Origin: Bacillota bacterium
Lineage (GTDB): Bacteria > Bacillota > Sulfobacillia > Sulfobacillales > Sulfobacillaceae
Direction of reading: 5' to 3'
Assembly: GCA_021820965.1 (NCBI GenBank)
Contig: JAKACZ010000019.1
Coordinates: 1-64,000 of the forward strand
DNA length: 64,000 bases
Within the stretch, counting starts at the first letter, position 1. Each line of letters begins with the position of its first letter. The notes under the pieces were generated by a model. That model was not told the DNA's origin. It ran no database searches and worked only from the letters and a program-made list of their open reading frames with translations. Positions 1-64,000 of this stretch are shown here, one piece after another. The position numbers were made by a program, and so were the translations under genes.

Positions 1-105
1 GGGAAGAAACCGGATGATGCCGAGATGACCACCCTAAACATCGAGCGACCCGAAGGCCAAAATTTCCAGTGGAATTACACCATTCGGCCCCGCGTCAAGG
101 TCTAA
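1..105 (+). pseudogene. C-terminal tail of an ISAzo13-type transposase
   Basis: The frame is open from the window edge to a TAA at 103. Its last residues include the pattern WNYTIRPR preceded by a Leu-Asn-x-Glu stretch, which resembles the C-terminus I know from ISAzo13-family DDE transposases. Only 34 residues are visible, so the rest may lie intact outside the window. It opens a stretch of broken mobile-element sequence that runs to about 2.8 kb. Confidence 0.5.
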
Positions 106-139
106 ACGCCGAAAATAGCAACTTAATTTTTTATGGCTC

Positions 140-304
140 CTTAGTGTCCTCAATGCTCTGACCAGCCAGATCTTGCGGAGTGTCAAAATCGGCGGGAATT
201 TTGGTGTGGTCAATCCGGTCATTGTGGGGCATACCGTCTTCGTCACTAATGGCTGGGGCTATGCCATGGCCATCCCGCTATCCCGGCTCATGCCGTCATC
301 GTAA
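140..304 (+). pseudogene. remnant of a PQQ-type beta-propeller protein
   Basis: A reading frame with no start codon ends at a TAA at 302. It reads LNALTSQIL, then GGNFGVVNPVIVGHTVFV and TNGWGYAMAIPLS. This resembles the last blade of a PQQ-dependent dehydrogenase or quinoprotein-like beta-propeller. About 50 residues survive, and upstream the frame runs into unrelated DNA. It is a fragment of a gene lost to rearrangement. Confidence 0.4.
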
Positions 305-326
305 TACGCGCTTGGCCCGCAAACCA

Positions 327-870
327 GTTAAGGACGCCGCGATGACGACCCTCGGAAGTCCCCTGATGAATGCGGCCCGGTGGCACAATTGAACACCGTA
401 CCTGCGCATTCCCATCCTGCGGATACTGCGCCTTCTTAGGCGGCAGCCAAGGAATCTGTGGCCAGACGAAGATGCAGCGGATGGTCTACAGCTTTTGCGA
501 GGAGCACGAACTGGACGCACTCTGCGTCGGAGAAAACACAACGGGGGCAACTTGATCAATCTCCCGGCGTATGTTCGGAGCCGGCAAGCCAAGGCGAACG
601 CTGCCGAGCGGTCTGATGCGGCATCTGGCTCGATCCAAGAAGCACTTTGGGTTTCACGGGGGGGATCCGGTTAAAGCGGTGGTTCCCGAGGCAATATGCA
701 AGAAACCTGCCGTGTTATGGTCGGATCAGTGGCCACTTCGACGTTACCATCGATGGCCACAAAGTGGCCCAAGGGATTTCGTACCGGTTGTTGTCGTGTG
801 CTCTAACGCGGGGACGGCTGGCAGTATACTCGACAAGAAAGGGGAGCACGGCTCCTCCCCGGTCTGCATG
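327..870 (+). pseudogene. iscB: decayed C-terminal third of an IscB protein plus element right end
   Basis: Three short frames together match the C-terminal part of the intact IscB at 12387..13775: a KDAA/MNAARW piece near 327-390, TKMQRMVYSF followed by ELDALCVGE near 466-535 (the RuvC-III region), and SKKHFGFHGGDPVKAVVPE near 631-692. Frameshifts separate them and no N-terminus, bridge helix or HNH remains. The match is followed at about 840-866 by a GGGGAGCACGGCTCCTCCCC palindrome, like the palindrome after the intact iscB. It is a dead relative of the same element family. Confidence 0.7.
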
Positions 871-894
871 CTGAATTTTTCCGCACGTGCATGA

Positions 895-1766
895 AACCTT
901 AGGTGTAATGTATAGTTGCCATGGAAAGGAACGATTTTAAATGGTTATTGACGGACGTGCGATGACGTGGCTTCAGAAACATCATGTGCATCAATTAGCT
1001 ATTCGGATTAAGATTAGGCCAGGGTGAGTCCCGAGTTATGACCCATTTGTAGAGTGGGATCCGCAAGACGTGAACGGACTTGTGGCGCGACCATACGAAC
1101 AAATCACAATGTACACGCCGGATTGGATGAGCGATGACGCGTGGCAACAGGTCAAACTGGTCTGGCATCCGCTTTGGAAAAAAGTTGTCATAAGGGGGTG
1201 GAATCCTCAGTTTGGCATCGATGGGCCTGCCGCGCATAAAAAAAGCGCTTGGTAGTAACGTTTACACCGACCACGTTACGCCAAAACGTCCCAGTGTTCG
1301 GCCCTCCGAATCGCCTGAAGGCACCAATACCGTTGGGATTTACGCCACGGTCCGTCGTGCATCGGTACATAGCTTTGGGGAATAGCACTTCTCTGGTCTC
1401 CGATGTTTTCGCCCATAGTGACTAGTGGCAGCCATTTTGGCCAGCTTAAACGCGGCCAGATCGCTGTCACATGTGTGTCCAATCCAGTAAGGCCGCCCTT
1501 ATATTGCATGGGGCAGGGATTGCGCGAGAGGCCGCCATCACACCGAAGATCCGTGAGAAAGTACAGATCCCCGGATCCTTCCATGATCTTCCTGAAGGGT
1601 GATACCCCGAAAGCGCAGATTGGACCAACTGATGCTGAGCATCTTCAGGCATAAGGTTCCCTGATGTGGAAGAAGGAATCCTATGCGCCTCAAACCCTCC
1701 GTTGCGCCCGATATCGCCCGAGACCCCGGATCTTCTTAACTCAAAAAGCATGACGGGCATATTTTT
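895..1766. other. gene-poor, degraded DNA
   Basis: No convincing gene is visible in this stretch. A 61-codon frame at 1070-1255 and several overlapping frames on both strands between 1276 and 1760 have no recognisable domain and no clear ribosome site. The context of broken mobile elements on both sides suggests eroded insertion sequences. Confidence 0.5.
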
Positions 1767-2618
1767 GTCGAGTAGCCTGCAGGCGCCGTGCTGTAGGTGG
1801 ACTGTCGCTCTGTTGGCCGGCCCTTTCGGGTGACGGTGCCTCAGTACGCCACCCTACCCGATTTTCTGCAGGCCCTCTAAAATTCCGTACCGCGGGTTTT
1901 CCCTGGTACGGCTTCAAACGACCACTCCTCCCGGAGTCTGCTGCAGCACGGGACTGGCTTAAAGGCACCCGCCTGTACCCCGGCTGCCTGGCGCGTTGGC
2001 TCCGACGTACGGAGATGCGCGGACCCCACCGGCATGCCCAGCACCGTATCTGATCCGGCCGCCTTGCCCATCCCTCGGATCGTCCACGGGTCCTTTGCCT
2101 ACCCGGCGGTTCTCATACCCGCCTGATCTCCGGCACTATGACCCGATCCGCCAGACTCGGTCCCACGACCCGATTTCCTGCAGCAGCAGTTATACGGGCT
2201 GCCTTGCTCTTCCCGGGTGGTCCGAGCGGGCACCGAGTCCTTCCCAGCTTTGCTTGCTGTACTCTGTTCCCGTGCCGTTGTCCATACACCGCATGGGCTT
2301 TGGGTGCCTGTGCCCGACTCTTCCCCAAAGCTACCAGCCTTCGCCTCCGCGCGCCGGGCTCGGCCCCTGGACGCCGAGACACCCACTTCCGTCCGGAGTC
2401 TTCTTTCGATGCCGCAACATTCGCTTCATGCTACGGCCCGGCAACTCATGAGCCTCCCTGGTGGGTCTCACCCTCGCGGCAACGGAGACCTTACCCTCGG
2501 AGCTTGCACCGAGTGGGTCACCCCAGCTCGATGTCCGATTGATTACACGCTCGGACGGGCAGTCCGCGCGGCCGGACTTACACCGGCTAGTACATCAAGG
2601 TTACTGGCTGCACCGCAC
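1767..2618 (-). mobile_element. ORF-less group II intron
   Basis: Read on the minus strand, the element starts with the group II 5' consensus GTGCG at 2618. It contains the motif ACGGGAACAGAG that is familiar from group II domain I. Near its end (1914-1881) is a domain V-like hairpin: CCGTACC pairs with GGTACGG around a short capped stem with a 2-nt 3' bulge. A domain VI-like arm (GCCTGCAG pairing with CTGCAGGC) leads to TACTCGAC at 1767, placing a bulged A just before the 3' end. The arm carries an insertion of roughly 100 nt. The length is 852 nt, with no reverse transcriptase frame. The lower part of domain V is imperfect, so activity is uncertain. A related 5' fragment lies at 41165-41456. 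Confidence 0.6.
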
Positions 2619-2787
2619 GGAGATGATTACATGGCCCTACGGCTGCCTGGCCGCCTTAGGATCCAGCCTGGAAACCCTGCTCTTGGGCCGCATGGCTGAT
2701 GCTGCCGATCGCTTTCAGCTGGCCCCGATTTCAAAGCGGCCGCATCCCTGCAGCTCGAGAACGGAATCATGAAGCAGGAATGCGCGC

Positions 2788-3600
2788 TTAACCTGACCGG
2801 TGCAAGTAAACAATCCCATTTCGTGGGTTGTGCGGGTGGTCGCTCTCTACGCCAAACCCAAAATCATGGAGAATGTTTAGCGTTCGTTCATGTAGGGCGG
2901 GGCTATGGTATTCCATGACGATGTTCCTGGTGCGGGCTAGAGTGTTAGCAGATCCTTCCAGGACGTCTAGTTCCGCTCCTTCTACATCAATCTTCAAGAG
3001 ATCAATCTCTCCAACATCGTGAGCACTTGTGTACAGGTCCAGGGTCGTGCTGGGCACGCCAATTTTGTCTACGGGGTCAGAGCGGACCAAGTCAGGTGCG
3101 ATTGTCCCTTGCGTTCCATGCGCTACTACTGTCAGATGGACAGTACCGGGCTTGCGGCTTAGGCCTACGGGATTGAGATGAATCCGATCAAACGCGTTAA
3201 AATCGCGATTTCGGCGAGCCTTCGCAAACACATACGGAACTGGTTCAAACGCATGTACTTCGGCCGCGGGAAAGCAACTCTTCACACACAACGTGAACAT
3301 TCCGATATTGGCGCCGGCGTCCACAACGACGGGCCGACGATTCATGGGGAACTCGAAAGGGCTACCCGATTGGAAATAATCTCGGACTACCTGGCGGTAG
3401 ATGCCGACATCACTGGCGACCTCGCTTAGTTTTGATTGGGTGTGAAACCGGGCACCTCGACGTGGCCGAAACGTTAGCTCAATGTCGTGGTCGTGAGTCG
3501 AGAGTTGCAGTTTTCGTTGCAGGGTGAACAGGGCATAGCGCATTTGATTTGGGCGGTCATGAATGTACTGTACATCGTGCATCCACTTCGATAGCGGCAT
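2788..3600 (-). CDS. FkbM-family SAM-dependent methyltransferase
   Basis: The 270-residue protein has a class I SAM fold. Motif I VVDAGANIG is at residues 92-100, an FEP acidic loop at 118-120, and LLKIDVEGAE with a following VLEG in the second half; these are hallmarks of the FkbM family, which O-methylates sugars or related substrates. I chose the ATG at 3600 because GGAGGG precedes it by about six bases; an upstream in-frame ATG at 3678 lacks such a site. There is no signal peptide. It stands alone next to the intron relic, so its substrate cannot be inferred. Confidence 0.8.
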   Translation of the reverse strand: MPLSKWMHDVQYIHDRPNQMRYALFTLQRKLQLSTHDHDIELTFRPRRGARFHTQSKLSEVASDVGIYRQVVRDYFQSGSPFEFPMNRRPVVVDAGANIGMFTLCVKSCFPAAEVHAFEPVPYVFAKARRNRDFNAFDRIHLNPVGLSRKPGTVHLTVVAHGTQGTIAPDLVRSDPVDKIGVPSTTLDLYTSAHDVGEIDLLKIDVEGAELDVLEGSANTLARTRNIVMEYHSPALHERTLNILHDFGFGVESDHPHNPRNGIVYLHRSG

Positions 3601-3850
3601 GGGCCTCCCTCCAATCCGTCGACGTCGCGCAATTGCTCCGTGGCAGCGGGAAAAAATTCCTCGCATGCCGATCCTCATCTAGGCCAGTCATGTTAAGTTA
3701 ACATGGGCTGCATTGTCAATGGAGCGCTGCTTCATTCGGTGCCTTTTGTCTAATTATGTAAAATTATTCTACATGATGGCACAAAATGAGGTATAAATGG
3801 AAGGAAGCACAATCAGATCAGACAATTGATGTAACAAGGGAGCGATCCAA

Positions 3851-4861
3851 GTGCTGCGCTGGAACCGCCAATACCATCTTGATACTGCGCGACCCATTTC
3901 GTTTCACGCGCAGGTGCGCCAGTCGTTGCGGCCCGCATCCTGGGGGGTCGCCGGGGGAGCCTATCGACTGGCCGTTGCGGTGGAGCGCCACGCGGTGCGG
4001 CACGGGGACCAACAGCTGGCCAAGCGAATGCAGGACGTAGTCATCGCGGTCAGCCCGAAGCTTCCGATATCGCGCCCCGCCACGCTGACTGAGCTGGAGC
4101 GGGCGGCGGCCCGCGCCGCTGCGGCGGAACTCTGGGTCGAGGCGCTGGACTATACCGAGGCGATCTTGGCGCAGCGCCCCGCCAGTCCGAGTGTCCGCCT
4201 GCGCGCACTCGCCAACCGTGCCAGCGCGCTCCAGGTGATGGGCCGGCTGTCGGAAGCGGTGCAGGCGTATGATCAGTTGCAGGCGGATGGCGAAGCGTGG
4301 CAGCGGCTCGCCTTAGAATACCGGATTGGCTTTGCCGTGGCGCGAGAGGCAGCGCAATGGTACCGGGGCCATCCGGTCGAGCTCGCGGTCGTTGGGGATG
4401 CTACGCCGTACTTGGGCCAGGCGCCTGTGACTTGGATGGGCTACTGGTGGCTTTTGGGGCATGTGGCGATGCGCCGCCATCCGACGCGGCTGGCAGGGAT
4501 TCGTCACAGCAGTCTCCGCTCGTTTGGGCTGGATTGGCAACGGCATTGGGATCAGGCGTTGTGGGGCCTGGATCTCTTCATCGCGACCGGGGAGGCCGAG
4601 GTTGGGACCGCCGAGCGGCGGCTTCACGCGGCATTGACCGACCCTGCGACGCTACAGTGTATTGGGCGCAGCAGCTGGATTGACCTCTACGGCGACTGGC
4701 TGGCCTACCTACTGACGCACCGCCCGCTGGATGCCCCAGCGGCAGTGGAGCGATTTGTCGCGTGGTGTCGCCACAAGGGCTACGACGGGTGGGCGTCGTA
4801 TTGGGAGAACCGGTTGTCTCAATCACCCGCCATTGTGTCGGCAGGCCGAAGAAACCAATGA
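3851..4861 (+). CDS. unknown TPR-like helical protein
   Basis: A 336-residue protein begins with GTG after GGGAGCG. It is rich in Ala, Leu, Trp and Arg. Residues of roughly 75-160 have the alternating small and large pattern of helical repeats (for example ALDYTEAILAQRP and ALQVMGRLSEAVQAYDQL), typical of tetratricopeptide repeats. The second half is Trp-rich (WMGYWWLLGH) without a recognised motif. There is no signal peptide or clear membrane helix. It is monocistronic. I do not recognise a family; a scaffold or regulator role is possible but unsupported. Confidence 0.6.
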   Translation: MLRWNRQYHLDTARPISFHAQVRQSLRPASWGVAGGAYRLAVAVERHAVRHGDQQLAKRMQDVVIAVSPKLPISRPATLTELERAAARAAAAELWVEALDYTEAILAQRPASPSVRLRALANRASALQVMGRLSEAVQAYDQLQADGEAWQRLALEYRIGFAVAREAAQWYRGHPVELAVVGDATPYLGQAPVTWMGYWWLLGHVAMRRHPTRLAGIRHSSLRSFGLDWQRHWDQALWGLDLFIATGEAEVGTAERRLHAALTDPATLQCIGRSSWIDLYGDWLAYLLTHRPLDAPAAVERFVAWCRHKGYDGWASYWENRLSQSPAIVSAGRRNQ

Positions 4862-5384
4862 TGTCACTCAGTAGCACTCTATCTGCCATCGGCGACAAGC
4901 GCGGCCGGGAGAGTAGATAGTTTGTCTTGGTCCCGGGGCCAGCGATCTGGAAGGTTATCCTCCGCCTACGCCATAATCAAAACCCGGTGGAAGGCGGAAC
5001 AGTCGCTGACTGACCATGGATTGCGCAAGCGACATGGCGGCATACTCACCTCTAGCATATGCGATCTATCGTGTCGGGCATGACGCGAGCTCCATCCCTA
5101 CTCGTTGCCAGAGGATACTCAACACACGGAAGTGCGTGAGCATCCGCGGCGGTGTCCGCCAGGGAACTTCCGGCACCATGCCGCGTGAAAGAGCGAACGT
5201 GACGAATTTAGCCGGTCAGCTGTCAAGGCGTAAGCCTGTTCGAATTGCGGCGAATTTCGGTGAAAATCCGGGAATGGCGTTTGTCGTGGCGGACAAACGC
5301 CGAGAAAAAAGCTGTAGAAGTTTCGCGCCGAGATTTTAAGACGGTGCTAGGCCTCATTACCCGTGAGTTCATTGTCAATTCCAG
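4862..5384. other. intergenic region without a visible gene
   Basis: Only short frames occur here. The longest (5016-5339, plus) has no recognisable domain. The stretch near 5240-5310 with repeated GGCGAATTTCGG-like and TTTGTC...GACAAACG inverted pieces could be an eroded insertion-sequence end, but I cannot name it. Confidence 0.4.
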
Positions 5385-6248
5385 CTATGAGTCGTGACTG
5401 CTTGGGGCTTGAGGGCGAGATCCATAATCGCCAAAAGGGTCATCCCGTTTCCGAATGGCGTCACGCCAGCCCGTCGATTCACTCATTTTAATGAAATCAT
5501 TGCCTTCTCGAGTATGTCGGGCGACGCCGTCAAACAGAGTACCCAATGTTCTAGAAGTGGCCATACCCATGTTTTCTACGGTTTGGTTGCAAAGCAGCTT
5601 AAGCATGATAAGTTGGTTGGTCGGCACACGAGCCATACGCCGGGCTAAATTGACGGCATGCTCAAGGAGTTGGCCTTCGGGCACCGTCTCTAAAATGAGG
5701 CCCATGTCCTTGGCCACTGAGGCGGGGATTTCGTCGCCAGTTAATAAATAGCGTTTGGCGCGTTCCAGTCCCATGCGATACACCCACATCGCGGTCGTGG
5801 GGGTGCCCCACACGCGAGAGGGTGGATAGCCAAAGACCGCGTTGTCAGCGGCGACAATTATGTCTGCGCAGAGAACCATGTCTGTTCCGCCGCCGATGCA
5901 CCATCCTTGAACCGCGGCAATCGTCGGCTTATGCGAATACCAAAGTTTCATGTAGGTATCGACAAAACGGGACATCATGGTAAAGTCTGCAACGGAATCC
6001 CACCGATGGTCTGAACTAGCCTCTTGAGACTGGCATTTGGTAGCCCACCCCAAGTCATAGCCTGCGCAGAACGCGGGGCCTTCGGCGCGCAATAGAATGA
6101 CGCGGGCATTATCATCGGCATTGGCCGCGTCGATTGCTGCCGCCAATTCGTCCCGCAACCCGGGCGTTATGGCGTTGTACTCATGAGGTCGGTTTAAGAT
6201 AATCGTGTATACGCCTGATTCTAATTGCGTGGTCAATGTTGTGGCCAT
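5385..6248 (-). CDS. enoyl-CoA hydratase/isomerase (crotonase family)
   Basis: The 287-residue protein has the crotonase oxyanion-hole motifs GPAFCAGYDLG and the loop GWCIGGGTDMVLCADI. It follows NRPHEYNAIT near the N-terminus, as is usual for this superfamily. It probably hydrates 2-enoyl-CoA or performs a related step in acyl-CoA breakdown in the cytoplasm. It is the last gene of a minus-strand group with an acyl-CoA ligase (29 bp upstream) and a 3-hydroxyacyl-CoA dehydrogenase, consistent with beta-oxidation. GGAGG lies just upstream of the ATG. The exact substrate is not visible. Confidence 0.9.
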   Translation of the reverse strand: MATTLTTQLESGVYTIILNRPHEYNAITPGLRDELAAAIDAANADDNARVILLRAEGPAFCAGYDLGWATKCQSQEASSDHRWDSVADFTMMSRFVDTYMKLWYSHKPTIAAVQGWCIGGGTDMVLCADIIVAADNAVFGYPPSRVWGTPTTAMWVYRMGLERAKRYLLTGDEIPASVAKDMGLILETVPEGQLLEHAVNLARRMARVPTNQLIMLKLLCNQTVENMGMATSRTLGTLFDGVARHTREGNDFIKMSESTGWRDAIRKRDDPFGDYGSRPQAPSSHDS

Positions 6249-6277
6249 GGGTCCTCCTTGCTTCTACGAATTACGCA

Positions 6278-7891
6278 TCAAACGTCCGACCCGTCCGGTG
6301 TGATGTTGTGGAATTGTTCCCGTAGACGAAATTTCTGGATTTTGCCCAAGGGAGTACGGGGAAATTGGTCGGTGAGCTGCCAATAGCGAGGGACTTTGTA
6401 GTGGGCTAATCGCGTCGCGGCAAACGCTCGTAACTCCTCTATCGTGACGGTCGACCCGGAGGCTAGTTGCACGAACGCGGCCGCCTGTTCTCCCCAATAG
6501 GCGTCGGGGATTCCCACTACCGCGACTTCCATAATGGCAGAATGCGTGGCTAACACGTCTTCGACTTCTTTGGGATAAATGTTTTCCCCACCTCGGATAA
6601 TCAGATCGGTTATTCGGCCTTCCACCCGTACGTACCCGCGACTATCCATCGTGCACAGATCTCCGGTGTGGAGCCATCCGTCCCGGTCGATCGCCGTTTG
6701 GGTTGCGTCGGGGCGATCGAAATAGCCCGCCATGACTAAATAACCCCGGACACACAGTTCTCCCGGTTCACGCACGGGTACAATGGCGCCCGTATTGGGA
6801 TTCACGATTTTCACCTCGGCGTGGGGCAGAGGGCGGCCGACGGTCGAAGCCTTGTCTTCCGCCGAATCATCGGGACTAGTTTGGGTAATGATGGGGGACG
6901 CTTCCGTCTGCCCGAATACGGTACTGAACCGGGCATTGCTCGTCTCTTCCACTAAGCGCACCACCTCGGGCGGCACCTGGGCGCCGCCCGACCATACGTA
7001 GCGCAACGATTCCAGGTTCCGGTGCGCTCGGTCGGGATGGGACCATACCGCCTGGATCATGGTGGGCACCATGGGAGCAACATCGACGCGATAGGTTTCC
7101 AGTAACTCCAGCACGGTGGCGGGAATAAATTGCGGGACCAATACTTGGGTGCCCAGGGTCTGCACGGCGCCCAGCACTCCCAACCCACTACCCGAGGAGT
7201 GGAATAGGGGAATGGCAGACAACCAGATGTTGTGGTCAGTGGCTCCGCCCCTCGTGGCCACGAACCGTGCATTGTTGACCAATCCCGAATGTCGTAGCAT
7301 CGCCCCTTTGGGGACACCGGTGGTCCCCGACGTATATTGAATCTGCGCAATGTCGTCGGGTTGGACCGGCGGAAGGGATCCGTTCGGGCCGCTGGATGCG
7401 CAGAACTCCTGCCAGTCGGCAAATGATACTACCGTCTGCAAATCGGGCAGGGTCGAGCGAACTGAGTCGAGGATATTTCGCAGGTCATTACCATGAAACT
7501 CCTCGACCAGGAATAGCCCCACTACCCGAGATTGCTGAAGAACATACTGGAGTTCCCGTGCTTGATACGCGGGATTGACCGTGACTAGGGTGATATTGGC
7601 CAGAGCGGCTCCAAACTCGAGCATGACCCATTCGGGAATATTGTTCGCCCACACGGCAATCCGGTCTCGGGGTTGGAAGTGCTGCAGCAACGCATGAGCA
7701 CACTGCTCTGCAGCGTTCCATAAGCTTTCATACGTCCAGGTGCGCCGCCATGCGACCGTGGCCGTCCCCTCGACTAACGCCAACTGTTTAGGGGCGGCCT
7801 GATAGGCTTTCCATAAGACGTCTCCGACAGTGTCCTGTGTCATCTGCTCGGATGTGTCCGCGGGCCAATACGATGTGGTGAGCTTCTCCAC
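6278..7891 (-). CDS. AMP-forming acyl-CoA ligase
   Basis: The 537-residue enzyme belongs to the adenylate-forming family. The P-loop-like motif YTSGTTGVPKG is at residues 186-196, the GWLHTGDL and GRITDLIIRGGENIYP motifs lie in the C-terminal third, and PRTPLGKIQK carries the catalytic lysine region near the end. It activates a fatty or aromatic acid to its CoA thioester. Its position between enoyl-CoA hydratase and 3-hydroxyacyl-CoA dehydrogenase genes favours a fatty acid. The length is normal. A GAGGGACGAGG-type ribosome site precedes the ATG. Confidence 0.92.
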   Translation of the reverse strand: MEKLTTSYWPADTSEQMTQDTVGDVLWKAYQAAPKQLALVEGTATVAWRRTWTYESLWNAAEQCAHALLQHFQPRDRIAVWANNIPEWVMLEFGAALANITLVTVNPAYQARELQYVLQQSRVVGLFLVEEFHGNDLRNILDSVRSTLPDLQTVVSFADWQEFCASSGPNGSLPPVQPDDIAQIQYTSGTTGVPKGAMLRHSGLVNNARFVATRGGATDHNIWLSAIPLFHSSGSGLGVLGAVQTLGTQVLVPQFIPATVLELLETYRVDVAPMVPTMIQAVWSHPDRAHRNLESLRYVWSGGAQVPPEVVRLVEETSNARFSTVFGQTEASPIITQTSPDDSAEDKASTVGRPLPHAEVKIVNPNTGAIVPVREPGELCVRGYLVMAGYFDRPDATQTAIDRDGWLHTGDLCTMDSRGYVRVEGRITDLIIRGGENIYPKEVEDVLATHSAIMEVAVVGIPDAYWGEQAAAFVQLASGSTVTIEELRAFAATRLAHYKVPRYWQLTDQFPRTPLGKIQKFRLREQFHNITPDGSDV

Positions 7892-7998
7892 AACCTCGTC
7901 CCTCCTGACATGAGTTTTTTGGATAAGGCCTCTTTACGCATGAAATGTCCGACCTTACCGGTTGCCGGGGTGATAGGGGTAAATGAGTAAACTTGGCG

Positions 7999-8988
7999 TC
8001 ACTTCTTGAAAGATCGTTGATCATTTTTGTCTTCTCGGGGATAGGTATACCAACCTATTCCCGTTTTACGCCCCAACTGGCCTTCTTTCACTTTTTCCAC
8101 CAGAGAACCACAAGGCTTCCAATCGCGGTCTCCGGTGTCCTCGTACATTTGCTGCATGGCCAGGTAAGTCACGTCATTGCCAGATAGGTCCATGATTTCG
8201 AAAGGACCCATCGGGTGATGGAAGGCCTGGCGGCAGATGAGATCAATATCGTGAAAATCGGCAATCCCGGCCTCATATAACGCCATGGCTTCCCGCTCCA
8301 TTGCACCTAAGATGCGATTGGCCACAAATCCAGGGATTTCGTTACGGATGAGGACCCCGACGCGTCCGATGCGATGACAGAATTCAAGTGCCGCATGCGC
8401 TGTCGCTTCGGACGTGTTAGCGTTCACAACTACCTCCACGCACTCTACGGTCAATGGCGGAAAGAAGAAGTGAAGGTTCAACACTTTATCGGGACGCGCA
8501 GTGTTGGAAGCCAACTGTGAACTGACAATGGTCGAACTATTGGTCGCTAGAATGGCATGAGGGGGAGCCCAGTGATCTAATTGGGCAAAGATTTCTCTTT
8601 TAAGAGCGAGCTTCTCGACCACGGATTCAATGACCAGGTCGGTTTCGCCGACTGCCGATTCAAGCGATGAGGACACCGAGAGACGGGCCATCGCCGCATC
8701 CTTTTCTGTCGCTGTGAGTTTTTTCTTGGCTACCCATTGATTCATGCGGGCCGCCAATTCACGCTGAGTTCGCCTCAGCGCGGCCGGATCAATGTCGACG
8801 AGAACTGTGTCATAACCGCTTAGCGCGCATAACATCCCGATTTGACTCCCCATCTGTCCGGACCCCACAACAGTCACCCGGGTCATCTCGTCAATAGGCA
8901 GTTCTCTCATCTCCTCTACTGCTCCGGCCGCAGCGGGCTTCTCCTTGGCTATTCTCTTTAACTCAGCCACAGCGTCATGGGGCCACAT
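7999..8988 (-). CDS. 3-hydroxyacyl-CoA dehydrogenase
   Basis: The 329-residue protein has the NAD-binding motif VVGSGQMGSQIG, the LNLHFFFPP catalytic-histidine region, and NEIPGFVANRIL followed by a helical C-terminal domain. These mark the 3-hydroxybutyryl-CoA dehydrogenase family. It oxidises 3-hydroxyacyl-CoA with NAD and is first in the acyl-CoA degradation group. The start is uncertain: about 35 residues precede the Rossmann strand, more than usual. Starts at residue 27 (MRELPID) or 35 (MTRVTV) are possible, and no start has a clean ribosome site. Confidence 0.88.
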   Translation of the reverse strand: MWPHDAVAELKRIAKEKPAAAGAVEEMRELPIDEMTRVTVVGSGQMGSQIGMLCALSGYDTVLVDIDPAALRRTQRELAARMNQWVAKKKLTATEKDAAMARLSVSSSLESAVGETDLVIESVVEKLALKREIFAQLDHWAPPHAILATNSSTIVSSQLASNTARPDKVLNLHFFFPPLTVECVEVVVNANTSEATAHAALEFCHRIGRVGVLIRNEIPGFVANRILGAMEREAMALYEAGIADFHDIDLICRQAFHHPMGPFEIMDLSGNDVTYLAMQQMYEDTGDRDWKPCGSLVEKVKEGQLGRKTGIGWYTYPREDKNDQRSFKK

Positions 8989-9239
8989 GCCATGAACCGT
9001 TCATCCGGTGACCGGCCCATTGCAGTGGAGCAGCCTGTCCTTGAGCCCCTCTTAGAAAAGGTTCAAATGAGCAGTGGTCATGGAGTCGGTCGATAGGGGC
9101 TTTCCTTTTTGTGTCGGTTTGCAATTTTCTTGAATATACAGCGGATTTCCATTTACGTCAACGTTATTCTGAAAAATGTCATAGTGAAGTCGGAAACATC
9201 CGAAGAGATTACCGGGGCAATTTCATGACAAGTTGGCTA

Positions 9240-9437
9240 TTTGTGGACCAGCCCTAACTTTTTTTGATCAATGAGAGAAAAAAATCGTTCGGCAAAGCTC
9301 CGATTGTGGATTGACTCTTCGAGGACAAGATGATACGCCGCGTAGAAACATACGTATTGAGGCCGGGGCCGGCATAATCGTCGCGCACAAGATCGCGTGG
9401 GATCCCAACCATGTCCAGTAGAAACCCGCCAGGTCAA
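9240..9437 (-). other. possible phosphatase remnant, low certainty
   Basis: In one minus-strand frame the reading LLDMVGIPRDLVRDDYA recalls the segment after the catalytic loop in tyrosine/serine phosphatases. The upstream catalytic CxxxxxR part is absent and the rest does not match. It may be a gene fragment or chance. Confidence 0.15.
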
Positions 9438-9507
9438 CAGGCGCGCTTATGAAGGCCTGCTCCGCCGAGTGCTCGCCTCCGGCGATCCGTATCAGGTGGA
9501 GTTCTTG

Positions 9508-9521
9508 GTGATAACTGTCAC
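9508..9521. promoter_or_regulatory. CRP/FNR-type operator upstream of tpx
   Basis: GTGATAACTGTCAC fits the GTGA-N6-TCAC palindrome seen in many gaps of this window. It lies about 150 bp before the tpx start. Confidence 0.5.
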
Positions 9522-9668
9522 ACTTCTCTTACGCCGACTGTACAACAATGATGTTATTCTGAGGATGCGGGATCGGGTCCGGCTACATGCTTACTGTGCC
9601 GCCATCGCGTGTTGTGGAACATGATCCTGGAGAATCCTACGAAATTCACCCATATGGGGGGTATAATC

Positions 9669-10193
9669 GTGGCAGATACATCGTTGTCGCGCCAAGTGGC
9701 GTTTAATGGGAATCCGGTTACACTGGAAGGCACCATCATTGACGTGGGGGACTCCGCTCCCGAATTCACTTTAGTTGACTCCAATCTAGATTCGGTGTCC
9801 CTAGCTGACTTTCGCGAGCGCGTGGTAGTGCTTATCACCGTACCCTCGCTGGACACTCCGGTGTGCGATGTGGAGGCGCGCCGATTTGACCAGGAAGCGG
9901 AAAAACTGAGCGGTCAAGCAGCCTTTCTTGTCGTATCCATGGACCTTCCGTTCGCGCAGCAGCGATGGTGCGGCGCGGCAGATACGCATCGTGTGGTGAC
10001 ACTGAGCGACTATAAGGATCGTCAGGTGGGGAAGGGTTACGGCATTTATATGGCGGAATTGGGGTTATTGGCCCGCGCCGTATTTATCATCGACACCTAT
10101 GGCATTGTTCGTTATCGAGAGATTGTGCCGGAAGTTACGCACGAACCCAACTACGCTCAAGCCTTATCAGCCCTTAAGGCATTGCTGCAATGA
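9669..10193 (+). CDS. tpx: thiol peroxidase
   Basis: The 174-residue protein is a Tpx-type atypical 2-Cys peroxiredoxin that reduces peroxides using thioredoxin. The peroxidatic cysteine is C66 in SLDTPVCDVE and the resolving cysteine is C101 in PFAQQRWCGAAD, the standard Tpx arrangement. I chose the GTG at 9669 because GGGGGG ends seven bases before it; an ATG at 9609 would add 20 residues without a ribosome site. A MarR regulator and an OsmC peroxidase follow on the same strand, forming a peroxide defence group. Confidence 0.92.
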   Translation: MADTSLSRQVAFNGNPVTLEGTIIDVGDSAPEFTLVDSNLDSVSLADFRERVVVLITVPSLDTPVCDVEARRFDQEAEKLSGQAAFLVVSMDLPFAQQRWCGAADTHRVVTLSDYKDRQVGKGYGIYMAELGLLARAVFIIDTYGIVRYREIVPEVTHEPNYAQALSALKALLQ

Positions 10194-10286
10194 ACGGCTG
10201 GGCGGAGCACCGCCACTCTCTTAACACGAATCCGGGGCAGAACACGCTTTGCCCCCAACCGCCTCGACAGGGGAGGTCTTGAACGG

Positions 10287-10775
10287 ATGATGCAGCAACG
10301 GCTGGAGCTTACCAAGCGTGATTATGAGGTTCTAGCATATTTCCGGCGCCGGCTGCGCGGATTTCTCTATTTCAGCGAAAAGCAGGCGCGGCGTGAGGGC
10401 CTGACACCGCAGCAGCATCAGCTGCTGTTGGCCATTCAAGGGACTCCCGGACGCGAATGGGCCACCGTTGGGGAGCTCAGCGAATTTCTGCAGTTGAAAA
10501 ACCATAGTGTGGTTGGGTTAATCAATCGGGCAGAAAGTTTGGGGCTGGTTAGACGGCATGAATCGCTGGGTGATCATCGTATCACGGAAATTCATCTCAC
10601 GCCGCATGGCGAAGAAGTCCTCGCCAATCTGACTATCGCCCATCGGCGTGAGCTGGTTCAGCTGTCCCGCGAGATGCATGCGCTTTTGGTGGAACTCGGT
10701 GGCATGGCCGCCGAGGACACTAAGCGGGGGCCGGACTATACAGCCAACCGTCCGGCCCTTGAGGGTGGAGCGTGA
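10287..10775 (+). CDS. MarR-family transcriptional regulator
   Basis: The 162-residue protein has a winged helix-turn-helix: residues of roughly 50-110 include LTPQQHQLLLAIQG, TVGELSEFLQLKNHSVVGLINRAE, and the wing GLVRRHESLGDHRITEIHLTPHG. It has flanking helices for dimerisation. MarR proteins next to peroxidases, such as OhrR, often sense organic peroxides. However, I see no cysteine in this protein, so a thiol switch of the OhrR kind is unlikely. It is preceded by GGGGAGG and followed by the OsmC gene about 120 bp downstream. Confidence 0.88.
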   Translation: MMQQRLELTKRDYEVLAYFRRRLRGFLYFSEKQARREGLTPQQHQLLLAIQGTPGREWATVGELSEFLQLKNHSVVGLINRAESLGLVRRHESLGDHRITEIHLTPHGEEVLANLTIAHRRELVQLSREMHALLVELGGMAAEDTKRGPDYTANRPALEGGA

Positions 10776-10834
10776 GAGGCGGTTAATCTTGGGCTCCATG
10801 AGTAGCAATACGCATAGAGGCCCGTCAGGGCTTA

Positions 10835-10897
10835 AGAGAAAGGGGGGAGGGCGGCTTTTGCTCCGGCTATCGGCTGGAGTTCCCGCCGCCAATTTCG
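10835..10897 (+). mobile_element. isolated IS200/IS605-type right end
   Basis: The stretch AGAGAAAGGGGGGAGGGCGG, then a GCTCCGGCTATCGGCTGGAG hairpin-like part and CCGCCGCCAATTTCG, matches in layout and final motif the right end of the element at 62966-63026. The repeat ends one base before the osmC ATG. No transposase or omega-RNA part remains beside it. Confidence 0.5.
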
Positions 10898-10898
10898 A

Positions 10899-11336
10899 AT
10901 GGATTTAGTCTTCAGTGTTGGGGCAAGGTGGGCTGGGGTTAACAAAGACGGCGAAGGCGAGATGCAAGTGGGCGAGCACCGGTTCACCTACAGTGCCCCT
11001 GCCAGCATGGGGGGCAAGGGCGTGGGCGCCAGTCCGGAAGACCTATTGTTGTCAGCGGTTACCGCCTGTTACAGCGGAACCTTGATGCGGGTGCTAAGCC
11101 AGTCGCATCTTCCCGCGCAATCCGTGGCGATTCAAACGGACGGGATCGTCGAGGGGTATCCGACGAATGCTAAGTTTGCGCGTATAACGGTGAATCCGAC
11201 AATTATCGGCGGTGACGCCGTGCGGCAGGCTGAGTACGAGAAGGCGGCGCGGGAGGCGCGTGACCGGTGCTTCATCGGGCGCACCGTGCGCGACTACTTG
11301 CATTATGCAGTCGGACGAGTCACGGTGGAATCGTGA
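10899..11336 (+). CDS. OsmC/Ohr-family peroxidase
   Basis: The 145-residue protein has the two conserved redox cysteines of the OsmC/Ohr family: C57 in SAVTACYSGTL and C124 in ARDRCFIGRTV. The family reduces organic hydroperoxides. The ATG at 10899 has no ribosome site because an IS605-type right end abuts it; translation may depend on the element's sequence or start elsewhere. It follows a MarR regulator and tpx, so it fits a stress defence role. The alternative, a broader OsmC thiol-hydrolase role, cannot be excluded. Confidence 0.88.
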   Translation: MDLVFSVGARWAGVNKDGEGEMQVGEHRFTYSAPASMGGKGVGASPEDLLLSAVTACYSGTLMRVLSQSHLPAQSVAIQTDGIVEGYPTNAKFARITVNPTIIGGDAVRQAEYEKAAREARDRCFIGRTVRDYLHYAVGRVTVES

Positions 11337-11990
11337 TCATGGTCATCCAATCGGGGCTAAGGCGACACGTCCCGGGTGTGCCTGGGCTGACGTGAAACGT
11401 TGACTATCCGTAGCGTCTGTCACCACTAACCAGGGGAAAACCGACCCTGCGCCTGAAAAGGGTAAACGGGCGGTAGGATGAGGCCAACAGGTGCGCCGTG
11501 GTCCGGGCAGGTGTCGAATGTTAAGCGCTCTTGGAAAGCAAGGGTTTTCGGCTGCATGCATGCTAATTGATGCGCCACGGAAGATCGGAACCAAGGGGTC
11601 ATATTAGAGACAACCGGGATCGCCATGAGCATATGGGGGTGTCCGACGACCTTTATATAGCCCTTCCGGTACGGTGGCTTGGGCTCTTTACGGCACTTTG
11701 TTTTGGCCATCGGCTAGTGGCTGACTGTTTTGGGGGGCTGTTCCTTCGGGGCTGGATAATCGGCTAACCAACGCACACCACCATTGCGTGTCGAAATGGT
11801 CGTGGAATGTTAAGCATTGTCGCGCCGTTGTAGCCGTCACCGCCAAATCGGGTTCCCTGCACCTAGGGTTTCACTGAGTCCGGCACGGTTCCGCCTATGA
11901 CCGACTTGCGCCGGTAGTTGGTAACAGACTCGATAGTAACCTCATCCGGGCATACGCAGTGTGCGACGCCGACAGGTGGAAGGCTGCTGG
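11337..11990. other. intergenic region without a visible gene
   Basis: Several frames of 60-90 codons occur on both strands but none has a recognisable domain or ribosome site. The right edge supplies the promoter of the omega-RNA. Confidence 0.5.
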
Positions 11991-11996
11991 TATAAT
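11988..11996 (+). promoter_or_regulatory. extended -10 promoter for the omega-RNA
   Basis: TGGTATAAT is a perfect extended -10 element, with no good -35. Transcription would begin near 12003, about 16 nt before the omega-RNA scaffold. The promoter lies in the flank, not inside the element. Confidence 0.5.
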
Positions 11997-12002
11997 GGAA
12001 GG

Positions 12003-12386
12003 CAACACCAATGAAAGAGTCAACCACCCCGGCCTGAAGGCCGGAGCTTGAGGGAAACCGTAAGCTCCATCGGTTGACCAGCTTTAGTCGCCGGAACTGA
12101 CAGCAGCTTTCGCAAGCAGGCTGCGGGAGGCGAGCGGCTCCGTTCCTTTGGCGCAGACCCGGGAGTGCTTCTCCAGCCCCCGGCTTTCTCCCGGACTTCA
12201 AACGAAGTCCCGGAACTCTCCCGGGCTTCAAACGAAGTCCCGGGACTCTGGTCCTCCGCTAAACGCCAGCTCGGGGTAGCGCGAGCCGTGCGGAGGGATG
12301 ATGCAACCCATCGGAACATGGGCGAGGAGAGAGATTCTTCTGAATCCGTTACGAGCCCCTTACGGGGCTCCGAAAGGAGACGTCTC
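12003..12386 (+). ncRNA. IscB omega-RNA with putative 16-nt guide
   Basis: The gap upstream of iscB is strongly structured. GTCAACC (12019-12025) pairs with GGTTGAC (12072-12078), enclosing the hairpin CCGGCC-TGAA-GGCCGG (12029-12044) and a GAGCTT/AAGCTC stem. Further downstream are a CAGCAGC...GCTGCG hairpin, repeated GAAGTCCCGG blocks and a final GAGCCCC/GGGGCTC hairpin just before the gene. IscB omega-RNAs are known to lie directly upstream of iscB with the guide at their 5' end. If transcription starts near 12003, the guide would be CAACACCAATGAAAGA. Boundaries are inferred. Confidence 0.7.
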
Positions 12387-13775
12387 ATGGTTTTTGTCTT
12401 AGATAGGCATCAGAAACCGCTCATGCCTTGCACCGAAAAGCGGGCGCGGCAATTGCTCGAACGGGGCCGGGCCGTCATTCACAAGATGGCGCCGTTCACG
12501 ATTCGGCTCAAGGATCGCCGAGTCGAAGACTCCGCGTTGCAGCCCCTCCGGCTCAAGTTGGATCCCGGCAGCAAAACCACCGGTATGGCGATGATTTTGG
12601 ATGGTCAGTACGGTGCTCAAGGGGTCTTTTTCGGGAAGATAGTCCACAAACCTCACATTAAATGGCGTCTTCAAGCCCGGGCCAGCGTGCGGCGCGGACG
12701 GCGGTTTCGCCATACCCGGTACCGCCCGGCGCGGTTTGCCAACCGTCGGCGACGAAAGGGTTGGCTGCCGCCGTCACTGGAAGCCCGGGTCGATCAGACC
12801 GTCCATGCGGTGCACAAGGTCCGAACTCTCGCGCCTATCACGGCAATCAGCGTCGAACACGTCAAATTCGACACCCAGCAGATGCAGAATCCCGAGATTA
12901 CCGGCGTCGAGTACCAGCAAGGCACGCTGTTAGGGTATGAGATTCGCGAGTATCTGCTGGAGAAGTGGGACCGGTGCTGCGCGTACTGCGATGCTAAAGA
13001 TGTCGAGTTCGAGGTTGAGCATGTCCACCCCAAGGATCTAGGCGGCTCGGACCGCGTCTCCAATTTGGCGCTCGCGTGTCCCGCTTGTAACACCAGCAAG
13101 AGCAATCAGCCGCTGGCCGCGTTTCTCGCACAGGATGCCGGGCGGCGGCGACGGGCGGCTCAGCATGCCAAAGCCTATGCCGGCAAGAATCCCTACAAGC
13201 AACAGGAACGGGCCCGCTGGGAAGCCACTCGCCTCGAGCGGGTCCAACGCCAGATGAAAGCCGCGCTGAAGGACGCGGCGGCCATGAACGCCACTCGCTG
13301 GCGGCTCTACGAACAGTTGAAGGCGACCGGGCTGCCCGTCGAAGGCGGGTCCGGCGGTCGGACCAAGATGCAGCGGATTGCGCACGGATTACCCAAAGAA
13401 CACTACTACGACGCCTTGTGTGTTGGGGCCAGCACCCCGGCGGCCTTTGCCCGCCTTTCGGCCTACGTTCAGGTCTGGTCGGCCAAGGGCCGCGGGAACC
13501 GACAACGGTGCCGAACAGACAAACACGGTTTTCCCATCCGGCACTTGTCTCGGCAGAAAAACCACTTCGGGTTCCAAACCGGGGATCTCGTTCGAGCGGT
13601 GATTCCGCGCGGGAAATATACGGGTACCTGGACCGGCCGGGCGACGGTGAAGGCCAGGGGGTCTATTGTAATCGCGACGGAAATCGCCGTCAATCCGGAG
13701 ACAAGCTACCACCACTGCCGCGTCCTCCAACGGGGGGACGGCTGGCAGTATACCCAACGGACCGTGAGTGTCTAA
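12387..13775 (+). CDS. iscB: IscB RNA-guided nuclease
   Basis: The 462-residue protein has the full IscB order: an N-terminal PLMP-type domain (PLMPCTEKRA at 11-20), RuvC-I with D59 in LKLDPGSKTTG, an Arg-rich bridge helix at about 94-128, RuvC-II with E157 in ISVEHVKFD, an HNH domain (CAYC 198-201, FEVEHVHP, and CPACN 231-235), and RuvC-III with H339 and D342 in HYYDALCVG. All catalytic residues are present, so it should be active. The family is the ancestor of Cas9 and cuts DNA guided by the omega-RNA upstream. The ATG at 12387 follows AAAGGAGA; an upstream extension in frame is noncoding RNA. No TnpA transposase is nearby, so mobility would need one in trans. Confidence 0.93.
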   Translation: MVFVLDRHQKPLMPCTEKRARQLLERGRAVIHKMAPFTIRLKDRRVEDSALQPLRLKLDPGSKTTGMAMILDGQYGAQGVFFGKIVHKPHIKWRLQARASVRRGRRFRHTRYRPARFANRRRRKGWLPPSLEARVDQTVHAVHKVRTLAPITAISVEHVKFDTQQMQNPEITGVEYQQGTLLGYEIREYLLEKWDRCCAYCDAKDVEFEVEHVHPKDLGGSDRVSNLALACPACNTSKSNQPLAAFLAQDAGRRRRAAQHAKAYAGKNPYKQQERARWEATRLERVQRQMKAALKDAAAMNATRWRLYEQLKATGLPVEGGSGGRTKMQRIAHGLPKEHYYDALCVGASTPAAFARLSAYVQVWSAKGRGNRQRCRTDKHGFPIRHLSRQKNHFGFQTGDLVRAVIPRGKYTGTWTGRATVKARGSIVIATEIAVNPETSYHHCRVLQRGDGWQYTQRTVSV

Positions 13776-13780
13776 AAAGG

Positions 13781-13827
13781 GAGGAGCGGCGCTCCCCTCC
13801 GCCCTGAAGGACGGAGTCCCCACGCCG
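13781..13827 (+). mobile_element. right end of the IscB element
   Basis: Directly after iscB, a GGGAG...CTCCCC palindrome and the CCCTGAAGGACGGAGTCC hairpin form a subterminal structure of the IS200/IS605 kind. It resembles the other right ends in this window. The left boundary is near the start of the omega-RNA scaffold at about 12019. Confidence 0.55.
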
Positions 13828-13868
13828 CATTATTAGGATGGCTCGAGTTGGGGGGTGAGGACAAATCG

Positions 13869-14237
13869 ATGCAGGATTTGATGATTGGACGGATTGGAGC
13901 TGCCGTTGACGACCGAGTGCGTCGCGTATTGGTGGACCGGTTATGGCCGCGAGGGGTCTCCAAGGCCACGGCGCCGTGGGACGTCTGGCTAAAGGAGATC
14001 GCGCCCAGCACTGACTTGCGCAAGTGGTACGGCCATGAACCGGAACGGTATGCAGAATTTCGGCAACAGTATTGGCATGAGCTGGAATCCCGACGCCGGG
14101 ACCCGGCTCTTGAGGAGTTGGTGGCCATTTGGCGGGAGCACCCGGTGATGCTGTTGACAGCCACCAAGGATCTCGAGTCAAGCCAGGTGCCAGTGCTGCG
14201 GGACTTTTTGCTGCAATTGGAGGGTGAGCAGGTCTAA
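13869..14237 (+). CDS. DUF488-family protein
   Basis: The 122-residue protein carries the DUF488 signature: RVLVDRLWPRGVSK near the N-terminus, WLKEIAPSTDLRKWYGHEPERYAEF in the middle, and a hydrophobic VMLLTATKD strand. The function of the family is not established. The ATG at 13869 follows GGTGAGG by eight bases; a TTG at 13848 is possible but weaker. It starts shortly after the IscB element's end. Confidence 0.85.
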   Translation: MQDLMIGRIGAAVDDRVRRVLVDRLWPRGVSKATAPWDVWLKEIAPSTDLRKWYGHEPERYAEFRQQYWHELESRRRDPALEELVAIWREHPVMLLTATKDLESSQVPVLRDFLLQLEGEQV

Positions 14238-14479
14238 GGGGCGCCTTTGACCGAGGGAGCCATCCGGATAAAATGACGCAGGTTGGTAGCAGCCCAGACG
14301 GGTCCCTCGGTGAGATGCTCGGCGCCATGCCGTGTTGCCAGTGAATTGCTGCGAAGTGCGATGGCGGGTTGAGCCGTCATTAAGGAGCGCACCGAGCGTC
14401 GACTTGGAAGGGGCGGCATTTGTACCTGGCCCGGATGAGGTCCTAAGATGCTTGCGCCCGGGAAGGAGGGCATGAGGAA

Positions 14480-15520
14480 GTGGGGTACAAACCGCAACCG
14501 TTTTATACCGGCTATTTTGCCGCCGTTATGGCTACCGGCATCGTGTCCACGATGCTGTTTTTGTATCACTCTCAGTGGCTCTCGGATACGCTCATGGCGG
14601 TAGCCGTACTGATGTACCTGGCTCTCTGGTATTCCTATGGCATCCGCACGATCAAGGCGCCCCGGGCGATGTGGGACGATTTGAGCAATCCTGCCACCGC
14701 GTTTGGTTTCTTTACTATTGTGGCTGCGTCCAACGTATTGGCGGTGCGTTTCGTTTTTGCCGATTGGGTTGGGCTGTCGATGGTGTTGGGAGGGATTGGT
14801 CTGGCCGCCTGGGCCGTCCTCTTTTACACGATCATGACCGTCATGATTACCGGGCCCGCCATCAAGCTATCCTCTGTCAACGGCGGATGGCTGATTGCCA
14901 TTGTGGCTGAGCAGTCTATTGCCACCTATTTGGCGGCGATGATTGATATCATGCCCGGCCACGTGGCGCTGTTGTTTCTTTTGGCCGCCACCTTTTGGGC
15001 CATGGGCCTGATGTTTTACGTGATTTTTATTGGATTGATCATGAACCGCCTGCTCTTTCAATCGGTGTCATTCGATGATCTGCAGCCTCCCTACTGGATT
15101 AACATGGGGGCCACGGCTATTACCGTGCTTGCCAGTTCGCGGCTCTTGTCTATTCACGTTCACGCGCAGATCTTACTAACCCTGCGCCCTTTTCTGGAAG
15201 GAGTGACGCTGATGCTGTGGGCGTGGGGCAGCTGGTGGATCCCTCTGTTGATTATTCTCGGGCTTTGGAAATACTGGCGCGGCCACGAGGCGGTCGCCTA
15301 TCATCCCTCACAGTGGAGTATTGTCTTCCCGTTAGGCATGTATTCGACCGCCACCACGACCATGTCTCGCATTTACGGGTTTAGCCCGCTGCATTGGGTA
15401 GGCGCAGGATTTGTCTGGGTGGCGTTGGTAGCGTGGATACTGGTGGCAGGGCTGGGCATTCGGCAGGCTGTCACCCGCGAAAAATGGCTGCATCAGGGCC
15501 GCATGCGCGAACCAGATTGA
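14480..15520 (+). CDS. TDT-family (TehA/SLAC1-type) membrane transporter
   Basis: The 346-residue protein has about ten hydrophobic segments, beginning with YTGYFAAVMATGIVSTMLFL. The FYTGYFAAVMATGIVS opening is typical of the tellurite-resistance/dicarboxylate transporter family, which includes malate permeases, TehA and anion channels. The substrate cannot be read from the sequence. It starts with GTG after GGAAGGAGG. Being upstream of a nitrate respiration block it could carry an anion, but that is speculation. Confidence 0.8.
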   Translation: MGYKPQPFYTGYFAAVMATGIVSTMLFLYHSQWLSDTLMAVAVLMYLALWYSYGIRTIKAPRAMWDDLSNPATAFGFFTIVAASNVLAVRFVFADWVGLSMVLGGIGLAAWAVLFYTIMTVMITGPAIKLSSVNGGWLIAIVAEQSIATYLAAMIDIMPGHVALLFLLAATFWAMGLMFYVIFIGLIMNRLLFQSVSFDDLQPPYWINMGATAITVLASSRLLSIHVHAQILLTLRPFLEGVTLMLWAWGSWWIPLLIILGLWKYWRGHEAVAYHPSQWSIVFPLGMYSTATTTMSRIYGFSPLHWVGAGFVWVALVAWILVAGLGIRQAVTREKWLHQGRMREPD

Positions 15521-15578
15521 CGCATACCGAAAGAAACTTGCCAATCGCCTGCGTATCACATGGCGCTCGCCAGACAGG

Positions 15579-16040
15579 TCAGATTGCGCCGAAATTGAAA
15601 TCGGAGCGGCCAATTCGCTTGAAGGCGATGGCACGGGCCGTATCTCCACGGCGATGATCCACAACCACAATTCGTTCGACACCTTTAACGCTTTGGTAAC
15701 AGACGCCGCCAGACACCACTAGCCGCCAGGGACCGCCCGTGGCTTGGGTGAGGAGTTTGCCGTTGAGTGTGTCCGCTAAAAGGACGGGCGTCTTGCGGAG
15801 GTCATCAAGGGCGAGTACTGTGACAAACTCGGCGGCTCCAACTTCGACGAATCGGCCACCGGCGACGGGGTTGGCCAGACGGATTAGGTCACCCAGCCGG
15901 TAGCCGGACCAAGCTTGGTCCGGACGGCTCCAGCCTTCAAGACAAACAAAATCTTCCACCCGTTGAATGCGTTGAACTTGAGCTAAGTCCTCGGGGATGC
16001 TTACGGCGCGTGTTACCAACCCCGTTATCGCGATGGACAT
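15579..16040 (-). CDS. small molybdopterin-binding oxidoreductase domain protein
   Basis: The 153-residue protein resembles the core of the sulfite oxidase Mo-domain: VCLEGWSRPDQAWSGYRLGDLI includes the cysteine (in CLEGW) that ligates molybdenum in that family, and GGPWRLVVSGGVCYQSVKGVERI resembles the family's C-terminal strand. It is shorter than typical members. Its ATG directly follows the TAG of the SdhB-like gene with no gap, so the two are translationally coupled and may act together. The substrate is unknown. Confidence 0.7.
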   Translation of the reverse strand: MSIAITGLVTRAVSIPEDLAQVQRIQRVEDFVCLEGWSRPDQAWSGYRLGDLIRLANPVAGGRFVEVGAAEFVTVLALDDLRKTPVLLADTLNGKLLTQATGGPWRLVVSGGVCYQSVKGVERIVVVDHRRGDTARAIAFKRIGRSDFNFGAI

Positions 16041-16901
16041 CTATTGCGCCCCCGTGCTCGGCTGTTCCAGAGTGAGATTTTGCTTTTTCTTTTGCTGTCG
16101 GTTGTATAGCCATTTTTTCAACGGATCATAATAACGGTCGGCCACCCGCTCCTTTAACGGGATGATTGCATTTTCGGTAATGTGAATGCCTTGCGGGCAA
16201 ACTTCGGTGCAGCATCCAGTGACATTACACATGCCAACCCCGGCATCGCCGTGCAAAAGCGGTAGGCGATCCTCGACATCCTCTGGATGCATTTCGTAAG
16301 ATGCAATCAAAGTCATAAAGCGCGGGCCATAGTATTTGCCAAACTGTTGGTGTTCACGCAACACGTGGCAGGTATCTTGGCAAAGGAAACATTCGATGCA
16401 CTTATGGAATTCTTTGACCCGTTCGATGTCCTCAGGATACATGGTGAACGGCGCCTCATGCCGTGGCTTGAAGGGCGGGATGGTTTTGGCCACTTCATAG
16501 TTCCATGACACGTCGCTTACCAGATCCTTGATAAGGGGGAACGCTTTCATGGGCGCGACGGTAAAGGGTCCACTGAACTCGTCCACGCGGGTTTTACAAA
16601 GCAACCGCGGACGGCCGTTAACTTCGGCTCCACAGGAGCCGCAGTGGGCCGCCTTGCAATTCCAGCGGACCGCTAAATCCGGCTCTTCGTGCTCCTGCAC
16701 CCACCGTACCGCGTCAAGCACAACCATGCCGGGCTCATACGGCACCCGATAACTGTGGGATTCTTGCTCCCCCTTGACGGTGCCCCGCATAATACGAAGG
16801 TCAATCGACTCTTGCTGTTCCGTCTGGTTGGATGTTTCATCTGGTGCTGTCGCCACACGCTCGCCTCCTACGCAGGTAAAAAGTACTGACGATTTCAGCA
16901 T
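16041..16901 (-). CDS. SdhB/FrdB-like iron-sulfur protein
   Basis: The 286-residue protein has the three-cluster pattern of succinate dehydrogenase or fumarate reductase iron-sulfur subunits: a 2Fe-2S ferredoxin part with NCKAAHCGSCGAEVNG and LLCKT, then CIECFLCQDTC and CNVTGCCTEVCPQGI. The N-terminus carries an acidic, Thr-rich leader. The flavoprotein (SdhA) and membrane anchor are not adjacent; instead a Mo-domain protein is fused in operon. It therefore might be a non-canonical electron carrier rather than SdhB. Two GTGA-N6-TCAC sites lie in the divergent gap upstream. Confidence 0.8.
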   Translation of the reverse strand: MLKSSVLFTCVGGERVATAPDETSNQTEQQESIDLRIMRGTVKGEQESHSYRVPYEPGMVVLDAVRWVQEHEEPDLAVRWNCKAAHCGSCGAEVNGRPRLLCKTRVDEFSGPFTVAPMKAFPLIKDLVSDVSWNYEVAKTIPPFKPRHEAPFTMYPEDIERVKEFHKCIECFLCQDTCHVLREHQQFGKYYGPRFMTLIASYEMHPEDVEDRLPLLHGDAGVGMCNVTGCCTEVCPQGIHITENAIIPLKERVADRYYDPLKKWLYNRQQKKKQNLTLEQPSTGAQ

Positions 16902-16931
16902 CTATGGTAGCCAGCCGGGAAGGTTCGGGGT

Positions 16932-16947
16932 GTGACCTCCGTCACAG
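16932..16947. promoter_or_regulatory. CRP/FNR-type operator
   Basis: TGTGACCTCCGTCACA is a perfect TGTGA-N6-TCACA palindrome in the gap between the SdhB-like gene and the divergent methyltransferase-moaA genes, 31 bp from the SdhB-like start. Confidence 0.65.
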
Positions 16948-16972
16948 TTTCATGATTCGGGTGAGGGGGTCG

Positions 16973-16986
16973 TGACTTATATCACA
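16973..16986. promoter_or_regulatory. second CRP/FNR-type operator
   Basis: GTGACTTATATCAC, 65 bp before the methyltransferase start, differs by one base from the site at 52814 upstream of the formate dehydrogenase locus. Confidence 0.6.
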
Positions 16987-17050
16987 GATTGGGCGCGTCT
17001 GGTGCTGTTTAATGCCTGCGAGGCTCGCGCCCAATGAAAGGAGCGGTTAC

Positions 17051-18022
17051 ATGGCCATCATCGGGGAACTCGGCGGAAGCCGTATCGTGGATGCCGGCCG
17101 AAAAGAGTCTGGTGAATCTATTCAGGTACCGGCCGGGCGTCAAGCGCTTTGGCTAATCGACGGCCAGGCCGAGTGGCAGCCACATGCTGGCGCCCCCGTG
17201 TTCTTGGAGCCCGGCGAGGAAGTTCCGGTATTGACCGGACCGGGGTCTGTGCAGTTTCTCCGGACATCGCATTTCGTTAGGCTTCAAGCATGGGATGAAA
17301 TGGGATTTGACCTGCGGGCGGCGGCGTACCGCGCGCTCATGGAGTCGCGCAACCAGGGAGTCGGGCAAGCGTTGGCGGCCCAGCTCCCGCTTCAAGCGGG
17401 GCAAATCTGGGTAGATATGGGGACAGGAACTGGGGCAATGGTACAGGCGCTGCAGGAACGGGCGGCGGAGCGCGGTCCGATATGGATCCTTGGCATCGAT
17501 CGGGCGTCGCGGATGGTTGAGGAGGCCGGCCGCCACGTGAGCCCCGAGGTGCCGGTTTGGTATGTGGTGAACGATCTACTGGCGGTCACCTGGCCTGAAG
17601 GGACGTTTGATGGGATTACCGCGCTGCTTTTGCTTCATTTGGTAGAAGACATTGACCATCTTCTAGCGCAAGTGTACCGCGCCCTGAAGCCTGGCGGGCG
17701 GTTTGCCTATGCCGTCAGTTCAGACAAAAATCCGTTCGTTCACATGATTATGCGCCAGGTAGAGGGCCCTGGCGTTTTCTTCAAACGAGGGCAGGCCAAA
17801 ATTCGCCAAAGGGTGCTCAACGCCGGCTTTCAGATTGAGCGAACGGAGAGTTACCAAGACGAGATTGCGCTTGACACCCCTCAAGCTATGCTCGAGCTGA
17901 TTAGCAGCATTGGCGGGCCAGCCAGCCGCGGCATCAGATCCGATATCACACCGCCGCCTTCTGTCGCGCGCGTTTTTGACCTGGTCTGGGCACGAAAACC
18001 CGGTGCCACTGAGGAGGCATGA
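17051..18022 (+). CDS. class I SAM-dependent methyltransferase with N-terminal cupin-like domain
   Basis: The 323-residue protein has an N-terminal beta-rich region (about residues 1-90, with QVPAGRQALWLIDGQAEW and a Pro-Gly-Glu-Glu turn) that resembles a cupin. It is followed by a Rossmann methyltransferase: VDMGTGTGAM is motif I, ILGIDRASRMVEEA motif II, and ALKPGGRFAYAV a later strand. The ATG at 17051 follows AAAGGAG. moaA starts four bases after its stop. The substrate is unknown; the genomic link to moaA and narG suggests a role in nitrate respiration or cofactor metabolism. Confidence 0.8.
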   Translation: MAIIGELGGSRIVDAGRKESGESIQVPAGRQALWLIDGQAEWQPHAGAPVFLEPGEEVPVLTGPGSVQFLRTSHFVRLQAWDEMGFDLRAAAYRALMESRNQGVGQALAAQLPLQAGQIWVDMGTGTGAMVQALQERAAERGPIWILGIDRASRMVEEAGRHVSPEVPVWYVVNDLLAVTWPEGTFDGITALLLLHLVEDIDHLLAQVYRALKPGGRFAYAVSSDKNPFVHMIMRQVEGPGVFFKRGQAKIRQRVLNAGFQIERTESYQDEIALDTPQAMLELISSIGGPASRGIRSDITPPPSVARVFDLVWARKPGATEEA

Positions 18023-18025
18023 AAG

Positions 18026-19039
18026 TTGGACATCGTGCGCGACCGCTTCAATCGGCCCTTGCAGGATCTGCGGATTTCTCTCACCGACCGCTGTAACTTC
18101 CGCTGCGTGTACTGCATGCCCAAAGAGGTCTTTGGCACTCCAACGCACTTCATGCCGCCTGAGGACGCGATGACCCGGCAGGAAATTGTCACGTTAGTGC
18201 GGGCGCTAAGCGGACTGGGCGTCCGCAAGGTGCGGCTAACCGGCGGCGAGCCGCTTTTGCGCCAGGACATTGTTCCGTTGGTCCGTGATCTGGCCGGGAT
18301 TGCCGACATTGACGATATAGCGCTGACCACCAACGGGTCTACTCTCACCCGCGCTCGCGCCCGGAGTCTTAAAGAGGCGGGCTTGCACCGCATTACCGTT
18401 AGCATTGACTCCCTCGACCCGGAACGTTTTGGCCGCATCAACGGTGTGGGCTTTGCGCCCGATCGGGTGCTGGAAGCCATCGATAACGCCGCCGAGGCCG
18501 GTTTGGCCCCGGTTAAAGTCAACGTGGTTGTGAAGCGGGGACTCAATGACATGGACATTGTGCCGTTGGCCGAACACTTTCGATTCAGCGGGCATACGGT
18601 GCGGTACATCGAATACATGGACGTGGGCACGTCCAACGGGTGGTCACGCAAGGACATCGTGCCTGCCGCCGAGATTCTGCAGAGGCTGTCCAGTCGGTGG
18701 CCCCTGCATCCGGTGGAGCCCCTATACTACGGCGAAGTGGCGTCGCGGTATGCCTACGATGACGGAGCCGGCGAAATTGGAATCATTGCCTCGGTGACGC
18801 GGCCGTTTTGCCGACAATGTACTCGTGCCCGACTATCCGCCGACGGCCGCCTGCTCCTTTGCCTCTTTGCCGAACACGGCACTAATCTCCGGGATATGCT
18901 GCGCAATGGCGCCACCGAGCAGGACATTATGAATACGGTGCGGCAACGGTGGGAAGGGCGCGAGGATCGGTACTCCGAGCTGCGAAATGGGAATCCCCGC
19001 GCTTCAAAGCGACTCGAAATGTTTCAAATCGGCGGATAA
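18026..19039 (+). CDS. moaA: GTP 3',8-cyclase MoaA
   Basis: The 337-residue radical SAM enzyme catalyses the first step of molybdenum cofactor synthesis. The CxxxCxxC cluster is in TDRCNFRCVYCMP, RLTGGEPLLR follows, and the C-terminal cluster motif FCRQCTRARLSADG plus a distal cysteine (LLLCLF) is intact. The TTG start follows GAGGAGG. It lies upstream of narGHJI, whose NarG needs the cofactor, so local supply is a sensible arrangement. Confidence 0.93.
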   Translation: MDIVRDRFNRPLQDLRISLTDRCNFRCVYCMPKEVFGTPTHFMPPEDAMTRQEIVTLVRALSGLGVRKVRLTGGEPLLRQDIVPLVRDLAGIADIDDIALTTNGSTLTRARARSLKEAGLHRITVSIDSLDPERFGRINGVGFAPDRVLEAIDNAAEAGLAPVKVNVVVKRGLNDMDIVPLAEHFRFSGHTVRYIEYMDVGTSNGWSRKDIVPAAEILQRLSSRWPLHPVEPLYYGEVASRYAYDDGAGEIGIIASVTRPFCRQCTRARLSADGRLLLCLFAEHGTNLRDMLRNGATEQDIMNTVRQRWEGREDRYSELRNGNPRASKRLEMFQIGG

Positions 19040-19048
19040 TGTATTACT

Positions 19049-19076
19049 ATGTCCACATTCATTAAAACGTGGACAC
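19049..19076 (+). terminator. inverted repeat after moaA
   Basis: TGTCCAC and GTGGACA pair around an 11-nt loop just after the moaA stop. There is no following T-run, so it may be a weak terminator, an mRNA-processing hairpin or an operator. Confidence 0.35.
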
Positions 19077-19085
19077 ATCGGGAGC

Positions 19086-19099
19086 GTGACGATGATCAC
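19086..19099. promoter_or_regulatory. CRP/FNR-type operator upstream of the nar group
   Basis: GTGACGATGATCAC fits the palindrome GTGA-N6-TCAC and lies about 145 bp before the hemerythrin-like gene that heads the nar group. Confidence 0.6.
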
Positions 19100-19231
19100 A
19101 GTCTCGGCCGTGACGTTCGCCGATTCTAGTCTCGGTGCGATATATTCACCTGAGGTTCCACGATCGTGATTGCTTCTGCCGAATGGTATTGAAGCTTGAC
19201 TTTGCGCTTCTTGGGGGAAGGGTGTGACTCT

Positions 19232-19672
19232 GTGTCGGGACCTGCGTTGCGAGGGGTGGAATCGCATCACGCCATTCACCAGACTGCCTGGTACGAAGCC
19301 GAGGAAGCGCTTGAGGCGGCCGAGACGCTTAACGTCGCCTCGGATGGCGCCCGCTTTGCCCGAGTAGCGGAAGTGTTTTTAGAGGTGGTGGAGGCTCGGA
19401 TTTTGGCGCATGCGGCCGAGGAGGAAGCAGGACTTTACCGCGAGTGGCTCGAGGCTGACGACGGCTTGCGGTCAGCTGTTAACTCGCTAATGCTTGAGCA
19501 TGACACGCTTCGCCATTTGGCGCTCGCCGTCGAAGCAGCGATGGTGGAAAAGGAGCATGATGCCGCCTTGTCCCGGATGCGTGAATTCTTAGAGGCGTCG
19601 GCTGCCCATTCGCGCCATGAGGAAGATGTGCTTCGCGACCGGCCCCTGAGCAGGAAAGAGACGTCGTTATGA
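19232..19672 (+). CDS. hemerythrin-like (HHE) protein
   Basis: The 146-residue helical protein has the spacing of metal-ligand histidines and acids seen in hemerythrin HHE domains: HHAIH near the N-terminus, ILAHAAEEEAGLY in the middle, EHDTLRHL, and HSRHEEDVL near the end. Such di-iron proteins bind O2 or NO and are often found with denitrification genes. The GTG at 19232 follows GGGGGAAGG by about 10 bases; a TTG at 19196 is less likely. The next gene overlaps its stop by four bases. Confidence 0.7.
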   Translation: MSGPALRGVESHHAIHQTAWYEAEEALEAAETLNVASDGARFARVAEVFLEVVEARILAHAAEEEAGLYREWLEADDGLRSAVNSLMLEHDTLRHLALAVEAAMVEKEHDAALSRMREFLEASAAHSRHEEDVLRDRPLSRKETSL

Positions 19673-19962
19673 ACACGCCGCTGCGCTGGGCCTATCCCAT
19701 AAGCTACAAGCGCCTAGAATCCTTCGCCAGAGAAGCGGGGGTCCACTCCTATGAATATCAGGCTCTGGTCGATACGGCGGTGTTGCCAGAGCCGTTGGTG
19801 ATTCTCCAGCGGGGTGGGGATGAGTGGACTTGCGCCTTTTCGGCCGATGACCTAGCCCAGGCAGCGGAGCCGGTTTTGGCTTTTTTTGCCGACGCGATGC
19901 GCGCCATGGCCGAATCGGCGGAAGCCGCGTACAAAGATTTCATGCATCAACGCGAAGTGTAG
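19669..19962 (+). CDS. small unknown protein in the nar operon
   Basis: The 97-residue acidic protein starts with ATG overlapping the stop of the hemerythrin-like gene (ATGA), which shows translational coupling. No domain is recognised: it has an aromatic N-terminus (LRWAYPISYKRLESF) and a helical C-terminus rich in Ala and Asp. It is cytoplasmic by appearance. The conserved linkage to narG suggests a role in nitrate reduction. Confidence 0.65.
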   Translation: MNTPLRWAYPISYKRLESFAREAGVHSYEYQALVDTAVLPEPLVILQRGGDEWTCAFSADDLAQAAEPVLAFFADAMRAMAESAEAAYKDFMHQREV

Positions 19963-19986
19963 GCTTGTTGAAAGGAGGCGTGAGAT

Positions 19987-20295
19987 TTGGCCGAAATGCA
20001 GCCAGGGGACGCTTTTTCGGGTCATCCGATTAATGATGACGACCGTGCTGATCTCATCGCGCTCTTGAAGATGCGGTTCGGCGAGGTGCCCGCTGATGTT
20101 ATGGCATCCATCGCGGCGATTGAGGATTTTAGCCAAATCGACCATCTGATTATAGTGGCTGCCAACGCGGCCGGATGGGATGAGTTCCTCGCCGAAGTGC
20201 GCCAGCCGGGGTTTCGCATCGTGGGACAAGGGTTTGATCCATTGAGCGAGGTATCGCGGAAAGCAGATAAAAGGGGAGGAAACGATGGCCAATAA
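19987..20295 (+). CDS. small unknown acidic protein overlapping narG
   Basis: The 102-residue protein starts with TTG eight bases after GAAAGGAGG, and its end overlaps the narG start by 11 bases. It reads as an acidic helical N-terminus (INDDDRADLIALLKMRF) and a second helical part (SQIDHLIIVAANAAGWDEF). I do not recognise a family. The tight spacing argues for co-expression with NarG, perhaps as a chaperone or small subunit. Confidence 0.65.
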   Translation: MAEMQPGDAFSGHPINDDDRADLIALLKMRFGEVPADVMASIAAIEDFSQIDHLIIVAANAAGWDEFLAEVRQPGFRIVGQGFDPLSEVSRKADKRGGNDGQ

Positions 20296-23200
20296 ACGCA
20301 ATGCGCTATTGCGATCAGTCGATTATCTAAAGCGTGGTCAGCGTCTCAACCAAGATTGGAGCGAGGAAAATGTCCGGTCCCGCGAGTGGGAGGACGTTTA
20401 TCGCGGGCGGTGGCAGCATGACCGGGTGGTGCGCTCCACCCACGGTGTGAACTGCACCGGCTCCTGCAGCTGGAAAATCCATGTCAAGAACGGCATCGTC
20501 ACCTGGGAAACCCAGCAAACCGATTATCCCTCCTTGGGCGACAACGTCCCCGAATACGAGCCCCGCGGGTGTCCCCGAGGCGCCAGCTATTCGTGGTACC
20601 TCTATAGTCCCGGTCGAGTCAAGTATCCGTATGTGCGTGCCGAACTATTGTCGGCCTGGAAAGAAATCCGGGCGCACCAGGATAACCCGCTGACAGCTTG
20701 GCGCACGCTGGTAGGCGATGCGGGCAAGCGCCAAGCCTACCAGAACGCGCGAGGCAAGGGTGGCTTTGTCCGCGCCGATTGGGACACCATCAGCGAGATG
20801 ATCTCCGCCGCCATGCTCGACACGGCTAGGACCTACGGCCCGGACCGAGTGGGCGGGTTTAGTCCTATTCCCGCCATGTCTCAGGTAAGCTTCGCGGCCG
20901 GTTCGCGGTTTCTGTCGCTAATGGGCGGAACTATGGTTAGCTTCTATGATTGGTACGCAGACCTGCCGCCGGCATCCCCGCAAATTTGGGGGGAACAGAC
21001 CGACGTGCCGGAGAGTGCTGATTGGTACAATGCCAGCTATTTCATCATCTGGGGCACCAACCTGCCAATGACGAGGACGCCGGACGCCCATTTTATGGTC
21101 GAGGGACGCTACAACGGCACCAAGGTGGTTGGCGTTAGCCCCGACTATGCCGAGTACGTGAAGTTTGCGGATGTCTGGCTTCCCTGTAAGGCGGGCACGG
21201 ATGCGGCGCTGGCGATGGCTATGTCTCATGTCATCTTGAAGGAGTTTTATGTCGACCATCCCACCCCATATTTTCTGGAGTACGCCAAGACCTACACAGA
21301 TCTGCCCTTTTTAGTGACGCTTACGCCAAACGGCGATACCTGGACGGCGGATCGCTTTCTTAACGCCCAAGACATAGGGCTGGAGGTGGAGGAGGCGGAT
21401 TGGAAGACTGTGGTGTGGGACGAAAACAGCCAATCGCCCCAGATTCCCAATGGTAGCTTAGGGTACCGCTGGGACGGCCAGCACAAGTGGAACCTTCGGC
21501 CGGAGAACCCCGACGGCATCTTGCTAAACCCGCTCTTATCGTTTATTGAGGCGCCGGATCAGGTACTCTCAGTGTCCTTCCCCAATATGCAGGCAGGCCA
21601 GGCCCAGCCGTTTGTCCGCGGGCTGCCGGCCCGGCGGTTGACCAACGGCCGCGGGGAGGATCTCTGGGTGACCACGGTGCATGACTTGATGATGGCCCAT
21701 ATGGGCGTCGGCCGGGGACTTCCCGGGGACTATCCCGTAGATTATGACGATGACACGGCTTATACTCCCGCCTGGCAAGAGGCCATTACCGGCGTCGACC
21801 GAAAACTCGCCATCCGGGTAGCTCGGGAGTTTGCCGAAAATGCGGCCAGGACCCGAGGCCGTTCCATGATTGCGCTAGGTGCGGGCACCAACCACTGGTA
21901 CCACAGCGACCTCATCTATCGCACCATTATCAACCTGGTGCTATTGACGGGCAGCCAAGGCGTTAACGGTGGCGGGTGGGCCCACTACGTTGGCCAGGAA
22001 AAGGTGCGGCCGCTGGAGGGTTGGAGTACTCTGGCGTTCGGACTCGATTGGAACCGGCCGCCGCGGCAGCATGCCGGAACGGCGTTCTTCTATTTTGCCA
22101 CCGATCAATTTCGATACGAGGAGCCGACCTCGAAGCTACCGGGTATTCCAACCTCAGGCCGGTTTCGCGACGCTCACCCGGCAGACATGGCCGCGTTGGC
22201 CTCGCGGCTGGGATGGCTGCCGGCGTATCCGCAGTGGACCCAAAATCCGCTTCAAGTCGTGGACCAAGCCCGAAAGGCTGGAGCCGCCGATGCTTCGGAA
22301 ATTGTGCAGTATGCGGCCGATAGGCTGGTCAGCGGGGAATTGGAATGGGCTGTGGAAAATCCTGACGATCCCCGCAATTTTCCCCGTGTCTTCTTCGTCT
22401 GGCGCTCCAATCTCTTGGGCGCAAGTGGCAAGGGCCACGAATACTTCTTAAAGCATATGCTCGGGGCCGCTGGGCACGTCCTTGGGAATCCCCGCGAGTC
22501 ATGGCAGCCCGAGACCGTCAAGACACCCGACCGCATTCCCGAGGGTAAGGTGGATTTGCTGGTGGATGTGGACTTTCGCATGACCTCCAGCGGACTGTAC
22601 GCCGATATTGTGCTACCGGCGGCGACCTGGTACGAGAAGCACGATCTGAGCAGTACCGACATGCACCCGTTTGTGCATCCATTCAACCCAGCAGTCGCGC
22701 CGCTCTGGGAGTCGAAGAGCGATTGGGATACCTTTCGCACCCTGGCGGACGCATTTTCCCGCATGGCCGCCCAGTACCTGCCCGCGGTGGACGATTTGGT
22801 TATGGCGCCGCTGCAGCATGATTCGCCCGGAGAAATCGCCCAGCCTCACGGCAAGGTTCGCGATTGGCGCCGCGGCGAATGCACGCCGGTGGTTGGTAAA
22901 ACCATGCCCAATATCGTGCTGGTGCATCGCGACTACTCGCACCTGGTTGATCAAATGACGACGCTGGGTCCACTAGCGGAAGAGGCGCTCGTCACCAAGG
23001 GCATCCGCATCGACGGACACGCCGCGGTGGCCGAGCTCAAAGAGCGCGTCGGCGTGTCAAAACGTGAAGGCCCAGGCCATGGACGGCCGTCGTTATGGGC
23101 GGGCAAGCAGGCGGCGGAAGCTATCTTGACATTATCGGGCCCCACCAACGGCCACCGGGCCGTCGAGGAATGGCGGGCACTGGAAAAGACCACCGGATTA

Positions 23201-23974
23201 CCGCTGATGGAGGCCATCCGTGGACGCGAGGATACCGCTTATCGATTTGAAGATCTTACCGCGCAGCCTCGACTGGCGCTCCCGGCACCGGTCTGGTCCG
23301 GCCTGGAGGGCGAGGGACGCCGCTACTCGCCGTTTACCGCCAACGTGGATTACAAGATTCCCTGGCGCACCTTGACCGGCCGGCAGCACTTCTATCTTGA
23401 CCACGAAGTGATGCTGGACTATGGCGAAGGGCTGCCCATTTATCGTCCCCCGAACGACGCGCCTCCATTTGCCGCGGGGGATATCCGCCAGGATGCTGCG
23501 GACGTGTCTACGGCCGTCTCTGTGCGCTACCTCACTCCGCATCAAAAATGGGGAATCCATTCCACTTATGCAGATACCCCCCGCATGTTGACCCTGTTTC
23601 GCGGTGGACAAACCGTCTGGATGAGCGTGGAAGACGCCGATGCCATCGGCATCAAAGACAACGATTGGATTGAGGTGTTCAATCGCAATGGCGCCATCGT
23701 GGCCCGGGCGGTGATCTCGCACCGGATTCCGAAAGGCGTGGCGATGATGTACCACGCCCAGGATCGGACCGTCGGCGTCCCCAAGAGCCTCGTCACCGGG
23801 GACCGCGGCGGCACGCACAATAGCGTGACGCGCATCATCCCGAAAGGTACGCACATGATTGGCGGGTACGGACAGCTCAGCTATAGCATGAACTACTACG
23901 GTCCGACGGGACACCAGCGAGATGTATTGGCGTGGATTCGTCCCCTGAAGGAGGTCGACTGGCTTGAAGATTAA
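20285..23974 (+). CDS. narG: respiratory nitrate reductase alpha subunit
   Basis: The 1229-residue molybdopterin enzyme reduces nitrate to nitrite. The N-terminal 4Fe-4S ligands H53, C57, C61 and C96 are in the order seen in NarG (HGVNCTGSCSW and EPRGCPRG). The Mo-ligand aspartate lies in SADWYNASYFIIWG, followed by TRTPDAHF. The length is normal. The ATG follows AGGGGAGG. The C-terminal GIHSTYADTPRMLTLFRGG and HNSVTRIIPKGTHMIGGYG are typical. No in-frame UGA is present. Confidence 0.97.
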   Translation: MANKRNALLRSVDYLKRGQRLNQDWSEENVRSREWEDVYRGRWQHDRVVRSTHGVNCTGSCSWKIHVKNGIVTWETQQTDYPSLGDNVPEYEPRGCPRGASYSWYLYSPGRVKYPYVRAELLSAWKEIRAHQDNPLTAWRTLVGDAGKRQAYQNARGKGGFVRADWDTISEMISAAMLDTARTYGPDRVGGFSPIPAMSQVSFAAGSRFLSLMGGTMVSFYDWYADLPPASPQIWGEQTDVPESADWYNASYFIIWGTNLPMTRTPDAHFMVEGRYNGTKVVGVSPDYAEYVKFADVWLPCKAGTDAALAMAMSHVILKEFYVDHPTPYFLEYAKTYTDLPFLVTLTPNGDTWTADRFLNAQDIGLEVEEADWKTVVWDENSQSPQIPNGSLGYRWDGQHKWNLRPENPDGILLNPLLSFIEAPDQVLSVSFPNMQAGQAQPFVRGLPARRLTNGRGEDLWVTTVHDLMMAHMGVGRGLPGDYPVDYDDDTAYTPAWQEAITGVDRKLAIRVAREFAENAARTRGRSMIALGAGTNHWYHSDLIYRTIINLVLLTGSQGVNGGGWAHYVGQEKVRPLEGWSTLAFGLDWNRPPRQHAGTAFFYFATDQFRYEEPTSKLPGIPTSGRFRDAHPADMAALASRLGWLPAYPQWTQNPLQVVDQARKAGAADASEIVQYAADRLVSGELEWAVENPDDPRNFPRVFFVWRSNLLGASGKGHEYFLKHMLGAAGHVLGNPRESWQPETVKTPDRIPEGKVDLLVDVDFRMTSSGLYADIVLPAATWYEKHDLSSTDMHPFVHPFNPAVAPLWESKSDWDTFRTLADAFSRMAAQYLPAVDDLVMAPLQHDSPGEIAQPHGKVRDWRRGECTPVVGKTMPNIVLVHRDYSHLVDQMTTLGPLAEEALVTKGIRIDGHAAVAELKERVGVSKREGPGHGRPSLWAGKQAAEAILTLSGPTNGHRAVEEWRALEKTTGLPLMEAIRGREDTAYRFEDLTAQPRLALPAPVWSGLEGEGRRYSPFTANVDYKIPWRTLTGRQHFYLDHEVMLDYGEGLPIYRPPNDAPPFAAGDIRQDAADVSTAVSVRYLTPHQKWGIHSTYADTPRMLTLFRGGQTVWMSVEDADAIGIKDNDWIEVFNRNGAIVARAVISHRIPKGVAMMYHAQDRTVGVPKSLVTGDRGGTHNSVTRIIPKGTHMIGGYGQLSYSMNYYGPTGHQRDVLAWIRPLKEVDWLED

Positions 23975-25481
23975 AGCGCAGATCGCCATGGTCATGAACC
24001 TCGATAAGTGTATCGGGTGCCATACCTGCAGCGTCACCTGCAAAAATACTTGGACTAACCGCCCTGGTACCGAATACATGTGGTTCAACAATGTCGAGAC
24101 GCGCCCCGGCCCGGGATATCCCCAGGAATGGGAAAACCAGGATCGCTATCGCGGCGGCTGGGTTGTGTCCGGTGGGAAACTCAAGCTCCGGGCCGGCGGG
24201 CCCTTGTCTAAGCTGGCCCATATCTTTTATAATCCGGACCTTCCAACCATCGACGACTATTATGAACCGTGGACCTACGATTATCAGACGCTGGTCGATA
24301 GTCCCAAGCGAAACCATCAGCCCGTCGCCCGGCCGCATTCGCTATTAACCGGGGAAGTGATGGAAAAGCCAGTGTGGGGTCCAAACTGGGACGATGACCT
24401 GGCCGGAGGCCCGGAAATTGCTCCCCGGGACCCTAACCTCAAGGATCTGACCCAGCATGTGGCCTTTGAGTACGAGCAAGCGTTCATGATGTACCTGCCG
24501 CGGATCTGTAATCACTGCCTCAATCCCGCGTGCGTGGCCGCATGCCCTTCAGGAGCGATGTATAAGCGGGAGGAAGACGGCATCGTGCTGGTGGACCAGG
24601 ACGCCTGCCGCGGCTGGCGGTTTTGCGTCAGCGCCTGCCCGTACAAGAAAGTGTATTTCAACTGGAATACACACAAAGCGGAGAAGTGCAACTTTTGCTA
24701 CCCCCGTATCGAGGCGGGCCTCCCCACGGTATGCTCTGAAACCTGCGTGGGACGGATCCGCTACTTGGGACCCATTTTATATGACGCCGACCGAGTTATG
24801 GCCGCGGCCTCGGTGGAGAACCCCCAGGATGTCTATGAGGCGCAGCTTGGCGTCTTTCTCAACCCTAATGACCCGGACGTGATTCGCGAGGCGCGCAATC
24901 AGGGGATCCCGCAAGCGTGGATTGAGGGGGCGCAGAATTCCCCCGTATACAAAATGGCGATTGAGTGGAAGATCGCCCTGCCGCTCCATCCGGAGTACCG
25001 GACGCTACCCATGGTCTGGTACGTGCCGCCGTTGAGCCCGATGATGAACCATCTCGCCAACGAAGCTAGCATGGCGACCGACGCCTATCTCACGGCCGTT
25101 GACAGCATGCGCATCCCCATGGAATATCTGGCCTCGATCTTGGCGGCGGGGGATGTTGGGCCGGTCCGGCGGTCGCTGCTGCGGCTGACGGCAATGCGCG
25201 CGGCGATGCGGGAAAAGAACTTGGGAAGCGAAGGCGACGGGTTGTCGTCCAGCCAGTTGCTGAAAGAAGCTGATTTGGCAATCGATCAGGTGGAAGCCAT
25301 GGCCCGATTGCTAGCCGTGGCCAAACACGAAGAGCGCTTTGTCATCCCCACCGGCAACCGTAATCATGACGAAAACCTGGAATACGCCCAGGGGGCCTGC
25401 AGCTTGGAGGAACTCGCACCGCCGGAAGGCGTGATGGCCCCGAAACGGCTAATTCAGTTGAAGCAAAGTGGTGTGAGCTAG
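23964..25481 (+). CDS. narH: respiratory nitrate reductase beta subunit
   Basis: The 505-residue protein carries four Fe-S clusters. CIGCHTCSVTCKNTW is near the N-terminus, then CNHCLNPACVAACPSGAMY, CRGWRFCVSACPYKK (with Trp where a cysteine would be, as is normal for the NarH 3Fe-4S cluster), and CNFCYPRIEAGLPTVCSETC. It overlaps narG by 11 bases and passes electrons from NarI to NarG. Confidence 0.97.
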   Translation: MKIKAQIAMVMNLDKCIGCHTCSVTCKNTWTNRPGTEYMWFNNVETRPGPGYPQEWENQDRYRGGWVVSGGKLKLRAGGPLSKLAHIFYNPDLPTIDDYYEPWTYDYQTLVDSPKRNHQPVARPHSLLTGEVMEKPVWGPNWDDDLAGGPEIAPRDPNLKDLTQHVAFEYEQAFMMYLPRICNHCLNPACVAACPSGAMYKREEDGIVLVDQDACRGWRFCVSACPYKKVYFNWNTHKAEKCNFCYPRIEAGLPTVCSETCVGRIRYLGPILYDADRVMAAASVENPQDVYEAQLGVFLNPNDPDVIREARNQGIPQAWIEGAQNSPVYKMAIEWKIALPLHPEYRTLPMVWYVPPLSPMMNHLANEASMATDAYLTAVDSMRIPMEYLASILAAGDVGPVRRSLLRLTAMRAAMREKNLGSEGDGLSSSQLLKEADLAIDQVEAMARLLAVAKHEERFVIPTGNRNHDENLEYAQGACSLEELAPPEGVMAPKRLIQLKQSGVS

Positions 25482-25497
25482 AAAAGGAGGCGGCTCG

Positions 25498-26070
25498 ATG
25501 ACAGACGAGAAACGTCTGGTGCTGAAGATTGCCTCGGGGCTCTTAGACTACCCCGGTCAAGCGGCATTTTGGCATCGCATGGCGGAGCGTGAGTCCCTAG
25601 CAGCGGAGCTTGATGTCCGGCTTGGCGCGATAATCGAAGCGTTTCGCCAGGTCGGGCCGCTCGAACTGGAAAAGTTATATGTTCAGGCCTTCGATTTCGA
25701 TGCCAAGAGTTCGCTATACGTCACGGCCCATGAGCTGGGGGATTCCCGCGATCGCGGGCAGGCCTTAATCGAGCTCACCGAATTATACCGCCGGGCGGGC
25801 TACGAGGTGCCTGACAACCAGTTGGCTGACTTTTTACCCATGATGTTGGAGTTGGCCGCGGTTCACCCCGACATGATGACACCGCCGCTGACCGAGCGAA
25901 TGACCCAGGTTGCGAAGCAAATAGCCGAGCATTTAGGCCAGGGTCATGCTTACCGGTCATTGTTCGAGGTGATTCAGGATGCGCTGGGACTAAGGATGAC
26001 CATGGCATCACCGAGCGTGGACGAGAATCCGGACCTGGCCGATCTGCCCTATCCCATCGAATACCAATAG
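25498..26070 (+). CDS. narJ: nitrate reductase assembly chaperone
   Basis: The 190-residue all-helical protein has the NarJ/TorD-like features ASGLLDYPG near the start, VQAFDFDAKSSLYVTAHELGDSRDRGQAL in the middle, and a Pro-rich ELAAVHPDMMTPPL stretch. It assists insertion of the Mo cofactor into NarG. The ATG follows AAAGGAGGCGG. It lies between narH and narI, as is usual. Confidence 0.93.
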   Translation: MTDEKRLVLKIASGLLDYPGQAAFWHRMAERESLAAELDVRLGAIIEAFRQVGPLELEKLYVQAFDFDAKSSLYVTAHELGDSRDRGQALIELTELYRRAGYEVPDNQLADFLPMMLELAAVHPDMMTPPLTERMTQVAKQIAEHLGQGHAYRSLFEVIQDALGLRMTMASPSVDENPDLADLPYPIEYQ

Positions 26071-26097
26071 TTGGTCCGACTCAGGAGGGAGTGTGTC

Positions 26098-26793
26098 ATG
26101 AATCAATTTTGGTGGCTGATCTATCCATACCTCACGCTTACCGTCATGATTGTAGGCAGCGTCTATCGCTATGCCCACAACCCTATGAGCTGGGGTTCGC
26201 GGTCAAGCGAATTGTTAGAAAAACGGTGGTTGAAATGGGGCAGCCAATTGTTCCATTGGGGCATCCTGCTGGTCATTATCGGGCATGTCATGGGGCTTTT
26301 GGTTCCGCTTAGCGCCTACCAGGCGATGGGTATTTCGTCCAAGTTCTATCATGAGAACGCTGACATCTTAGGTGCCATTGCCGGAATGATGACCTGGGTG
26401 GGACTTGTTATCCTGCTTTTGCGACGGTTTGGGAACATCCGGGTGCGGCGCAACTCCTCCCTCTCCGACTTTGTGGCCTTAGTGTTGTTGTTTATTGTCG
26501 TGACCACCGGTAACCTGGTTACGATTGTCCGCAACAACCTGGTTGGCCCGTACGAATACCGGGCCACTGTGGGCCCCTGGGTTAGAGGACTCTTTGTGTT
26601 GCATCCTAACGTCTCGCTGATGGCCCATGTGCCGTTGATGTTCCAAATCCATATTATCCTCGCGTTCTTGCTCTTTGCCGTTTCTCCGTTCACGCGGTTG
26701 GTGCATATTTGGAGCCTTCCATTGGCGTATTTGCGGCGAGCGCCGATTCAATACCGAGATCGGGAGCAGTATCGTTACCGTCGGTCGGTATGA
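26098..26793 (+). CDS. narI: nitrate reductase gamma subunit (cytochrome b)
   Basis: The 231-residue membrane protein has five hydrophobic segments, beginning with FWWLIYPYLTLTVMIVGSVYRY. The histidines in the second segment (LFHWGILLVIIGHVMGLLVP) and in the last (HVPLMFQIHIILAFLLFAV) are the likely heme ligands. It oxidises menaquinol and passes electrons to NarH. The ATG at 26098 follows AGGAGGGAG; a TTG at 26071 would add nine residues and is not favoured. Confidence 0.94.
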   Translation: MNQFWWLIYPYLTLTVMIVGSVYRYAHNPMSWGSRSSELLEKRWLKWGSQLFHWGILLVIIGHVMGLLVPLSAYQAMGISSKFYHENADILGAIAGMMTWVGLVILLLRRFGNIRVRRNSSLSDFVALVLLFIVVTTGNLVTIVRNNLVGPYEYRATVGPWVRGLFVLHPNVSLMAHVPLMFQIHIILAFLLFAVSPFTRLVHIWSLPLAYLRRAPIQYRDREQYRYRRSV

Positions 26794-27072
26794 TGCACGA
26801 TGGCTTGGTGAGGGCGGGTGCGAGCCTAGGGGCATGGCTCTCAATAGTATGACGCGTGACAATAGAGGCGGCCGCGATGAGGTGCACAACGGGTTAGATC
26901 TGGCCGTGACCCATCATCCAATCTGCAGCAGCCTAAGGTGTTGCGGACAAGCATTTTGGACCAATACATCGTGAAGCCTCGGCACCAGGCAAATCTTTCG
27001 CGGCCGGCAAGCGATCCAAAAAGTCTTTCCGATGGCCTATCTGCCGTATGCGTCAGGAGGGAACTCGATCCA
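26794..27072. other. narI-lipA gap
   Basis: No gene is supported here. The lipA frame is open upstream to a TTG at 26938, but the residues are not lipoyl synthase-like and the ATG at 27073 has the ribosome site AGGAGGGA. Confidence 0.5.
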
Positions 27073-27957
27073 ATGTCAATGAACGATACGCCCATGAACC
27101 GTCCGCCGTGGCTTAAGGTTAAGGCGACACCGGGACCCAATTACAAGCGCCTAAAAGCCATCATGCGTGGTAATACGTTGCATACGGTGTGCGAGGAAGC
27201 CCACTGCCCCAACATTTTCGAATGTTGGGAGCAGGATCGGACCGCCACCTTTATGATTTTGGGGGATACCTGCACCAGAAACTGCCGCTTTTGTGCCGTC
27301 CGCAGCGGACGGCCGGGCGGCTCAGTCGATTGGGAGGAGCCGGACCGCGTCGCTACGGCGGTTATGGACATGCAGCTCACCCATGTCGTCATTACCAGTG
27401 TTGACCGAGACGATTTGCCCGACGGCGGTGCCGCAATCTTTGCCGCCACCGTACGGGCGATTCGCGCGAAGGCACCCGGCTGCCAGGTGGAGCTCTTGAT
27501 TCCGGACTTTGCCGGAAATTGGGAGGCGTTGGAGCAGGTCGTGAGACAGCGCCCGGAATTGTTGGATCACAACATCGAGACTGTGCGGCGGATGACCCCG
27601 CGGGTACGATCTAAGGCCACGTATGCTCGTTCACTAGAGTTGTTGCGTCAGGCTAAGGCGCTGAATCGGCAGCAGCGAACCAAATCCAGCATTATGGTGG
27701 GAGTCGGCGAGACGTGGGACGAAATTCTGGAAACGCTTGACGATTTGCGCACCGTTAACGTAGACATTGTAACCATTGGCCAGTATTTGCGACCGACGTC
27801 GAAGCAAATGCCAATGACGCGCTTTTACACGCCGGATGAATTTGCCCGGCTTCGCGAAGAGGGGATGCGGCGCGGTTTTTTGCACGTAGAATCCGGGCCT
27901 TTGGTACGCACTTCCTATCACGCAGCGCGGCAGGCGCGCGAGGCCGCCACCCGATGA
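27073..27957 (+). CDS. lipA: lipoyl synthase
   Basis: The 294-residue radical SAM enzyme inserts two sulfurs into octanoyl groups. Both clusters are visible: the auxiliary cluster C-x4-C-x5-C in CEEAHCPNIFEC, and the radical SAM cluster CxxxCxxC in CTRNCRFC. ITSVDRDDLPDGG and a C-terminal VRTSYHA segment (the cluster serine) also match. The ATG at 27073 lies about 10 bases after AGGAGGGA. It follows narI but on a separate ribosome site. lipB is not nearby. Confidence 0.95.
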   Translation: MSMNDTPMNRPPWLKVKATPGPNYKRLKAIMRGNTLHTVCEEAHCPNIFECWEQDRTATFMILGDTCTRNCRFCAVRSGRPGGSVDWEEPDRVATAVMDMQLTHVVITSVDRDDLPDGGAAIFAATVRAIRAKAPGCQVELLIPDFAGNWEALEQVVRQRPELLDHNIETVRRMTPRVRSKATYARSLELLRQAKALNRQQRTKSSIMVGVGETWDEILETLDDLRTVNVDIVTIGQYLRPTSKQMPMTRFYTPDEFARLREEGMRRGFLHVESGPLVRTSYHAARQAREAATR

Positions 27958-28582
27958 GGAGGCGGTCCACGGCCTTTGGTCCGCGCGCAGGCGTTGCATT
28001 GAACCTCTGAACCTTGATGGGTCCTTTAAAGCCGTGGCCTGTCGGCGTCTGTGACAAGATATTTCTTCGTGCGGGACCCACAGATCTGGGTCTCGCCAGG
28101 TGGTGAAACCCTTCGAACCAGGCAGCTTTCGCAAGGAAACTGCTTAATTCCGACAAATCGGCGTGATTAACGATGCAAAGTACTGAGCGGAGCCCCTTGC
28201 ATTGAGGTCAGACTGGGAACTTCCTCCCACTGTCGGTCGTCTAAGGAGCCGAGGTGTGCAACGCTGCGCACTGGAATTCCTCCCCCACGTCTAAGAATTT
28301 CGGTTCGTGGGCGCGACCCTTACGACAGGGGCCATGTGTGGCCCATCATTAAGGGTAGGGCTTGCCAGGGATGAAATAATGCATAATCACATGAACTCTC
28401 CCGCCTGGCCTCTACGCGGCCGAGGCGAGGGTTTCCGGGATCGCTCCGCCAGCACTCGCTGTAAAACTCGCCGAAATGTACCGTAAGACTCTGAGCTACA
28501 CGGGGCGGATTGAACACCTTGATAGGCAAGTAGTACACCCAAAGAGGCGGCCGAGCTGTACGGCATCGGGAGCCACTTGGTC
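27958..28582. other. gene-free region after lipA
   Basis: No gene is supported. Frames on the minus strand mirror lipA's end and have no domain. The GGCAGCTTTCGCAAGGAAACTGC hairpin at about 28122-28144 resembles a hairpin in the omega-RNA (12103-12128), but the surrounding scaffold is not present. Confidence 0.4.
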
Positions 28583-28946
28583 CTAGTCACTCGGGTTCAC
28601 AATGGCAAAATGCCAATGATCTTTCCATTTCCCATTGATGCGCACGTTCTTCTTGGACAGTTCCTCCTTTTCGAATCCTACCTTTTCGAGGACCCGAATG
28701 GAGGCGATGTTATGGGGCATGGCGCCGGCTTCGGTGCGGGTAATTTTAATACCCGAAACGCATAGTCCAATACCAGCCGAACTGCTGCTGTCGTGAATTC
28801 GCGACCGTTGTGGGCCTGGTTCGAGGGAGTACCCCAACTAACCTGATTACAGCGAACCGCGGACGACTTCCGTCAAGGACACTGTTCCTATCAACTCATC
28901 GAAATTCCGCAATAACACACCCCAAACATACGCCTCGTCATGTTGT
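28583..28946 (-). pseudogene. broken GNAT (RimJ/RimL-type) acetyltransferase
   Basis: The minus-strand frames read IGTVSLTEVVRGSL, then a stop, then LGYSLEPG, a scrambled middle, and AGAMPHNIASIRVLEKVGF with KWKDHWHFAIVNPSD. The last part is the well-known C-terminus of RimJ/RimL-type N-acetyltransferases. In-frame stops and a frameshift break the gene, and the N-terminal third is not recognisable. It is a pseudogene in a degraded patch. Confidence 0.75.
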
Positions 28947-29173
28947 TGACGTTCTGCACCCAATCGTATCGACCGCTGTTGCTAGTCCGGTGTGTAAAAC
29001 TCGTCCGGTCGTGTCTCGATATAGGGCTCGAGTCACTTTACACGATATACGTGCCTGGTGCAGATTCGCCCCCAATAGCTCCCCAGCAGATCCCGGTGCG
29101 AACTCCACCTTTGGCATCCGAACGGCTCGCATCATACATAACTGTAAATGGTCCGGTGAGAGGTGGTCAACGA

Positions 29174-29263
29174 ATGCCCTTGAGGGTCGGCGTATTGTTT
29201 GGCGGTCAATCGGAAGAGCTCAACCCTCTGTGGGCTGAGCGGAATTTACGGCGTGGACGATGA
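29174..29263 (+). pseudogene. ddl: N-terminal fragment of D-alanine-D-alanine ligase
   Basis: MPLRVGVLFGGQSEELNPL begins with the opening strand and glycine-rich loop typical of Ddl, which normally reads VGVLFGG(R/Q)S(A/G)E followed by HEVS. The frame ends after 29 codons. The remaining DNA up to murB shows no continuous gene. It seems to be a relic of a cell-wall gene cluster. Confidence 0.5.
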
Positions 29264-29441
29264 GAAAATGCGGCCTGGTCATGAGGTCCACATATTGATC
29301 GGCGCGGTCGGGGAACTGCTCGAGAAATTCCGGTCGTGATATTGATCACCGCATTTTCGTGCGCGACGCGCAATGTTAGATGCGTAGAGTGCTCGCGCTC
29401 CTTGCCGTTTACGGTGGGTGTGGAGCGGATAACTTTCTGCC

Positions 29442-30428
29442 ATGTTGGGATGGGGATGGTGCAAGAATGGGGTAACCATCACAGCGCCACAACTGCTCCG
29501 TCGGGCACAAGGCCAATTACTGACTGTTTTCCATCCTAGCCAAGTGAAATTTGGCGAACCCTTAAGTCGGCATACCTATATTAAGACGGGCGGACCAGCT
29601 GACATTGCTGTATTTCCAACCGATGGCGACCAGGTGCGTGCGGCCGTGCTGACGGCTAAGCAGCTCGGATTGCGCCATTGGCTCCTTGGAAATGGCTCAA
29701 ATATCCTGGTCCGAGATGGCGGATTGCGAGGGCTAACTATTATATTGACAGGGCTCTCAAAAATGCGCCGAATTGAACAGACAGTGGTTGCACAGGGCGG
29801 TGTCGGCGTCATCCAACTCGCTCAATTCGCGCTACAGCATCAGTTGAGGGGCTTGGAATTCGCCTGCGGGATTCCAGGCACGGTGGGCGCCGGCATTCGG
29901 ATGAATGCCGGAGCCTATGGCGGGCAAATGTCCGACGTGTTAGCACGAGTTCGGGTGATGGACGGAGAAGGCGAGGAACATATGCTAAGCGCCGCCGCTT
30001 TAGGCCTGACGTATCGTGACAGTGCTGTTGAGACCCGAGGATGGATTGTATTGGAGGCCCTCTTTCCGTTGGCGTTTGACGACGGAAAGGCGATTCAGGA
30101 ACGGATGGATCATTACACACACCGGAGGCGATCCAAACAACCTCTGAACTATCCGTCATGTGGCAGTGTCTTCAAACGCCCTCGCTACGGCTTCGCCAGC
30201 CAGATGATCGAGGAGTCTGGGCTTAAGGGGGTGCGCGTTGGTGGTGCTCAAGTATCGACTAAGCACGCCGGATTCATTGTCAACTTAGGGGGCGCTTCGA
30301 CCTCCGATTACCTGGCGTTAATTCACTTGGTTCGGACGACGGTGCAGAAACAGCACGGGGTCGAACTGGAATTGGAAGTTAAGGTAATTGGGGATGAACT
30401 GTCGCCAGCGACAGGAGGATCCGGGTGA
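29442..30428 (+). CDS. murB: UDP-N-acetylenolpyruvoylglucosamine reductase
   Basis: The 328-residue flavoenzyme makes UDP-N-acetylmuramate. Key motifs are intact: LGNGSNILVRDGG for FAD, GIPGTVGAGIRMNAGAYGG, LTYRDSAV, NYPSCGSVFKRP with the catalytic serine/cysteine region, and GAQVSTKHAGFIVN. A conserved Glu lies near the end in ELEVKVIGDE. The ATG at 29442 lacks a clear ribosome site, and the first 20 residues are not typical, so the true start may be further in. It lies beside a ddl fragment, so it could be a second copy; I cannot tell whether it is the cell's only murB. Confidence 0.88.
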   Translation: MLGWGWCKNGVTITAPQLLRRAQGQLLTVFHPSQVKFGEPLSRHTYIKTGGPADIAVFPTDGDQVRAAVLTAKQLGLRHWLLGNGSNILVRDGGLRGLTIILTGLSKMRRIEQTVVAQGGVGVIQLAQFALQHQLRGLEFACGIPGTVGAGIRMNAGAYGGQMSDVLARVRVMDGEGEEHMLSAAALGLTYRDSAVETRGWIVLEALFPLAFDDGKAIQERMDHYTHRRRSKQPLNYPSCGSVFKRPRYGFASQMIEESGLKGVRVGGAQVSTKHAGFIVNLGGASTSDYLALIHLVRTTVQKQHGVELELEVKVIGDELSPATGGSG

Positions 30429-30460
30429 GTCCCTTTGGTTCATCCCCAAAAAGTGCGTCC

Positions 30461-32431
30461 TTAATCCTGTTGTACGGGAGCTTCCAAAAGTTCGGCCAAA
30501 TCCCGAACCGGCAGCGTTCCCGATTCTTCCGTGACGCCGTCGGTCAGCATGATGAGGCAATACGGACAGCCGGTGATAAGCTGGTCGGCGCCGACGTCCA
30601 GCGCCTCGCGCGAACGGTTCCGGTTAATTCGGGTTCCAGTTCGTTCTTCCATCCACATACGTCCTCCCCCGGCTCCACAGCAAAAGCCGTTTTCACGGTG
30701 GCGGGGCATTTCTTTAAGTTCCAGTCCACTACCGGAAATGATGTCCCGGGGCGCGTCATAGATGCCGTTGTGCCGCCCCAGGTAGCACGGATCGTGATAG
30801 GTTGCCGACAGCGTGTCGTCCGGCTTAATCGGGCGCAGTCGGCCTTCATTCAGCAGTTCCTGCAGAAACTGGCTGTGATGATAGACTTTGAAGTTGCCGC
30901 CTAATGCCGGATATTCGTTGGCGAAGGTGTTAAATCCGTGTGGGCAGCAGGTCACGATCGTGGTCACGCCTGCCTCTTGCAGCGTTTCGATGTTTTGGGC
31001 GGCCATGCTCTGGAAGAGGTATTCCTGACCCATCCGGCGCGCGGGGTCTCCCGTGCATCGCTCCAAACGACCCATGACACCCACGTCCACTCCGGCATCG
31101 CGCATCAATTGCACGGTGCGAATGGCTGCGCTCCGGGCCCGAGGATCGAAACTTGCCGCGCATCCCACCCAATAGATGACCTCGGGCTTATCGCCTTTTG
31201 ACACATCCTTGACGCCGGCCTCTTCCGCAAAGGTGTACCGACCCTCCTCGGGCAGACCCCAAGGGTTGCCGGCTCCTTCCATACCGCGAAACGCCCGATT
31301 GACATCGGTCGGGACTTGACCCTGCGTCAATACTAGATCCTGGCGCATAGGAATAATTTTGTCCAGGTGGTTGTTGTCAACCGGACAGGCATGAATACAG
31401 GCTCCGCAGGTGGTACAGTCCCATAGTGCTTCTTCGCTGATAACCTCGCCGGCCAAGGTTTGATTGGCTGCCGCCATTTCATCCACAGAGGCGGTACCGC
31501 CGGCGGCCTCTCTTGAAACGCGATCCATCTGATGGCGAAGGTCAATCATCAACTGCATGGGTGAGAGCACTTTGCCGGTTTGATGGGCCGGGCAGGCATC
31601 GTCACAACGCCCGCACTGAACGCAGGAATAGGGGTCCATCATGTCTTTCCAGGTCATGTCGCGCACGGTACTGAGGCCATAGTGGTCGGCGTCTTCGTCC
31701 GTGAAGTCAATGGGGATAATGGTCCCGCTCAGCTTTTTGGGGCGCAGGAAGACATTAAACGGGGCGACCACCAGGTGAAAATGTTTCGAGTAAGGAAGGT
31801 ATACCAAGAACCCTAGTTCGGCGAATAACTTTACCGCGTTGAAAGCTAACCCCAGCGAAGGCGTATGGGTGTAGGACGCTAATAGGTGATGCCAAATCCA
31901 CTGACCCAAGGGTGCGTATCCGCTGACGAGGTGGTGGGATAGGCCCCACGCTTCACGAAACAGATCGGCTAGCACGATAACAATAATTAATAGAAGAATT
32001 ACGGCAGCGTCCGCATTGCGCTTGAGCCGTGGCGTTCGCATCCCATAACGCTTGAATAAGGCCATCAGCGAGGCCAATATCACCAAACCCGCGGAGATGT
32101 CATCGACCGGTGTCAACCACACGGCGAGCCACCCGGGCATCGGTGCATGACTCATCCACACCCCTTGCCACAGGAACCACAAGGTATTGATGGTCAGAAC
32201 GATAAAGCCCCAAAAAATCAAAAAGTGGGCGAGTCCTGAGTATCGGTCCCGGAATAGTTTTGTATGCAGTCCCACTTCCGTAACGATGTCGCCGGCACGG
32301 GGAAGCACCGGGCCCTCCACCCGGTACGGCTTGGCAAGAGACAACACGTAGCCCTTTTCCAACACCAACAGACCGAACCACAACAGAGAAAAGATGACGG
32401 TCAAGAGAAAAAAGAGGTGATAACTATTCAC
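30461..32431 (-). CDS. membrane Fe-S/CCG oxidoreductase (ETF:quinone oxidoreductase-like)
   Basis: The 656-residue protein joins three parts. Residues of about 1-220 are a NarI-like membrane domain with five or six helices and heme-ligand histidines. Then come two 4Fe-4S motifs, CVQCGRCDDACP and CTTCGACIHACPVD. The C-terminal half has two cysteine-rich CCG-type regions (CTGDPARRMG with VTCCPHGF, and FCCGAGGGR). This is the architecture of the HdrD-like proteins proposed to carry electrons from ETF to menaquinone during acyl-CoA oxidation. The fatty acid genes at 5.4-9 kb make that role plausible. A lactate or glycolate role is an alternative. Confidence 0.75.
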   Translation of the reverse strand: MNSYHLFFLLTVIFSLLWFGLLVLEKGYVLSLAKPYRVEGPVLPRAGDIVTEVGLHTKLFRDRYSGLAHFLIFWGFIVLTINTLWFLWQGVWMSHAPMPGWLAVWLTPVDDISAGLVILASLMALFKRYGMRTPRLKRNADAAVILLLIIVIVLADLFREAWGLSHHLVSGYAPLGQWIWHHLLASYTHTPSLGLAFNAVKLFAELGFLVYLPYSKHFHLVVAPFNVFLRPKKLSGTIIPIDFTDEDADHYGLSTVRDMTWKDMMDPYSCVQCGRCDDACPAHQTGKVLSPMQLMIDLRHQMDRVSREAAGGTASVDEMAAANQTLAGEVISEEALWDCTTCGACIHACPVDNNHLDKIIPMRQDLVLTQGQVPTDVNRAFRGMEGAGNPWGLPEEGRYTFAEEAGVKDVSKGDKPEVIYWVGCAASFDPRARSAAIRTVQLMRDAGVDVGVMGRLERCTGDPARRMGQEYLFQSMAAQNIETLQEAGVTTIVTCCPHGFNTFANEYPALGGNFKVYHHSQFLQELLNEGRLRPIKPDDTLSATYHDPCYLGRHNGIYDAPRDIISGSGLELKEMPRHRENGFCCGAGGGRMWMEERTGTRINRNRSREALDVGADQLITGCPYCLIMLTDGVTEESGTLPVRDLAELLEAPVQQD

Positions 32432-33120
32432 TTCGAGGCATCTCCTTTACGTTTCACCCGGGAATCGAGTGACCGTGCGGTTCGGTGTCGTTCGCTGTCG
32501 CCCCGAGATCGACAGGAAACTTCCCATTTAAGCTATTGTCGGAAACCCTGTTACATCTCTTGTATCCCATTGGTTAATGCGGAGTCAATGTCCGCCGTTC
32601 CGGGGGCGACCCGGTGCATCGCGAACACCCGGCTTGCCGGTGGACCACCGCCCAGCCCTCCTCTCTTTTATCCGGTTATCCGGTCATACAAGTTTAATCA
32701 GGTTTCCCGTCCGAAACCGTCCCCTCACGCAATCTGTGGGCAGAACGGGTCCGCCGCACCAGGCTATCACCGCGTCCAACCGTATGGTCTGGGGGGCAAC
32801 CATAGCGTGCCTGCTGATCTCACTCTCCATCCCGGGTCGGATAGCCAGATCTCGCACACCGCTTAGGTGCCATTCGGGAATCTTCCGGGCAGCGTGGTGG
32901 TTGTCTTTCCATAGCGCATGCCTCAGTTGATAAGGGGTATAGCTCGGCGCTGGTCATCAGCAGGAACCGCCCTCAGCATATATTCATGCTGGGCGGAGGC
33001 AACCAATCTATTCCCCGCCGCGCCCGCCCTGTATCCACGCCCACTATCCGGGGAAGGCCGGGTTCTCTGCCCGATTAAGCGCTTGGTGCCCTCGCGAGCA
33101 GTCGCCGTACCCAGATTCTC
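32432..33120. other. 689-bp gap without a recognised gene
   Basis: Several frames of 70-200 codons cross this stretch but none shows a known domain, and the longest overlaps the Fe-S oxidoreductase 5' end. The base composition is even, with several possible hairpins (for example TATTCATGCTG...). I cannot assign it. Confidence 0.4.
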
Positions 33121-33654
33121 TCAGTGAGAACCGTGAAAGGTGACGGACGGAGTTGTCGCTGTACCAGACACTACAAAATTATCCCACATGCCCATAGCCG
33201 CGTGCCCGGGCACTCCGCACGCTAAAGCGTAATGGCCTATTTTTGTTGCGGTAAAGCGGAAAGTCTGTGATAGGCCATACTGCGTTCCCTCGGTGGGGTC
33301 CGGTGTGGACGCACGGGGAAAGGTGACAGCTGTTACCGGGATGTTCATGGCGGTGTGCTCTTTAAAGGGCACAATCATCGCGGAGTGCGCCTGGGCTTCG
33401 TCTCTATTGATAAATCGTACCGCCACTCGCCAGCCTGCCGGTACTGTGACCGTCATCCGGCCTGATCCGTACCCGTTGAAATTCATCCCATTGTGCTCTC
33501 CGGCAAAGAGCTTCACGGCAACAGCCTTCTGCCCCGCATCTACCTGCAGCCAATGAGAAGGGCCGGCGGACGAGACTGGCGGTGTGCCGCAGGCCGCCAG
33601 AAGCCCCGTCAGCACCATTGCCGAGATTCCTATTAGGGGCCCCGCACGTCTCAT
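33121..33654 (-). CDS. sulfocyanin-like blue copper lipoprotein
   Basis: The 177-residue protein has a lipoprotein signal (hydrophobic helix ending LLAACGT) and a cupredoxin domain. NFNGYGSGRMTVTVPAGWRVAV starts it. The copper ligands are H in QAHSAMIV, then C, H and M in LACGVPGHAAMGMWDNFVVS. This pattern is that of sulfocyanins, which carry electrons in acidophiles. The next gene upstream is a NirK-like reductase, so it is a plausible electron donor. The spacing to that gene is 23 bp. Confidence 0.82.
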   Translation of the reverse strand: MRRAGPLIGISAMVLTGLLAACGTPPVSSAGPSHWLQVDAGQKAVAVKLFAGEHNGMNFNGYGSGRMTVTVPAGWRVAVRFINRDEAQAHSAMIVPFKEHTAMNIPVTAVTFPRASTPDPTEGTQYGLSQTFRFTATKIGHYALACGVPGHAAMGMWDNFVVSGTATTPSVTFHGSH

Positions 33655-33677
33655 GACTATCCATCCTCTCTCAGGTC

Positions 33678-34670
33678 TTATTTAGACTTTAGGGGCGGTG
33701 TGAGTGCGCCCGCATCGAATATCCCATATGCTCCTTTGCCCAATTGATTCATCGCATGGGAAACAAACGAGTACTGCCCAGCCTGATTGAACTCAAGTTG
33801 GATAAGCGCTCCATCCCCCGGCGCAATGGTGTAAGTTTGAACGCCGTATAGGTTGTTTCGGGGGTTACCGCTGGCCTGGACGTCGCGCAGCATGCTTCCC
33901 ACGACGTGAAAAGCCGAAAATTCATTCGGGCCGGCATCGACAACCGCCACGGTGAAGGGTTTACTCACCGGTGCGGCGAGCGGGTTGGCGGCATATCGAT
34001 TTGCCACCCCGTTGAACACCACATAGCGCGGAGGCGCATTGAGCACCGACGCCAGACTGTCGGGCCGGTAGAATTCGCTTTGCACCAATGTGTAAAGCGG
34101 TGGTTTCTGTCGCACTGGGGTGACCACTACGGCGCCGTACATACCTTGAGCGATGTGGAGCGGCATCGGACTAGACTCGCAATGGTACAAAAACACCCCG
34201 GGCTGGCTGGCCACAAAGTGAAAGGTTTTTGAGTGGCCGGGAAGCACGGGCACAAAGTCCTGGTTGGGTGGAACCAGGGCCGAATGAAGGTCAATGGCGT
34301 GAGGCATTCGCGGGTCCAGGTTGTGAAGAGTCAAGGTGACGTGATCGCCGGCACGAAGATTAATTACGGGACCTGGCACCGTGCCGTCGAAGGTCCAGGC
34401 GGGAAAACGGACTCCGGCGGCGATGGTGACCTCCGTTTCCTCCGCGTACATTTGAATCATTACGTGGTTCCCGTTGCGAGTTATTGTCATCGGACGCGGC
34501 GCTTGGTTCAGCGGGCTGAAAACGGCCGATTGTCTCGAGGATTTCGAAGATTTGGCATGCTGGGGCGGCGCTCCACCAAATCCGCAGCCGGCCAACAACT
34601 CCGCCGCAAGCAATACTGCGCCCATCCTAGACAAACGAGCCGACGTGGGGAGGCCCTGCTTGAGGATCAT
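33678..34670 (-). CDS. nirK: copper nitrite reductase, two-domain multicopper type
   Basis: The 330-residue protein has a lipobox (LLAGC) and two cupredoxin domains. MPHAIDLHSA holds the type 2 site His and the catalytic Asp, GVFLYHCESSPMPLHIAQGMYG holds the type 1 site (His, Cys, His, Met), and FHVVGS and FVSHAMNQL supply the second-domain histidines. This matches NirK, which reduces nitrite to NO. The ATG at 34670 has GGGAG upstream; an ATG at 34688 is less likely. The gene pairs with a sulfocyanin-like donor and with the upstream narGHJI nitrate reductase in pathway terms. A laccase-like oxidase is an alternative. Confidence 0.75.
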   Translation of the reverse strand: MILKQGLPTSARLSRMGAVLLAAELLAGCGFGGAPPQHAKSSKSSRQSAVFSPLNQAPRPMTITRNGNHVMIQMYAEETEVTIAAGVRFPAWTFDGTVPGPVINLRAGDHVTLTLHNLDPRMPHAIDLHSALVPPNQDFVPVLPGHSKTFHFVASQPGVFLYHCESSPMPLHIAQGMYGAVVVTPVRQKPPLYTLVQSEFYRPDSLASVLNAPPRYVVFNGVANRYAANPLAAPVSKPFTVAVVDAGPNEFSAFHVVGSMLRDVQASGNPRNNLYGVQTYTIAPGDGALIQLEFNQAGQYSFVSHAMNQLGKGAYGIFDAGALTPPLKSK

Positions 34671-34770
34671 CCTTTCACTCCCATCCATAAGGTCTCAGAA
34701 GATCTCGGCACTCCGGTCCGTATGGCTCCGTGAATCACGAATGCAGTATATCCGCCCTACGCAGGAACAT

Positions 34771-34786
34771 TGTGACACTGGTCACA
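34771..34786. promoter_or_regulatory. CRP/FNR-type operator upstream of nirK
   Basis: TGTGACACTGGTCACA is a perfect palindrome about 100 bp before the nirK start. Confidence 0.65.
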
Positions 34787-34997
34787 GTACGGCCGTCTAA
34801 CACTTTCAGAGGTAAAATTTTTCGGGCTGCATCCAAAACTTGTCCTGATTCCTGGCTATTTTCGGGCGAGAGCGGGTGACAGTTGGATGGATGGTCGTGC
34901 CTTCTCTGCCAAAAATCGGGTCCGCGGTCAGACACTCGCTTAACCGGCACGATGCCGACCTCCCGGGACTCGCCACTAACATTTGTTGCCCGAGATC

Positions 34998-35011
34998 GTG
35001 ATGCTCATCAC
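34998..35011. promoter_or_regulatory. CRP/FNR-type operator upstream of sufB
   Basis: GTGATGCTCATCAC lies between the divergent nirK and sufB genes, about 120 bp before sufB. Confidence 0.55.
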
Positions 35012-35128
35012 AAATTGCTTGGCGCAAAACCTCCATCATTCGATTAGCGAATTAAGTTCCAGATAAAATATTGCAACAAGCTGAAGGGCGTATAACGGCC
35101 CCTGTCGATAGTAAAGCGAGGTGGATTT

Positions 35129-36526
35129 ATGGTTTCCGATCCCTTAGTACCGGGGGAGTACCAATACGGATTTAACGACGGCGACGTTGGGGTGCTAAAG
35201 TTTGGGCGCGGTCTTCGCCGCGAGACGGTGGAAGAATTGTCTCGCATCAAGCGGGAGCCGAAATGGATGCTTGATTTCCGGCTTCATGCTTTAGACGTTT
35301 TTCTGAAAAAGCCTACGCCGCGTTGGGGCGCCGATTTGAGCGGGTTGGATTTCGACAATATTGTCTATTACGTCAAGCCGGCCGAAAACCAGGGTCGGAC
35401 CTGGGATGATGTGCCTGACGCAATCAAGCAAACGTTCGAACGGCTTGGCATCCCCGAGGCGGAGCGCAAGTTTCTGGCAGGCGTATCAGCCCAATATGAG
35501 TCCGAGGTGGTCTATCACAGTATTCGCGACGACGTGCGCAGTCAGGGTGTCATCTTTTTAGACACCGACTCGGCTCTGCGGGAATTTCCCGACTTGGTTC
35601 GGGAGTACTTCGGCACGGTGATACCGCCCGAGGACAACAAGTTTGCCGCGCTGAATTCCGCCGTGTGGTCAGGTGGCTCGTTTGTCTATATTCCCAAGGG
35701 CGTCAATTGTGATGTGCCTCTACAGGCCTATTTCCGCATCAATTCGGAGAACATGGGGCAATTCGAGCGCACGTTGATTATTGCGGAAGAGGGGTCGTTC
35801 GGCCATTACGTGGAAGGTTGCACCGCACCTAGCTACAACAGCGAATCGCTGCATTCGGCGGTGGTGGAGATTGTGGTCAAGGACCAGGCGCGCATGCGCT
35901 ACACCACAGTGCAAAACTGGGCGCCCAACGTATACAACTTGGTCACCAAGCGGGCGGTGGCTTATCGCGATGCCACCATGGAATGGGTCGATGGCAACTT
36001 CGGATCAAAGGTCACAATGAAATACCCGTCGGTGTACTTAATCGGCGAGGGCGCCAAAGGCATGGTTCTTTCCATCGCCGTTGCCGGTAAAGGCCAGCAT
36101 CAGGATACCGGTGCAAAAATGATTCATGTGGCGCCCCACACGAGCTCGACCGTGGTGTCTAAATCGATCAGCCAGCATGGCGGAAAGACAACCTATCGCG
36201 GTTTAGTGCATTTTGCTCCGACCGCCGGCGAGTCCAAAGCCAACGTTCGGTGTGACACGCTTATTTTGGACGATAACTCGACGTCAGATACTATTCCTTA
36301 CAGCGAGGTCTCGCTCTCAAACGTGGAGATGGAGCATGAAGCGACCGTGACCAAAGTCAGCGAAGAGGCATTGTTTTACTTGATGAGCCGCGGGCTAAGC
36401 GAGGAAGAGGCGACTCGCATGGTGGTTATGGGCTTTGTTGAGCCGTTCACCCGCGAGCTACCAATGGAATTCGCCGTGGAAATGAATCGCTTGATTAAGT
36501 TTGAGATGGACGGGGCCATTGGGTAG
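35129..36526 (+). CDS. sufB: Fe-S cluster assembly scaffold SufB, orphan
   Basis: The 465-residue protein is a full-length Suf[67 protein letters not shown] and [13 protein letters not shown] are all in place. SufB normally works with SufC and SufD to build Fe-S clusters. No sufC, sufD, sufS or sufU is adjacent; nuoB follows 64 bp downstream. The ATG follows GCGAGGTGG. Its partners must lie elsewhere, and the gene may be a second copy dedicated to Fe-S proteins of anaerobic respiration. Confidence 0.93.
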
Positions 36527-36590
36527 ACGAATGGCTATTGGCCCCCTACCTACGGCGCGCATGGGTTAAGCTGCGCAAGGAGGGAGTTTC

Positions 36591-37106
36591 ATGGGACTGA
36601 TTTCAACGCAAGAAGACGTTGAAAAGAGCATCCTCTTTACCACCGTCGATAAAATGGTACGCTGGGCTCAAAAGTCGTCCATCTGGCCCGCCACCTTTGG
36701 TCTGGCATGCTGTGCCATCGAAATGATGAGCGTCACCGACTCGCGCTACGATATTGCCCGGTTTGGCTCCGAAGCGTTTCGCGCATCACCGCGACAAGCC
36801 GATCTCATGATTGTGGCTGGCCGCGTGAGCCAGAAAATGGCCCCGGTGCTTCGGACCATCTGGGAGCAGATGCCGGAGCCCAAGTGGGTGATTGCCATGG
36901 GAGCCTGCGCGTCATCCGGGGGCGTCTTTGACAATTATGCCATTATTCAAGGAGTTGATCACATCGTACCGGTGGATGTCTACGTCCCCGGGTGCCCCCC
37001 CACACCGGAAGCCTTGCTATTTGGCGTCTTAAAGCTTCGCGATAAAATTGCTATGGGATTACCGCCCAAATATATTGAGGTCAGCCGCCGCCAAGCAAAG
37101 GGCTGA
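36591..37106 (+). CDS. nuoB: NuoB-like Fe-S subunit of complex I, orphan
   Basis: The 171-residue protein has the N2-cluster cysteines of Nuo[19 protein letters not shown] and [11 protein letters not shown]. In complex I it carries the last cluster before the quinone. There is no nuoA, nuoC or nuoD beside it, so it is either a spare copy or a part of another oxidoreductase. AAGGAGGGAG precedes the ATG. It follows sufB on the same strand. Confidence 0.9.
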
Positions 37107-37329
37107 AGTCAGAGGGCGCTCGTCACGCTCGAGCATTATTGCGCGCCAAAGGTAACGGTTGCGTGCCTTCACTGCAGGTTCACCTTACCGAGAGAAGGCA
37201 CTTCCTTCTTTGTGCGTGAGAGGCGTGAAACAGGTCATGCCTGCCGGCGCAGACTCTACGCGTCACAACCTTCTTCTCACCATAACGGACCCACATAAAA
37301 CCTTGTCTATCTTGCAATAGTAAAATGTG
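37107..37329. other. short gap after nuoB
   Basis: No gene is visible. GC-rich inverted pieces occur but no T-run terminator could be defined. Confidence 0.4.
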
Positions 37330-37760
37330 GATATGGAAGAATAGTTATCCATCGCCAAAGCGGGGAGATGCCACACGAATTTCCGGGTCACGGGGACCCT
37401 AAGCGCGTCCAAAATTACCTCATCGGAGCGGTTCTTGACCGTGCGATGGGGAAATGCGAGGGGTGGCTGGTCCTTCAACGCCTCCCGTACCATCGTCAGC
37501 GCATAAAGCGCACAAACTGCAACGCGAGAAGCAACAGATAGCCGACGCCCGCGACGCGGGCGGGCTTTTGCACAAAGAACGCATCCAAGTGGATCGGATC
37601 CTTGGTCCATCGGAATCCGTGTTCATTATGGTCTCCGACGTTTGATGCACAACCCTACCGTACTCGTGATGGTCGTCGCGGCATTCAATGCACGTAAACT
37701 TGAACTCGTGTGGCTCAAATGACATCGTTGGCATTATATAACTATTGCTTTTGTAATTCT
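37330..37760 (-). pseudogene. C-terminal remnant of a DDE transposase (IS1634/IS4-like)
   Basis: On the minus strand one frame reads KDPIHLDAFFVQKPARVAG and then GYLLLLALQFVRFMR before a TGA; a shifted frame continues with LTMVREALKDQPPLAF and HRTVKNRSDEVILDALRVPVT. Together they match the C-terminal end of IS1634-type transposases. The frameshift and the missing catalytic part show it is dead. Confidence 0.6.
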
Positions 37761-38394
37761 TTATGACCGGATATATAGAGCGGTTTCGCGGGCCAGATAG
37801 ACGCCGCGTGTGTGGAGACACTCTGCCAAGATCCGTTCAATCCGAGACAGCACCTCTTCCGACACCCATTCCGGATCGCAACCTCCCTGAACAAACTCTG
37901 ACCCTCGGCGCATCAGCACCAGTGTGGCCGTTTGTCGAGAAGGGTACCCATTTTAGCGAAAATTGTAGTCGAAAAACATCTACAGAGCCATTCACCCCGA
38001 TTGCTCAACTGGACCGGATGCGGGTGTCCGACTCATCCTTTCGGCGCAGCTTCTTCGCGTGGCGCTGGTCGCGGAGAATGGCCCGGTCGTGGCACGAGCA
38101 CGTTCCCGTGGCGCACACCGGCCCTTGGCCGGTCATGGCGGCGTCGGGCGTCTGGAGCATGGTGGCCGGTATCGTCGATGGTCTCCCACAACTCATACCC
38201 ACACCCGAGGCACACCCAGCTTCGCCCACGGGTGAATAGATTGGGGGCCCAGTCATGGCGATCCCACACGATACTGTCTCATTGCGGGCTATGCAGCGGT
38301 GGGCCACGGTCCACGGGGATTTAGGCACACCGACCACACTCCTTTCGTCGGACAGTGTATACGCCGATGGACACCCCGTACATGGGGACCTTCG
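37761..38394. other. degraded region
   Basis: No intact gene is supported. A minus-strand frame near 38140-38240 reads WVCLGCGYELWETIDD, which looks like a zinc-ribbon, but it is not open to a start. It is probably more insertion-sequence debris. Confidence 0.35.
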
Positions 38395-38440
38395 TTGATT
38401 TTCTTACCGTAGAGTAATAAACTCTTACCTAAAAGTAAGA
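38395..38440 (+). promoter_or_regulatory. promoter with repeated TCTTACC operators
   Basis: TTGATT (38395) and TAAACT (38418) are spaced by 17 bases. The spacer begins with TTCTTACC, and TCTTAC-N6-GTAAGA (38423-38440) overlaps the -10 downstream. These repeats would let a DNA-binding protein block the ATPase promoter. Confidence 0.45.
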
Positions 38441-38455
38441 ATCCGGGGGTGCGCG

Positions 38456-39580
38456 ATGAGTTTGTTTCCGACGACAAAGATTCTGCCGACCGAAGACATC
38501 ATCGGGCGTGAGGCGTTTATTCGCGATGTGACGCGGCGGACCGTCGAGCATCAAAGCGTCATGATTCCGGGCCCCCGACGCATTGGCAAAACCGCTGTGG
38601 CCACCGAGATTTTGCGCCGCTGCCGAGAGGAGCATGGAGCGCTGACGGCGTCCGTTGATTTGTTTTTGCAAAGCATGCCTGAGGAGTTTGCCAAAAAGCT
38701 AATTACGGCAGTCCTCGCGAACCAGGATTCGAGGATTCTGTCCCTCGTCCAAGAGTCGCTCGCCGCCATCAGCCGTTGGATTCAAGGGTCGGAGCTGGTG
38801 GTGCGAGTGCTGAACTCGGTGGAATTTCGGTGGCTGTATCATATGGACCGCATGACGGGGGAGGAGTTGGTGGAGCACGCGTTGGTACTGCCGCAGACCT
38901 TGGCGGCCCGGCAGCAGCGGCCTGTCGTCATTTTATTAGACGAATTCCAGGATGCCATGGCGATAGGCGGGAAGTCACTCCTTAAGCGCATGCGAGCCGT
39001 GTGGCAGCGGCAACCTGATACCGCGTATCTTTTTATCGGTAGTCAAGGCAGCCTGATGCAGGCGTTGTTTGGACAAGCAACGCACGCACTGTATCGGTTT
39101 GCGGATGTCCTGCATCTCCCGGATATTTCGGGCGACATCTGGGCACAGTATATTGAGCGCAAATTCGAAGCCCAAGGCGTGGTGCTCGATCCGGGGGTCG
39201 TCGCAGAAGTGTTGCGGGAAACCGGTGGACACCCCTACGACACAATGAAAGTCTGCCAAGCGTTGTATGACATTGCCCGGGACTTCAATGTATCCCGCAT
39301 CGACGCCAATATCGCATGGATGGCGCTGGAGCGGGCGACCGGCGAACTCGAAGCCATCTTCCAGAGTGAGCTGCGGGGCTGGGACGGCACGCCCCATGCG
39401 CGGCGGATTCTGGTTCGGTTGGCCCGGAACGAAAGTGTGTATCCCCCCGGAGTCAATGCGGGGCAAGTAAAAAAAGCGATTGATGGACTGATGGCCAACG
39501 GGGTGATCCAGCGGGTTGGCCATGGTCAATACGTCTTTCACGAACCGATGTTTCAAACGTATCTCAGGGATAACGAGTAG
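38456..39580 (+). CDS. AAA/STAND-like ATPase of unknown function
   Basis: The 374-residue protein has Walker A GPRRIGKTA at about residues 39-47 and Walker B VVILLDEFQD near residue 160, followed by FIGSQGSLM, where a sensor-1 residue would be expected. The C-terminal part (residues of about 280-370) looks like a winged helix, with VKKAIDGLMANGVIQRVGHGQYVFHEP. This is the layout of archaeal-type ATPases with a DNA-binding tail. It starts with ATG after GGGGGTG. It may bind its own promoter repeats. The gene is flanked by transposase debris and an inverted repeat, which suggests horizontal arrival. Confidence 0.7.
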   Translation: MSLFPTTKILPTEDIIGREAFIRDVTRRTVEHQSVMIPGPRRIGKTAVATEILRRCREEHGALTASVDLFLQSMPEEFAKKLITAVLANQDSRILSLVQESLAAISRWIQGSELVVRVLNSVEFRWLYHMDRMTGEELVEHALVLPQTLAARQQRPVVILLDEFQDAMAIGGKSLLKRMRAVWQRQPDTAYLFIGSQGSLMQALFGQATHALYRFADVLHLPDISGDIWAQYIERKFEAQGVVLDPGVVAEVLRETGGHPYDTMKVCQALYDIARDFNVSRIDANIAWMALERATGELEAIFQSELRGWDGTPHARRILVRLARNESVYPPGVNAGQVKKAIDGLMANGVIQRVGHGQYVFHEPMFQTYLRDNE

Positions 39581-39634
39581 TGGTGTCAACGGTTATCTAT
39601 ATTTGTCTACGGTTTTTGGCAACTGTTGACACCA
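39581..39634. repeat. perfect 10-bp inverted repeat after the ATPase gene
   Basis: TGGTGTCAAC at 39581 and GTTGACACCA at 39625 pair perfectly around a 34-nt AT-rich loop. A GTGTCAACGG core recurs at 54039 near the IS630 relic. It may be a terminator, a mini-element or an insertion scar. Confidence 0.45.
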
Positions 39635-39846
39635 GGTGTAGGCCAGCTTGACCTTGTGGAGCGCGCCGCCTCGCGCTCAATGGCCGTTAGTAAGGCCCGA
39701 TAAGTAAACTGGTGGGCAAAAATCTAATGGGGGAAAAAGACGCAAAACCCGCACGTGCCAACCCGCTCCCAAGGGCCCGTAGGTTGTTGGGTGGCTCCTC
39801 TTCTAGGGGGGCATAAACGAGTTGGAGAGTGGTGCGGATAAGCGGA

Positions 39847-40923
39847 TTAATGGTTGACCGAAACCGGACCCGCCGGTACCAGGTCCATTTGGGCAACTGC
39901 TTGAGCCATGGTACGGTAGATTTCCTGTGCCGGGTGCCCATCGGGAACCAGCCCGCTAACTCCCGAATCTCCGGAGATTACCCAGGGAATCTTGGCCAAC
40001 ACAGGGATTTCCAAGGATTGGGCAACCGATTCTGCCCCTCCGTGGCCGAGCGGATACCACTGATATCCGCACTCCGGGCAGTTCATGAACGACATATTCT
40101 CAATCACGCCTAAGAGCCGGCGATCCATGCTGCGCGCCATTTGTCCTGCACGTTCAGCAACCCTTGCGGCGTTGGCGTCCGGAGTAGTCACGACGATTGC
40201 GGCCGCCTTGGGGAAGTACTCATGAACATCCATGGCAATGTCGCCGGTTCCGGGCGGCAGGTCCAATACCATGTACTCCGGTTGATTCCACAACGTTTCT
40301 TCTATCATTTGCCGGATAGCTTTGCCCAGCAGAGGTCCGCGCCACATGACAGGCGCGTTGTGGCCTACGAAGAACTTCATCGACATGACGTCGATGTCAT
40401 GTACGCGCGGTGGAATAAACCGCTTGTCGCGGGTTTTGACCGGTTCCGAAAGCTGTAGCAGGTCGGGGACGCTAAATCCATAGATGTCGCAATCGAGAAT
40501 GCCAGTACGTAGTCCCAACCCGGCCAGTGCGTGTGCTAGATTGATGCTGACGGTGGATTTACCCACCCCTCCCTTGCCGCTGATGATTGCGATCATCTTG
40601 ACCCCCAATGGGGTCCGGGGGGGCGCTTGACCCGGCTTGGCAATTTTTCGCGCTGTGTCGGCTTGCTCTTTGGACCGAGGGATAACCCGCACGGCAACCA
40701 CTTCAGAAAAGTGCGCCTTGACGAAGGATCCCAATGCCTCCCGGTCGGCATTGCTGACCGCGGCTCCGCGCCAGGTATCGTCCACATGCAAGTTGACGCG
40801 GGTACCATCGGCGTGGGGCTCGATGGAAACGTCTTGGATATACCCGGCCTTCAAGGGCTCGATGCCTCCAGCCGTTCGAAAAGGGGCCAGGGCTTGCAAC
40901 ACATCTTTCGGAGTGAGTGCCAT
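39847..40923 (-). CDS. mrp: Mrp/ApbC-type Fe-S carrier ATPase
   Basis: The 358-residue protein has an N-terminal MIP18/DUF59 domain (residues of about 1-85) and a deviant Walker A SGKGGVGKST at 115-124. DCDIYGFSVP follows, and CPECGY is the CxxC that binds a bridging Fe-S cluster. The ATG at 40923 follows AAAGGAG; an ATG at 40977 lacks one. It is monocistronic with a GTGA-N6-TCAC site about 210 bp upstream, which fits the demand for Fe-S clusters by the anaerobic enzymes here. Confidence 0.92.
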   Translation of the reverse strand: MALTPKDVLQALAPFRTAGGIEPLKAGYIQDVSIEPHADGTRVNLHVDDTWRGAAVSNADREALGSFVKAHFSEVVAVRVIPRSKEQADTARKIAKPGQAPPRTPLGVKMIAIISGKGGVGKSTVSINLAHALAGLGLRTGILDCDIYGFSVPDLLQLSEPVKTRDKRFIPPRVHDIDVMSMKFFVGHNAPVMWRGPLLGKAIRQMIEETLWNQPEYMVLDLPPGTGDIAMDVHEYFPKAAAIVVTTPDANAARVAERAGQMARSMDRRLLGVIENMSFMNCPECGYQWYPLGHGGAESVAQSLEIPVLAKIPWVISGDSGVSGLVPDGHPAQEIYRTMAQAVAQMDLVPAGPVSVNH

Positions 40924-41131
40924 CACGAATCTCCTTTGCTCACCTTCGGGCGAAATCACAATAACGCTCGGTATCATTAGACATCATAAGCGGCTCTCGC
41001 GGGCGATAATTCGACTCCGGTTAACCTTCTCGACCTCGCCCACCGTGAGTTCCCGCTCGCGCGACTCAACTTACGCACTTAGGCTTCCTCTCTTTGTCAC
41101 TTTATTATCTCGTGTTAGGTGCGACCCAAAC

Positions 41132-41145
41132 GTGATCGAGATCAC
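41132..41145. promoter_or_regulatory. CRP/FNR-type operator between mrp and the ferredoxin
   Basis: GTGATCGAGATCAC lies about 210 bp upstream of mrp and next to the intron remnant. Confidence 0.5.
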
Positions 41146-41164
41146 GCCAAAAGTTGTAGCCCTG

Positions 41165-41456
41165 CCGTGCAGCCAGTAACGCTGCTGTTCTAGCCGGTGC
41201 AAGACCGGTCGGGCGGACTGCCCGTCTTTGAACGCGTGGTCCATCGGACATGGAGCTGGGGTGACCCGCTCGGTGCAAGCTCCGAGGGTCATGTCTTCGC
41301 CGCCTGCAAGGGTGAGACTCGCCAGGGAGGCTAACGAGTTCCCGGGCCGTAGCATCACGCCAATGTTGTCGCGTCAAAATTCACTGCCCAGCGGAAATGG
41401 GTGCGGGGGTATGCCGAGGTCGAGCCAGGGACTGCGCCTAGGTGTAGGTCATCTGG
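41165..41456 (+). mobile_element. 5' fragment of a group II intron
   Basis: This stretch matches the 5' half of the intron at 1767-2618 over domain I: GTGCAGCCAGTAAC, TAGCCGGTGCAAG, GACGGGCAGTCC-type blocks, CTCGGTGCAAGCTCCGAGGG, and CGCCAGGGAGGCTAACGAG. The match then fades after about 250 bp. The first GTGCG is changed and no domain V or VI follows, so it is truncated and inactive. It lies on the plus strand. Confidence 0.6.
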
Positions 41457-42227
41457 CGCTATAATCTGGCGAGTCACCGCTTGGATCCATGATAAAGTGG
41501 TGGCCTACGCCTTCATCGTCGACGGCACTTGGCGTAGGAGCGCCCGCTCGTATTCGTTTATGTGCGGGCTCAACTTTAGGTGGTGTTACGGGATCGCAGT
41601 CGTTCTACGTGGGTGCCATGCCATAAAGGACGAGACAGTTGCACCCTTGAGAGAGGAATCGACTCCGCAGACAAGGATGAACCGAAACTGCGAGTTGAGT
41701 CTCGGCAAAACATTGAGCACCTTCCTGGAGACTTGGTCGCAGGGCCGCCACGTATCGTTCGGTCACTGAGTTCGAGACCGTTCGTTTGCATAAAGTCACC
41801 TCGAGAATGCTCTGCCCACCGATGGGGTTAGGTCCCCGGTTTCTGAGAAATCAGCGTGAACGCACACCTGCCGCATCTGCGGCCGATTCACGACGGGATT
41901 GGGCAATTTCTGGCGTGCTTGCTCGGCGTGCCCGATAAAGTCTAGTCGCACCCATGCGCCATACGGCATTCACCGTTTTGACCGCAATGCTGCAGCAGAC
42001 CCACACGAAATGTATCCACCAACTATTCGGACAGATGTGATGGCGATTGACGCCGCCGTTCATGCAAGCTGGCGCCCCTACGTCAACGTCACCGTGGGTT
42101 CTGCAACTCGATTTGCGTGACACCTCCCGCCGGGGTTACTCCGAGTGTGGCCTATGAAATAGTTCACAATAAGAAATTGGCTAGTCTCGGCGCAATTTGC
42201 ATGCAATGTGGGGCAAATTGGCAGCAT
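41457..42227. other. gene-free region
   Basis: Frames of 60-120 codons occur on both strands without recognisable domains. The composition and many stop codons in all frames suggest decayed sequence next to the intron fragment. Confidence 0.4.
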
Positions 42228-42241
42228 GTGATCGCAATCAC
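42228..42241. promoter_or_regulatory. CRP/FNR-type operator upstream of the ferredoxin
   Basis: GTGATCGCAATCAC, within a TGTGATCGCAATCACA palindrome. It sits about 240 bp before the small ORF at 42467. Confidence 0.6.
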
Positions 42242-42394
42242 AGTAACGCGGGGCTGAGCAGGATACGCTGCTTTTGAATGAACGAACCGATGGCGCCTCT
42301 TCTCGTGCCGGGACCATTATTTGTGAGGACTCGCCAGGGTCCATCAGTGTTCGCGATCCGCCAACGGCTGGGATATGCGGTGGGAAATACATGA

Positions 42395-42406
42395 TGATTG
42401 CGATCA
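42395..42406. promoter_or_regulatory. second palindrome TGATTGCGATCA
   Basis: TGATTGCGATCA is the reverse complement of the core of the 42228 site, so the same protein could bind both. It lies 61 bp before the small ORF at 42467. Confidence 0.4.
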
Positions 42407-42466
42407 TGCGACCATGGGTGTGGCTTGTTGAGTTTATCGGGTGGCTTATGTGAGGATCAGAACAGG

Positions 42467-42592
42467 ATGGCGGCTATCGCTCCGGTGTTGGTCAACGAAG
42501 ATGTTCTCGAGGTAGTTGGGCTAGGAAGGTGGATTAACCTAGATGCTGCTGGGGATTTGGTATGGGAGGGGTTTGATCAATGGCTCACGTAA
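42467..42592 (+). CDS. 41-residue ORF coupled to the ferredoxin
   Basis: The frame starts with ATG after CAGG and ends at a TAA that overlaps the ferredoxin start by 13 bases. Its sequence (VLVNEDVLEVVGLGRWINLD) has no recognised domain. The overlap suggests translational coupling, but there is no outside support that it encodes a protein. Confidence 0.35.
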   Translation: MAAIAPVLVNEDVLEVVGLGRWINLDAAGDLVWEGFDQWLT

Positions 42593-42858
42593 TTACACAG
42601 CGGTGTGTAGGGGTCAAGGATCAGAGCTGTGTTGAGGTTTGTCCGGTGGACTGCATTCATCCAGCGTCCGATTTGGACGGTGATGACGCATTCGATAGCG
42701 CACCGCAGCTCTATATTGACCCCGATGTGTGCATCGATTGCGGGGCATGCGTACCGGCTTGCCCGGTCGAAGCCATCTTTTATATCGATGACGTGCCGGA
42801 AGAATATCAGGAGGACATTGACGCGAATCGCGAGTTTTACCTCACCTGGTCCCCTTGA
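42580..42858 (+). CDS. 7Fe ferredoxin
   Basis: The 92-residue ferredoxin binds one 3Fe-4S and one 4Fe-4S cluster. The first motif, with C9, C17 and C21 (RCVGVKDQSCVEVCPVDC), is of the 7Fe type, and the second is CIDCGACVPACPVEAI. It has an acidic C-terminal tail. It carries low-potential electrons to an unidentified partner; the following membrane protein or the formate dehydrogenase locus are candidates. Confidence 0.92.
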   Translation: MAHVITQRCVGVKDQSCVEVCPVDCIHPASDLDGDDAFDSAPQLYIDPDVCIDCGACVPACPVEAIFYIDDVPEEYQEDIDANREFYLTWSP

Positions 42859-42959
42859 TTCAAGCGTAGGAAGTCCCGAACAGGGCATCCTGCTCCTATA
42901 AGGGGCGGGTGTGTCAATCCAGCGCCGATCCTGGGATGTCAACGAGGAGGAGGAAAGCC

Positions 42960-44285
42960 TTGCGTGGAGTGCGGTTATCTCGGTGGAGCATGAGCTATTT
43001 TACGGCCGCGATGGGTTCGCTACTGTTGGCTGAGCTACTATGGGTCTCTGGTGTGGCTAAGCCGCTGCAAAACATTGGAGATCCCTGGGTGTTGGCCGGT
43101 GTGCACTTGACCACCATAGGATTTTTAACACTCCTTATGATGGGAGCGTTACATCAGTTTGTCCCTGTGTTGACGGAAACCGAGCTGGCCAGCCAGGCTT
43201 GGTCGGGAGTGACGCTCATAAGCGTAGCGGTCGGGCTTTTAGGGATGATACTGGGTTTTCTTGCACTGCCGGGCGGTGCTTTGCCGACAATGACATGGCT
43301 CCTTCCGGTCGGAGGATCCGTGGTTGTTGGCGGTGTCATGGTGGCCCTGATCAATCTTGGCGTCACCTTGAAGCGAGCTTGGCCGTGGGAGCTACCGGCA
43401 TGGTTGGTAGCAACTGGGCTCGCCTATTTGCTAATTACTGTGTCTGTTGGCCTTTTGCTGGCTCTGTCTCTCACTGTACCGCATCTCTTTTCATCGCACG
43501 TCCTGGGGATTATGGGTAGTAGGGGCTTATCCTCGCATGTAATTGGCGGGGTGGGCGGCTGGTTGACGTTAACGGCCATGGGGGTTTCTTACAAGCTCTT
43601 GGCCATGTTTACGCTGTCTGACGAACATCGCGGGGTCTGGGGTTGGACGGCGTACCTGGCTACAGCCCTCGGTATCGGTGCGGCCTGGCTGGCACGTTGG
43701 CTCGGACTTAACGGAGTGGCCAGCGTGGCGTGGGTCGTTATTCTAATTGGCCTGGTCAGTTATCTGTGGGATATGCGCTCGCTGTATCGGCAGCGAAAGC
43801 GACGACAGTTGGAGCTCAACGCCCGGTACGGCCTAATTCCCTTGGGTTTTCTGGCGGTGTTGATTGTGGCCGCGGCGACGATCAGGCTGGGGGCGTCATT
43901 GAGCCGTATCGACATTGCCTTAACTTTTTGGGCACTGTATGGATGGCTAGGTGGGCTGGCACTCACACAGCTGTACAAGATCGTGCCCTTTCTGACCTGG
44001 CTTAACCAGTTCGGCAACCGGATGGGCAAAGCCCGTACACCCAGGGTTCAGGATTTAGTCAACGAGTCACGAGACCACTATGCCTATCTCGTCTATTTTT
44101 CATCGGTGGCTTTAGCGGGCGTTTCTCTGTATGTGGGCTGGTTTACGGGATTTCGCATCATCGTGGCTATCGCGTTCATCGCGACCCTGGATATCACCCG
44201 AGCGCTCTATCATGCCGCGCATCCAGAAGAGCGCGAACTTAAACCTGCCCCTGCGCCTATGGTCAAGTCCGAAAAGGCACGCTAG
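42960..44285 (+). CDS. heme-copper-oxidase subunit I-like membrane protein
   Basis: The 441-residue protein has about 12 hydrophobic segments. HLTTIGFLTLLMMGALHQFVPVLTE and SSHVIGGVGGWLTLTAMG resemble the helices of NorB/CcoN-like and NnrS-like proteins that carry histidines facing a heme. The core six-histidine set of true oxidases is not obvious, so it is likely a distant family member involved in NO or quinol chemistry. I chose the TTG at 42960 after AGGAGGAGG. The ferredoxin precedes it and may deliver electrons. Confidence 0.6.
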   Translation: MRGVRLSRWSMSYFTAAMGSLLLAELLWVSGVAKPLQNIGDPWVLAGVHLTTIGFLTLLMMGALHQFVPVLTETELASQAWSGVTLISVAVGLLGMILGFLALPGGALPTMTWLLPVGGSVVVGGVMVALINLGVTLKRAWPWELPAWLVATGLAYLLITVSVGLLLALSLTVPHLFSSHVLGIMGSRGLSSHVIGGVGGWLTLTAMGVSYKLLAMFTLSDEHRGVWGWTAYLATALGIGAAWLARWLGLNGVASVAWVVILIGLVSYLWDMRSLYRQRKRRQLELNARYGLIPLGFLAVLIVAAATIRLGASLSRIDIALTFWALYGWLGGLALTQLYKIVPFLTWLNQFGNRMGKARTPRVQDLVNESRDHYAYLVYFSSVALAGVSLYVGWFTGFRIIVAIAFIATLDITRALYHAAHPEERELKPAPAPMVKSEKAR

Positions 44286-44304
44286 GGACGTGGAAGGTAG
44301 GACG

Positions 44305-44532
44305 ATGGCTCATACGGTTTGGGCTGAGGCAGAGGCTAATGGCATCGATAACCAACGGGTTCAGGGAGGAATGGCACTGCGGCGGGCTTGCGATAACGGG
44401 CGCACGTTTATCGCCCGACAAGCCCGGATGCCACAGTCTGGCATCCACGAACCGTTGATGGGAGTCTCCCCGCGCGGTGCCGGTATACAAGTCAGGCTCG
44501 GCCGGCAGTGGTTACAGTACCCGGGGCAGTGA
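44305..44532 (+). CDS. 75-residue unknown protein
   Basis: The frame starts with ATG 20 bases after the previous stop, with AAGGTAGG just upstream. It is basic and glycine-rich (RRACDNGRTFIARQARMP) without a recognised domain, and it ends three bases before the glycosyltransferase ATG. The tight spacing supports it as a gene in this operon. Confidence 0.45.
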   Translation: MAHTVWAEAEANGIDNQRVQGGMALRRACDNGRTFIARQARMPQSGIHEPLMGVSPRGAGIQVRLGRQWLQYPGQ

Positions 44533-44535
44533 ACA

Positions 44536-45726
44536 ATGCAAACTGAGCCTTTAGGGAACAGGGGAAGGGCGGAATCCCGACTCCGGGTGGTCCACTTACT
44601 ATTTTATCCACCATCCGTTCCCGGAGGCGTTTCCAGTATGGTACCAGAGTGGGCGCGGTGGCAGCAATCGCTGTCAGGCGTTTTTGCCGAGATTCATTGG
44701 TCGCCTTCAGCTTATACGGCCCAAGGTAATTCGGGGCACGCTGTGTGGCACTATGCCAACAGCTTGGCTAGTCTCAGGCTTGAGCCGGGAATGGTGTTGC
44801 ACGCGCATCACCCGCTGGCGGTCGTTGCTGCCCGACAATGGATGGCGCGCATCGATCGCCGCATTCCCCTGGTATTTACGATTCACGCCATCCCTTCGCC
44901 AAACGAGCAACCGGTTTACTATGAGGCGCTGTGGGCAGCCGACTTCAATGTGACGGTGTCAAGGTATGTGGCCGAAGTCCTTCTGCAGAGTTCGGCCGTT
45001 CGTATTGACGCTATCATTCGCAATGGGATGGACGCCGAAACCCGCTTTTTGCCGCGGCGCTTACCACCTTTTGCTCACGGGGTGCGATTGGTATCGGTGG
45101 CGCGACTGGAGAAAGAGAAGGGACTGGATCAGACGGCACGGGTGGTGATTGAACTGGCCCGCCTGCACGTTCCGGTGATATGGACCCTAGTGGGCGATGG
45201 GTCGCTTCGCCAAACTATCTTGGGTCAAATGTCATTTGAGGGCATGGCACGGAGGATACGCTGGGTCGGCTTTGATCGCCGACCGGAGCGGTGGCTTGAG
45301 GTGTCGAACTTGTTTATACTGCTTCCGCGTGAGGAGGCTTTTGGAAACGCCTTTGTGGAGGCCAACATGATGGGAATACCCACAGTGGGACCCGCGATTG
45401 GTGGCATACCCGAGCATTTGATTCCCGGGTTCAACGGCCTCTTGGCTGATAGGATTGGACCTATAGGGTTGGCGCGTATCATCCGTGATCTATATCGACA
45501 GCCCCGCCGGTGGGAGCGTATGCATCAAAATGCCATCCGTCAGGGCCGGAGCCTTACGATCGAGAGAGCCGTCAAGGACTACCATACTGTATACGGGTGG
45601 CCGTTGAGTGACCTGTACCCGTTAGCATCCGGGAGCGCTTCACCAGATGATCGGCGAGGGAGGTCCCGGCGTTCACGCAAAGAAGGAGTCGCGTTGTCTT
45701 TAGTGCAACACATTGATTCGGGATGA
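44536..45726 (+). CDS. GT4-family glycosyltransferase
   Basis: The 396-residue protein has a GT-B fold: the N-terminal RVVHLLFYPPSVPGGVSSMV is the acceptor-side Rossmann loop, VSVARLEKEKGLDQ starts the nucleotide-sugar domain, and EEAFGNAFVEANMMGIPTV is the E-x7-E donor motif of the GT4 family. The C-terminal 35 residues are Arg-rich. It likely transfers a sugar to a glycan or lipid in the cytoplasm. The substrate is unknown. Confidence 0.88.
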   Translation: MQTEPLGNRGRAESRLRVVHLLFYPPSVPGGVSSMVPEWARWQQSLSGVFAEIHWSPSAYTAQGNSGHAVWHYANSLASLRLEPGMVLHAHHPLAVVAARQWMARIDRRIPLVFTIHAIPSPNEQPVYYEALWAADFNVTVSRYVAEVLLQSSAVRIDAIIRNGMDAETRFLPRRLPPFAHGVRLVSVARLEKEKGLDQTARVVIELARLHVPVIWTLVGDGSLRQTILGQMSFEGMARRIRWVGFDRRPERWLEVSNLFILLPREEAFGNAFVEANMMGIPTVGPAIGGIPEHLIPGFNGLLADRIGPIGLARIIRDLYRQPRRWERMHQNAIRQGRSLTIERAVKDYHTVYGWPLSDLYPLASGSASPDDRRGRSRRSRKEGVALSLVQHIDSG

Positions 45727-45737
45727 TTCCGGAAAGT

Positions 45738-45768
45738 CGCAAGCCCGCCCGTAAGGCGGGGTGGTTAA
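45738..45768 (-). mobile_element. possible left-end remnant of the omega-RNA element family
   Basis: On the minus strand, ACCACCCCGCC-TTACG-GGCGGG followed by CTTGCGACTTTCC matches the left end of the 62709 element (CCCGC-hairpin then GCTTGCGACTTCCC). It could equally be the hairpin terminator of the glycosyltransferase gene. Confidence 0.35.
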
Positions 45769-45858
45769 GAGCAGATACAGGGAAGGGAATGCGGGGTGGT
45801 TCAAACTCGCCGACCGTATCCCCGCGTCCCTGAGTTCGGTTGGTGCAAATGGACTAAA

Positions 45859-46320
45859 CTAATGACTCTCGTTGGTGCCCAAAGCCTTTCCCAGACCTTC
45901 CAAAAATCCCACTATATAGTGGATGGCGCGGGCGACATCGGGGTCCTTCAACATTCCCATCAGTTGCCAAATCGACATCTTGTCGGCGCTCGGCGCATGG
46001 CTCGCCTCTTGCGCGCGGTTTAGCCCCTGCTTGATGGCCGTGATCATGGTCATGCCAAAGCCGTCAGGCAGTGCGCCCAGGCCCAGGGCCAGCGTCAGTC
46101 CGTTTTTGAGTCCCCGCTTGGTCGGATCGGTGTCCATTTTGTTCATCACTTTTTCGGCGATCGGCTTTCGCTGTTCTAGCAGCGCGCGCACAAATCGCAG
46201 CACCCCCGCCTCTTGCAGCACCTCAACAATGGCTTCGAGATTTTCCTCAGCAGCGTCGCCGGAACGAACGGCATTCCCCGCCGTTGCCGATTCTGGCATT
46301 TCGATGATCGGCTTAGCCAT
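45859..46320 (-). CDS. DUF1641 protein of the formate dehydrogenase locus
   Basis: The 153-residue helical protein matches the DUF1641 family, commonly found downstream of NAD-type formate dehydrogenase genes in Bacillus relatives. It reads VLQEAGVLRFVRALLEQRKPIAE in the middle and ends with a GTNESH tail. It overlaps the fdh gene by eight bases. The function is not established; an assembly or subunit role is inferred from linkage. Confidence 0.8.
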   Translation of the reverse strand: MAKPIIEMPESATAGNAVRSGDAAEENLEAIVEVLQEAGVLRFVRALLEQRKPIAEKVMNKMDTDPTKRGLKNGLTLALGLGALPDGFGMTMITAIKQGLNRAQEASHAPSADKMSIWQLMGMLKDPDVARAIHYIVGFLEGLGKALGTNESH

Positions 46321-49288
46321 GGCGCCGTTCCTCCTCGTCCGGGTTTACAGTCACTAACGGGTGGTAGTCACGGCGCTCCCATTTCTTCTCAACGCGCACG
46401 CCGGGCTGCGGGTTGCGCTTTTGATAGCGCCAATTGCGGCGCGGAAGCGGTGTTCCCGGTTCTTGCTTTAGAGGCTCTAGTTTGGCATAGGTGTGCTTGT
46501 AGCCTGGTGTTCGGGTGGTAGGGTCGAACACCTCCGGGGTTAAGCGGTTAATGGCCCCGTCGCCGGTGCTGTTCATCGGCAAGTATACTTCGCGTCCCTG
46601 CACCCTGTCTGTTATCACCACGCGCATGCGGGCCTGCCCGGAGGGCGTAATCAGACGGACCCATTGACCCTCCCTGAGGTTTCTCTCCTCGGCCAGCATC
46701 GGGGACACCTCGACAAACACGTCGGGAACCAAGCGCTTGATACCCGGCACACGATAGGTTAGGTTGCCCTCATGGAAGTGCTCCAAGAGCTGACCATTGT
46801 TGACCAAGATGTCGTATTGGCTATCCGGCACCGGTACGTCTTGGAAGGTCAAAGGCACCAGTTTAGCCTTGCCGTCAGGGTGGTTAAACCTATCCTGGTA
46901 GAGGAGCGGTGTGTCGGTACCATCCGGAGCGACCGGCCAATTGAGGCTCTTGAATCCCTCCAGCCGCTCATAGGTGACTCCGGCAAACAATGGCGCTACT
47001 TGACTGACCTCCGCCATAATCTCGGATGGATGGCGGTAGTGCCACCGCGCGCCGAGGCGATTGGCCACATCGGTGAGAATTACCCAGTCCGGCCGCGCCT
47101 CGCCTAACGGCTCAAGTGCTTGGTAAAAGCGCTGGATGCGGCGCTCGGTGTTCACAAAGGTGCCCTCTTTCTCCAACGATGGGACCGCCGGCAGAATCAC
47201 GTCGGCATATTGCGCCGTCTTGGTGAGAAAGATCTCCTGTACCACCAGGAATTCCACTTTCTGCAAAGCTTCGTGGATGTGGGAGATATTGGTGTCCACC
47301 AGCGCTGTGTCCTCACCTACGATGTATAGGCCATGCAGGCGGCCATCCAGCACAGCGTCGGCAATGTCGGTGTTGGACAATCCTGGTTTTTCGGGAATCG
47401 GCTCGCCGCCCCAGACAGCTTCGGAGCGGGCTCGTGCCTCGGGGTCACCAACTTGTTCGTAGCCGGGAAGGTACACCGGTTTGGCTCCAAAGTCACTAGC
47501 ACCCTGCACGTTGTTATGGCCCCGAAGAGGATAGCCGCCGGTTCCGGGGCGCCCGATGTTGCCGGTCAACACCAGCAAATTGGAGATTGCCAGCGACCCC
47601 TGAGCACCCTGGCCTTGCTGGGTAATCCCCATAGCCCAGAGAATGGCGACACGCGGCGCTTCATGAATCATCTCCGCGAGTTTCTTGACCGTATCCGGAG
47701 CCACACCGGTGAGCGCTTCCACTTGATTAAGCGTGTAGGGCTCTAGGGAATTGATGTATTCCTCAACTCCGGTAACATGTTGGGCGAGGAACTGGTGATC
47801 AATCCAGCCTTGGTCGGCTAGAACTTTCTGCACGCCTGCCAAGAGATACGGGTCGGATCCGCTCTTGGGGTGAATGTAGAGATCGGCACGCTCCGCCATC
47901 TCATGCCGACGGACATCAATCACCACGAGTTTCTGGCCGCGAAGCTTGTGCGCGCGCTTGACCCGGGTGGCAAACACCGGATGTGATTCGCTCGTGTTGG
48001 ATCCGATGGCAATCACCAGATCAGCTGCCTCGACATCTTTCATCGTGCCGCTGTCGGCCCCGTAACCCACCGTAGTGCGAAGCCCAAAGGTTGCCGGATC
48101 CTGACAATAGGTGGAGTCGTTGTCGATGTTATTGGTGCCAATCACCGAGCGAGCCAGCTTTTGTACGAGATATGCCTCTTCATTGGAACCCTTCGAAGAG
48201 GCGACAAACATCAAAGCAGCGGGCCCATGCTCATTGCGAATCGCCTTGAGCCGCTTTGCCACCAGGTTGAGGGCTTCGTCCCAGGTCGCCTCGCGGAATG
48301 ACGACCCCTCGCGGATCAACGGCTTAGTCAAGCGGTCGGGGCTATTGACAAAGTCCCAGCCGAACTTGCCTTTCACACAGGTCGACACACTGTTGACCGG
48401 TGCTTCCAAAGTCGGGTCAATCTTTAATATCGTGCGGCCTTTGGTCCACACGTTGAAGGAGCAGCCGACGGCGCAATAGGTGCAAACCGTCTTGGCGCGC
48501 TTGATGCGGCTGTTCCGCATTTGAGACTCGATGTCAGATAGGGTAAACACCGGTCCCATCGAGGGCTCTACTCCTTCCACCAAGTCAATCATCGGTAAGA
48601 GCGTGTCTGGTTCGATGCCGGTTAAAAAGCCCGCCTCACCCAGCATCGACTTCTCCATCAGCGCGTTGCAGGGACACACGGTGACACAGTGTCCACACGA
48701 GACACAGGATGACTCTCCTATGGGCTTATGATCGTCCCACACCACCCGCGGCCGCTCCAGACTCCAGTCGATCGAAAGCGTCTCATTAACCTCAAGGTTT
48801 TGGCAGGCCTCAACGCAGCGCCCGCACAAAATGCACTGGTTGACGTCATAGCGGTAAAAGGGATTCGTATCGTCTGTGGGAGGATATGGCTTCGGGGTAT
48901 AGGGGATGGTTTGATGTTCAATCTGTAAAAGCTCGGTGGTGTTGTGCACCACGCAGTCGCCGTTATTGTTATCGCACACGGTGCAGTACAACCGGTGATT
49001 GCCGAGGATGCGCTGCATGGCTTCGTCTTGGCGCGCCTTCACCGGCTGGGACTCAGCATCGACGTTCATGCCGTCCCGGACCTTTTCGGCGCAAGCGCGC
49101 ACATACTTCCCGTCGACTGACACAATGCAGGTGTCGCAAGTTTGGATGGGGCCCAAAACGGGCAGATAACAGACATGCGGGATGGGTATTCCCTGTTCCG
49201 CCAAGACGTCAATGAGCCGTGCACCTTCGGGCACCTCCAGGGATTTGCCCCGCACCGTCAAGATGACCGTCGCTTTGGTTTTCTCCAT
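46313..49288 (-). CDS. molybdenum/tungsten formate dehydrogenase alpha subunit
   Basis: The 991-residue protein has an N-terminal NuoG-like part: a 2Fe-2S motif (HVCYLPVLG, TCDTC), a His-Cys3 cluster (HRLYCTVCDNNNGDC), and two 4Fe-4S motifs (CILCGRCVEAC and CVSCGHCVTVCPC). A Mo-bis-MGD domain follows with CTYCAVGC and the metal-ligand cysteine in STYCQDPAT. That codon is TGT, not UGA, so it is a Cys-type enzyme. It oxidises formate. A basic C-terminal tail of about 50 residues (RRNWRYQKRNPQPG) is unusual. The ATG follows GGGAGGGACAG. Confidence 0.92.
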   Translation of the reverse strand: MEKTKATVILTVRGKSLEVPEGARLIDVLAEQGIPIPHVCYLPVLGPIQTCDTCIVSVDGKYVRACAEKVRDGMNVDAESQPVKARQDEAMQRILGNHRLYCTVCDNNNGDCVVHNTTELLQIEHQTIPYTPKPYPPTDDTNPFYRYDVNQCILCGRCVEACQNLEVNETLSIDWSLERPRVVWDDHKPIGESSCVSCGHCVTVCPCNALMEKSMLGEAGFLTGIEPDTLLPMIDLVEGVEPSMGPVFTLSDIESQMRNSRIKRAKTVCTYCAVGCSFNVWTKGRTILKIDPTLEAPVNSVSTCVKGKFGWDFVNSPDRLTKPLIREGSSFREATWDEALNLVAKRLKAIRNEHGPAALMFVASSKGSNEEAYLVQKLARSVIGTNNIDNDSTYCQDPATFGLRTTVGYGADSGTMKDVEAADLVIAIGSNTSESHPVFATRVKRAHKLRGQKLVVIDVRRHEMAERADLYIHPKSGSDPYLLAGVQKVLADQGWIDHQFLAQHVTGVEEYINSLEPYTLNQVEALTGVAPDTVKKLAEMIHEAPRVAILWAMGITQQGQGAQGSLAISNLLVLTGNIGRPGTGGYPLRGHNNVQGASDFGAKPVYLPGYEQVGDPEARARSEAVWGGEPIPEKPGLSNTDIADAVLDGRLHGLYIVGEDTALVDTNISHIHEALQKVEFLVVQEIFLTKTAQYADVILPAVPSLEKEGTFVNTERRIQRFYQALEPLGEARPDWVILTDVANRLGARWHYRHPSEIMAEVSQVAPLFAGVTYERLEGFKSLNWPVAPDGTDTPLLYQDRFNHPDGKAKLVPLTFQDVPVPDSQYDILVNNGQLLEHFHEGNLTYRVPGIKRLVPDVFVEVSPMLAEERNLREGQWVRLITPSGQARMRVVITDRVQGREVYLPMNSTGDGAINRLTPEVFDPTTRTPGYKHTYAKLEPLKQEPGTPLPRRNWRYQKRNPQPGVRVEKKWERRDYHPLVTVNPDEEERRHG

Positions 49289-50209
49289 GCTGTCCCTCCC
49301 TAAGTCATCACTACTATGTCCTTGGCGCCAGCCCTCTATGCCCTGATTCGCACATCATTTCTGAAAGCGGTTGGCCACAATCCGCTCATTGGTAATGTCA
49401 TCGGCGCGATTTGACGCCCGAAACGCGATTGACGCCATATTCACGCTAGCGCGCCATGTTCCAGATTGACCGCCATTACTATGGAACATCAATCCAGACA
49501 TTGTGGCCCGCCTACCGCACTTTTAGGAGATCACGCCGGGTCAACTCAACGCAGTTCTAAAGGCCCATCTACCGGGATATCTCTGAGCCGCCCGCGTTTT
49601 GTGCTCCTATTGGATGACGCGGATGTCAGGTCCGGCGTTGTTGAACTGCCGTGGCAATGCGCGGCCTAATGTTCCATCGCGAATTTCTCGCCATCAAGGC
49701 CGAACTGGAAAACCCGGTCACAACCTCCGCAAACCGAGGCCTTTATCTGGGCCGCCTTGACGACCAAGTCATCGGTCAGCAAAGCCTCACCCATGGCAAG
49801 GCCGATGATCAATTCTGTCACAATGCGATGTTTTCCGGGCCTCACCTCCGCGTCCGCTTATTATAATCTTTCGGCAAAATTCCCTACTTTTTGGCCTGTA
49901 GCGGATCCGACTCACTGCCGGACTAATCCGCGCGGATGAACCGCGGCTGCCGCGGGGCGATGAGAGACACGGAAGGAGTGGCTAAGCCAGGATTAATCGT
50001 CTACGCATGAACAGGGATTGCACGCAACGCAATTTGATGAAAGGAGTCGCCCGATTGCTGAATGGCTATGAGCGGGAATCAGTGGTGCCGAAGGCGCTCC
50101 CCTGTACTCAGCGATATCGATGTCTGGGATTGTTTCGAAAAAAATGGTTCTCTCATTACGTGCCATCCCCGTCCCGCTTATCGGGCGCCGGGGTGGCGTC
50201 GGGACGCGC
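49289..50209. other. 921-bp gap between fdh and the DUF2249 gene
   Basis: No recognised gene. A 59-codon minus-strand frame at 49666..49845 (GTG start) reads IVTELIIGLAMGEALLTDD and then ASVCGGCDRVFQFGLDGEKF; its CGGC could bind a metal, but it has no clear ribosome site. Other frames are random-looking. Confidence 0.35.
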
Positions 50210-50665
50210 TCACCGGATGGAGAGGTGGTAGCCCTCAGCGGTCCAGTGGTCGTCATTGACCACGACTGCACCCGCCGTTTTTAGCACGTTAAGTGCTCGG
50301 GCCGACGGTTCTTCATTGAGCCAGGCGTTGCAAGTTCCTCCGATGCGCAGGCGCCGTAGCACGCCAGCAAGTTGAAATACCGCGTTTTCGATCGGCCTGC
50401 CGCGGCGGTCCACTAAGGGTGTTTGGCCGCGAAGCGCCTCGGGTGTTTGCGTAAAGGTCACCACGACATGTTCCGGCCCTTTAGTCTCAACGGTAAAGTT
50501 AAAGGCGCGCACTTCCATGACCGACTCCAGGGGTCTCGGGTCAAAGGTATTAATCAGGACAAATGGCTGGCCATCCTTTAACCCCTCCAGCGCTTTCATG
50601 ATATAGGCAAACGGCTCCCGGCCCTCGTGCTGATAAGGCCGGGAGTCAAATACCAGCAGTTCCAC
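50210..50665 (-). CDS. DUF2249 protein
   Basis: The 151-residue protein has the DUF2249 pattern: VFDSRPYQHEGREPFAYIMKALEGL, DGQPFVLINTFDPRPL, and a beta-strand part VVVTFTQ. The family resembles TusA-type folds and is often found beside nitrate, NO or formate metabolism genes. It lies 44 bp after the NuoF-like gene. The function is unknown. Confidence 0.75.
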   Translation of the reverse strand: MELLVFDSRPYQHEGREPFAYIMKALEGLKDGQPFVLINTFDPRPLESVMEVRAFNFTVETKGPEHVVVTFTQTPEALRGQTPLVDRRGRPIENAVFQLAGVLRRLRIGGTCNAWLNEEPSARALNVLKTAGAVVVNDDHWTAEGYHLSIR

Positions 50666-50709
50666 GCGTCACCGCCCTCGTATTCTCCCGGCAGATAAAT
50701 GGACTAAAG

Positions 50710-51984
50710 TTATGCTGAATGCGCCAGAGTTGACGCCAAAGGGCACCGGTGCTCCTGGATGTGCTCTATAAACTCCCCGCGAAAGTGCTTCATCGCACTC
50801 AGCATGAAAGGGAGCGACGCGTCACCCAGCGGACACAAGCACTTTCCGCTGACGTTGTCAGCGATGTCAGGCAGACGCGCCAAATCGTCCATGGTGCCTG
50901 CGCCCTCTTCGATGCGCTCTAAAATGGCTGCCATCCAGTAAGTGCCTTCGCGACAGGGAGTACATTTCCCACAGGACTCGGTCCGGTAAAACTTGAGCAG
51001 GCGAGCCGCCGATCGGACAATACACACCGTGTCGTCCAGAACCATAACACCCCCCGAGCCCAACATCGAGCCGGCGGCGACTAACGACTCATAGTCGAGT
51101 GACACACCGAAGTTTTTTGGCACCAACAATGGAACCGAACTCCCACCGGGAATGACCGCCTTAATAGAATGGCCCTCCAACGGCCCTCCGGCATACTCAT
51201 AAAGCAATGTGTCCAGCGGTGTAGCTAAGGGTACTTCATAGTTGTCTGGGCGCGCGATGCGCCCGCTTACCGAGAATATCTTGATGCCGGGGGAATCGCT
51301 GGTGCCGTAACTCCGATACCAATCACCACCATTGACCAATATGACGGGAAGGTTGGCCATGGTTTCGGCGTTGTTGACGACTGTCGGCTTCCCATACAAT
51401 CCGACCTGGGCGGGAAATGGCGGCTTGATCCGTGGCTGCCCGCGCTTTCCCTCCAAAGACTCTAAAAGCGCCGTTTCCTCACCACAGATGTACGCGCCTG
51501 CACTACGGAAGACGCTGAGATTGATGGAGAAAGCCGAGCCAAGAATGTGGTTTCCGATATACCCTGCTTGGCGAGCTTCATTCCGGGCCCTAAGCAGGGA
51601 TTCGTAACCTTGCAGCAATTCCCCCCGAACAAAAATGAAGGCTTCCGCTGCGTTCAAGGCATAGGCCGCGATGAGGGCCCCCTCAATCACCTGATGGGGA
51701 TTATGTTCGATGAGTTCCCGGTCCTTGAAGGTTCCCGGCTCAGCTTCGTCGGCATTGACGACCAAATAGCGCACCGGTTGCGACTGATCAAGAAAACTCC
51801 ATTTACGTCCGGTGGGAAATCCAGCTCCCCCCCGGCCGCGTAACCCCGATCGGGAGACCTCGTCCAGCACCGCGGTGGGGTCCATTGATAACGCTCGGCG
51901 TAATCCCTGGTATCCTTGCTGGTTAAGATAGACGCGGAGGGAATCCATGCCCGGCACGTCGCGGTGTCTCAACAAATAGTGCAT
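50710..51984 (-). CDS. NuoF-like NADH-binding flavoprotein
   Basis: The 424-residue protein binds FMN and NADH: GRGGAGFPTGRKW is the NADH loop, and ICGEETALLESLEGKRGQPR is the FMN region. The 4Fe-4S motif is CGKCTPCREGT with a distal cysteine in KCLCPLGD. It lacks the NuoE-like thioredoxin domain found in FdsB-type fusions. In this operon it most likely serves as the NAD reductase of the formate dehydrogenase. Confidence 0.92.
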   Translation of the reverse strand: MHYLLRHRDVPGMDSLRVYLNQQGYQGLRRALSMDPTAVLDEVSRSGLRGRGGAGFPTGRKWSFLDQSQPVRYLVVNADEAEPGTFKDRELIEHNPHQVIEGALIAAYALNAAEAFIFVRGELLQGYESLLRARNEARQAGYIGNHILGSAFSINLSVFRSAGAYICGEETALLESLEGKRGQPRIKPPFPAQVGLYGKPTVVNNAETMANLPVILVNGGDWYRSYGTSDSPGIKIFSVSGRIARPDNYEVPLATPLDTLLYEYAGGPLEGHSIKAVIPGGSSVPLLVPKNFGVSLDYESLVAAGSMLGSGGVMVLDDTVCIVRSAARLLKFYRTESCGKCTPCREGTYWMAAILERIEEGAGTMDDLARLPDIADNVSGKCLCPLGDASLPFMLSAMKHFRGEFIEHIQEHRCPLASTLAHSA

Positions 51985-51998
51985 GAACCCGATCTCCT

Positions 51999-52328
51999 TT
52001 ACGCATCGTCCGGCGACAAGAATACGTCGCCGTCTTCCACCCGCACCGGAAACACATCAATGGGGACAATGGCAGGCATTTTCACCGCCTGTCCCGTGCG
52101 AATGTCGAACTGGCCGCCGTGTCTGGGGCACGTCACGATGTATCCGTGGTATTCGCCCTCACAGAGTGAAGCCTCCGCATGCGAGCACGTATCATCAGTG
52201 GCAAAGACCACATCCTGGGCCCTATACAAGGCGATAGCACGATTATTGAGCTCTACTAAATAAGGAATGGTCGCATCAATATCCTCTAGCCGAGCCACCT
52301 TAATCCATGTTTTTGAAGCGGTCATCAT
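51999..52328 (-). CDS. Rieske-type ferredoxin
   Basis: The 109-residue protein has the Rieske 2Fe-2S motifs TCSHAEASLC (CxH) and CPRHGG (CxxH). It is similar to ferredoxins of ring-hydroxylating oxygenases rather than to membrane-anchored Rieske proteins, with no membrane segment. Its ATG lies at GGAGATTAAATG, overlapping the end of the previous gene. A Rieske gene in a formate dehydrogenase locus is unusual and may carry electrons between the dehydrogenase and another acceptor. Confidence 0.88.
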   Translation of the reverse strand: MMTASKTWIKVARLEDIDATIPYLVELNNRAIALYRAQDVVFATDDTCSHAEASLCEGEYHGYIVTCPRHGGQFDIRTGQAVKMPAIVPIDVFPVRVEDGDVFLSPDDA

Positions 52329-52704
52329 TTAATCTCCTTCTGGCCCAATCTGACCATTCAGGCATTGTTTGGCGGCGATCCGCTTCCGGGTCCCTGGCCC
52401 CGGTCCAAAGGTTGCGACGATTTTTCAGTGAAGGCGAGAGCGGCAAGCCAGCATATAACCCGGGTGTATTGAGCGATGACCGGCTGCTTAATAAGAGGCG
52501 GAGTGCAGTGGAAATCTCGGCCAATTGTTTCTCTTCCACAAAGACCTTGAGCATGATGCGGTCAATCGCCACAAGTAAATGGTCTTCGACGGGAACGGTC
52601 ATGGCGACACCCACATCACCTCCAAGATCGTCAACGACGAGGCGCCAAGCCCCATCCCAATATTCCCCCACAATGCCTTCCCATACATGCCACCACGGAA
52701 TCAT
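52300..52704 (-). CDS. unknown 134-residue protein heading the formate dehydrogenase locus
   Basis: The protein starts with MIPWWHVWEGIVGEYWDG after GAGGAGGCGG and ends overlapping the Rieske start by 29 bases. Residues of about 25-65 read as beta-strands (LVVDDLGGDVGVAM, HLLVAIDRIMLKVFVEE). The C-terminal third is basic and Arg-rich. I do not recognise a family. Its leading position suggests a function in electron transfer or assembly. Confidence 0.65.
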   Translation of the reverse strand: MIPWWHVWEGIVGEYWDGAWRLVVDDLGGDVGVAMTVPVEDHLLVAIDRIMLKVFVEEKQLAEISTALRLLLSSRSSLNTPGLYAGLPLSPSLKNRRNLWTGARDPEADRRQTMPEWSDWARRRLNDDRFKNMD

Positions 52705-52813
52705 CGATACCGCCTCCTCAGGTGGATTGCGCGCCTACGGCTTCGAGGCCGTTTGCCGTGCCAGGCTGGCCGATTTCCTAAGGCGATGATGCCGCATCAT
52801 TCCGTCGCGTAAC

Positions 52814-52827
52814 GTGACTTACATCAC
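52814..52827. promoter_or_regulatory. CRP/FNR-type operator upstream of the formate dehydrogenase locus
   Basis: GTGACTTACATCAC lies 110 bp before the start of the first gene and matches the 16973 site in all but one base. Confidence 0.6.
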
Positions 52828-53024
52828 AGAGTGGATTTGTGGCCAATAGCAGCAAAGCGGTGGTTATCCGCTACCGTCACGCGAATTGCAAAACATGTGG
52901 TTTATATTGTCTATCCTGCGGTTAGCCTGCTAACCCCATCTTGGCCGTTGGGCTAAGAAGGGGATGCGCGGACAATGGACTGGAGCCTTGACTTTTGTAA
53001 CAATCGAGCCAAGGAGGTGTTCGC

Positions 53025-53287
53025 GTGGCCCTAGATAAATCCTTCACTGTTTCGTTTCCGAGTGATCTCGCCGAAGCCATCGAACGGTTGGTCGCGGAAC
53101 CCGAAGAATTTGTCATCGAGGCGGTGCGTCATGAAATCCACCGGCGTGACCAGCTAGCTGCGATTCGAGAGGCCGCGGGGGAGGATCACGATGAGATTCC
53201 CGACACGGTTGAGGAACAGTGGAATTTGTGCGCCGTCTTCGAGCAAACGAAGAGCGGTTCCCGCAATGGTCGACACGGATGTCCTGA
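53025..53287 (+). pseudogene. vapB: frameshifted VapB-type antitoxin
   Basis: The frame starts with GTG after AAGGAGG. It reads a ribbon-helix-helix-like SFTVSFPSDLAEAIERLVA and EEFVIEAVRHEIHRRDQL. The expected end (EFVRRLRANEERFPQW, then a TGA at 53285 overlapping the toxin start) is in another frame, so a one-base shift near 53220 breaks the gene. In the current frame it continues to 53348 and reads through unrelated sequence. Confidence 0.6.
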
Positions 53288-53345
53288 TTTGGGTACTACG
53301 AGGCAAAACCGACGCGGTCGCCTGGCTGGAGAGAGCGGCGGCCGA
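53266..53345 (+). pseudogene. vapC: truncated VapC (PIN) toxin
   Basis: MVDTDVLIWVLRGKTDAVAW is the start of a PIN-domain ribonuclease with its first catalytic aspartate (VDTDVL). After about 27 residues it runs into the minus-strand IS630 relic. No further PIN residues remain, so it is inactive. Confidence 0.65.
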
Positions 53346-53990
53346 TGATCGTCATGGGATCCTGGCTAATGTGGACGAGGAACGCGTCCGCGGCCGCAAT
53401 AATCGCCTCGACGCTGTTGAAAAAGACATGGTCAATGACAGAGCATTTCAGCCAGCCCATAAGCCTTCGATCGGATTGAGTTGGGGTCTATAGGGCGGTA
53501 AAAACATCAGCGTTAACGTGTCGCGAGGCTGCGCTAAGAACGGCTGAATGAGCTTCGCGTGGTGAATCCGGGCATTATCTAAAATCAGCACGAGGCGCTC
53601 TCCGGGATACTGGTCGATGATCTGTTGCAGAAACTTGAGGAACTCTTGGCATCCTATGGGGTGGGGTGATGGCAGAGGATCTCGCCACTTTCATCATCCA
53701 AGGTTCCTAGGAGTTTGTCACCCCAGTGCTTCCCATAGGTCGGGATCACCTTTTGCTGACCTTTCGGAAACCAGGTACGCTTGATGGCTTGGCAGTCACG
53801 AATCGTGGCTCGGGTCTCTGCCGTCGATCAAACGCTGGCGGTCCAAGAGGACGCCCTTCAACAGGCGGGGCGAGCTGCGAGAAAATTTTCCGAGATATGA
53901 TTTCTGGCAGCACCACGGAACGCCCGGGGTAGGGTGGGCGGTCGGCGACCACGGATGAGCGCCGATCAGATCCGCATGGCGGCTCGCCAG
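53345..53990 (-). pseudogene. IS630-family transposase relic
   Basis: On the minus strand one frame reads FPKGQQKVIPTYGKHWGDK and then LLGTLDDESGEILCHHP, followed by a shift, EFLKFLQQIIDQYPGERLVL, ILDNARIHHAK and FLPPYRPQLNPIEGLW. This is the DDE core of IS630 transposases with the second Asp (LDNARIHH) and the final NPIE. A stop and frameshifts break it, and the N-terminus is not recognisable. It truncates vapC. Confidence 0.8.
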
Positions 53991-54466
53991 CTGCAACATA
54001 CCAACATGACCATGGAAACATGTGGCCGCGGAGTTTAGGGGTGTCAACGGACGACATTGTACCGGGCGCTTAGACAGCCCATCGATGTAGCTATGAATAA
54101 AGCATTAACCAGGAGATGATATACCTGCGCAAATTAAGCAGTTATTGCCAGCCACAGATTGGTTTTTGGGTAGGCTCTGCAATCAACCCGGAGCCGTTGG
54201 TTCAACCTGTTTCGGCGGCGGACGATATCTACTTACGGAAGGGAGGCAAGTCGACCGACTGCACAGTGCTTTTGGATGAAGAACCCCATCGGGTCACCGT
54301 GCGCGGAACGACCAATGCCGTGGCCAAACCAGTGGTGCAGGTCCTTTCCGGGCGCCACGTTATTCAGTCGGGATCGGATCCGCGCCTACGCGGCGGAATG
54401 CGGGAAAACCCAGATCAGACCGCCGCCGGCTTAAAACGCATGGATCCGGAGACTCTGGCGGTATGG

Positions 54467-55114
54467 CTATTCGTTGACTTTGTAGTACCAGGCTTTGTAT
54501 CCTGACTCGTCGGCGCTCTGCCACCGTTTTTGCAAGGATTCCACGGTCGCAGGTGCCGGGCTCAGCGTAGGCTGGCCGGGCTGCCAATTGGCCGGGATCG
54601 CGCATCCGCCGCTAGACGTATTTTCGCGAAATGCGTCAAACACCCGCAACAGTTCATCCACGTTCCGTCCTATCGGTGCGGGATAGGTCAGGGTGGCGCG
54701 GATGGTCGATTGGGGGTCGATGAAGAACACACTACGAACCGTAGCGGTTTCGGAATCCGCGCTAATCATCCCGTATAGGCGCGCAACTTTTAGGTCCACA
54801 TCCGCAATGACCGGAAATGGCACGTCGACACCAAAGTTTGCTTTTATACTGTCGATCCACGCCAAGTGTGAATAGACCGAGTCGACCGACAACCCCAAGA
54901 GCTTGACGTCTCGTTCAGCGAATTCACTAAATCGCCTTGCCAAGGCGATGAACTCGGACGTTCAGACAGGTGTAAAGTCTGCCGGGTGAGAAAAGAGCAT
55001 CAGCCAATGACCGGCAAAATCCGAAAGGCGAACCACGCCATGGGTTGTCACCGCCTCAAATTCAGGCGCCTTATCCCCAAGGCGTAACACAGGAGCATCA
55101 GAGTCTAAAGACAT
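54467..55114 (-). CDS. selenocysteine-containing 1-Cys-type peroxiredoxin
   Basis: The reading starts at an ATG at 55114, preceded by AAGGAGGG, and runs for 215 residues if the in-frame TGA at 54964-54962 (codon 51) is read through. The context is [16 protein letters not shown]; in the Prx6/1-Cys family this position is the peroxidatic cysteine in [13 protein letters not shown]. The rest of the protein ([57 protein letters not shown]) is intact. Without recoding the product would be only 50 residues. It reduces peroxides and would be a selenoenzyme. The alternative is a single point mutation of a TGT or TGC codon. Confidence 0.8.
54920..54955 (-). promoter_or_regulatory. putative bacterial SECIS element
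   Basis: After the UGA (54962) and 12 nt, ATCGCCTT pairs perfectly with AAGGCGAT around the loop GGC (stem at 54949-54931). An outer GAGTTC pairs with GAATTC across a 5-nt 3' bulge. The loop starts 20 nt after the UGA and begins with G. Bacterial SECIS elements are known to place such a stem-loop within about 16-37 nt of the UGA with a G in the first two loop bases. Confidence 0.7.
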
Positions 55115-55212
55115 TTTCCACCCTCCTTGGCTAACCGATAAGCAGCATTCTTGATAAGCGGGTGCTAATCGCCCCGCATGCTCGCAGCATATCGGGTTTT
55201 TTCCATTTTAAC

Positions 55213-55226
55213 GTGACGAAGGTCAC
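55213..55226. promoter_or_regulatory. CRP/FNR-type operator between peroxiredoxin and NDH-2
   Basis: GTGACGAAGGTCAC, about 100 bp upstream of the peroxiredoxin start. Confidence 0.55.
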
Positions 55227-55284
55227 AATCATAGATCTCGGGCCGAACCGGCGCGGGATAATTGTCATAAATAGATGTCAACTC

Positions 55285-55298
55285 GTGACATCTATCAC
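55285..55298. promoter_or_regulatory. CRP/FNR-type operator upstream of NDH-2
   Basis: GTGACATCTATCAC, about 90 bp upstream of the NDH-2 start. Confidence 0.55.
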
Positions 55299-55388
55299 GG
55301 TGGCCCAGGATGCGTGTTTTGTACGGTAACCTTACCTCGGATCTGTCGCGGGAAGCCCGCGCAACTGCAATAGGAGGGGGTGTTATTT

Positions 55389-56513
55389 GTGATCAGCCCA
55401 AACCCGAAGATCGTTATCATGGGTGGTGGGTTCGCCGGCATGGCGGCGCTTTTGAGCTTAACCCGATACTCAAAGAAGGCGCGGGTGCCTTGGGACATCA
55501 TTCTCATCGACCCAGGCACGGGGCATGCGCTATTTCCCGAAATTCCCCAGGTATTGGAACGCGGTTTGGACATACACTCGCGCATTTTGGATTTTTCTAC
55601 GCTGCTCAAAGGCACAGATGTGCATTTCCGTCAGGGACGCGTTACTCAAGTCGACCGCAGGCATCGACAGGTGTTTTTCGCGGAGGGTGGGCCGCTTCAC
55701 TATGATTGCGCCCTGCTGGCCGTGGGAACGCAAGCTGCCTTTCCCAATGTTCCCGGGCTTCACACCCACGCCTGGCCGGTACGCACTGCCGGCGACGCAG
55801 CTCATATTTCCAAGTGGCTCGGCCACAAGCCGTTACGGCGGATTGTCATTGCCGGAGGGGGATTTACCGGAGTCGAGCTGGCCGCCAGCCTAAGCGATCG
55901 GTATCAGGTTGCCGTACTGGAGCGGCGTGATGCGCTACTTCCCAACATGGCTCGAGGGCACGGCCGATATGCTCTCGCCTATCTCAAAGCCTCCGGAGTG
56001 GGGGTATGGCTTTCGGAAAACATCGTCCGGGTTGGCCGTCGGACGGTCTATACAGAGGAGCACCAATTGTCCTATGATCTCCTTATCTGGGCGGGCGGCA
56101 TTAAACCGCCAAACTGGATTTTAGAGAGCGGGATTCCGTGCGGGCCCGACGGTTATCCGATCGTGAATGCCTGGGGCCAAGTTGATGATCGCTTGTTTGT
56201 GGCGGGTGATTTGTGGAAGCTAAAGGGTCATTCTTCGGGGCAAACGGCGCAAGTGGCCGAGGCTATGGGAACATTTATCGGTAAAGTCATGGCCGCACGG
56301 GTTTTAGGATCGGGGATGCCACGGCCCTTTCACCACGGTGCTCACGGCATGGTTGTGTCGCTTAATCGGCGTCGAGGCGTCGGCTGGGTTTTGATGCCTT
56401 CGGTATCGCTCCACGGTGTGGTGGCCGGAAAGCTCAAGCGAATAGCGCTGACTCGATATCGCTGGACAGTCGTTCGTCATCGGCGCTCCGCTAAGAATCG
56501 TCGCGTGTCCTGA
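55389..56513 (+). CDS. type II NADH dehydrogenase-like flavoprotein
   Basis: The 374-residue protein has two dinucleotide-binding sites: IVIMGGGFAGMAALLSL for FAD near the start and IVIAGGGFTGVELAASL for NAD(P)H. YDLLIWAGGIKPP and LFVAGDLW are typical of NDH-2 and sulfide:quinone reductase relatives. The lack of the sulfide quinone reductase cysteine pair favours NDH-2. The C-terminus is basic and may touch the membrane. I chose the GTG at 55389, 11 bases after AGGAGG. Confidence 0.8.
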   Translation: MISPNPKIVIMGGGFAGMAALLSLTRYSKKARVPWDIILIDPGTGHALFPEIPQVLERGLDIHSRILDFSTLLKGTDVHFRQGRVTQVDRRHRQVFFAEGGPLHYDCALLAVGTQAAFPNVPGLHTHAWPVRTAGDAAHISKWLGHKPLRRIVIAGGGFTGVELAASLSDRYQVAVLERRDALLPNMARGHGRYALAYLKASGVGVWLSENIVRVGRRTVYTEEHQLSYDLLIWAGGIKPPNWILESGIPCGPDGYPIVNAWGQVDDRLFVAGDLWKLKGHSSGQTAQVAEAMGTFIGKVMAARVLGSGMPRPFHHGAHGMVVSLNRRRGVGWVLMPSVSLHGVVAGKLKRIALTRYRWTVVRHRRSAKNRRVS

Positions 56514-56558
56514 TGGTAAGGCGGCCACAAAGGGTGTTCGATAGGGGGATGCATTGAT

Positions 56559-59211
56559 ATGAGTGAAATAAAGGGATCCTTCGGAGCCGAGAGCGAACAA
56601 GTTTTCGAAGGCCGACCATATCGCATATGGTCACTGGAGGCACTAAGCGGGGTCAACCCGGATTGGAACCGCTTGCCTTATACCATCCAAGTTTTTTTGG
56701 AATCTATGCTCAGGCGCGAAGACGGCATGACAATTACCGCGTCAGACATCGCTAATCTGGCACGGTGGCCCGACGGGGCACCCCGTCCCATTGCCTTCTA
56801 TCCTGCCCGGGTCTTGTTGCAAGACTTTACCGGGGTTCCCGTCATTGTTGATTTGACTGCACTTCGTGATGTTGTCGCCGAGCGGGGAGGCGATCCTAGC
56901 GTCGTGACCCGTTCCGGTGGACTTGGTTATTGATCACTCCATCCAAGTGGACCGATGGGCGGATGCTTCAGCGCTGCAATTTAATGTGGACCGGGAATTT
57001 GAGCGCAACCACGAACGGTACGGTCTGTTGAAGTGGGCCGAGGGCCACTTCCCCGGGCTTCGTGTCGTACCTCCGGGACGAGGGATTGTGCATCAAGTCA
57101 ATTTGGAGTATCTCACTCCGGTGGTTCGCGAGACCCAGTCGGCCCTGTTCCCGGACTCCGTTATCGGCACTGACTCTCATACAACCATGGTCAATGGTGC
57201 CGGTGTGTTGGCTTGGGGCGTGGGCGGCATTGAGGCCGAGGCGGGTCTTTTGGGACTGCCTTTGGACATTGGCTGGCCCAAGGTCATCGCGCTGGAACTG
57301 GTAGGGACGCTCAAACCTGGGGTAACGGCCACCGATCTCGTGTTGACAATTGCCGAAACGCTCCGCCAGCATGGAGTGGTGGGAAAGTTTGTCGAGGTGG
57401 TGGGACCTGGCGTTGCCAGTCTGGCAGTTCCGGAACGCGCCACGGTCAGCAACATGGCGCCGGAATACGGGGCTACGTCGGTCGTGTTTCCGCCCGATGC
57501 CAAAACGATGGATTACTTGATTCAAACCGGCCGTCGCGCCGAGGACGTCCGCCGGGTGGAATGGTACTTTCGTCGACAGCAGATGTGGAGCCAAGCCGAT
57601 CATCATAGGATATACGAGGGAACCGTGCGCCTTGACCTGTCTCGCATTGTTCCCAGTATTGCCGGCCCGAAAAACCCCAACGAGCGGATATCGCTAAGTC
57701 AGGCCGACACGGCGTTTCAGGATGCCCTGGCTGCGTCGCGGGACCCGCATCGAGACGCCTCGGCGGATGACGTGGTCTATCAGGACGGACAACGGGAATC
57801 TATCCAAGATGGCGCCGTGGTGATAGCTGCCATTACCAGCTGCACCAACACCTCCAACCCCCATGTCATGGTTGCGGCGGGCCTATTGGCGCAGAGGGCG
57901 GTTGAACGAGGTCTACAGCCTCCCCGTTATGTCAAAACCAGTCTCGCGCCGGGATCGCGTGTTGTCACCAGCTATTTGGAGCGCGCCGGCTTGTTGCCTT
58001 ATCTAGAGTCACTGGGATTTGGCGTGGTTGGGTACGGCTGCACAACCTGCATCGGCAACAGCGGACCTTTGCTGGAAGAGGTTAGCGACGCGATTCACCG
58101 AAACGATCTAATCGTGGCTGCGGCTTTGAGCGGCAACCGCAACTTTGAGGGGCGCATTCACGCCGACACCCGACTCAACTATCTAATGTCGCCGCCGTTG
58201 GTGGTAGCCTATGCTCTAGCGGGCACCATGCGGGTCAACTTGGTGAGGGATCCCTTGGGAGTTGATGCAGAGGGCCGGCCGGTCTTTTTGAAAGATCTCT
58301 GGCCAACTACCGAGGCAGTAGAGGCTGTTGTTGCTAAGGAAGTGGGTCCGGAACTTTTTCACGAGCGTTACGCCAACGTTTTCTCCGGCGGAGACAGCTG
58401 GCAGAAGGTGTCGGTGCCCGCCTCGAGCCAATATCGGTGGGATCCGGCATCAACGTATATTCGTCGGCCAACGTTTATCGGGGAGCGACCGGCAGAACCG
58501 GAAACAGCGCACAGCCGGCGGCGAATTCTAGCACTACTGGGAGATTCGGTTACCACCGATCATATTTCGCCGGCCGGAGCTATCCCGATGAAGAGCCCCG
58601 CTGGGCAGTACCTAATCCAGCAGGGAGTGGATCCGAAAGAATTTAATTCCTATGGGTCGCGCCGCGGAAATCATGAGGTCATGGTGCGCGGAACGTTTGC
58701 CAACCCTCGATTGCGCAACTGGATGGTGGACTCTGTGGGCGGACTCACGGTACATCAGCCCTCGGGCACCCGCATGAGCATTTATGATGCTGCCATGCGC
58801 TACCGCGAGGAGGGAGTTCCTCTGATCATTATGGCCGGTGAGCGCTATGGATCGGGCAGCTCGCGCGATTGGGCTGCCAAAGGGACGCTGCTACTGGGGG
58901 TCACCGCCGTGCTGGCGCGCTCGTTCGAGCGCATCCATCGCAGCAACCTCATCGGTATGGGCATTTTGCCTCTACAGTTTCTTGAGGGCGAATCGTGGGA
59001 GTCCTGGGACATTCGCGGTGATGAAGAACTCTTATGGACGCTGAGCGAGGAGAATCTCAGTCAGACAATGCGGGTGACGGTCATCAATCCGGCAGGCGAT
59101 AGGGTGGTGCATCAGGTGGCGGTCCGTTTGGACACCCCGGGTGAATGGGCTCTGTATCAAAAGGGCGGTATATTTTCCTGGGTATTGGATGCGCTGCTGC
59201 CCCGTCAATAG
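56559..59211 (+). pseudogene. acnA: aconitate hydratase with a frameshift
   Basis: The first frame (56559-56933) gives the N-terminal 124 residues of AcnA, ending GVPVIVDLTALRDVV and GGDPSVVTR before a TGA. The second (from about 56914) continues as PVDLVIDHSIQVDRW and carries the rest: SCTNTSNP, GYGCTTCIGNSGP and GSSRDWAAKG with the Fe-S cysteines in place. The shift lies near 56908-56916. Each part is fully conserved, so a sequencing error, a recent mutation or programmed frameshifting are all possible. Combined length is about 885 residues, the normal size. It isomerises citrate to isocitrate. Confidence 0.85.
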
Positions 59212-59339
59212 GTGTGGCGGCATCGGTGAAATAAAGGGAGCGGCTTTTGTGGTGTGGGACGCGCTCTTGTCGAATACGCGGACCGTTTCTCAGACTGAGC
59301 CTTGAGGCAAGAGGTAAAACCGGGGTCAGGCCGCTCTTT

Positions 59340-59353
59340 GTGACATTTATCAC
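59340..59353. promoter_or_regulatory. CRP/FNR-type operator upstream of the adenosyltransferase-mevalonate operon
   Basis: GTGACATTTATCAC lies 62 bp before the adenosyltransferase start. Confidence 0.55.
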
Positions 59354-59414
59354 CACGTTTTGCGCCCTGGATGGAATCATATGCAGTAAGATGTCAAGCG
59401 AGTGGGGGATGCAG

Positions 59415-59984
59415 ATGCCAATTTACACGCGCCGCGGCGATTTAGGTAAAACCCAGGTAATCGGAAGTCGGAGACGCTTTAAGGACGACGCCCGGGTGCA
59501 AGCGTATGGAACGGTCGATGAAGCTGGCGCCCTGATTGGCGTCGTGGTTAGCCTTATCGCGTCGGATGCCGCCCTCCAAGACATATCCCAAGTGCTAATT
59601 GGAGTGCAGCAAATGTTATGGGATGTCGGCGCCGACTTGGCACGGGTGGACGACTCTGCGCATCAATATCGAACCCCCGAGAACGCCGCCTCTCAGCTGG
59701 AGCCGCTTATTGACCAATACCAAGCGGAGCTTGCGCCACTGGCTAAGTTCATTCTGCGAGGCGGCACGCCCGCCGGTGCCCTTGCCCATTTGGCCTGCAC
59801 GGTGGTTAGACGCGCAGAGCGTGATGTGGTTCATCTGCAGCAGGTGGAAGCTATACATCCGCCGCTTCTAACCTATCTCAACCGCTTGTCGGATTTGTTG
59901 TTTGTGTTGGGCCGCGTAATCAACCATCGCGGCGGGGCGCCGGAGACTGAATATGTGCATAGCGCGCGGGTGTTTCATCAATAA
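59415..59984 (+). CDS. PduO-type cobalamin adenosyltransferase
   Basis: The 189-residue helical protein starts IYTRRGDLGKT, the ATP-binding motif of PduO-type corrinoid adenosyltransferases (normally YT-x-x-GD-x-G-x-T). AYGTVDEAGALIG, VVRRAERD and LNRLSDLLFVLGR are further hallmarks. It makes adenosylcobalamin. The ATG at 59415 follows GGGGG; upstream starts are less likely. The HMG-CoA reductase gene follows after 62 bp. Confidence 0.92.
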   Translation: MPIYTRRGDLGKTQVIGSRRRFKDDARVQAYGTVDEAGALIGVVVSLIASDAALQDISQVLIGVQQMLWDVGADLARVDDSAHQYRTPENAASQLEPLIDQYQAELAPLAKFILRGGTPAGALAHLACTVVRRAERDVVHLQQVEAIHPPLLTYLNRLSDLLFVLGRVINHRGGAPETEYVHSARVFHQ

Positions 59985-60046
59985 TGCAACTGGTGCCGAC
60001 AAGGGCTTCGGCGCTCCGTTCGCTGTTCAGGAGGAGGCTTCTCGCG

Positions 60047-61297
60047 ATGACGTCGCGGCTACCGGGATTTTACACTCTGCCTGTGGAAGAACGCATGCGG
60101 ATTATCAGCAATCTGTGCGATTTTAGTGCCGAGGAGGACCGTGTGTTTGAGCCGGGGGGCGGGCTGGCGATGGACCAGGCCGATAAAATGATTGAAAATG
60201 CGCTAGGCGTTTTCACCCTTCCGATAGGCATTGCCACCAATTTTCAAATCAATCAGTGCGACTACGTGATCCCCATGGTGGTGGAAGAACCGTCCATCGT
60301 AGCCTCGGCCAGCAACGTGGCCAGAATTGTCCGCAAGGCCGGCGGATTTACCGCCCAGGCTTCTCAGCGTCGCATGGTGGGACAAGTTCAGGTGGTTAAC
60401 TGTCCCGACTCCGCACAAAGCCGAACCCGTCTGATGAACCGCAAACAGGACTTGCTGGAATTGGCCAATCAGGCCCAGCCGAAAATGAAGGCGCGAGGCG
60501 GAGGTGCGCTGGATCTCGACGTGCGAATCCTGAATCAGGAGTCCCCGGGGTCTTGGCCGGATATGCTGGTGGTGCAGGTGGCTGTCGACACGCGCGATGC
60601 CATGGGGGCCAACGTGATTGACACCATGATGGAAGCCATAGCTCCGGCGGTTGAGAAGATATCCGGCGGGGCCGTGTACTTGCGTATTCTGTCCAATTAT
60701 ACGGACCAGTGTTTGGCGCAGGCCCGTTGTGCCGTGCCTGCCGCGCTGCTGGCGACCGAGACATTGCCGGGAGAGGAGGTGCGTGACCGCATCATTGCCG
60801 CCTACGGTTTTGCTGAATCGGATGTCTATCGCGCCGTGACGCACAACAAAGGTATCATGAACGGCATTGACGCCGTGGCTGTGGCCACCGGAAACGACTG
60901 GCGCGCCATTGAAGCGGGGGCGCACGCATATGCGGCCCGGAACGGGGGCTACCGATCGATGACGCAATGGGGAATCGGGCCAAACGGCGAACTGACCGGA
61001 TCGCTAGAACTGCCCATGCCGGCCGCCACCGTAGGCGGCTCTATCGCTGTCAATCCGAGCGCGCGGACAGCATTGAAAATTTTAAAGGTGTCTGATGCGG
61101 CTGAGCTGGCTCAGGTCATGGTGGCCGTGGGACTGGCTCAAAATCTTGCTGCCCTGCGGGCCTTGGTCACCGACGGCATTCAAAAGGGGCACATGGCGCT
61201 GCACGCCCGAGCCCGTACGCCCGCGCCCTCTGAAAGCCACGATCAGCGCTACACTCCCACCCGCCGGCCGAAGTTGATGGAGATGCGGCGATTGTGA
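60047..61297 (+). CDS. mvaA: class II HMG-CoA reductase
   Basis: The 416-residue enzyme reduces HMG-CoA to mevalonate or does the reverse. EEPSIVASASNVARIVRKAG, DAMGANVIDTMMEA and HNKGIMNGIDAVAVATGND are class II motifs. The ATG at 60047 follows AGGAGGAGG; a longer frame from 59984 overlaps the previous stop without a ribosome site. Its stop overlaps the mevalonate kinase GTG. The neighbours show that it serves isoprenoid synthesis rather than degradation. Confidence 0.93.
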   Translation: MTSRLPGFYTLPVEERMRIISNLCDFSAEEDRVFEPGGGLAMDQADKMIENALGVFTLPIGIATNFQINQCDYVIPMVVEEPSIVASASNVARIVRKAGGFTAQASQRRMVGQVQVVNCPDSAQSRTRLMNRKQDLLELANQAQPKMKARGGGALDLDVRILNQESPGSWPDMLVVQVAVDTRDAMGANVIDTMMEAIAPAVEKISGGAVYLRILSNYTDQCLAQARCAVPAALLATETLPGEEVRDRIIAAYGFAESDVYRAVTHNKGIMNGIDAVAVATGNDWRAIEAGAHAYAARNGGYRSMTQWGIGPNGELTGSLELPMPAATVGGSIAVNPSARTALKILKVSDAAELAQVMVAVGLAQNLAALRALVTDGIQKGHMALHARARTPAPSESHDQRYTPTRRPKLMEMRRL

Positions 61298-62247
61298 CGC
61301 CTGAACGCGGCGGCCCGGAAGCCTCAGGGAGCGGCCGCGCCCATGGCAAGGCCATTCTCATGGGGGAGCACGCCGTCGTTTACGGATTTCCCGCCATTGC
61401 CCTGCCCTTGCTGACGGTCACGGTTGATGCCACGGTGCAACTGTCCACCGATGCGGATTGGCTGGATTGCGCGTATTATCGCGGACCTCTGGCTAAGGCT
61501 CCCTCGGAACTGGGCGGATTGCGGCTACTTATTGAGGAATCCCGGCGGGCGCTTGGTTCTCCCTCCCGCGGCACGACGGTGCATATTGACTCCATGATTC
61601 CCCCCGAATACGGCCTGGGCTCCAGCGCTGCAGTGGCGGTAGCCATTGTTCGGGCGATGTATGACCTCTTTCATCAGACCCTGGCGGCAAAAGAACTGGC
61701 GTCTCTGGTGCATGTGGCCGAGGTTCACGCACACGGATCACCCAGCGGCATTGATGCCTGGGCGGCCAGTGTCGATAGCGCCCTATGGTTTGTACCAGGT
61801 CAACCACCCGATCCGCTGCCGCTTAGCCGGCCGCTGTTTCTGGTAGTGGCTGGTTCCGATACACCCGGCAACACCCGCGACGCGGTCCGGCGGGTGAAGG
61901 AAAGCCAGGCGCGATTCGGAGTGGGAGCAGGGCCCATTGCGCGCATAGGTGAGTTGACTCGAGCCGCACGTCCCGCCTTAGTCAGAGGAGATTACGGGTT
62001 TTTGGGCGCCCTGATGACGGAAGCCCATCGGGAACTGAACGCTTTGCACGTCGCTACGGACCACTTGAATCGGTTAGTGTCGACAGCGCTTCGCGATGGA
62101 GCGCTCGGTGCAAAATTAACCGGCGGCGGAGGCGGCGGCTCAATGATGGCCTTGGCTGCCGACGGTTCTCAACAGATGCAACTGGCCGAGGCGCTGAGGC
62201 GGGCGGGGGCGCGCCAGGTTTGGACGCCGGTTGTGGGAGGGTCTTAA
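61294..62247 (+). CDS. mvk: mevalonate kinase
   Basis: The 317-residue GHMP kinase phosphorylates mevalonate. GRAHGKAILMGEHAVVYGFPA is the N-terminal motif, YGLGSSAAVAVA the ATP loop, and KLTGGGGGGSMM the C-terminal motif. The GTG start overlaps the reductase stop (GTGA). The next pathway gene is mvaD, separated by an inserted element. Confidence 0.92.
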   Translation: MTPERGGPEASGSGRAHGKAILMGEHAVVYGFPAIALPLLTVTVDATVQLSTDADWLDCAYYRGPLAKAPSELGGLRLLIEESRRALGSPSRGTTVHIDSMIPPEYGLGSSAAVAVAIVRAMYDLFHQTLAAKELASLVHVAEVHAHGSPSGIDAWAASVDSALWFVPGQPPDPLPLSRPLFLVVAGSDTPGNTRDAVRRVKESQARFGVGAGPIARIGELTRAARPALVRGDYGFLGALMTEAHRELNALHVATDHLNRLVSTALRDGALGAKLTGGGGGGSMMALAADGSQQMQLAEALRRAGARQVWTPVVGGS

Positions 62248-62708
62248 ACTTCTTGCAAGAAAAAGTCGTATAATCTCATGGATGATTGGAGAGGCAATAG
62301 CCCCCAGTGGTCGGATGGGGTGCGTCCGTGGTGTAAAGTTGTACAAGGCGAACCCGGCCTATATCCCGTTCCGGCGCATGGGAACACCGATCGCGGCATG
62401 GCTGAGCGGGCATCGGACGGCCGCCCTGGTGATTGGCGCTGAATGGCGGACTGATTCCGACGGCGACCGGGGCGGATTTTTCATGCCGCCGGTCAAAACC
62501 GCTGGGGACTCGTGCACGGCTATCCTAATTGGGACATTCGGCACAGGCTTTGCCGAGCCTAGGCGCTGAGGGCTACGTGGTCAACGTGGCCATTGGTTTT
62601 TGACGAGGACACCGACCTGCAGGAGCGGAGCGAGACGGCTAGGTACTTGGGTAAGTCGACCGTTATGGAAAACAGTAAAGGCGGCTATTGGGTTGGCGGT
62701 GACAACTT
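62248..62708. other. gap between mvk and the element
   Basis: Two overlapping frames (62231-62569 and 62593-62964) have no recognisable domain. A TATAAT at about 62271 stands near the mvk end. The stretch is perhaps what is left of a gene interrupted by insertion. Confidence 0.35.
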
Positions 62709-63026
62709 GTCAACTGCCCCGCTTGAGGGCGGGAGCTTGCGACTTCCCGGAATCACACACGATTTGGAGAAATCTCCTTCTTTGGAGTGGGGTCGCATCG
62801 TCGGAGGGTTGACAGTCCGCTGGTTTTCCGGAACTTGCCCGGAGAGTCGCTTAAGTTCGTACTTGGAGAGAAGGCACTCTCCCTGCAACGCACTGGATAC
62901 CGTCGTCAAAGACCGACGAGGGCGCCTTGACCAACGGGTGTCTCCTCAAAAGATTCTGTCATAGAAAGAGAGGGACGGCGCGCTCCTCCTTGTCCTCAAA
63001 GCCGAGGTTTCCGCCGCGCCAATTTC
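62709..63026 (+). mobile_element. ORF-less omega-RNA-like element of the IS200/IS605 kind
   Basis: The left part starts GTCAAC, then the CCCGCTTGAGGGCGGG hairpin and GCTTG, and GTTGAC (62808-62813) closes a stem, matching the layout of the IscB omega-RNA at 12019-12078. The right part is GAGAGGGACGGCGCGCTCCT, then a CCTCAAAGCCGAGG hairpin and CCGCGCCAATTTCG. No protein frame fits between. It is a non-autonomous relative of the IscB element, about 315 bp long, and it ends at the mvaD start codon. Confidence 0.6.
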
Positions 63027-63027
63027 G

Positions 63028-64000
63028 ATGAAACAAGCCGTCGCCCGAGCCCACGCCAATATCGCGTTGGTCAAGTATTGGGGCAAGCGCGATGATCGCT
63101 TAATCTTACCGATGAATGGCAGTATTTCGATGACGGTGGACAAGTTTTATGTGACAACCTCGGTCACCTTTGATCAGAGGCTGACCGCTGACTCCCTTAT
63201 TATCAACGGGTCTCAGGCCGCGAGGGACGATCAGGCGCGCGTTTCGGAGTTCTTGAACCTGGTCCGAAAATGGGCAAAAACGGACGAGCGGGCTGTCATC
63301 CGGTCGGTTAACTCGGTGCCGGTAGCGTCAGGGCTCGCCTCATCCTCCGCTGCTTATGCGGCGCTGGCAAAAGCAGCGGCGCTGGCGTTGGGGATGCCCT
63401 GGTCGTCGGCGGAACTGTCGCGATTGGCCCGCCGCGGGTCCGGATCGGCGTCACGCTCCATCTATGGGGGATTTGTGGAGTGGCTGAAGGGAAGCCGCGA
63501 TGACGGCAGTGACTCGTACGCCGTGCCCTTAGCGCCGCCCGACTACTGGGACTTGGTGATGGTGATAGCGCGAGTCGATGAGGGAAAAAAAGCGATCTCT
63601 AGTCGTGACGGCATGAGGCGCGTGGTAGAGACCTCATTGTTTTACGCCGGATGGCTGGCCACGGTCGACTCCGATCTTGAGACAGTCCGCGAGGCGATTG
63701 GGCGCCGCGATTTTTCCGCACTGGGGAAAACGGCCGAGATGAATGCTCTGAAAATGCACGCCACGGCCCTCGGTGCCGATCCGCCGTTCATCTATTGGAG
63801 CGGCGCCACCGTCGAGGTGATTCGACGAATACAGCGCCTGCGCGAAGAGGGGATCGAAGCCTATGTCACCATTGACGCAGGGCCGCATGCGGCGGTGTTG
63901 TGCCGCAAAGCCGATGCGGGCGCCGTTCGGGCAGCGTTGGCGGAAGTGCACGGCGTGAAAGAGATTATCGCAACGGAACCGGGGCCTGGCGTCCGATCGG
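63028..64000 (+). CDS. mvaD: diphosphomevalonate decarboxylase, open at the window edge
   Basis: The GHMP enzyme decarboxylates mevalonate diphosphate to isopentenyl diphosphate. AHANIALVKYWGKRDDRL is the N-terminal hallmark, PVASGLASSSAAYAAL the phosphate loop, and GSGSASRSIYGGF the catalytic segment with the essential serine and arginine. The frame is open for 324 codons and has not reached its stop, which must be close. The ATG lies next to the end of the IS605-type element and has no proper ribosome site, so its expression may be changed by the insertion. Confidence 0.92.
   Translation, partial: MKQAVARAHANIALVKYWGKRDDRLILPMNGSISMTVDKFYVTTSVTFDQRLTADSLIINGSQAARDDQARVSEFLNLVRKWAKTDERAVIRSVNSVPVASGLASSSAAYAALAKAAALALGMPWSSAELSRLARRGSGSASRSIYGGFVEWLKGSRDDGSDSYAVPLAPPDYWDLVMVIARVDEGKKAISSRDGMRRVVETSLFYAGWLATVDSDLETVREAIGRRDFSALGKTAEMNALKMHATALGADPPFIYWSGATVEVIRRIQRLREEGIEAYVTIDAGPHAAVLCRKADAGAVRAALAEVHGVKEIIATEPGPGVRS

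What the first reader, a model, noticed from the sequence alone, without database searches (positions are those of the whole stretch)
12003..13827. Intact IscB with a readable omega-RNA and a predicted 16-nt guide
All RuvC and HNH residues are present, and the upstream RNA region folds from GTCAACC/GGTTGAC at 12019. A TGGTATAAT promoter in the flank would start transcription near 12003, leaving exactly a 16-nt 5' tail (CAACACCAATGAAAGA), close to the known guide length. The promoter thus comes from the insertion site, which makes the guide a copy of the flank. No tnpA is near, so the nuclease may be domesticated or act on trans-mobilised copies.
Basis: partly seen in the sequence, partly recalled or inferred. 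Interest (0 to 1): 0.8.

Follow-up and report, generated by a model that had tools for sequence, protein, structure and literature searches.

The report
IscB transposon inserted beside a gene start
This is an intact copy of a known kind of jumping gene whose RNA-guided DNA cutter carries a guide copied from its landing site; its wider family settles mostly right in front of host gene start codons, which would explain where the guide RNA gets its promoter.

Summary
An intact IscB gene (12387-13775) lies behind a HEARO/omega-RNA that starts at 12019. Other copies with unrelated flanks show that 12019 is the element's left end and 13837 its right end, so the 16 nt before 12019 are host DNA copied from the landing site. 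The exact 16-nt tail is unproven: most copies have no such promoter. 'Domesticated' is not supported. The element is multicopy, and tnpA genes lie elsewhere in the genome.

The right flank explains more. In 48 family copies with a resolved right end, and 48 from other bacterial groups, that end abuts RTGA/RTGG (few exceptions), matching the published NTGA/NTGG motifs of IsrB. In about half to three quarters this looks like the start codon of a same-strand host gene (alaS, nth, galE, yicC). Uninterrupted sites in relatives confirm it to the base. The guide is thus host 5' leader, and the host gene's promoter can transcribe the omega-RNA. The window copy sits in the leader of a DUF488 gene, 31 bases before its ATG. 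A Shine-Dalgarno at the foot of the right-end hairpin may keep host genes translated (hypothesis).

The parts
11969..11996 (+). promoter-like site in the host flank: CCGACA, 16 nt, TATAAT with TG before it; probably the promoter of the interrupted leader of the downstream DUF488 gene
   Evidence: consensus match only, no transcript data
12003..12018 (+). predicted guide CAACACCAATGAAAGA, host flank just outside the left end
   Evidence: left end set by unrelated flanks of other copies; at up to 1 mismatch the only match in the own genome is this site, using a near-identical pattern that leaves out the last base
12019..13837 (+). whole element, left end to right end, 1819 bp
12019..12337 (+). 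omega-RNA scaffold (HEARO, RF02033)
   Evidence: 75.9 bits, E 5.3e-15, full model; below the curated threshold of 83
12387..13775 (+). iscB, 462 aa, RuvC and HNH residues present
13777..13785 (+). Shine-Dalgarno-like AAGGGAGGA directly after the iscB stop, flush with the foot of the right-end stem
   Evidence: conserved in position in 61 of 95 copies
13786..13828 (+). right-end imperfect hairpin; foot stem GCGGCG 13786-13791 / CGCCGC 13823-13828
13838..13841 (+). ATGG, predicted target-adjacent motif, host DNA outside the right end
   Evidence: RTGA or RTGG at the right end of 48 family copies where the right end was resolved
13869..14237 (+). host gene (DUF488), same strand, whose 5' leader is interrupted
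   Evidence: PF22752, PF04343; start codon supported by orthologues aligned from residue 1

Best explanation
The feature is an intact single-gene IscB (OMEGA) transposon of the IS200/IS605 type, mobilised in trans. It inserts without target duplication immediately 5' of an RTGA/RTGG motif, usually on the same strand as the gene downstream. RTGA/RTGG is the insertion motif and, by analogy with IsrB, the motif IscB needs for cutting. The host bases 5' of the left end become the guide, so the guide plus the motif on the right flank reconstitute the empty site. IscB would then cut alleles that lack or have lost the element, favouring its retention. Because RTGA is often a start codon and copies persist mostly there, the guide is usually host leader and Shine-Dalgarno, and the host gene's own promoter lies upstream and can transcribe omega-RNA, iscB and host gene together. 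In the window the element sits in the leader of a DUF488 gene, between a consensus promoter and the gene's own ribosome site, with ATGG as the motif. Shown here: ends, omega-RNA, intact protein, right-flank motif, start-codon enrichment, empty sites of other copies in relatives. Inferred: transcription from the host promoter, guide length, cutting, trans mobilisation.
For: Left end shared with unrelated flanks. Right end abuts RTGA/RTGG in 48 family copies where the end was resolved. In a second set of 48 elements from other bacterial groups it abuts RTGA, except that three were matched at TTG (L250, L267, L287), two of which have ATGA three bases on. Empty sites: L057 against G012, gapless across the junction, 94% over 320 nt...GGGATCAGCG|ATGAAATC; L252 against Halomonas genomes...GGATACCCT|ATGAAAAGC. 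Second set: open frame of at least 100 codons from the RTG in 34 of 48, against 778 of 3250 background RTGA sites, p 1e-11; Shine-Dalgarno upstream plus open frame 16 of 48 against 135 of 3250, p 1e-10. Family set: 12 of 32 against 57 of 989, p 3e-7. Pfam domains begin at residues 2-5 of several downstream genes: YicC 2, epimerase 3, AlaRS 5. Shine-Dalgarno tetramers about twofold enriched in the 16 nt before the left end. NTGA/NTGG motifs and guided nicking are published for IsrB (PMC9581776).
Against: No expression or cleavage data. The window copy has no empty site in the 60 relatives searched, uses ATGG rather than ATGA, and is 31 bases upstream of the host start codon rather than at it. 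Promoter-like sites 20-40 nt from the left end are only modestly enriched. Start-codon enrichment could come from selection against other insertions rather than targeting. The script that placed the right ends looked for RTG[AG] in the family set and NTGA in the second set, so the motif count is partly circular; the open-frame, Shine-Dalgarno and empty-site tests are not.
Confidence: 0.82

Rival explanations
1. Domesticated IscB: a fixed, immobile copy kept for a host function, with a fixed guide.
For: No tnpA on the contig; intact gene; no uninterrupted site found.
Against: At least a dozen HEARO matches and about 40 element fragments in the same genome, with varied flanks; HEARO in 25 of 34 family genomes; a Y1 transposase open frame of 151 aa at C89 and other Y1 matches; flank and guide not conserved in relatives.
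Confidence: 0.06
2. The TATAAT match is coincidental: the omega-RNA is made by read-through from further upstream or from an internal start, and its 5' end is set by processing.
For: Most copies have no promoter match at 20-40 nt; leader lengths of the interrupted genes vary, so a constant guide would need trimming.
Against: This copy has a 10 of 12 match with TG in a region where 0.6 such sites are expected; exact TGNTATAAT occurs 4 times in 134 copies x 200 nt and 3 of these are 22-32 nt from the left end.
Confidence: 0.35
3. The element has no preference for start codons; survivors are simply those insertions that disrupt nothing. This concerns only the cause of the enrichment and is compatible with the rest of the best explanation.
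For: An RTGA motif fits start codons by chance; a non-disruptive landing site is what purifying selection would leave.
Against: Does not by itself explain why the leader side rather than other intergenic sites is favoured, or why a Shine-Dalgarno recurs at the right end.
Confidence: 0.5

Closest known systems
IscB / OMEGA systems of IS200/IS605 (ISC) elements
   Same: RuvC+HNH IscB, HEARO omega-RNA 5' of the gene, guide from the left flank, no target duplication, motif on the right flank
   Different: No difference shown for this copy; the published family papers (Altae-Tran 2021, Kapitonov 2015) were not read (Altae-Tran not held), so the comparison rests on my knowledge and on PMC9755519 and PMC9581776
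DtIsrB and relatives (PMC9581776)
   Same: NTGA (DtIsrB), NTG and NTGG motifs match the RTGA/RTGG seen at the right ends
   Different: IsrB lacks HNH and nicks; that paper does not mention start codons
HEARO RNA (RF02033)
   Same: Full-length match starting at the element's first base
   Different: Score slightly below the curated threshold. I recall, unverified, that the original HEARO description already noted ATGA/GTGA at the 3' side
Split ribosome-binding sites with a hairpin between Shine-Dalgarno and AUG (phage T4 gene 38, from memory)
   Same: Right ends have a Shine-Dalgarno, a stem and about 10 nt before the start codon
   Different: Function not tested; in the window copy the predicted fold does not favour it

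Membership tests
IscB (RNA-guided endonuclease) | family profile over cut-off, RuvC and HNH motifs | tested here: met
IscB (RNA-guided endonuclease) | omega-RNA (HEARO) immediately upstream | tested here: met
   E 5e-15 over the full model, though 75.9 bits against a curated threshold of 83
IscB (RNA-guided endonuclease) | RNA-guided DNA cleavage next to a target-adjacent motif | not testable with these tools
   needs biochemistry; the right-flank motif agrees with published IsrB motifs
IS200/IS605-type element | defined ends with subterminal hairpins, insertion 5' of a short motif, no duplication | tested here: met
   (empty sites of relatives' copies, not of this copy)
IS200/IS605-type element | Y1 TnpA inside the element (autonomous members) | tested here: not met
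   none on this contig; Y1 matches elsewhere in the genome, so it is filed as a non-autonomous member
Domesticated nuclease | conserved locus and guide, loss of mobility | tested here: not met

The most novel reading that the evidence does not exclude
IscB/HEARO elements are start-codon specialists: the target motif doubles as the start codon, the host leader becomes the guide, the host promoter drives omega-RNA and iscB, and a Shine-Dalgarno at the foot of the right-end hairpin, brought near the RTG when the hairpin forms, keeps the host gene translated. That would make insertion harmless even in an essential gene such as alaS.
Probability: 0.4. Interest if true: 0.75.

Novelty: new member of a known kind. 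Interest (0 to 1): 0.5.

Why it matters
Where IscB omega-RNAs get their promoter and 5' end, and how such elements avoid harming the host, can be tested directly. If the start codon is the target motif, the promoter question largely solves itself, natural guides become predictable from host leaders, and the right end becomes a testable translation signal. It also supplies natural guide-target pairs with intact empty sites.

Tried and rejected
The empty site of the window copy was sought in 60 relatives with its left flank: not found; DUF488 orthologues have unrelated leaders. A 15-of-16-base near-match of the guide region beside another copy (L074, G002) was checked with a pattern search over 34 genomes and left unexplained. 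A -10 motif as a general feature of left flanks: only weak enrichment. The split ribosome site as the predicted fold: foot stem favoured in 37 of 61 copies, Shine-Dalgarno unpaired in 26, both in 18, neither in the window copy, so it is kept as a hypothesis. A second GTCAACCACCC at 61799 looks like coding sequence, not an element end. Library searches for IscB with start codon or Shine-Dalgarno found no paper on the point; Weinberg 2009, Altae-Tran 2021 and a 2023 Nature paper looked up by DOI are not held.

Full report
The element. The window holds an intact iscB (12387-13775, 462 aa) that passes the curated IscB model by far, has RRXRR and HNH domains and keeps the RuvC and HNH residues. Upstream, HEARO matches over its full length from 12019 to 12337, E 5e-15, somewhat under the curated score.

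Ends. A search of the own genome found 40 matching places. Alignment of the left sides shows that similarity starts at the same base, GTCAAC, with unrelated DNA before it; the same holds for nearly all of about 95 HEARO loci in the family. So 12019 is the left end, and 12003-12018 is host DNA. A profile of right ends placed the right end at 13837. The element is 1819 bp and holds no transposase. The genome has Y1 transposase matches, one with a 151-aa open frame, and TnpB genes, some beside ends that resemble this left end.

The right flank. In 48 family copies with a resolved right end, the end abuts RTGA or RTGG; a few others with weaker matches had no RTG in reach and were left out. Six junctions were set by hand to the second of two nearby RTGs. 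Joining the flanks restores natural leaders, for example GGGGGAGtgacg|GTGAGAAATCC and GGAGGtaagcacaat|ATGAAAGAG. Against background RTGA sites of the window, Shine-Dalgarno plus an open frame of at least 60 codons occurs in 12 of 32 against 57 of 989. A scan of bacterial and archaeal genomes with an IscB alignment gave 80 loci, many in other groups; left ends came from HEARO. In 48 of them, 34 have an open frame of at least 100 codons from the RTG, background 24%. Pfam supports several as true starts: AlaRS, YicC, an epimerase. In the carrier of L252, a metagenome-assembled Halomonas, alaS has one copy, and relatives have the uninterrupted site. In one case (L275) the flanks differ from the empty site by 20 bases between two ATGA motifs.

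The window copy. Its right flank is ATGG, and the DUF488 start codon (13869) is 31 bases on. So it sits in the leader, between the promoter-like site and the gene's own ribosome site. Its empty site was not found. Over 134 copies, promoter-like sites 20-40 nt from the left end are few, although exact extended -10 sites cluster there.

The right end as a translation signal. A Shine-Dalgarno (at least 5 of 6 of AGGAGG) lies flush with the foot of the right-end stem in 61 of 95 copies, against 3.6% of control stretches. The linear distance from the foot to the RTG is 49-96 nt (5th to 95th percentile), but about 10 nt if the stem is looped out. Partition-function folding supports the stem in 37 of 61 copies, and not in the window copy. 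No room is left for another gene inside the element after this Shine-Dalgarno; that it serves the host gene is inference.

Known and new. NTGA, NTG and NTGG motifs are published for IsrB (PMC9581776). I recall, without being able to check, that ATGA/GTGA was noted for HEARO in 2009. The start-codon statistics, the link to promoters and guides, and the right-end Shine-Dalgarno were not found in the library searched. The window copy itself is a new member of a known kind.

Noticed in passing
window 700-900: Decayed remnant of another IscB 3' end and right end (GGCTGGCAGTATACT...AAAGGGGAGCACGG...).
   Followed up: partly
window 2426-2589, minus strand: Group II intron D1-D4-4 match, 57.5 bits.
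   Followed up: no
L074 (G002:C63:86899-86914): GCAACACCAAAGAAAG, 15 of 16 bases like the window guide region, lies within 25 bases of the left end of another IscB element; the pattern with one free base occurs exactly only twice in 34 genomes.
   Followed up: partly
L032 (C59), L036 (C69), L038 (C89): Left-end-like sequence (30-55 bases) close to TnpB genes; at C59 and C89 tnpB is on the opposite strand. IscB and TnpB elements may share ends and a transposase.
   Followed up: partly
L275 against L308: Empty site has two ATGA motifs 20 bases apart; the inserted allele lacks the 20 bases between them.
   Followed up: no

Follow-up and report, generated by a model that had tools for sequence, protein, structure and literature searches.

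Does a peroxiredoxin gene with a UGA in the middle of its frame encode a selenoprotein, or is the UGA a damaged codon, a true stop or a codon read as some other amino acid? The question is raised by a locus in the 64,000-nucleotide stretch of DNA analysed here (the window). On the minus strand, the peroxiredoxin frame runs from an ATG at 55114 to a terminal stop codon that ends at 54467, and its sole internal stop is a TGA at codon 51 (54964–54962). This agrees with a reading made earlier from the letters alone (the sequence-only reading), which had described a 215-codon frame with a single UGA exactly at the peroxidatic position and had proposed a selenocysteine peroxiredoxin. The features of the gene are as follows.

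54467–55114, minus strand: Prx6-type peroxiredoxin gene, 215 codons plus stop, with UGA at codon 51
54962–54964, minus strand: in-frame UGA at the peroxidatic position, putatively read as selenocysteine
55122–55127, minus strand: AGGAGG, a likely ribosome-binding site read from the sequence, 5′ of the ATG

The encoded protein consists of AhpC-TSA and 1-cysPrx_C domains (the latter PF10417, 32.5 bits against a cut-off of 21.1) and scores 249.5 with PRK13189, over the cut-off of 211. It contains the PxxxTxxU motif (P44, T48 and the UGA at 51), and none of P44, T48, R127 and H43 varies among the 15 aligned rows that have selenocysteine or cysteine at position 51. We take P44, T48 and R127 to be the peroxiredoxin catalytic set. 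The 1-cysPrx_C domain and the active-site histidine, H43, together place the enzyme in the Prx6 (1-Cys) group. With the NCBIfam PrxU model (NF040737) the protein reaches 148.7 bits, under the curated cut-off of 270, and it therefore falls outside the PrxU equivalog; the proposed selenocysteine peroxiredoxin is supported as such, with its type now specified as Prx6. The best solved match is 5ovq (Aquifex), followed by the A. pernix peroxiredoxin, with 6q5v, a Prx6-family 1-Cys enzyme, also near the top; the structure model has a mean pLDDT of 77.7. Besides the selenocysteine there is one cysteine, near the C terminus (GGCAIPANW), which is kept in five of the six proteins of the closest clade (clade 1, below). 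Mechanical ORF calling splits the gene at its UGA, and genes of this kind are thus easy to overlook or to annotate in truncated form.

Homologues of the window peroxiredoxin are widespread in the order: 39 of 42 genomes have a match at 1e-20, a near-full-length match is free of stops in 30, and in 14 a near-full-length match has TGA at the corresponding codon. Alignment of relatives at this codon, which the sequence-only reading had suggested, thus gives TGA in 14 of 42 genomes, and TGC or TGT in all 16 stop-free loci fetched. The UGA genes form clade 1 (six genes: the window gene and five at 74–80% identity) and clade 2 (eight genes at 56–59%). Among the 80 named relatives listed, the codon specifies cysteine in 79 and is TGA in the remaining one, Bacillota MAG WH4.bin11. 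Phylum-wide, 22 of 398 genomes match at 1e-55, and TGA lies inside the match in five of them, namely the window genome (G000) and four genomes of one other family; three of these four other-family genes were fetched (L229, L231 and L234), and all are of the Prx6 type with UGA at the same codon. Over the 65 codons past the UGA, dN is 0.09–0.16 and dS 1.35–2.87 (dS being near saturation), showing a frame that is open and constrained, and the codons 5′ of the UGA are as constrained as those 3′ of it.

The UGA is followed by a hairpin that may serve as the selenocysteine insertion (SECIS) element, and by a second stem that encloses it.

54931–54949, minus strand: hairpin ATCGCCTT-GGC-AAGGCGAT, 8 perfect pairs, proposed bacterial SECIS element
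54950–54955, minus strand: outer stem, 5′ arm GAGTTC, which pairs equally in cysteine homologues and is not counted as evidence
54920–54925, minus strand: outer stem, 3′ arm GAATTC, completing a 6-bp stem with one G-U

The perfect 8-bp stem and the GGC loop beginning 20 nt past the UGA were found just as previously described. In bacterial SECIS elements the apical loop lies 16–37 nt after the UGA (PMC10778597) and is small, with a G (PMC1088965); the window hairpin, with its GGC loop at 20 nt, has both properties. It is also conserved beyond the need of the protein. In the codons at Sec+5 to Sec+10, all 81 of 81 synonymous codon pairs among the six clade-1 orthologues are identical, against 677 of 1,598 elsewhere in the gene (Fisher p about 1e-29, which is only indicative because codon pairs are not independent), and of 142 windows those covering the hairpin take the first four ranks for synonymous conservation. 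The inner hairpin is thus under strong synonymous constraint. No synonymous excess at the hairpin codons was found in 12 of the 16 cysteine loci (100 of 244 pairs, against 2,740 of 6,917 elsewhere; L031, L038, L049 and L054 were left out). Each of the six clade-1 rows has the inner stem fully paired (8 of 8), and 24 other rows, the 16 cysteine rows among them, have 2–5 of 8 pairs. Covariation is absent from the six clade-1 rows, with no pair altered on both sides, because the stem is invariant.

Folding energy was considered as proof of a SECIS element and rejected, its signal being weak (z −2.47, p 0.016 against synonymous shuffles, third-lowest of 185 windows in the same gene; p = 0.076 for UGA rows versus cysteine rows; p = 0.016 to 0.41 for single clade-1 rows); the real evidence is the synonymous conservation. 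When both strands of the window are counted, 35 of 1,929 TGA trinucleotides (1.8%) precede a comparable hairpin, defined as at least 8 pairs with G-U allowed, a loop of 3–6 nt, G in the first two loop positions and a spacing of 16–37 nt. The sequence-only reading had judged the arrangement unlikely by chance; what lies far beyond chance is the conservation of the UGA and the freezing of the hairpin codons, whereas the folding energy is only weakly exceptional. The outer 6-bp stem, also part of that judgement, is present and paired in 97.2% of cells in the six clade-1 rows, but it is no evidence for a SECIS element: 11 of the 16 cysteine homologues form 6 of 6 pairs and the other five form 5 of 6. 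Since Glu-Phe is encoded by palindromic codons, this pairing comes with the protein sequence and lends no support.

Decoding of UGA as selenocysteine requires dedicated machinery, which the sequence-only reading had expected to lie outside the window. The window genome (4.63 Mb in 101 contigs, 98.84% complete, 5.58% estimated contamination) encodes selA (contig C85, 531.8 bits), selB (contig C39, 354.8 bits against a cut-off of 242.25; 626 amino acids with two SelB-specific domains), selD (contig C56, 356.4 bits) and two tRNA-Sec genes with anticodon UCA (73.8 and 72.2 bits, by ARAGORN and Rfam). The sel genes sit on contigs other than that of the window, and no tRNA gene was found within the window. 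The genome therefore has the full set expected of a selenocysteine-decoding organism, including selB and tRNA-Sec, whose absence would have told against the proposal. Among the 14 genomes with the UGA gene, selA scores over its cut-off in 13 and tRNA-Sec(UCA) is called by ARAGORN in 11. The gaps, all in draft genomes, are G024 (no tRNA-Sec match), G036 (GCA type only), G030 (a single tRNA-Sec match, truncated where the contig ends) and G010 (selA lacking).

One of the two tRNA-Sec genes (L006) matches those of G031, G033 and G035, of the same genus, over all 92 bases. The other (L005:1501–1591, contig C73) is divergent, with no score above 45 among the 13 loci it was compared with; it lies near a group II intron match and near reverse-transcriptase, transposase-like and recombinase-like ORFs. 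It could be acquired or a contaminant. A third gene (L007:1501–1593, contig C31) is Sec-like, with a long variable arm, and has the Cys anticodon GCA. The genome also has a canonical tRNA-Cys (L235), and GCA genes like L007 occur in relatives: the same anticodon is found in 11 of the 14 other second copies fetched (tRNA-Cys by ARAGORN) and in L083. L007 resembles the published selC* tRNA-Cys, which includes the GCA form and, in some cases, UCA anticodons (PMC7609411), and it is accordingly not counted as a new kind of tRNA.

How else could the UGA be explained? A cysteine codon damaged by sequencing error or in a pseudogene would fit the TGC or TGT of nearly all named relatives listed. However, 14 of the order's 42 genomes have TGA at this position, so it is not a sequencing error, and the strong purifying selection past the TGA and the selenocysteine machinery in the genome both speak against a decaying gene; we give this explanation practically no weight. 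Nor does a genuine stop, with a shorter protein of 158 amino acids restarting at TTG 54943, account well for the data, even though the mechanical ORF begins at that very codon. The fragment would be without the peroxidatic position, constraint is as strong before the UGA as after it, and the TTG sits inside the frozen hairpin, whose conservation a SECIS element explains. A restart is extremely improbable.

Slightly less remote, although still very improbable, is a suppressor tRNA that reads the UGA as cysteine or another amino acid. The likeness of the extra Sec-like tRNA, L007, to selC* tRNA-Cys, some of which carry UCA anticodons, is what speaks for it. L007, however, has the anticodon GCA; it therefore reads Cys codons and was ruled out as a reader of UGA. 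Both UCA tRNAs are tRNA-Sec by ARAGORN and Rfam, and a conserved SECIS-like hairpin follows the UGA. We thus return to selenocysteine: it is highly likely that the gene encodes a selenocysteine-containing Prx6-type peroxiredoxin, the incorporation of selenium being what we infer from the sequence.

The window gene is not the only gene of this genome with a UGA at an active site. SelD has an in-frame UGA in SKSG-U-GCKL, presumably the catalytic position of the enzyme. A second formate dehydrogenase (L208) has a UGA at the catalytic position, in SCNRT-U-HAPSVVGL; it scores 634.1 bits, short of the 666.25 set as cut-off for the family, and its match does not cover the first 50 positions of the profile. 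The window copy of formate dehydrogenase has Cys (TGT) there. Selenocysteine formate dehydrogenases have been described in all Sulfobacillus genomes (PMC4378227). A second, shorter peroxiredoxin (L003:1435–1905, minus strand, contig C52) has a UGA at its peroxidatic site. Members of its family (L179–L198) were found in 20 of the order's 42 genomes, and each has the UGA at this site; one of them, L186, is from G029, which appears to be S. acidophilus DSM 10332. A further homologue, L199, has Cys. The hairpin of this family is paired in 76 of 96 cells over 16 of 21 rows (L195–L198 and the Cys row L199 were left out), against 8–52 when slid, and one pair changes from G-C to A-U in four rows; the outermost pair is not real, because it is C-A in 10 of the 16 rows. 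The window hairpin (GGC, 20 nt from the UGA) is like those of SelD (GGA, 20 nt) and the second formate dehydrogenase (GGUCU, 18 nt), whereas the second peroxiredoxin has a hairpin that departs from this pattern (CCU, 29 nt, with no G in the loop). Because of the conservation, the selenocysteine machinery and the other UGA genes, the window gene is by all genomic evidence very probably a real selenoprotein gene, with a predicted product and a predicted selenium content.

In clade 2 (L032–L037, L039 and L040), two successive hairpins follow the UGA, and only the second is under synonymous constraint (7 of the 8 loci; L033 was left out). The first was rejected as the SECIS element of this clade, as it has no synonymous excess (48 of 100 pairs, against 1,041 of 2,379). 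The second, GCUCCUCA-GUU-UGAGGAGC in L035, has its loop 38 nt from the UGA, just beyond the 16–37-nt range, and is paired in 59 of 64 cells against 15–37 when slid (8 distinct rows). In a tree of 45 proteins, which includes 15 of the 80 named relatives and leaves out the long-branch rows L106, L117, L142 and L161, the UGA rows fall into two groups, although a single group is not rejected (p-AU 0.282). With its different and more distant hairpin, clade 2 may represent an independent origin of selenocysteine. It is conceivable, if somewhat doubtful, that Prx6-type peroxiredoxins became selenoproteins twice within the order, each time with their own SECIS element (GGC at 20 nt and GUU at 38 nt). 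If so, selenocysteine and cysteine Prx6 enzymes would stand side by side in one order, a natural experiment on the benefit of selenium in a peroxiredoxin branch with an unsettled reductant.

The peroxiredoxin gene lies near a formate dehydrogenase cluster; these genes are context, outside the recoding.

51999–52328, minus strand: Rieske protein gene, a homologue of which adjoins the UGA peroxiredoxin gene in both L028 and L029
50710–51984, minus strand: NuoF-like gene of the formate dehydrogenase cluster
46313–49288, minus strand: alpha subunit of formate dehydrogenase, whose catalytic residue is encoded by the Cys codon TGT and not by UGA

Among 12 loci examined, the UGA peroxiredoxin adjoins Rieske and NuoF-like homologues in L028 (the nearest at ~170 nt) and L029, and one such neighbour was found in L026. 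A shared transcript of the peroxiredoxin with the Rieske and NuoF-like genes is possible. In the window, about 1.8 kb (52705–54466) separates the peroxiredoxin from the cluster, against ~170 nt in L028, and three ORFs tested in this interval gave no Pfam match. Elsewhere in the window there is a group II intron match (RF02003, 2426–2589, minus strand, 57.5 bits).

By analogy with established bacterial selenocysteine decoding, SelB carrying Sec-tRNA(Sec, UCA) would bind the hairpin 20 nt past the UGA, and selenocysteine would be inserted at codon 51. The Sec51 selenolate, in an active site with P44, T48, R127 and the Prx6-type H43, would then reduce peroxide and become a selenenic acid, from which a reductant would restore the selenol. 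Speculatively, the C-terminal Cys (GGCAIPANW) might act as the resolving residue. For Prx6 enzymes, the active-site histidine and hydrosulfide as a possible reductant have been discussed, and the physiological reductant is debated (PMC12697902); that the window enzyme uses hydrosulfide is only an idea. Judging from relatives, its role is likely to be peroxide defence in an acidic, metal-rich habitat. The Sulfobacillus relatives, a bioleaching group, appear to put selenium into SelD, a formate dehydrogenase and at least two peroxiredoxins.

Our search of the open-licence literature on Sulfobacillus selenocysteine, selenoproteins and peroxiredoxin returned no report of this Prx6-type selenoprotein. 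The window genome probably represents a different genus of the family that includes Sulfobacillus thermotolerans and S. acidophilus. This family does include another peroxiredoxin described as a selenoprotein, the 'Selenocysteine-containing peroxiredoxin PrxU' of Sulfobacillus thermotolerans Kr1 (BXT84_15685, 178 amino acids; PMC7409299). In G028, which appears to be this strain, a 178-amino-acid peroxiredoxin reading (L200:952–1488) has Cys (FVCPTE) and fits BXT84_15685. As the matching reading has Cys, the name given in the paper appears to have no selenocysteine codon behind it, the match between the genes resting on protein length.

PrxU of Eubacterium acidaminophilum and the TxxU selenoprotein family have selenocysteine at the peroxidatic position of PxxxTxxU, as here (PMC13188914, PMC9312934), and share with the window gene a bacterial hairpin past the UGA. 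The TxxU family is placed under COG1225 (Bcp) (PMC9312934), and the Sargasso Sea set was reported to contain a Prx-like group of COG0450 (PMC1088965). The window protein differs from PrxU in its 1-cysPrx_C domain and in its score with the PrxU model (148.7 against a cut-off of 270). Cysteine Prx6-type (1-Cys) enzymes, such as 6q5v of Sulfolobus islandicus, the A. pernix peroxiredoxin and 5ovq of Aquifex, resemble the window protein in fold and in sequence along most of its length, and it keeps their active-site histidine; unlike them, the window gene has a selenocysteine codon in place of Cys, and a conserved hairpin. Selenocysteine is thereby placed in the Prx6 subfamily, with cysteine homologues from the same order for comparison: selenocysteine peroxiredoxins are already known in bacteria, and the window gene adds one in the Prx6 branch.
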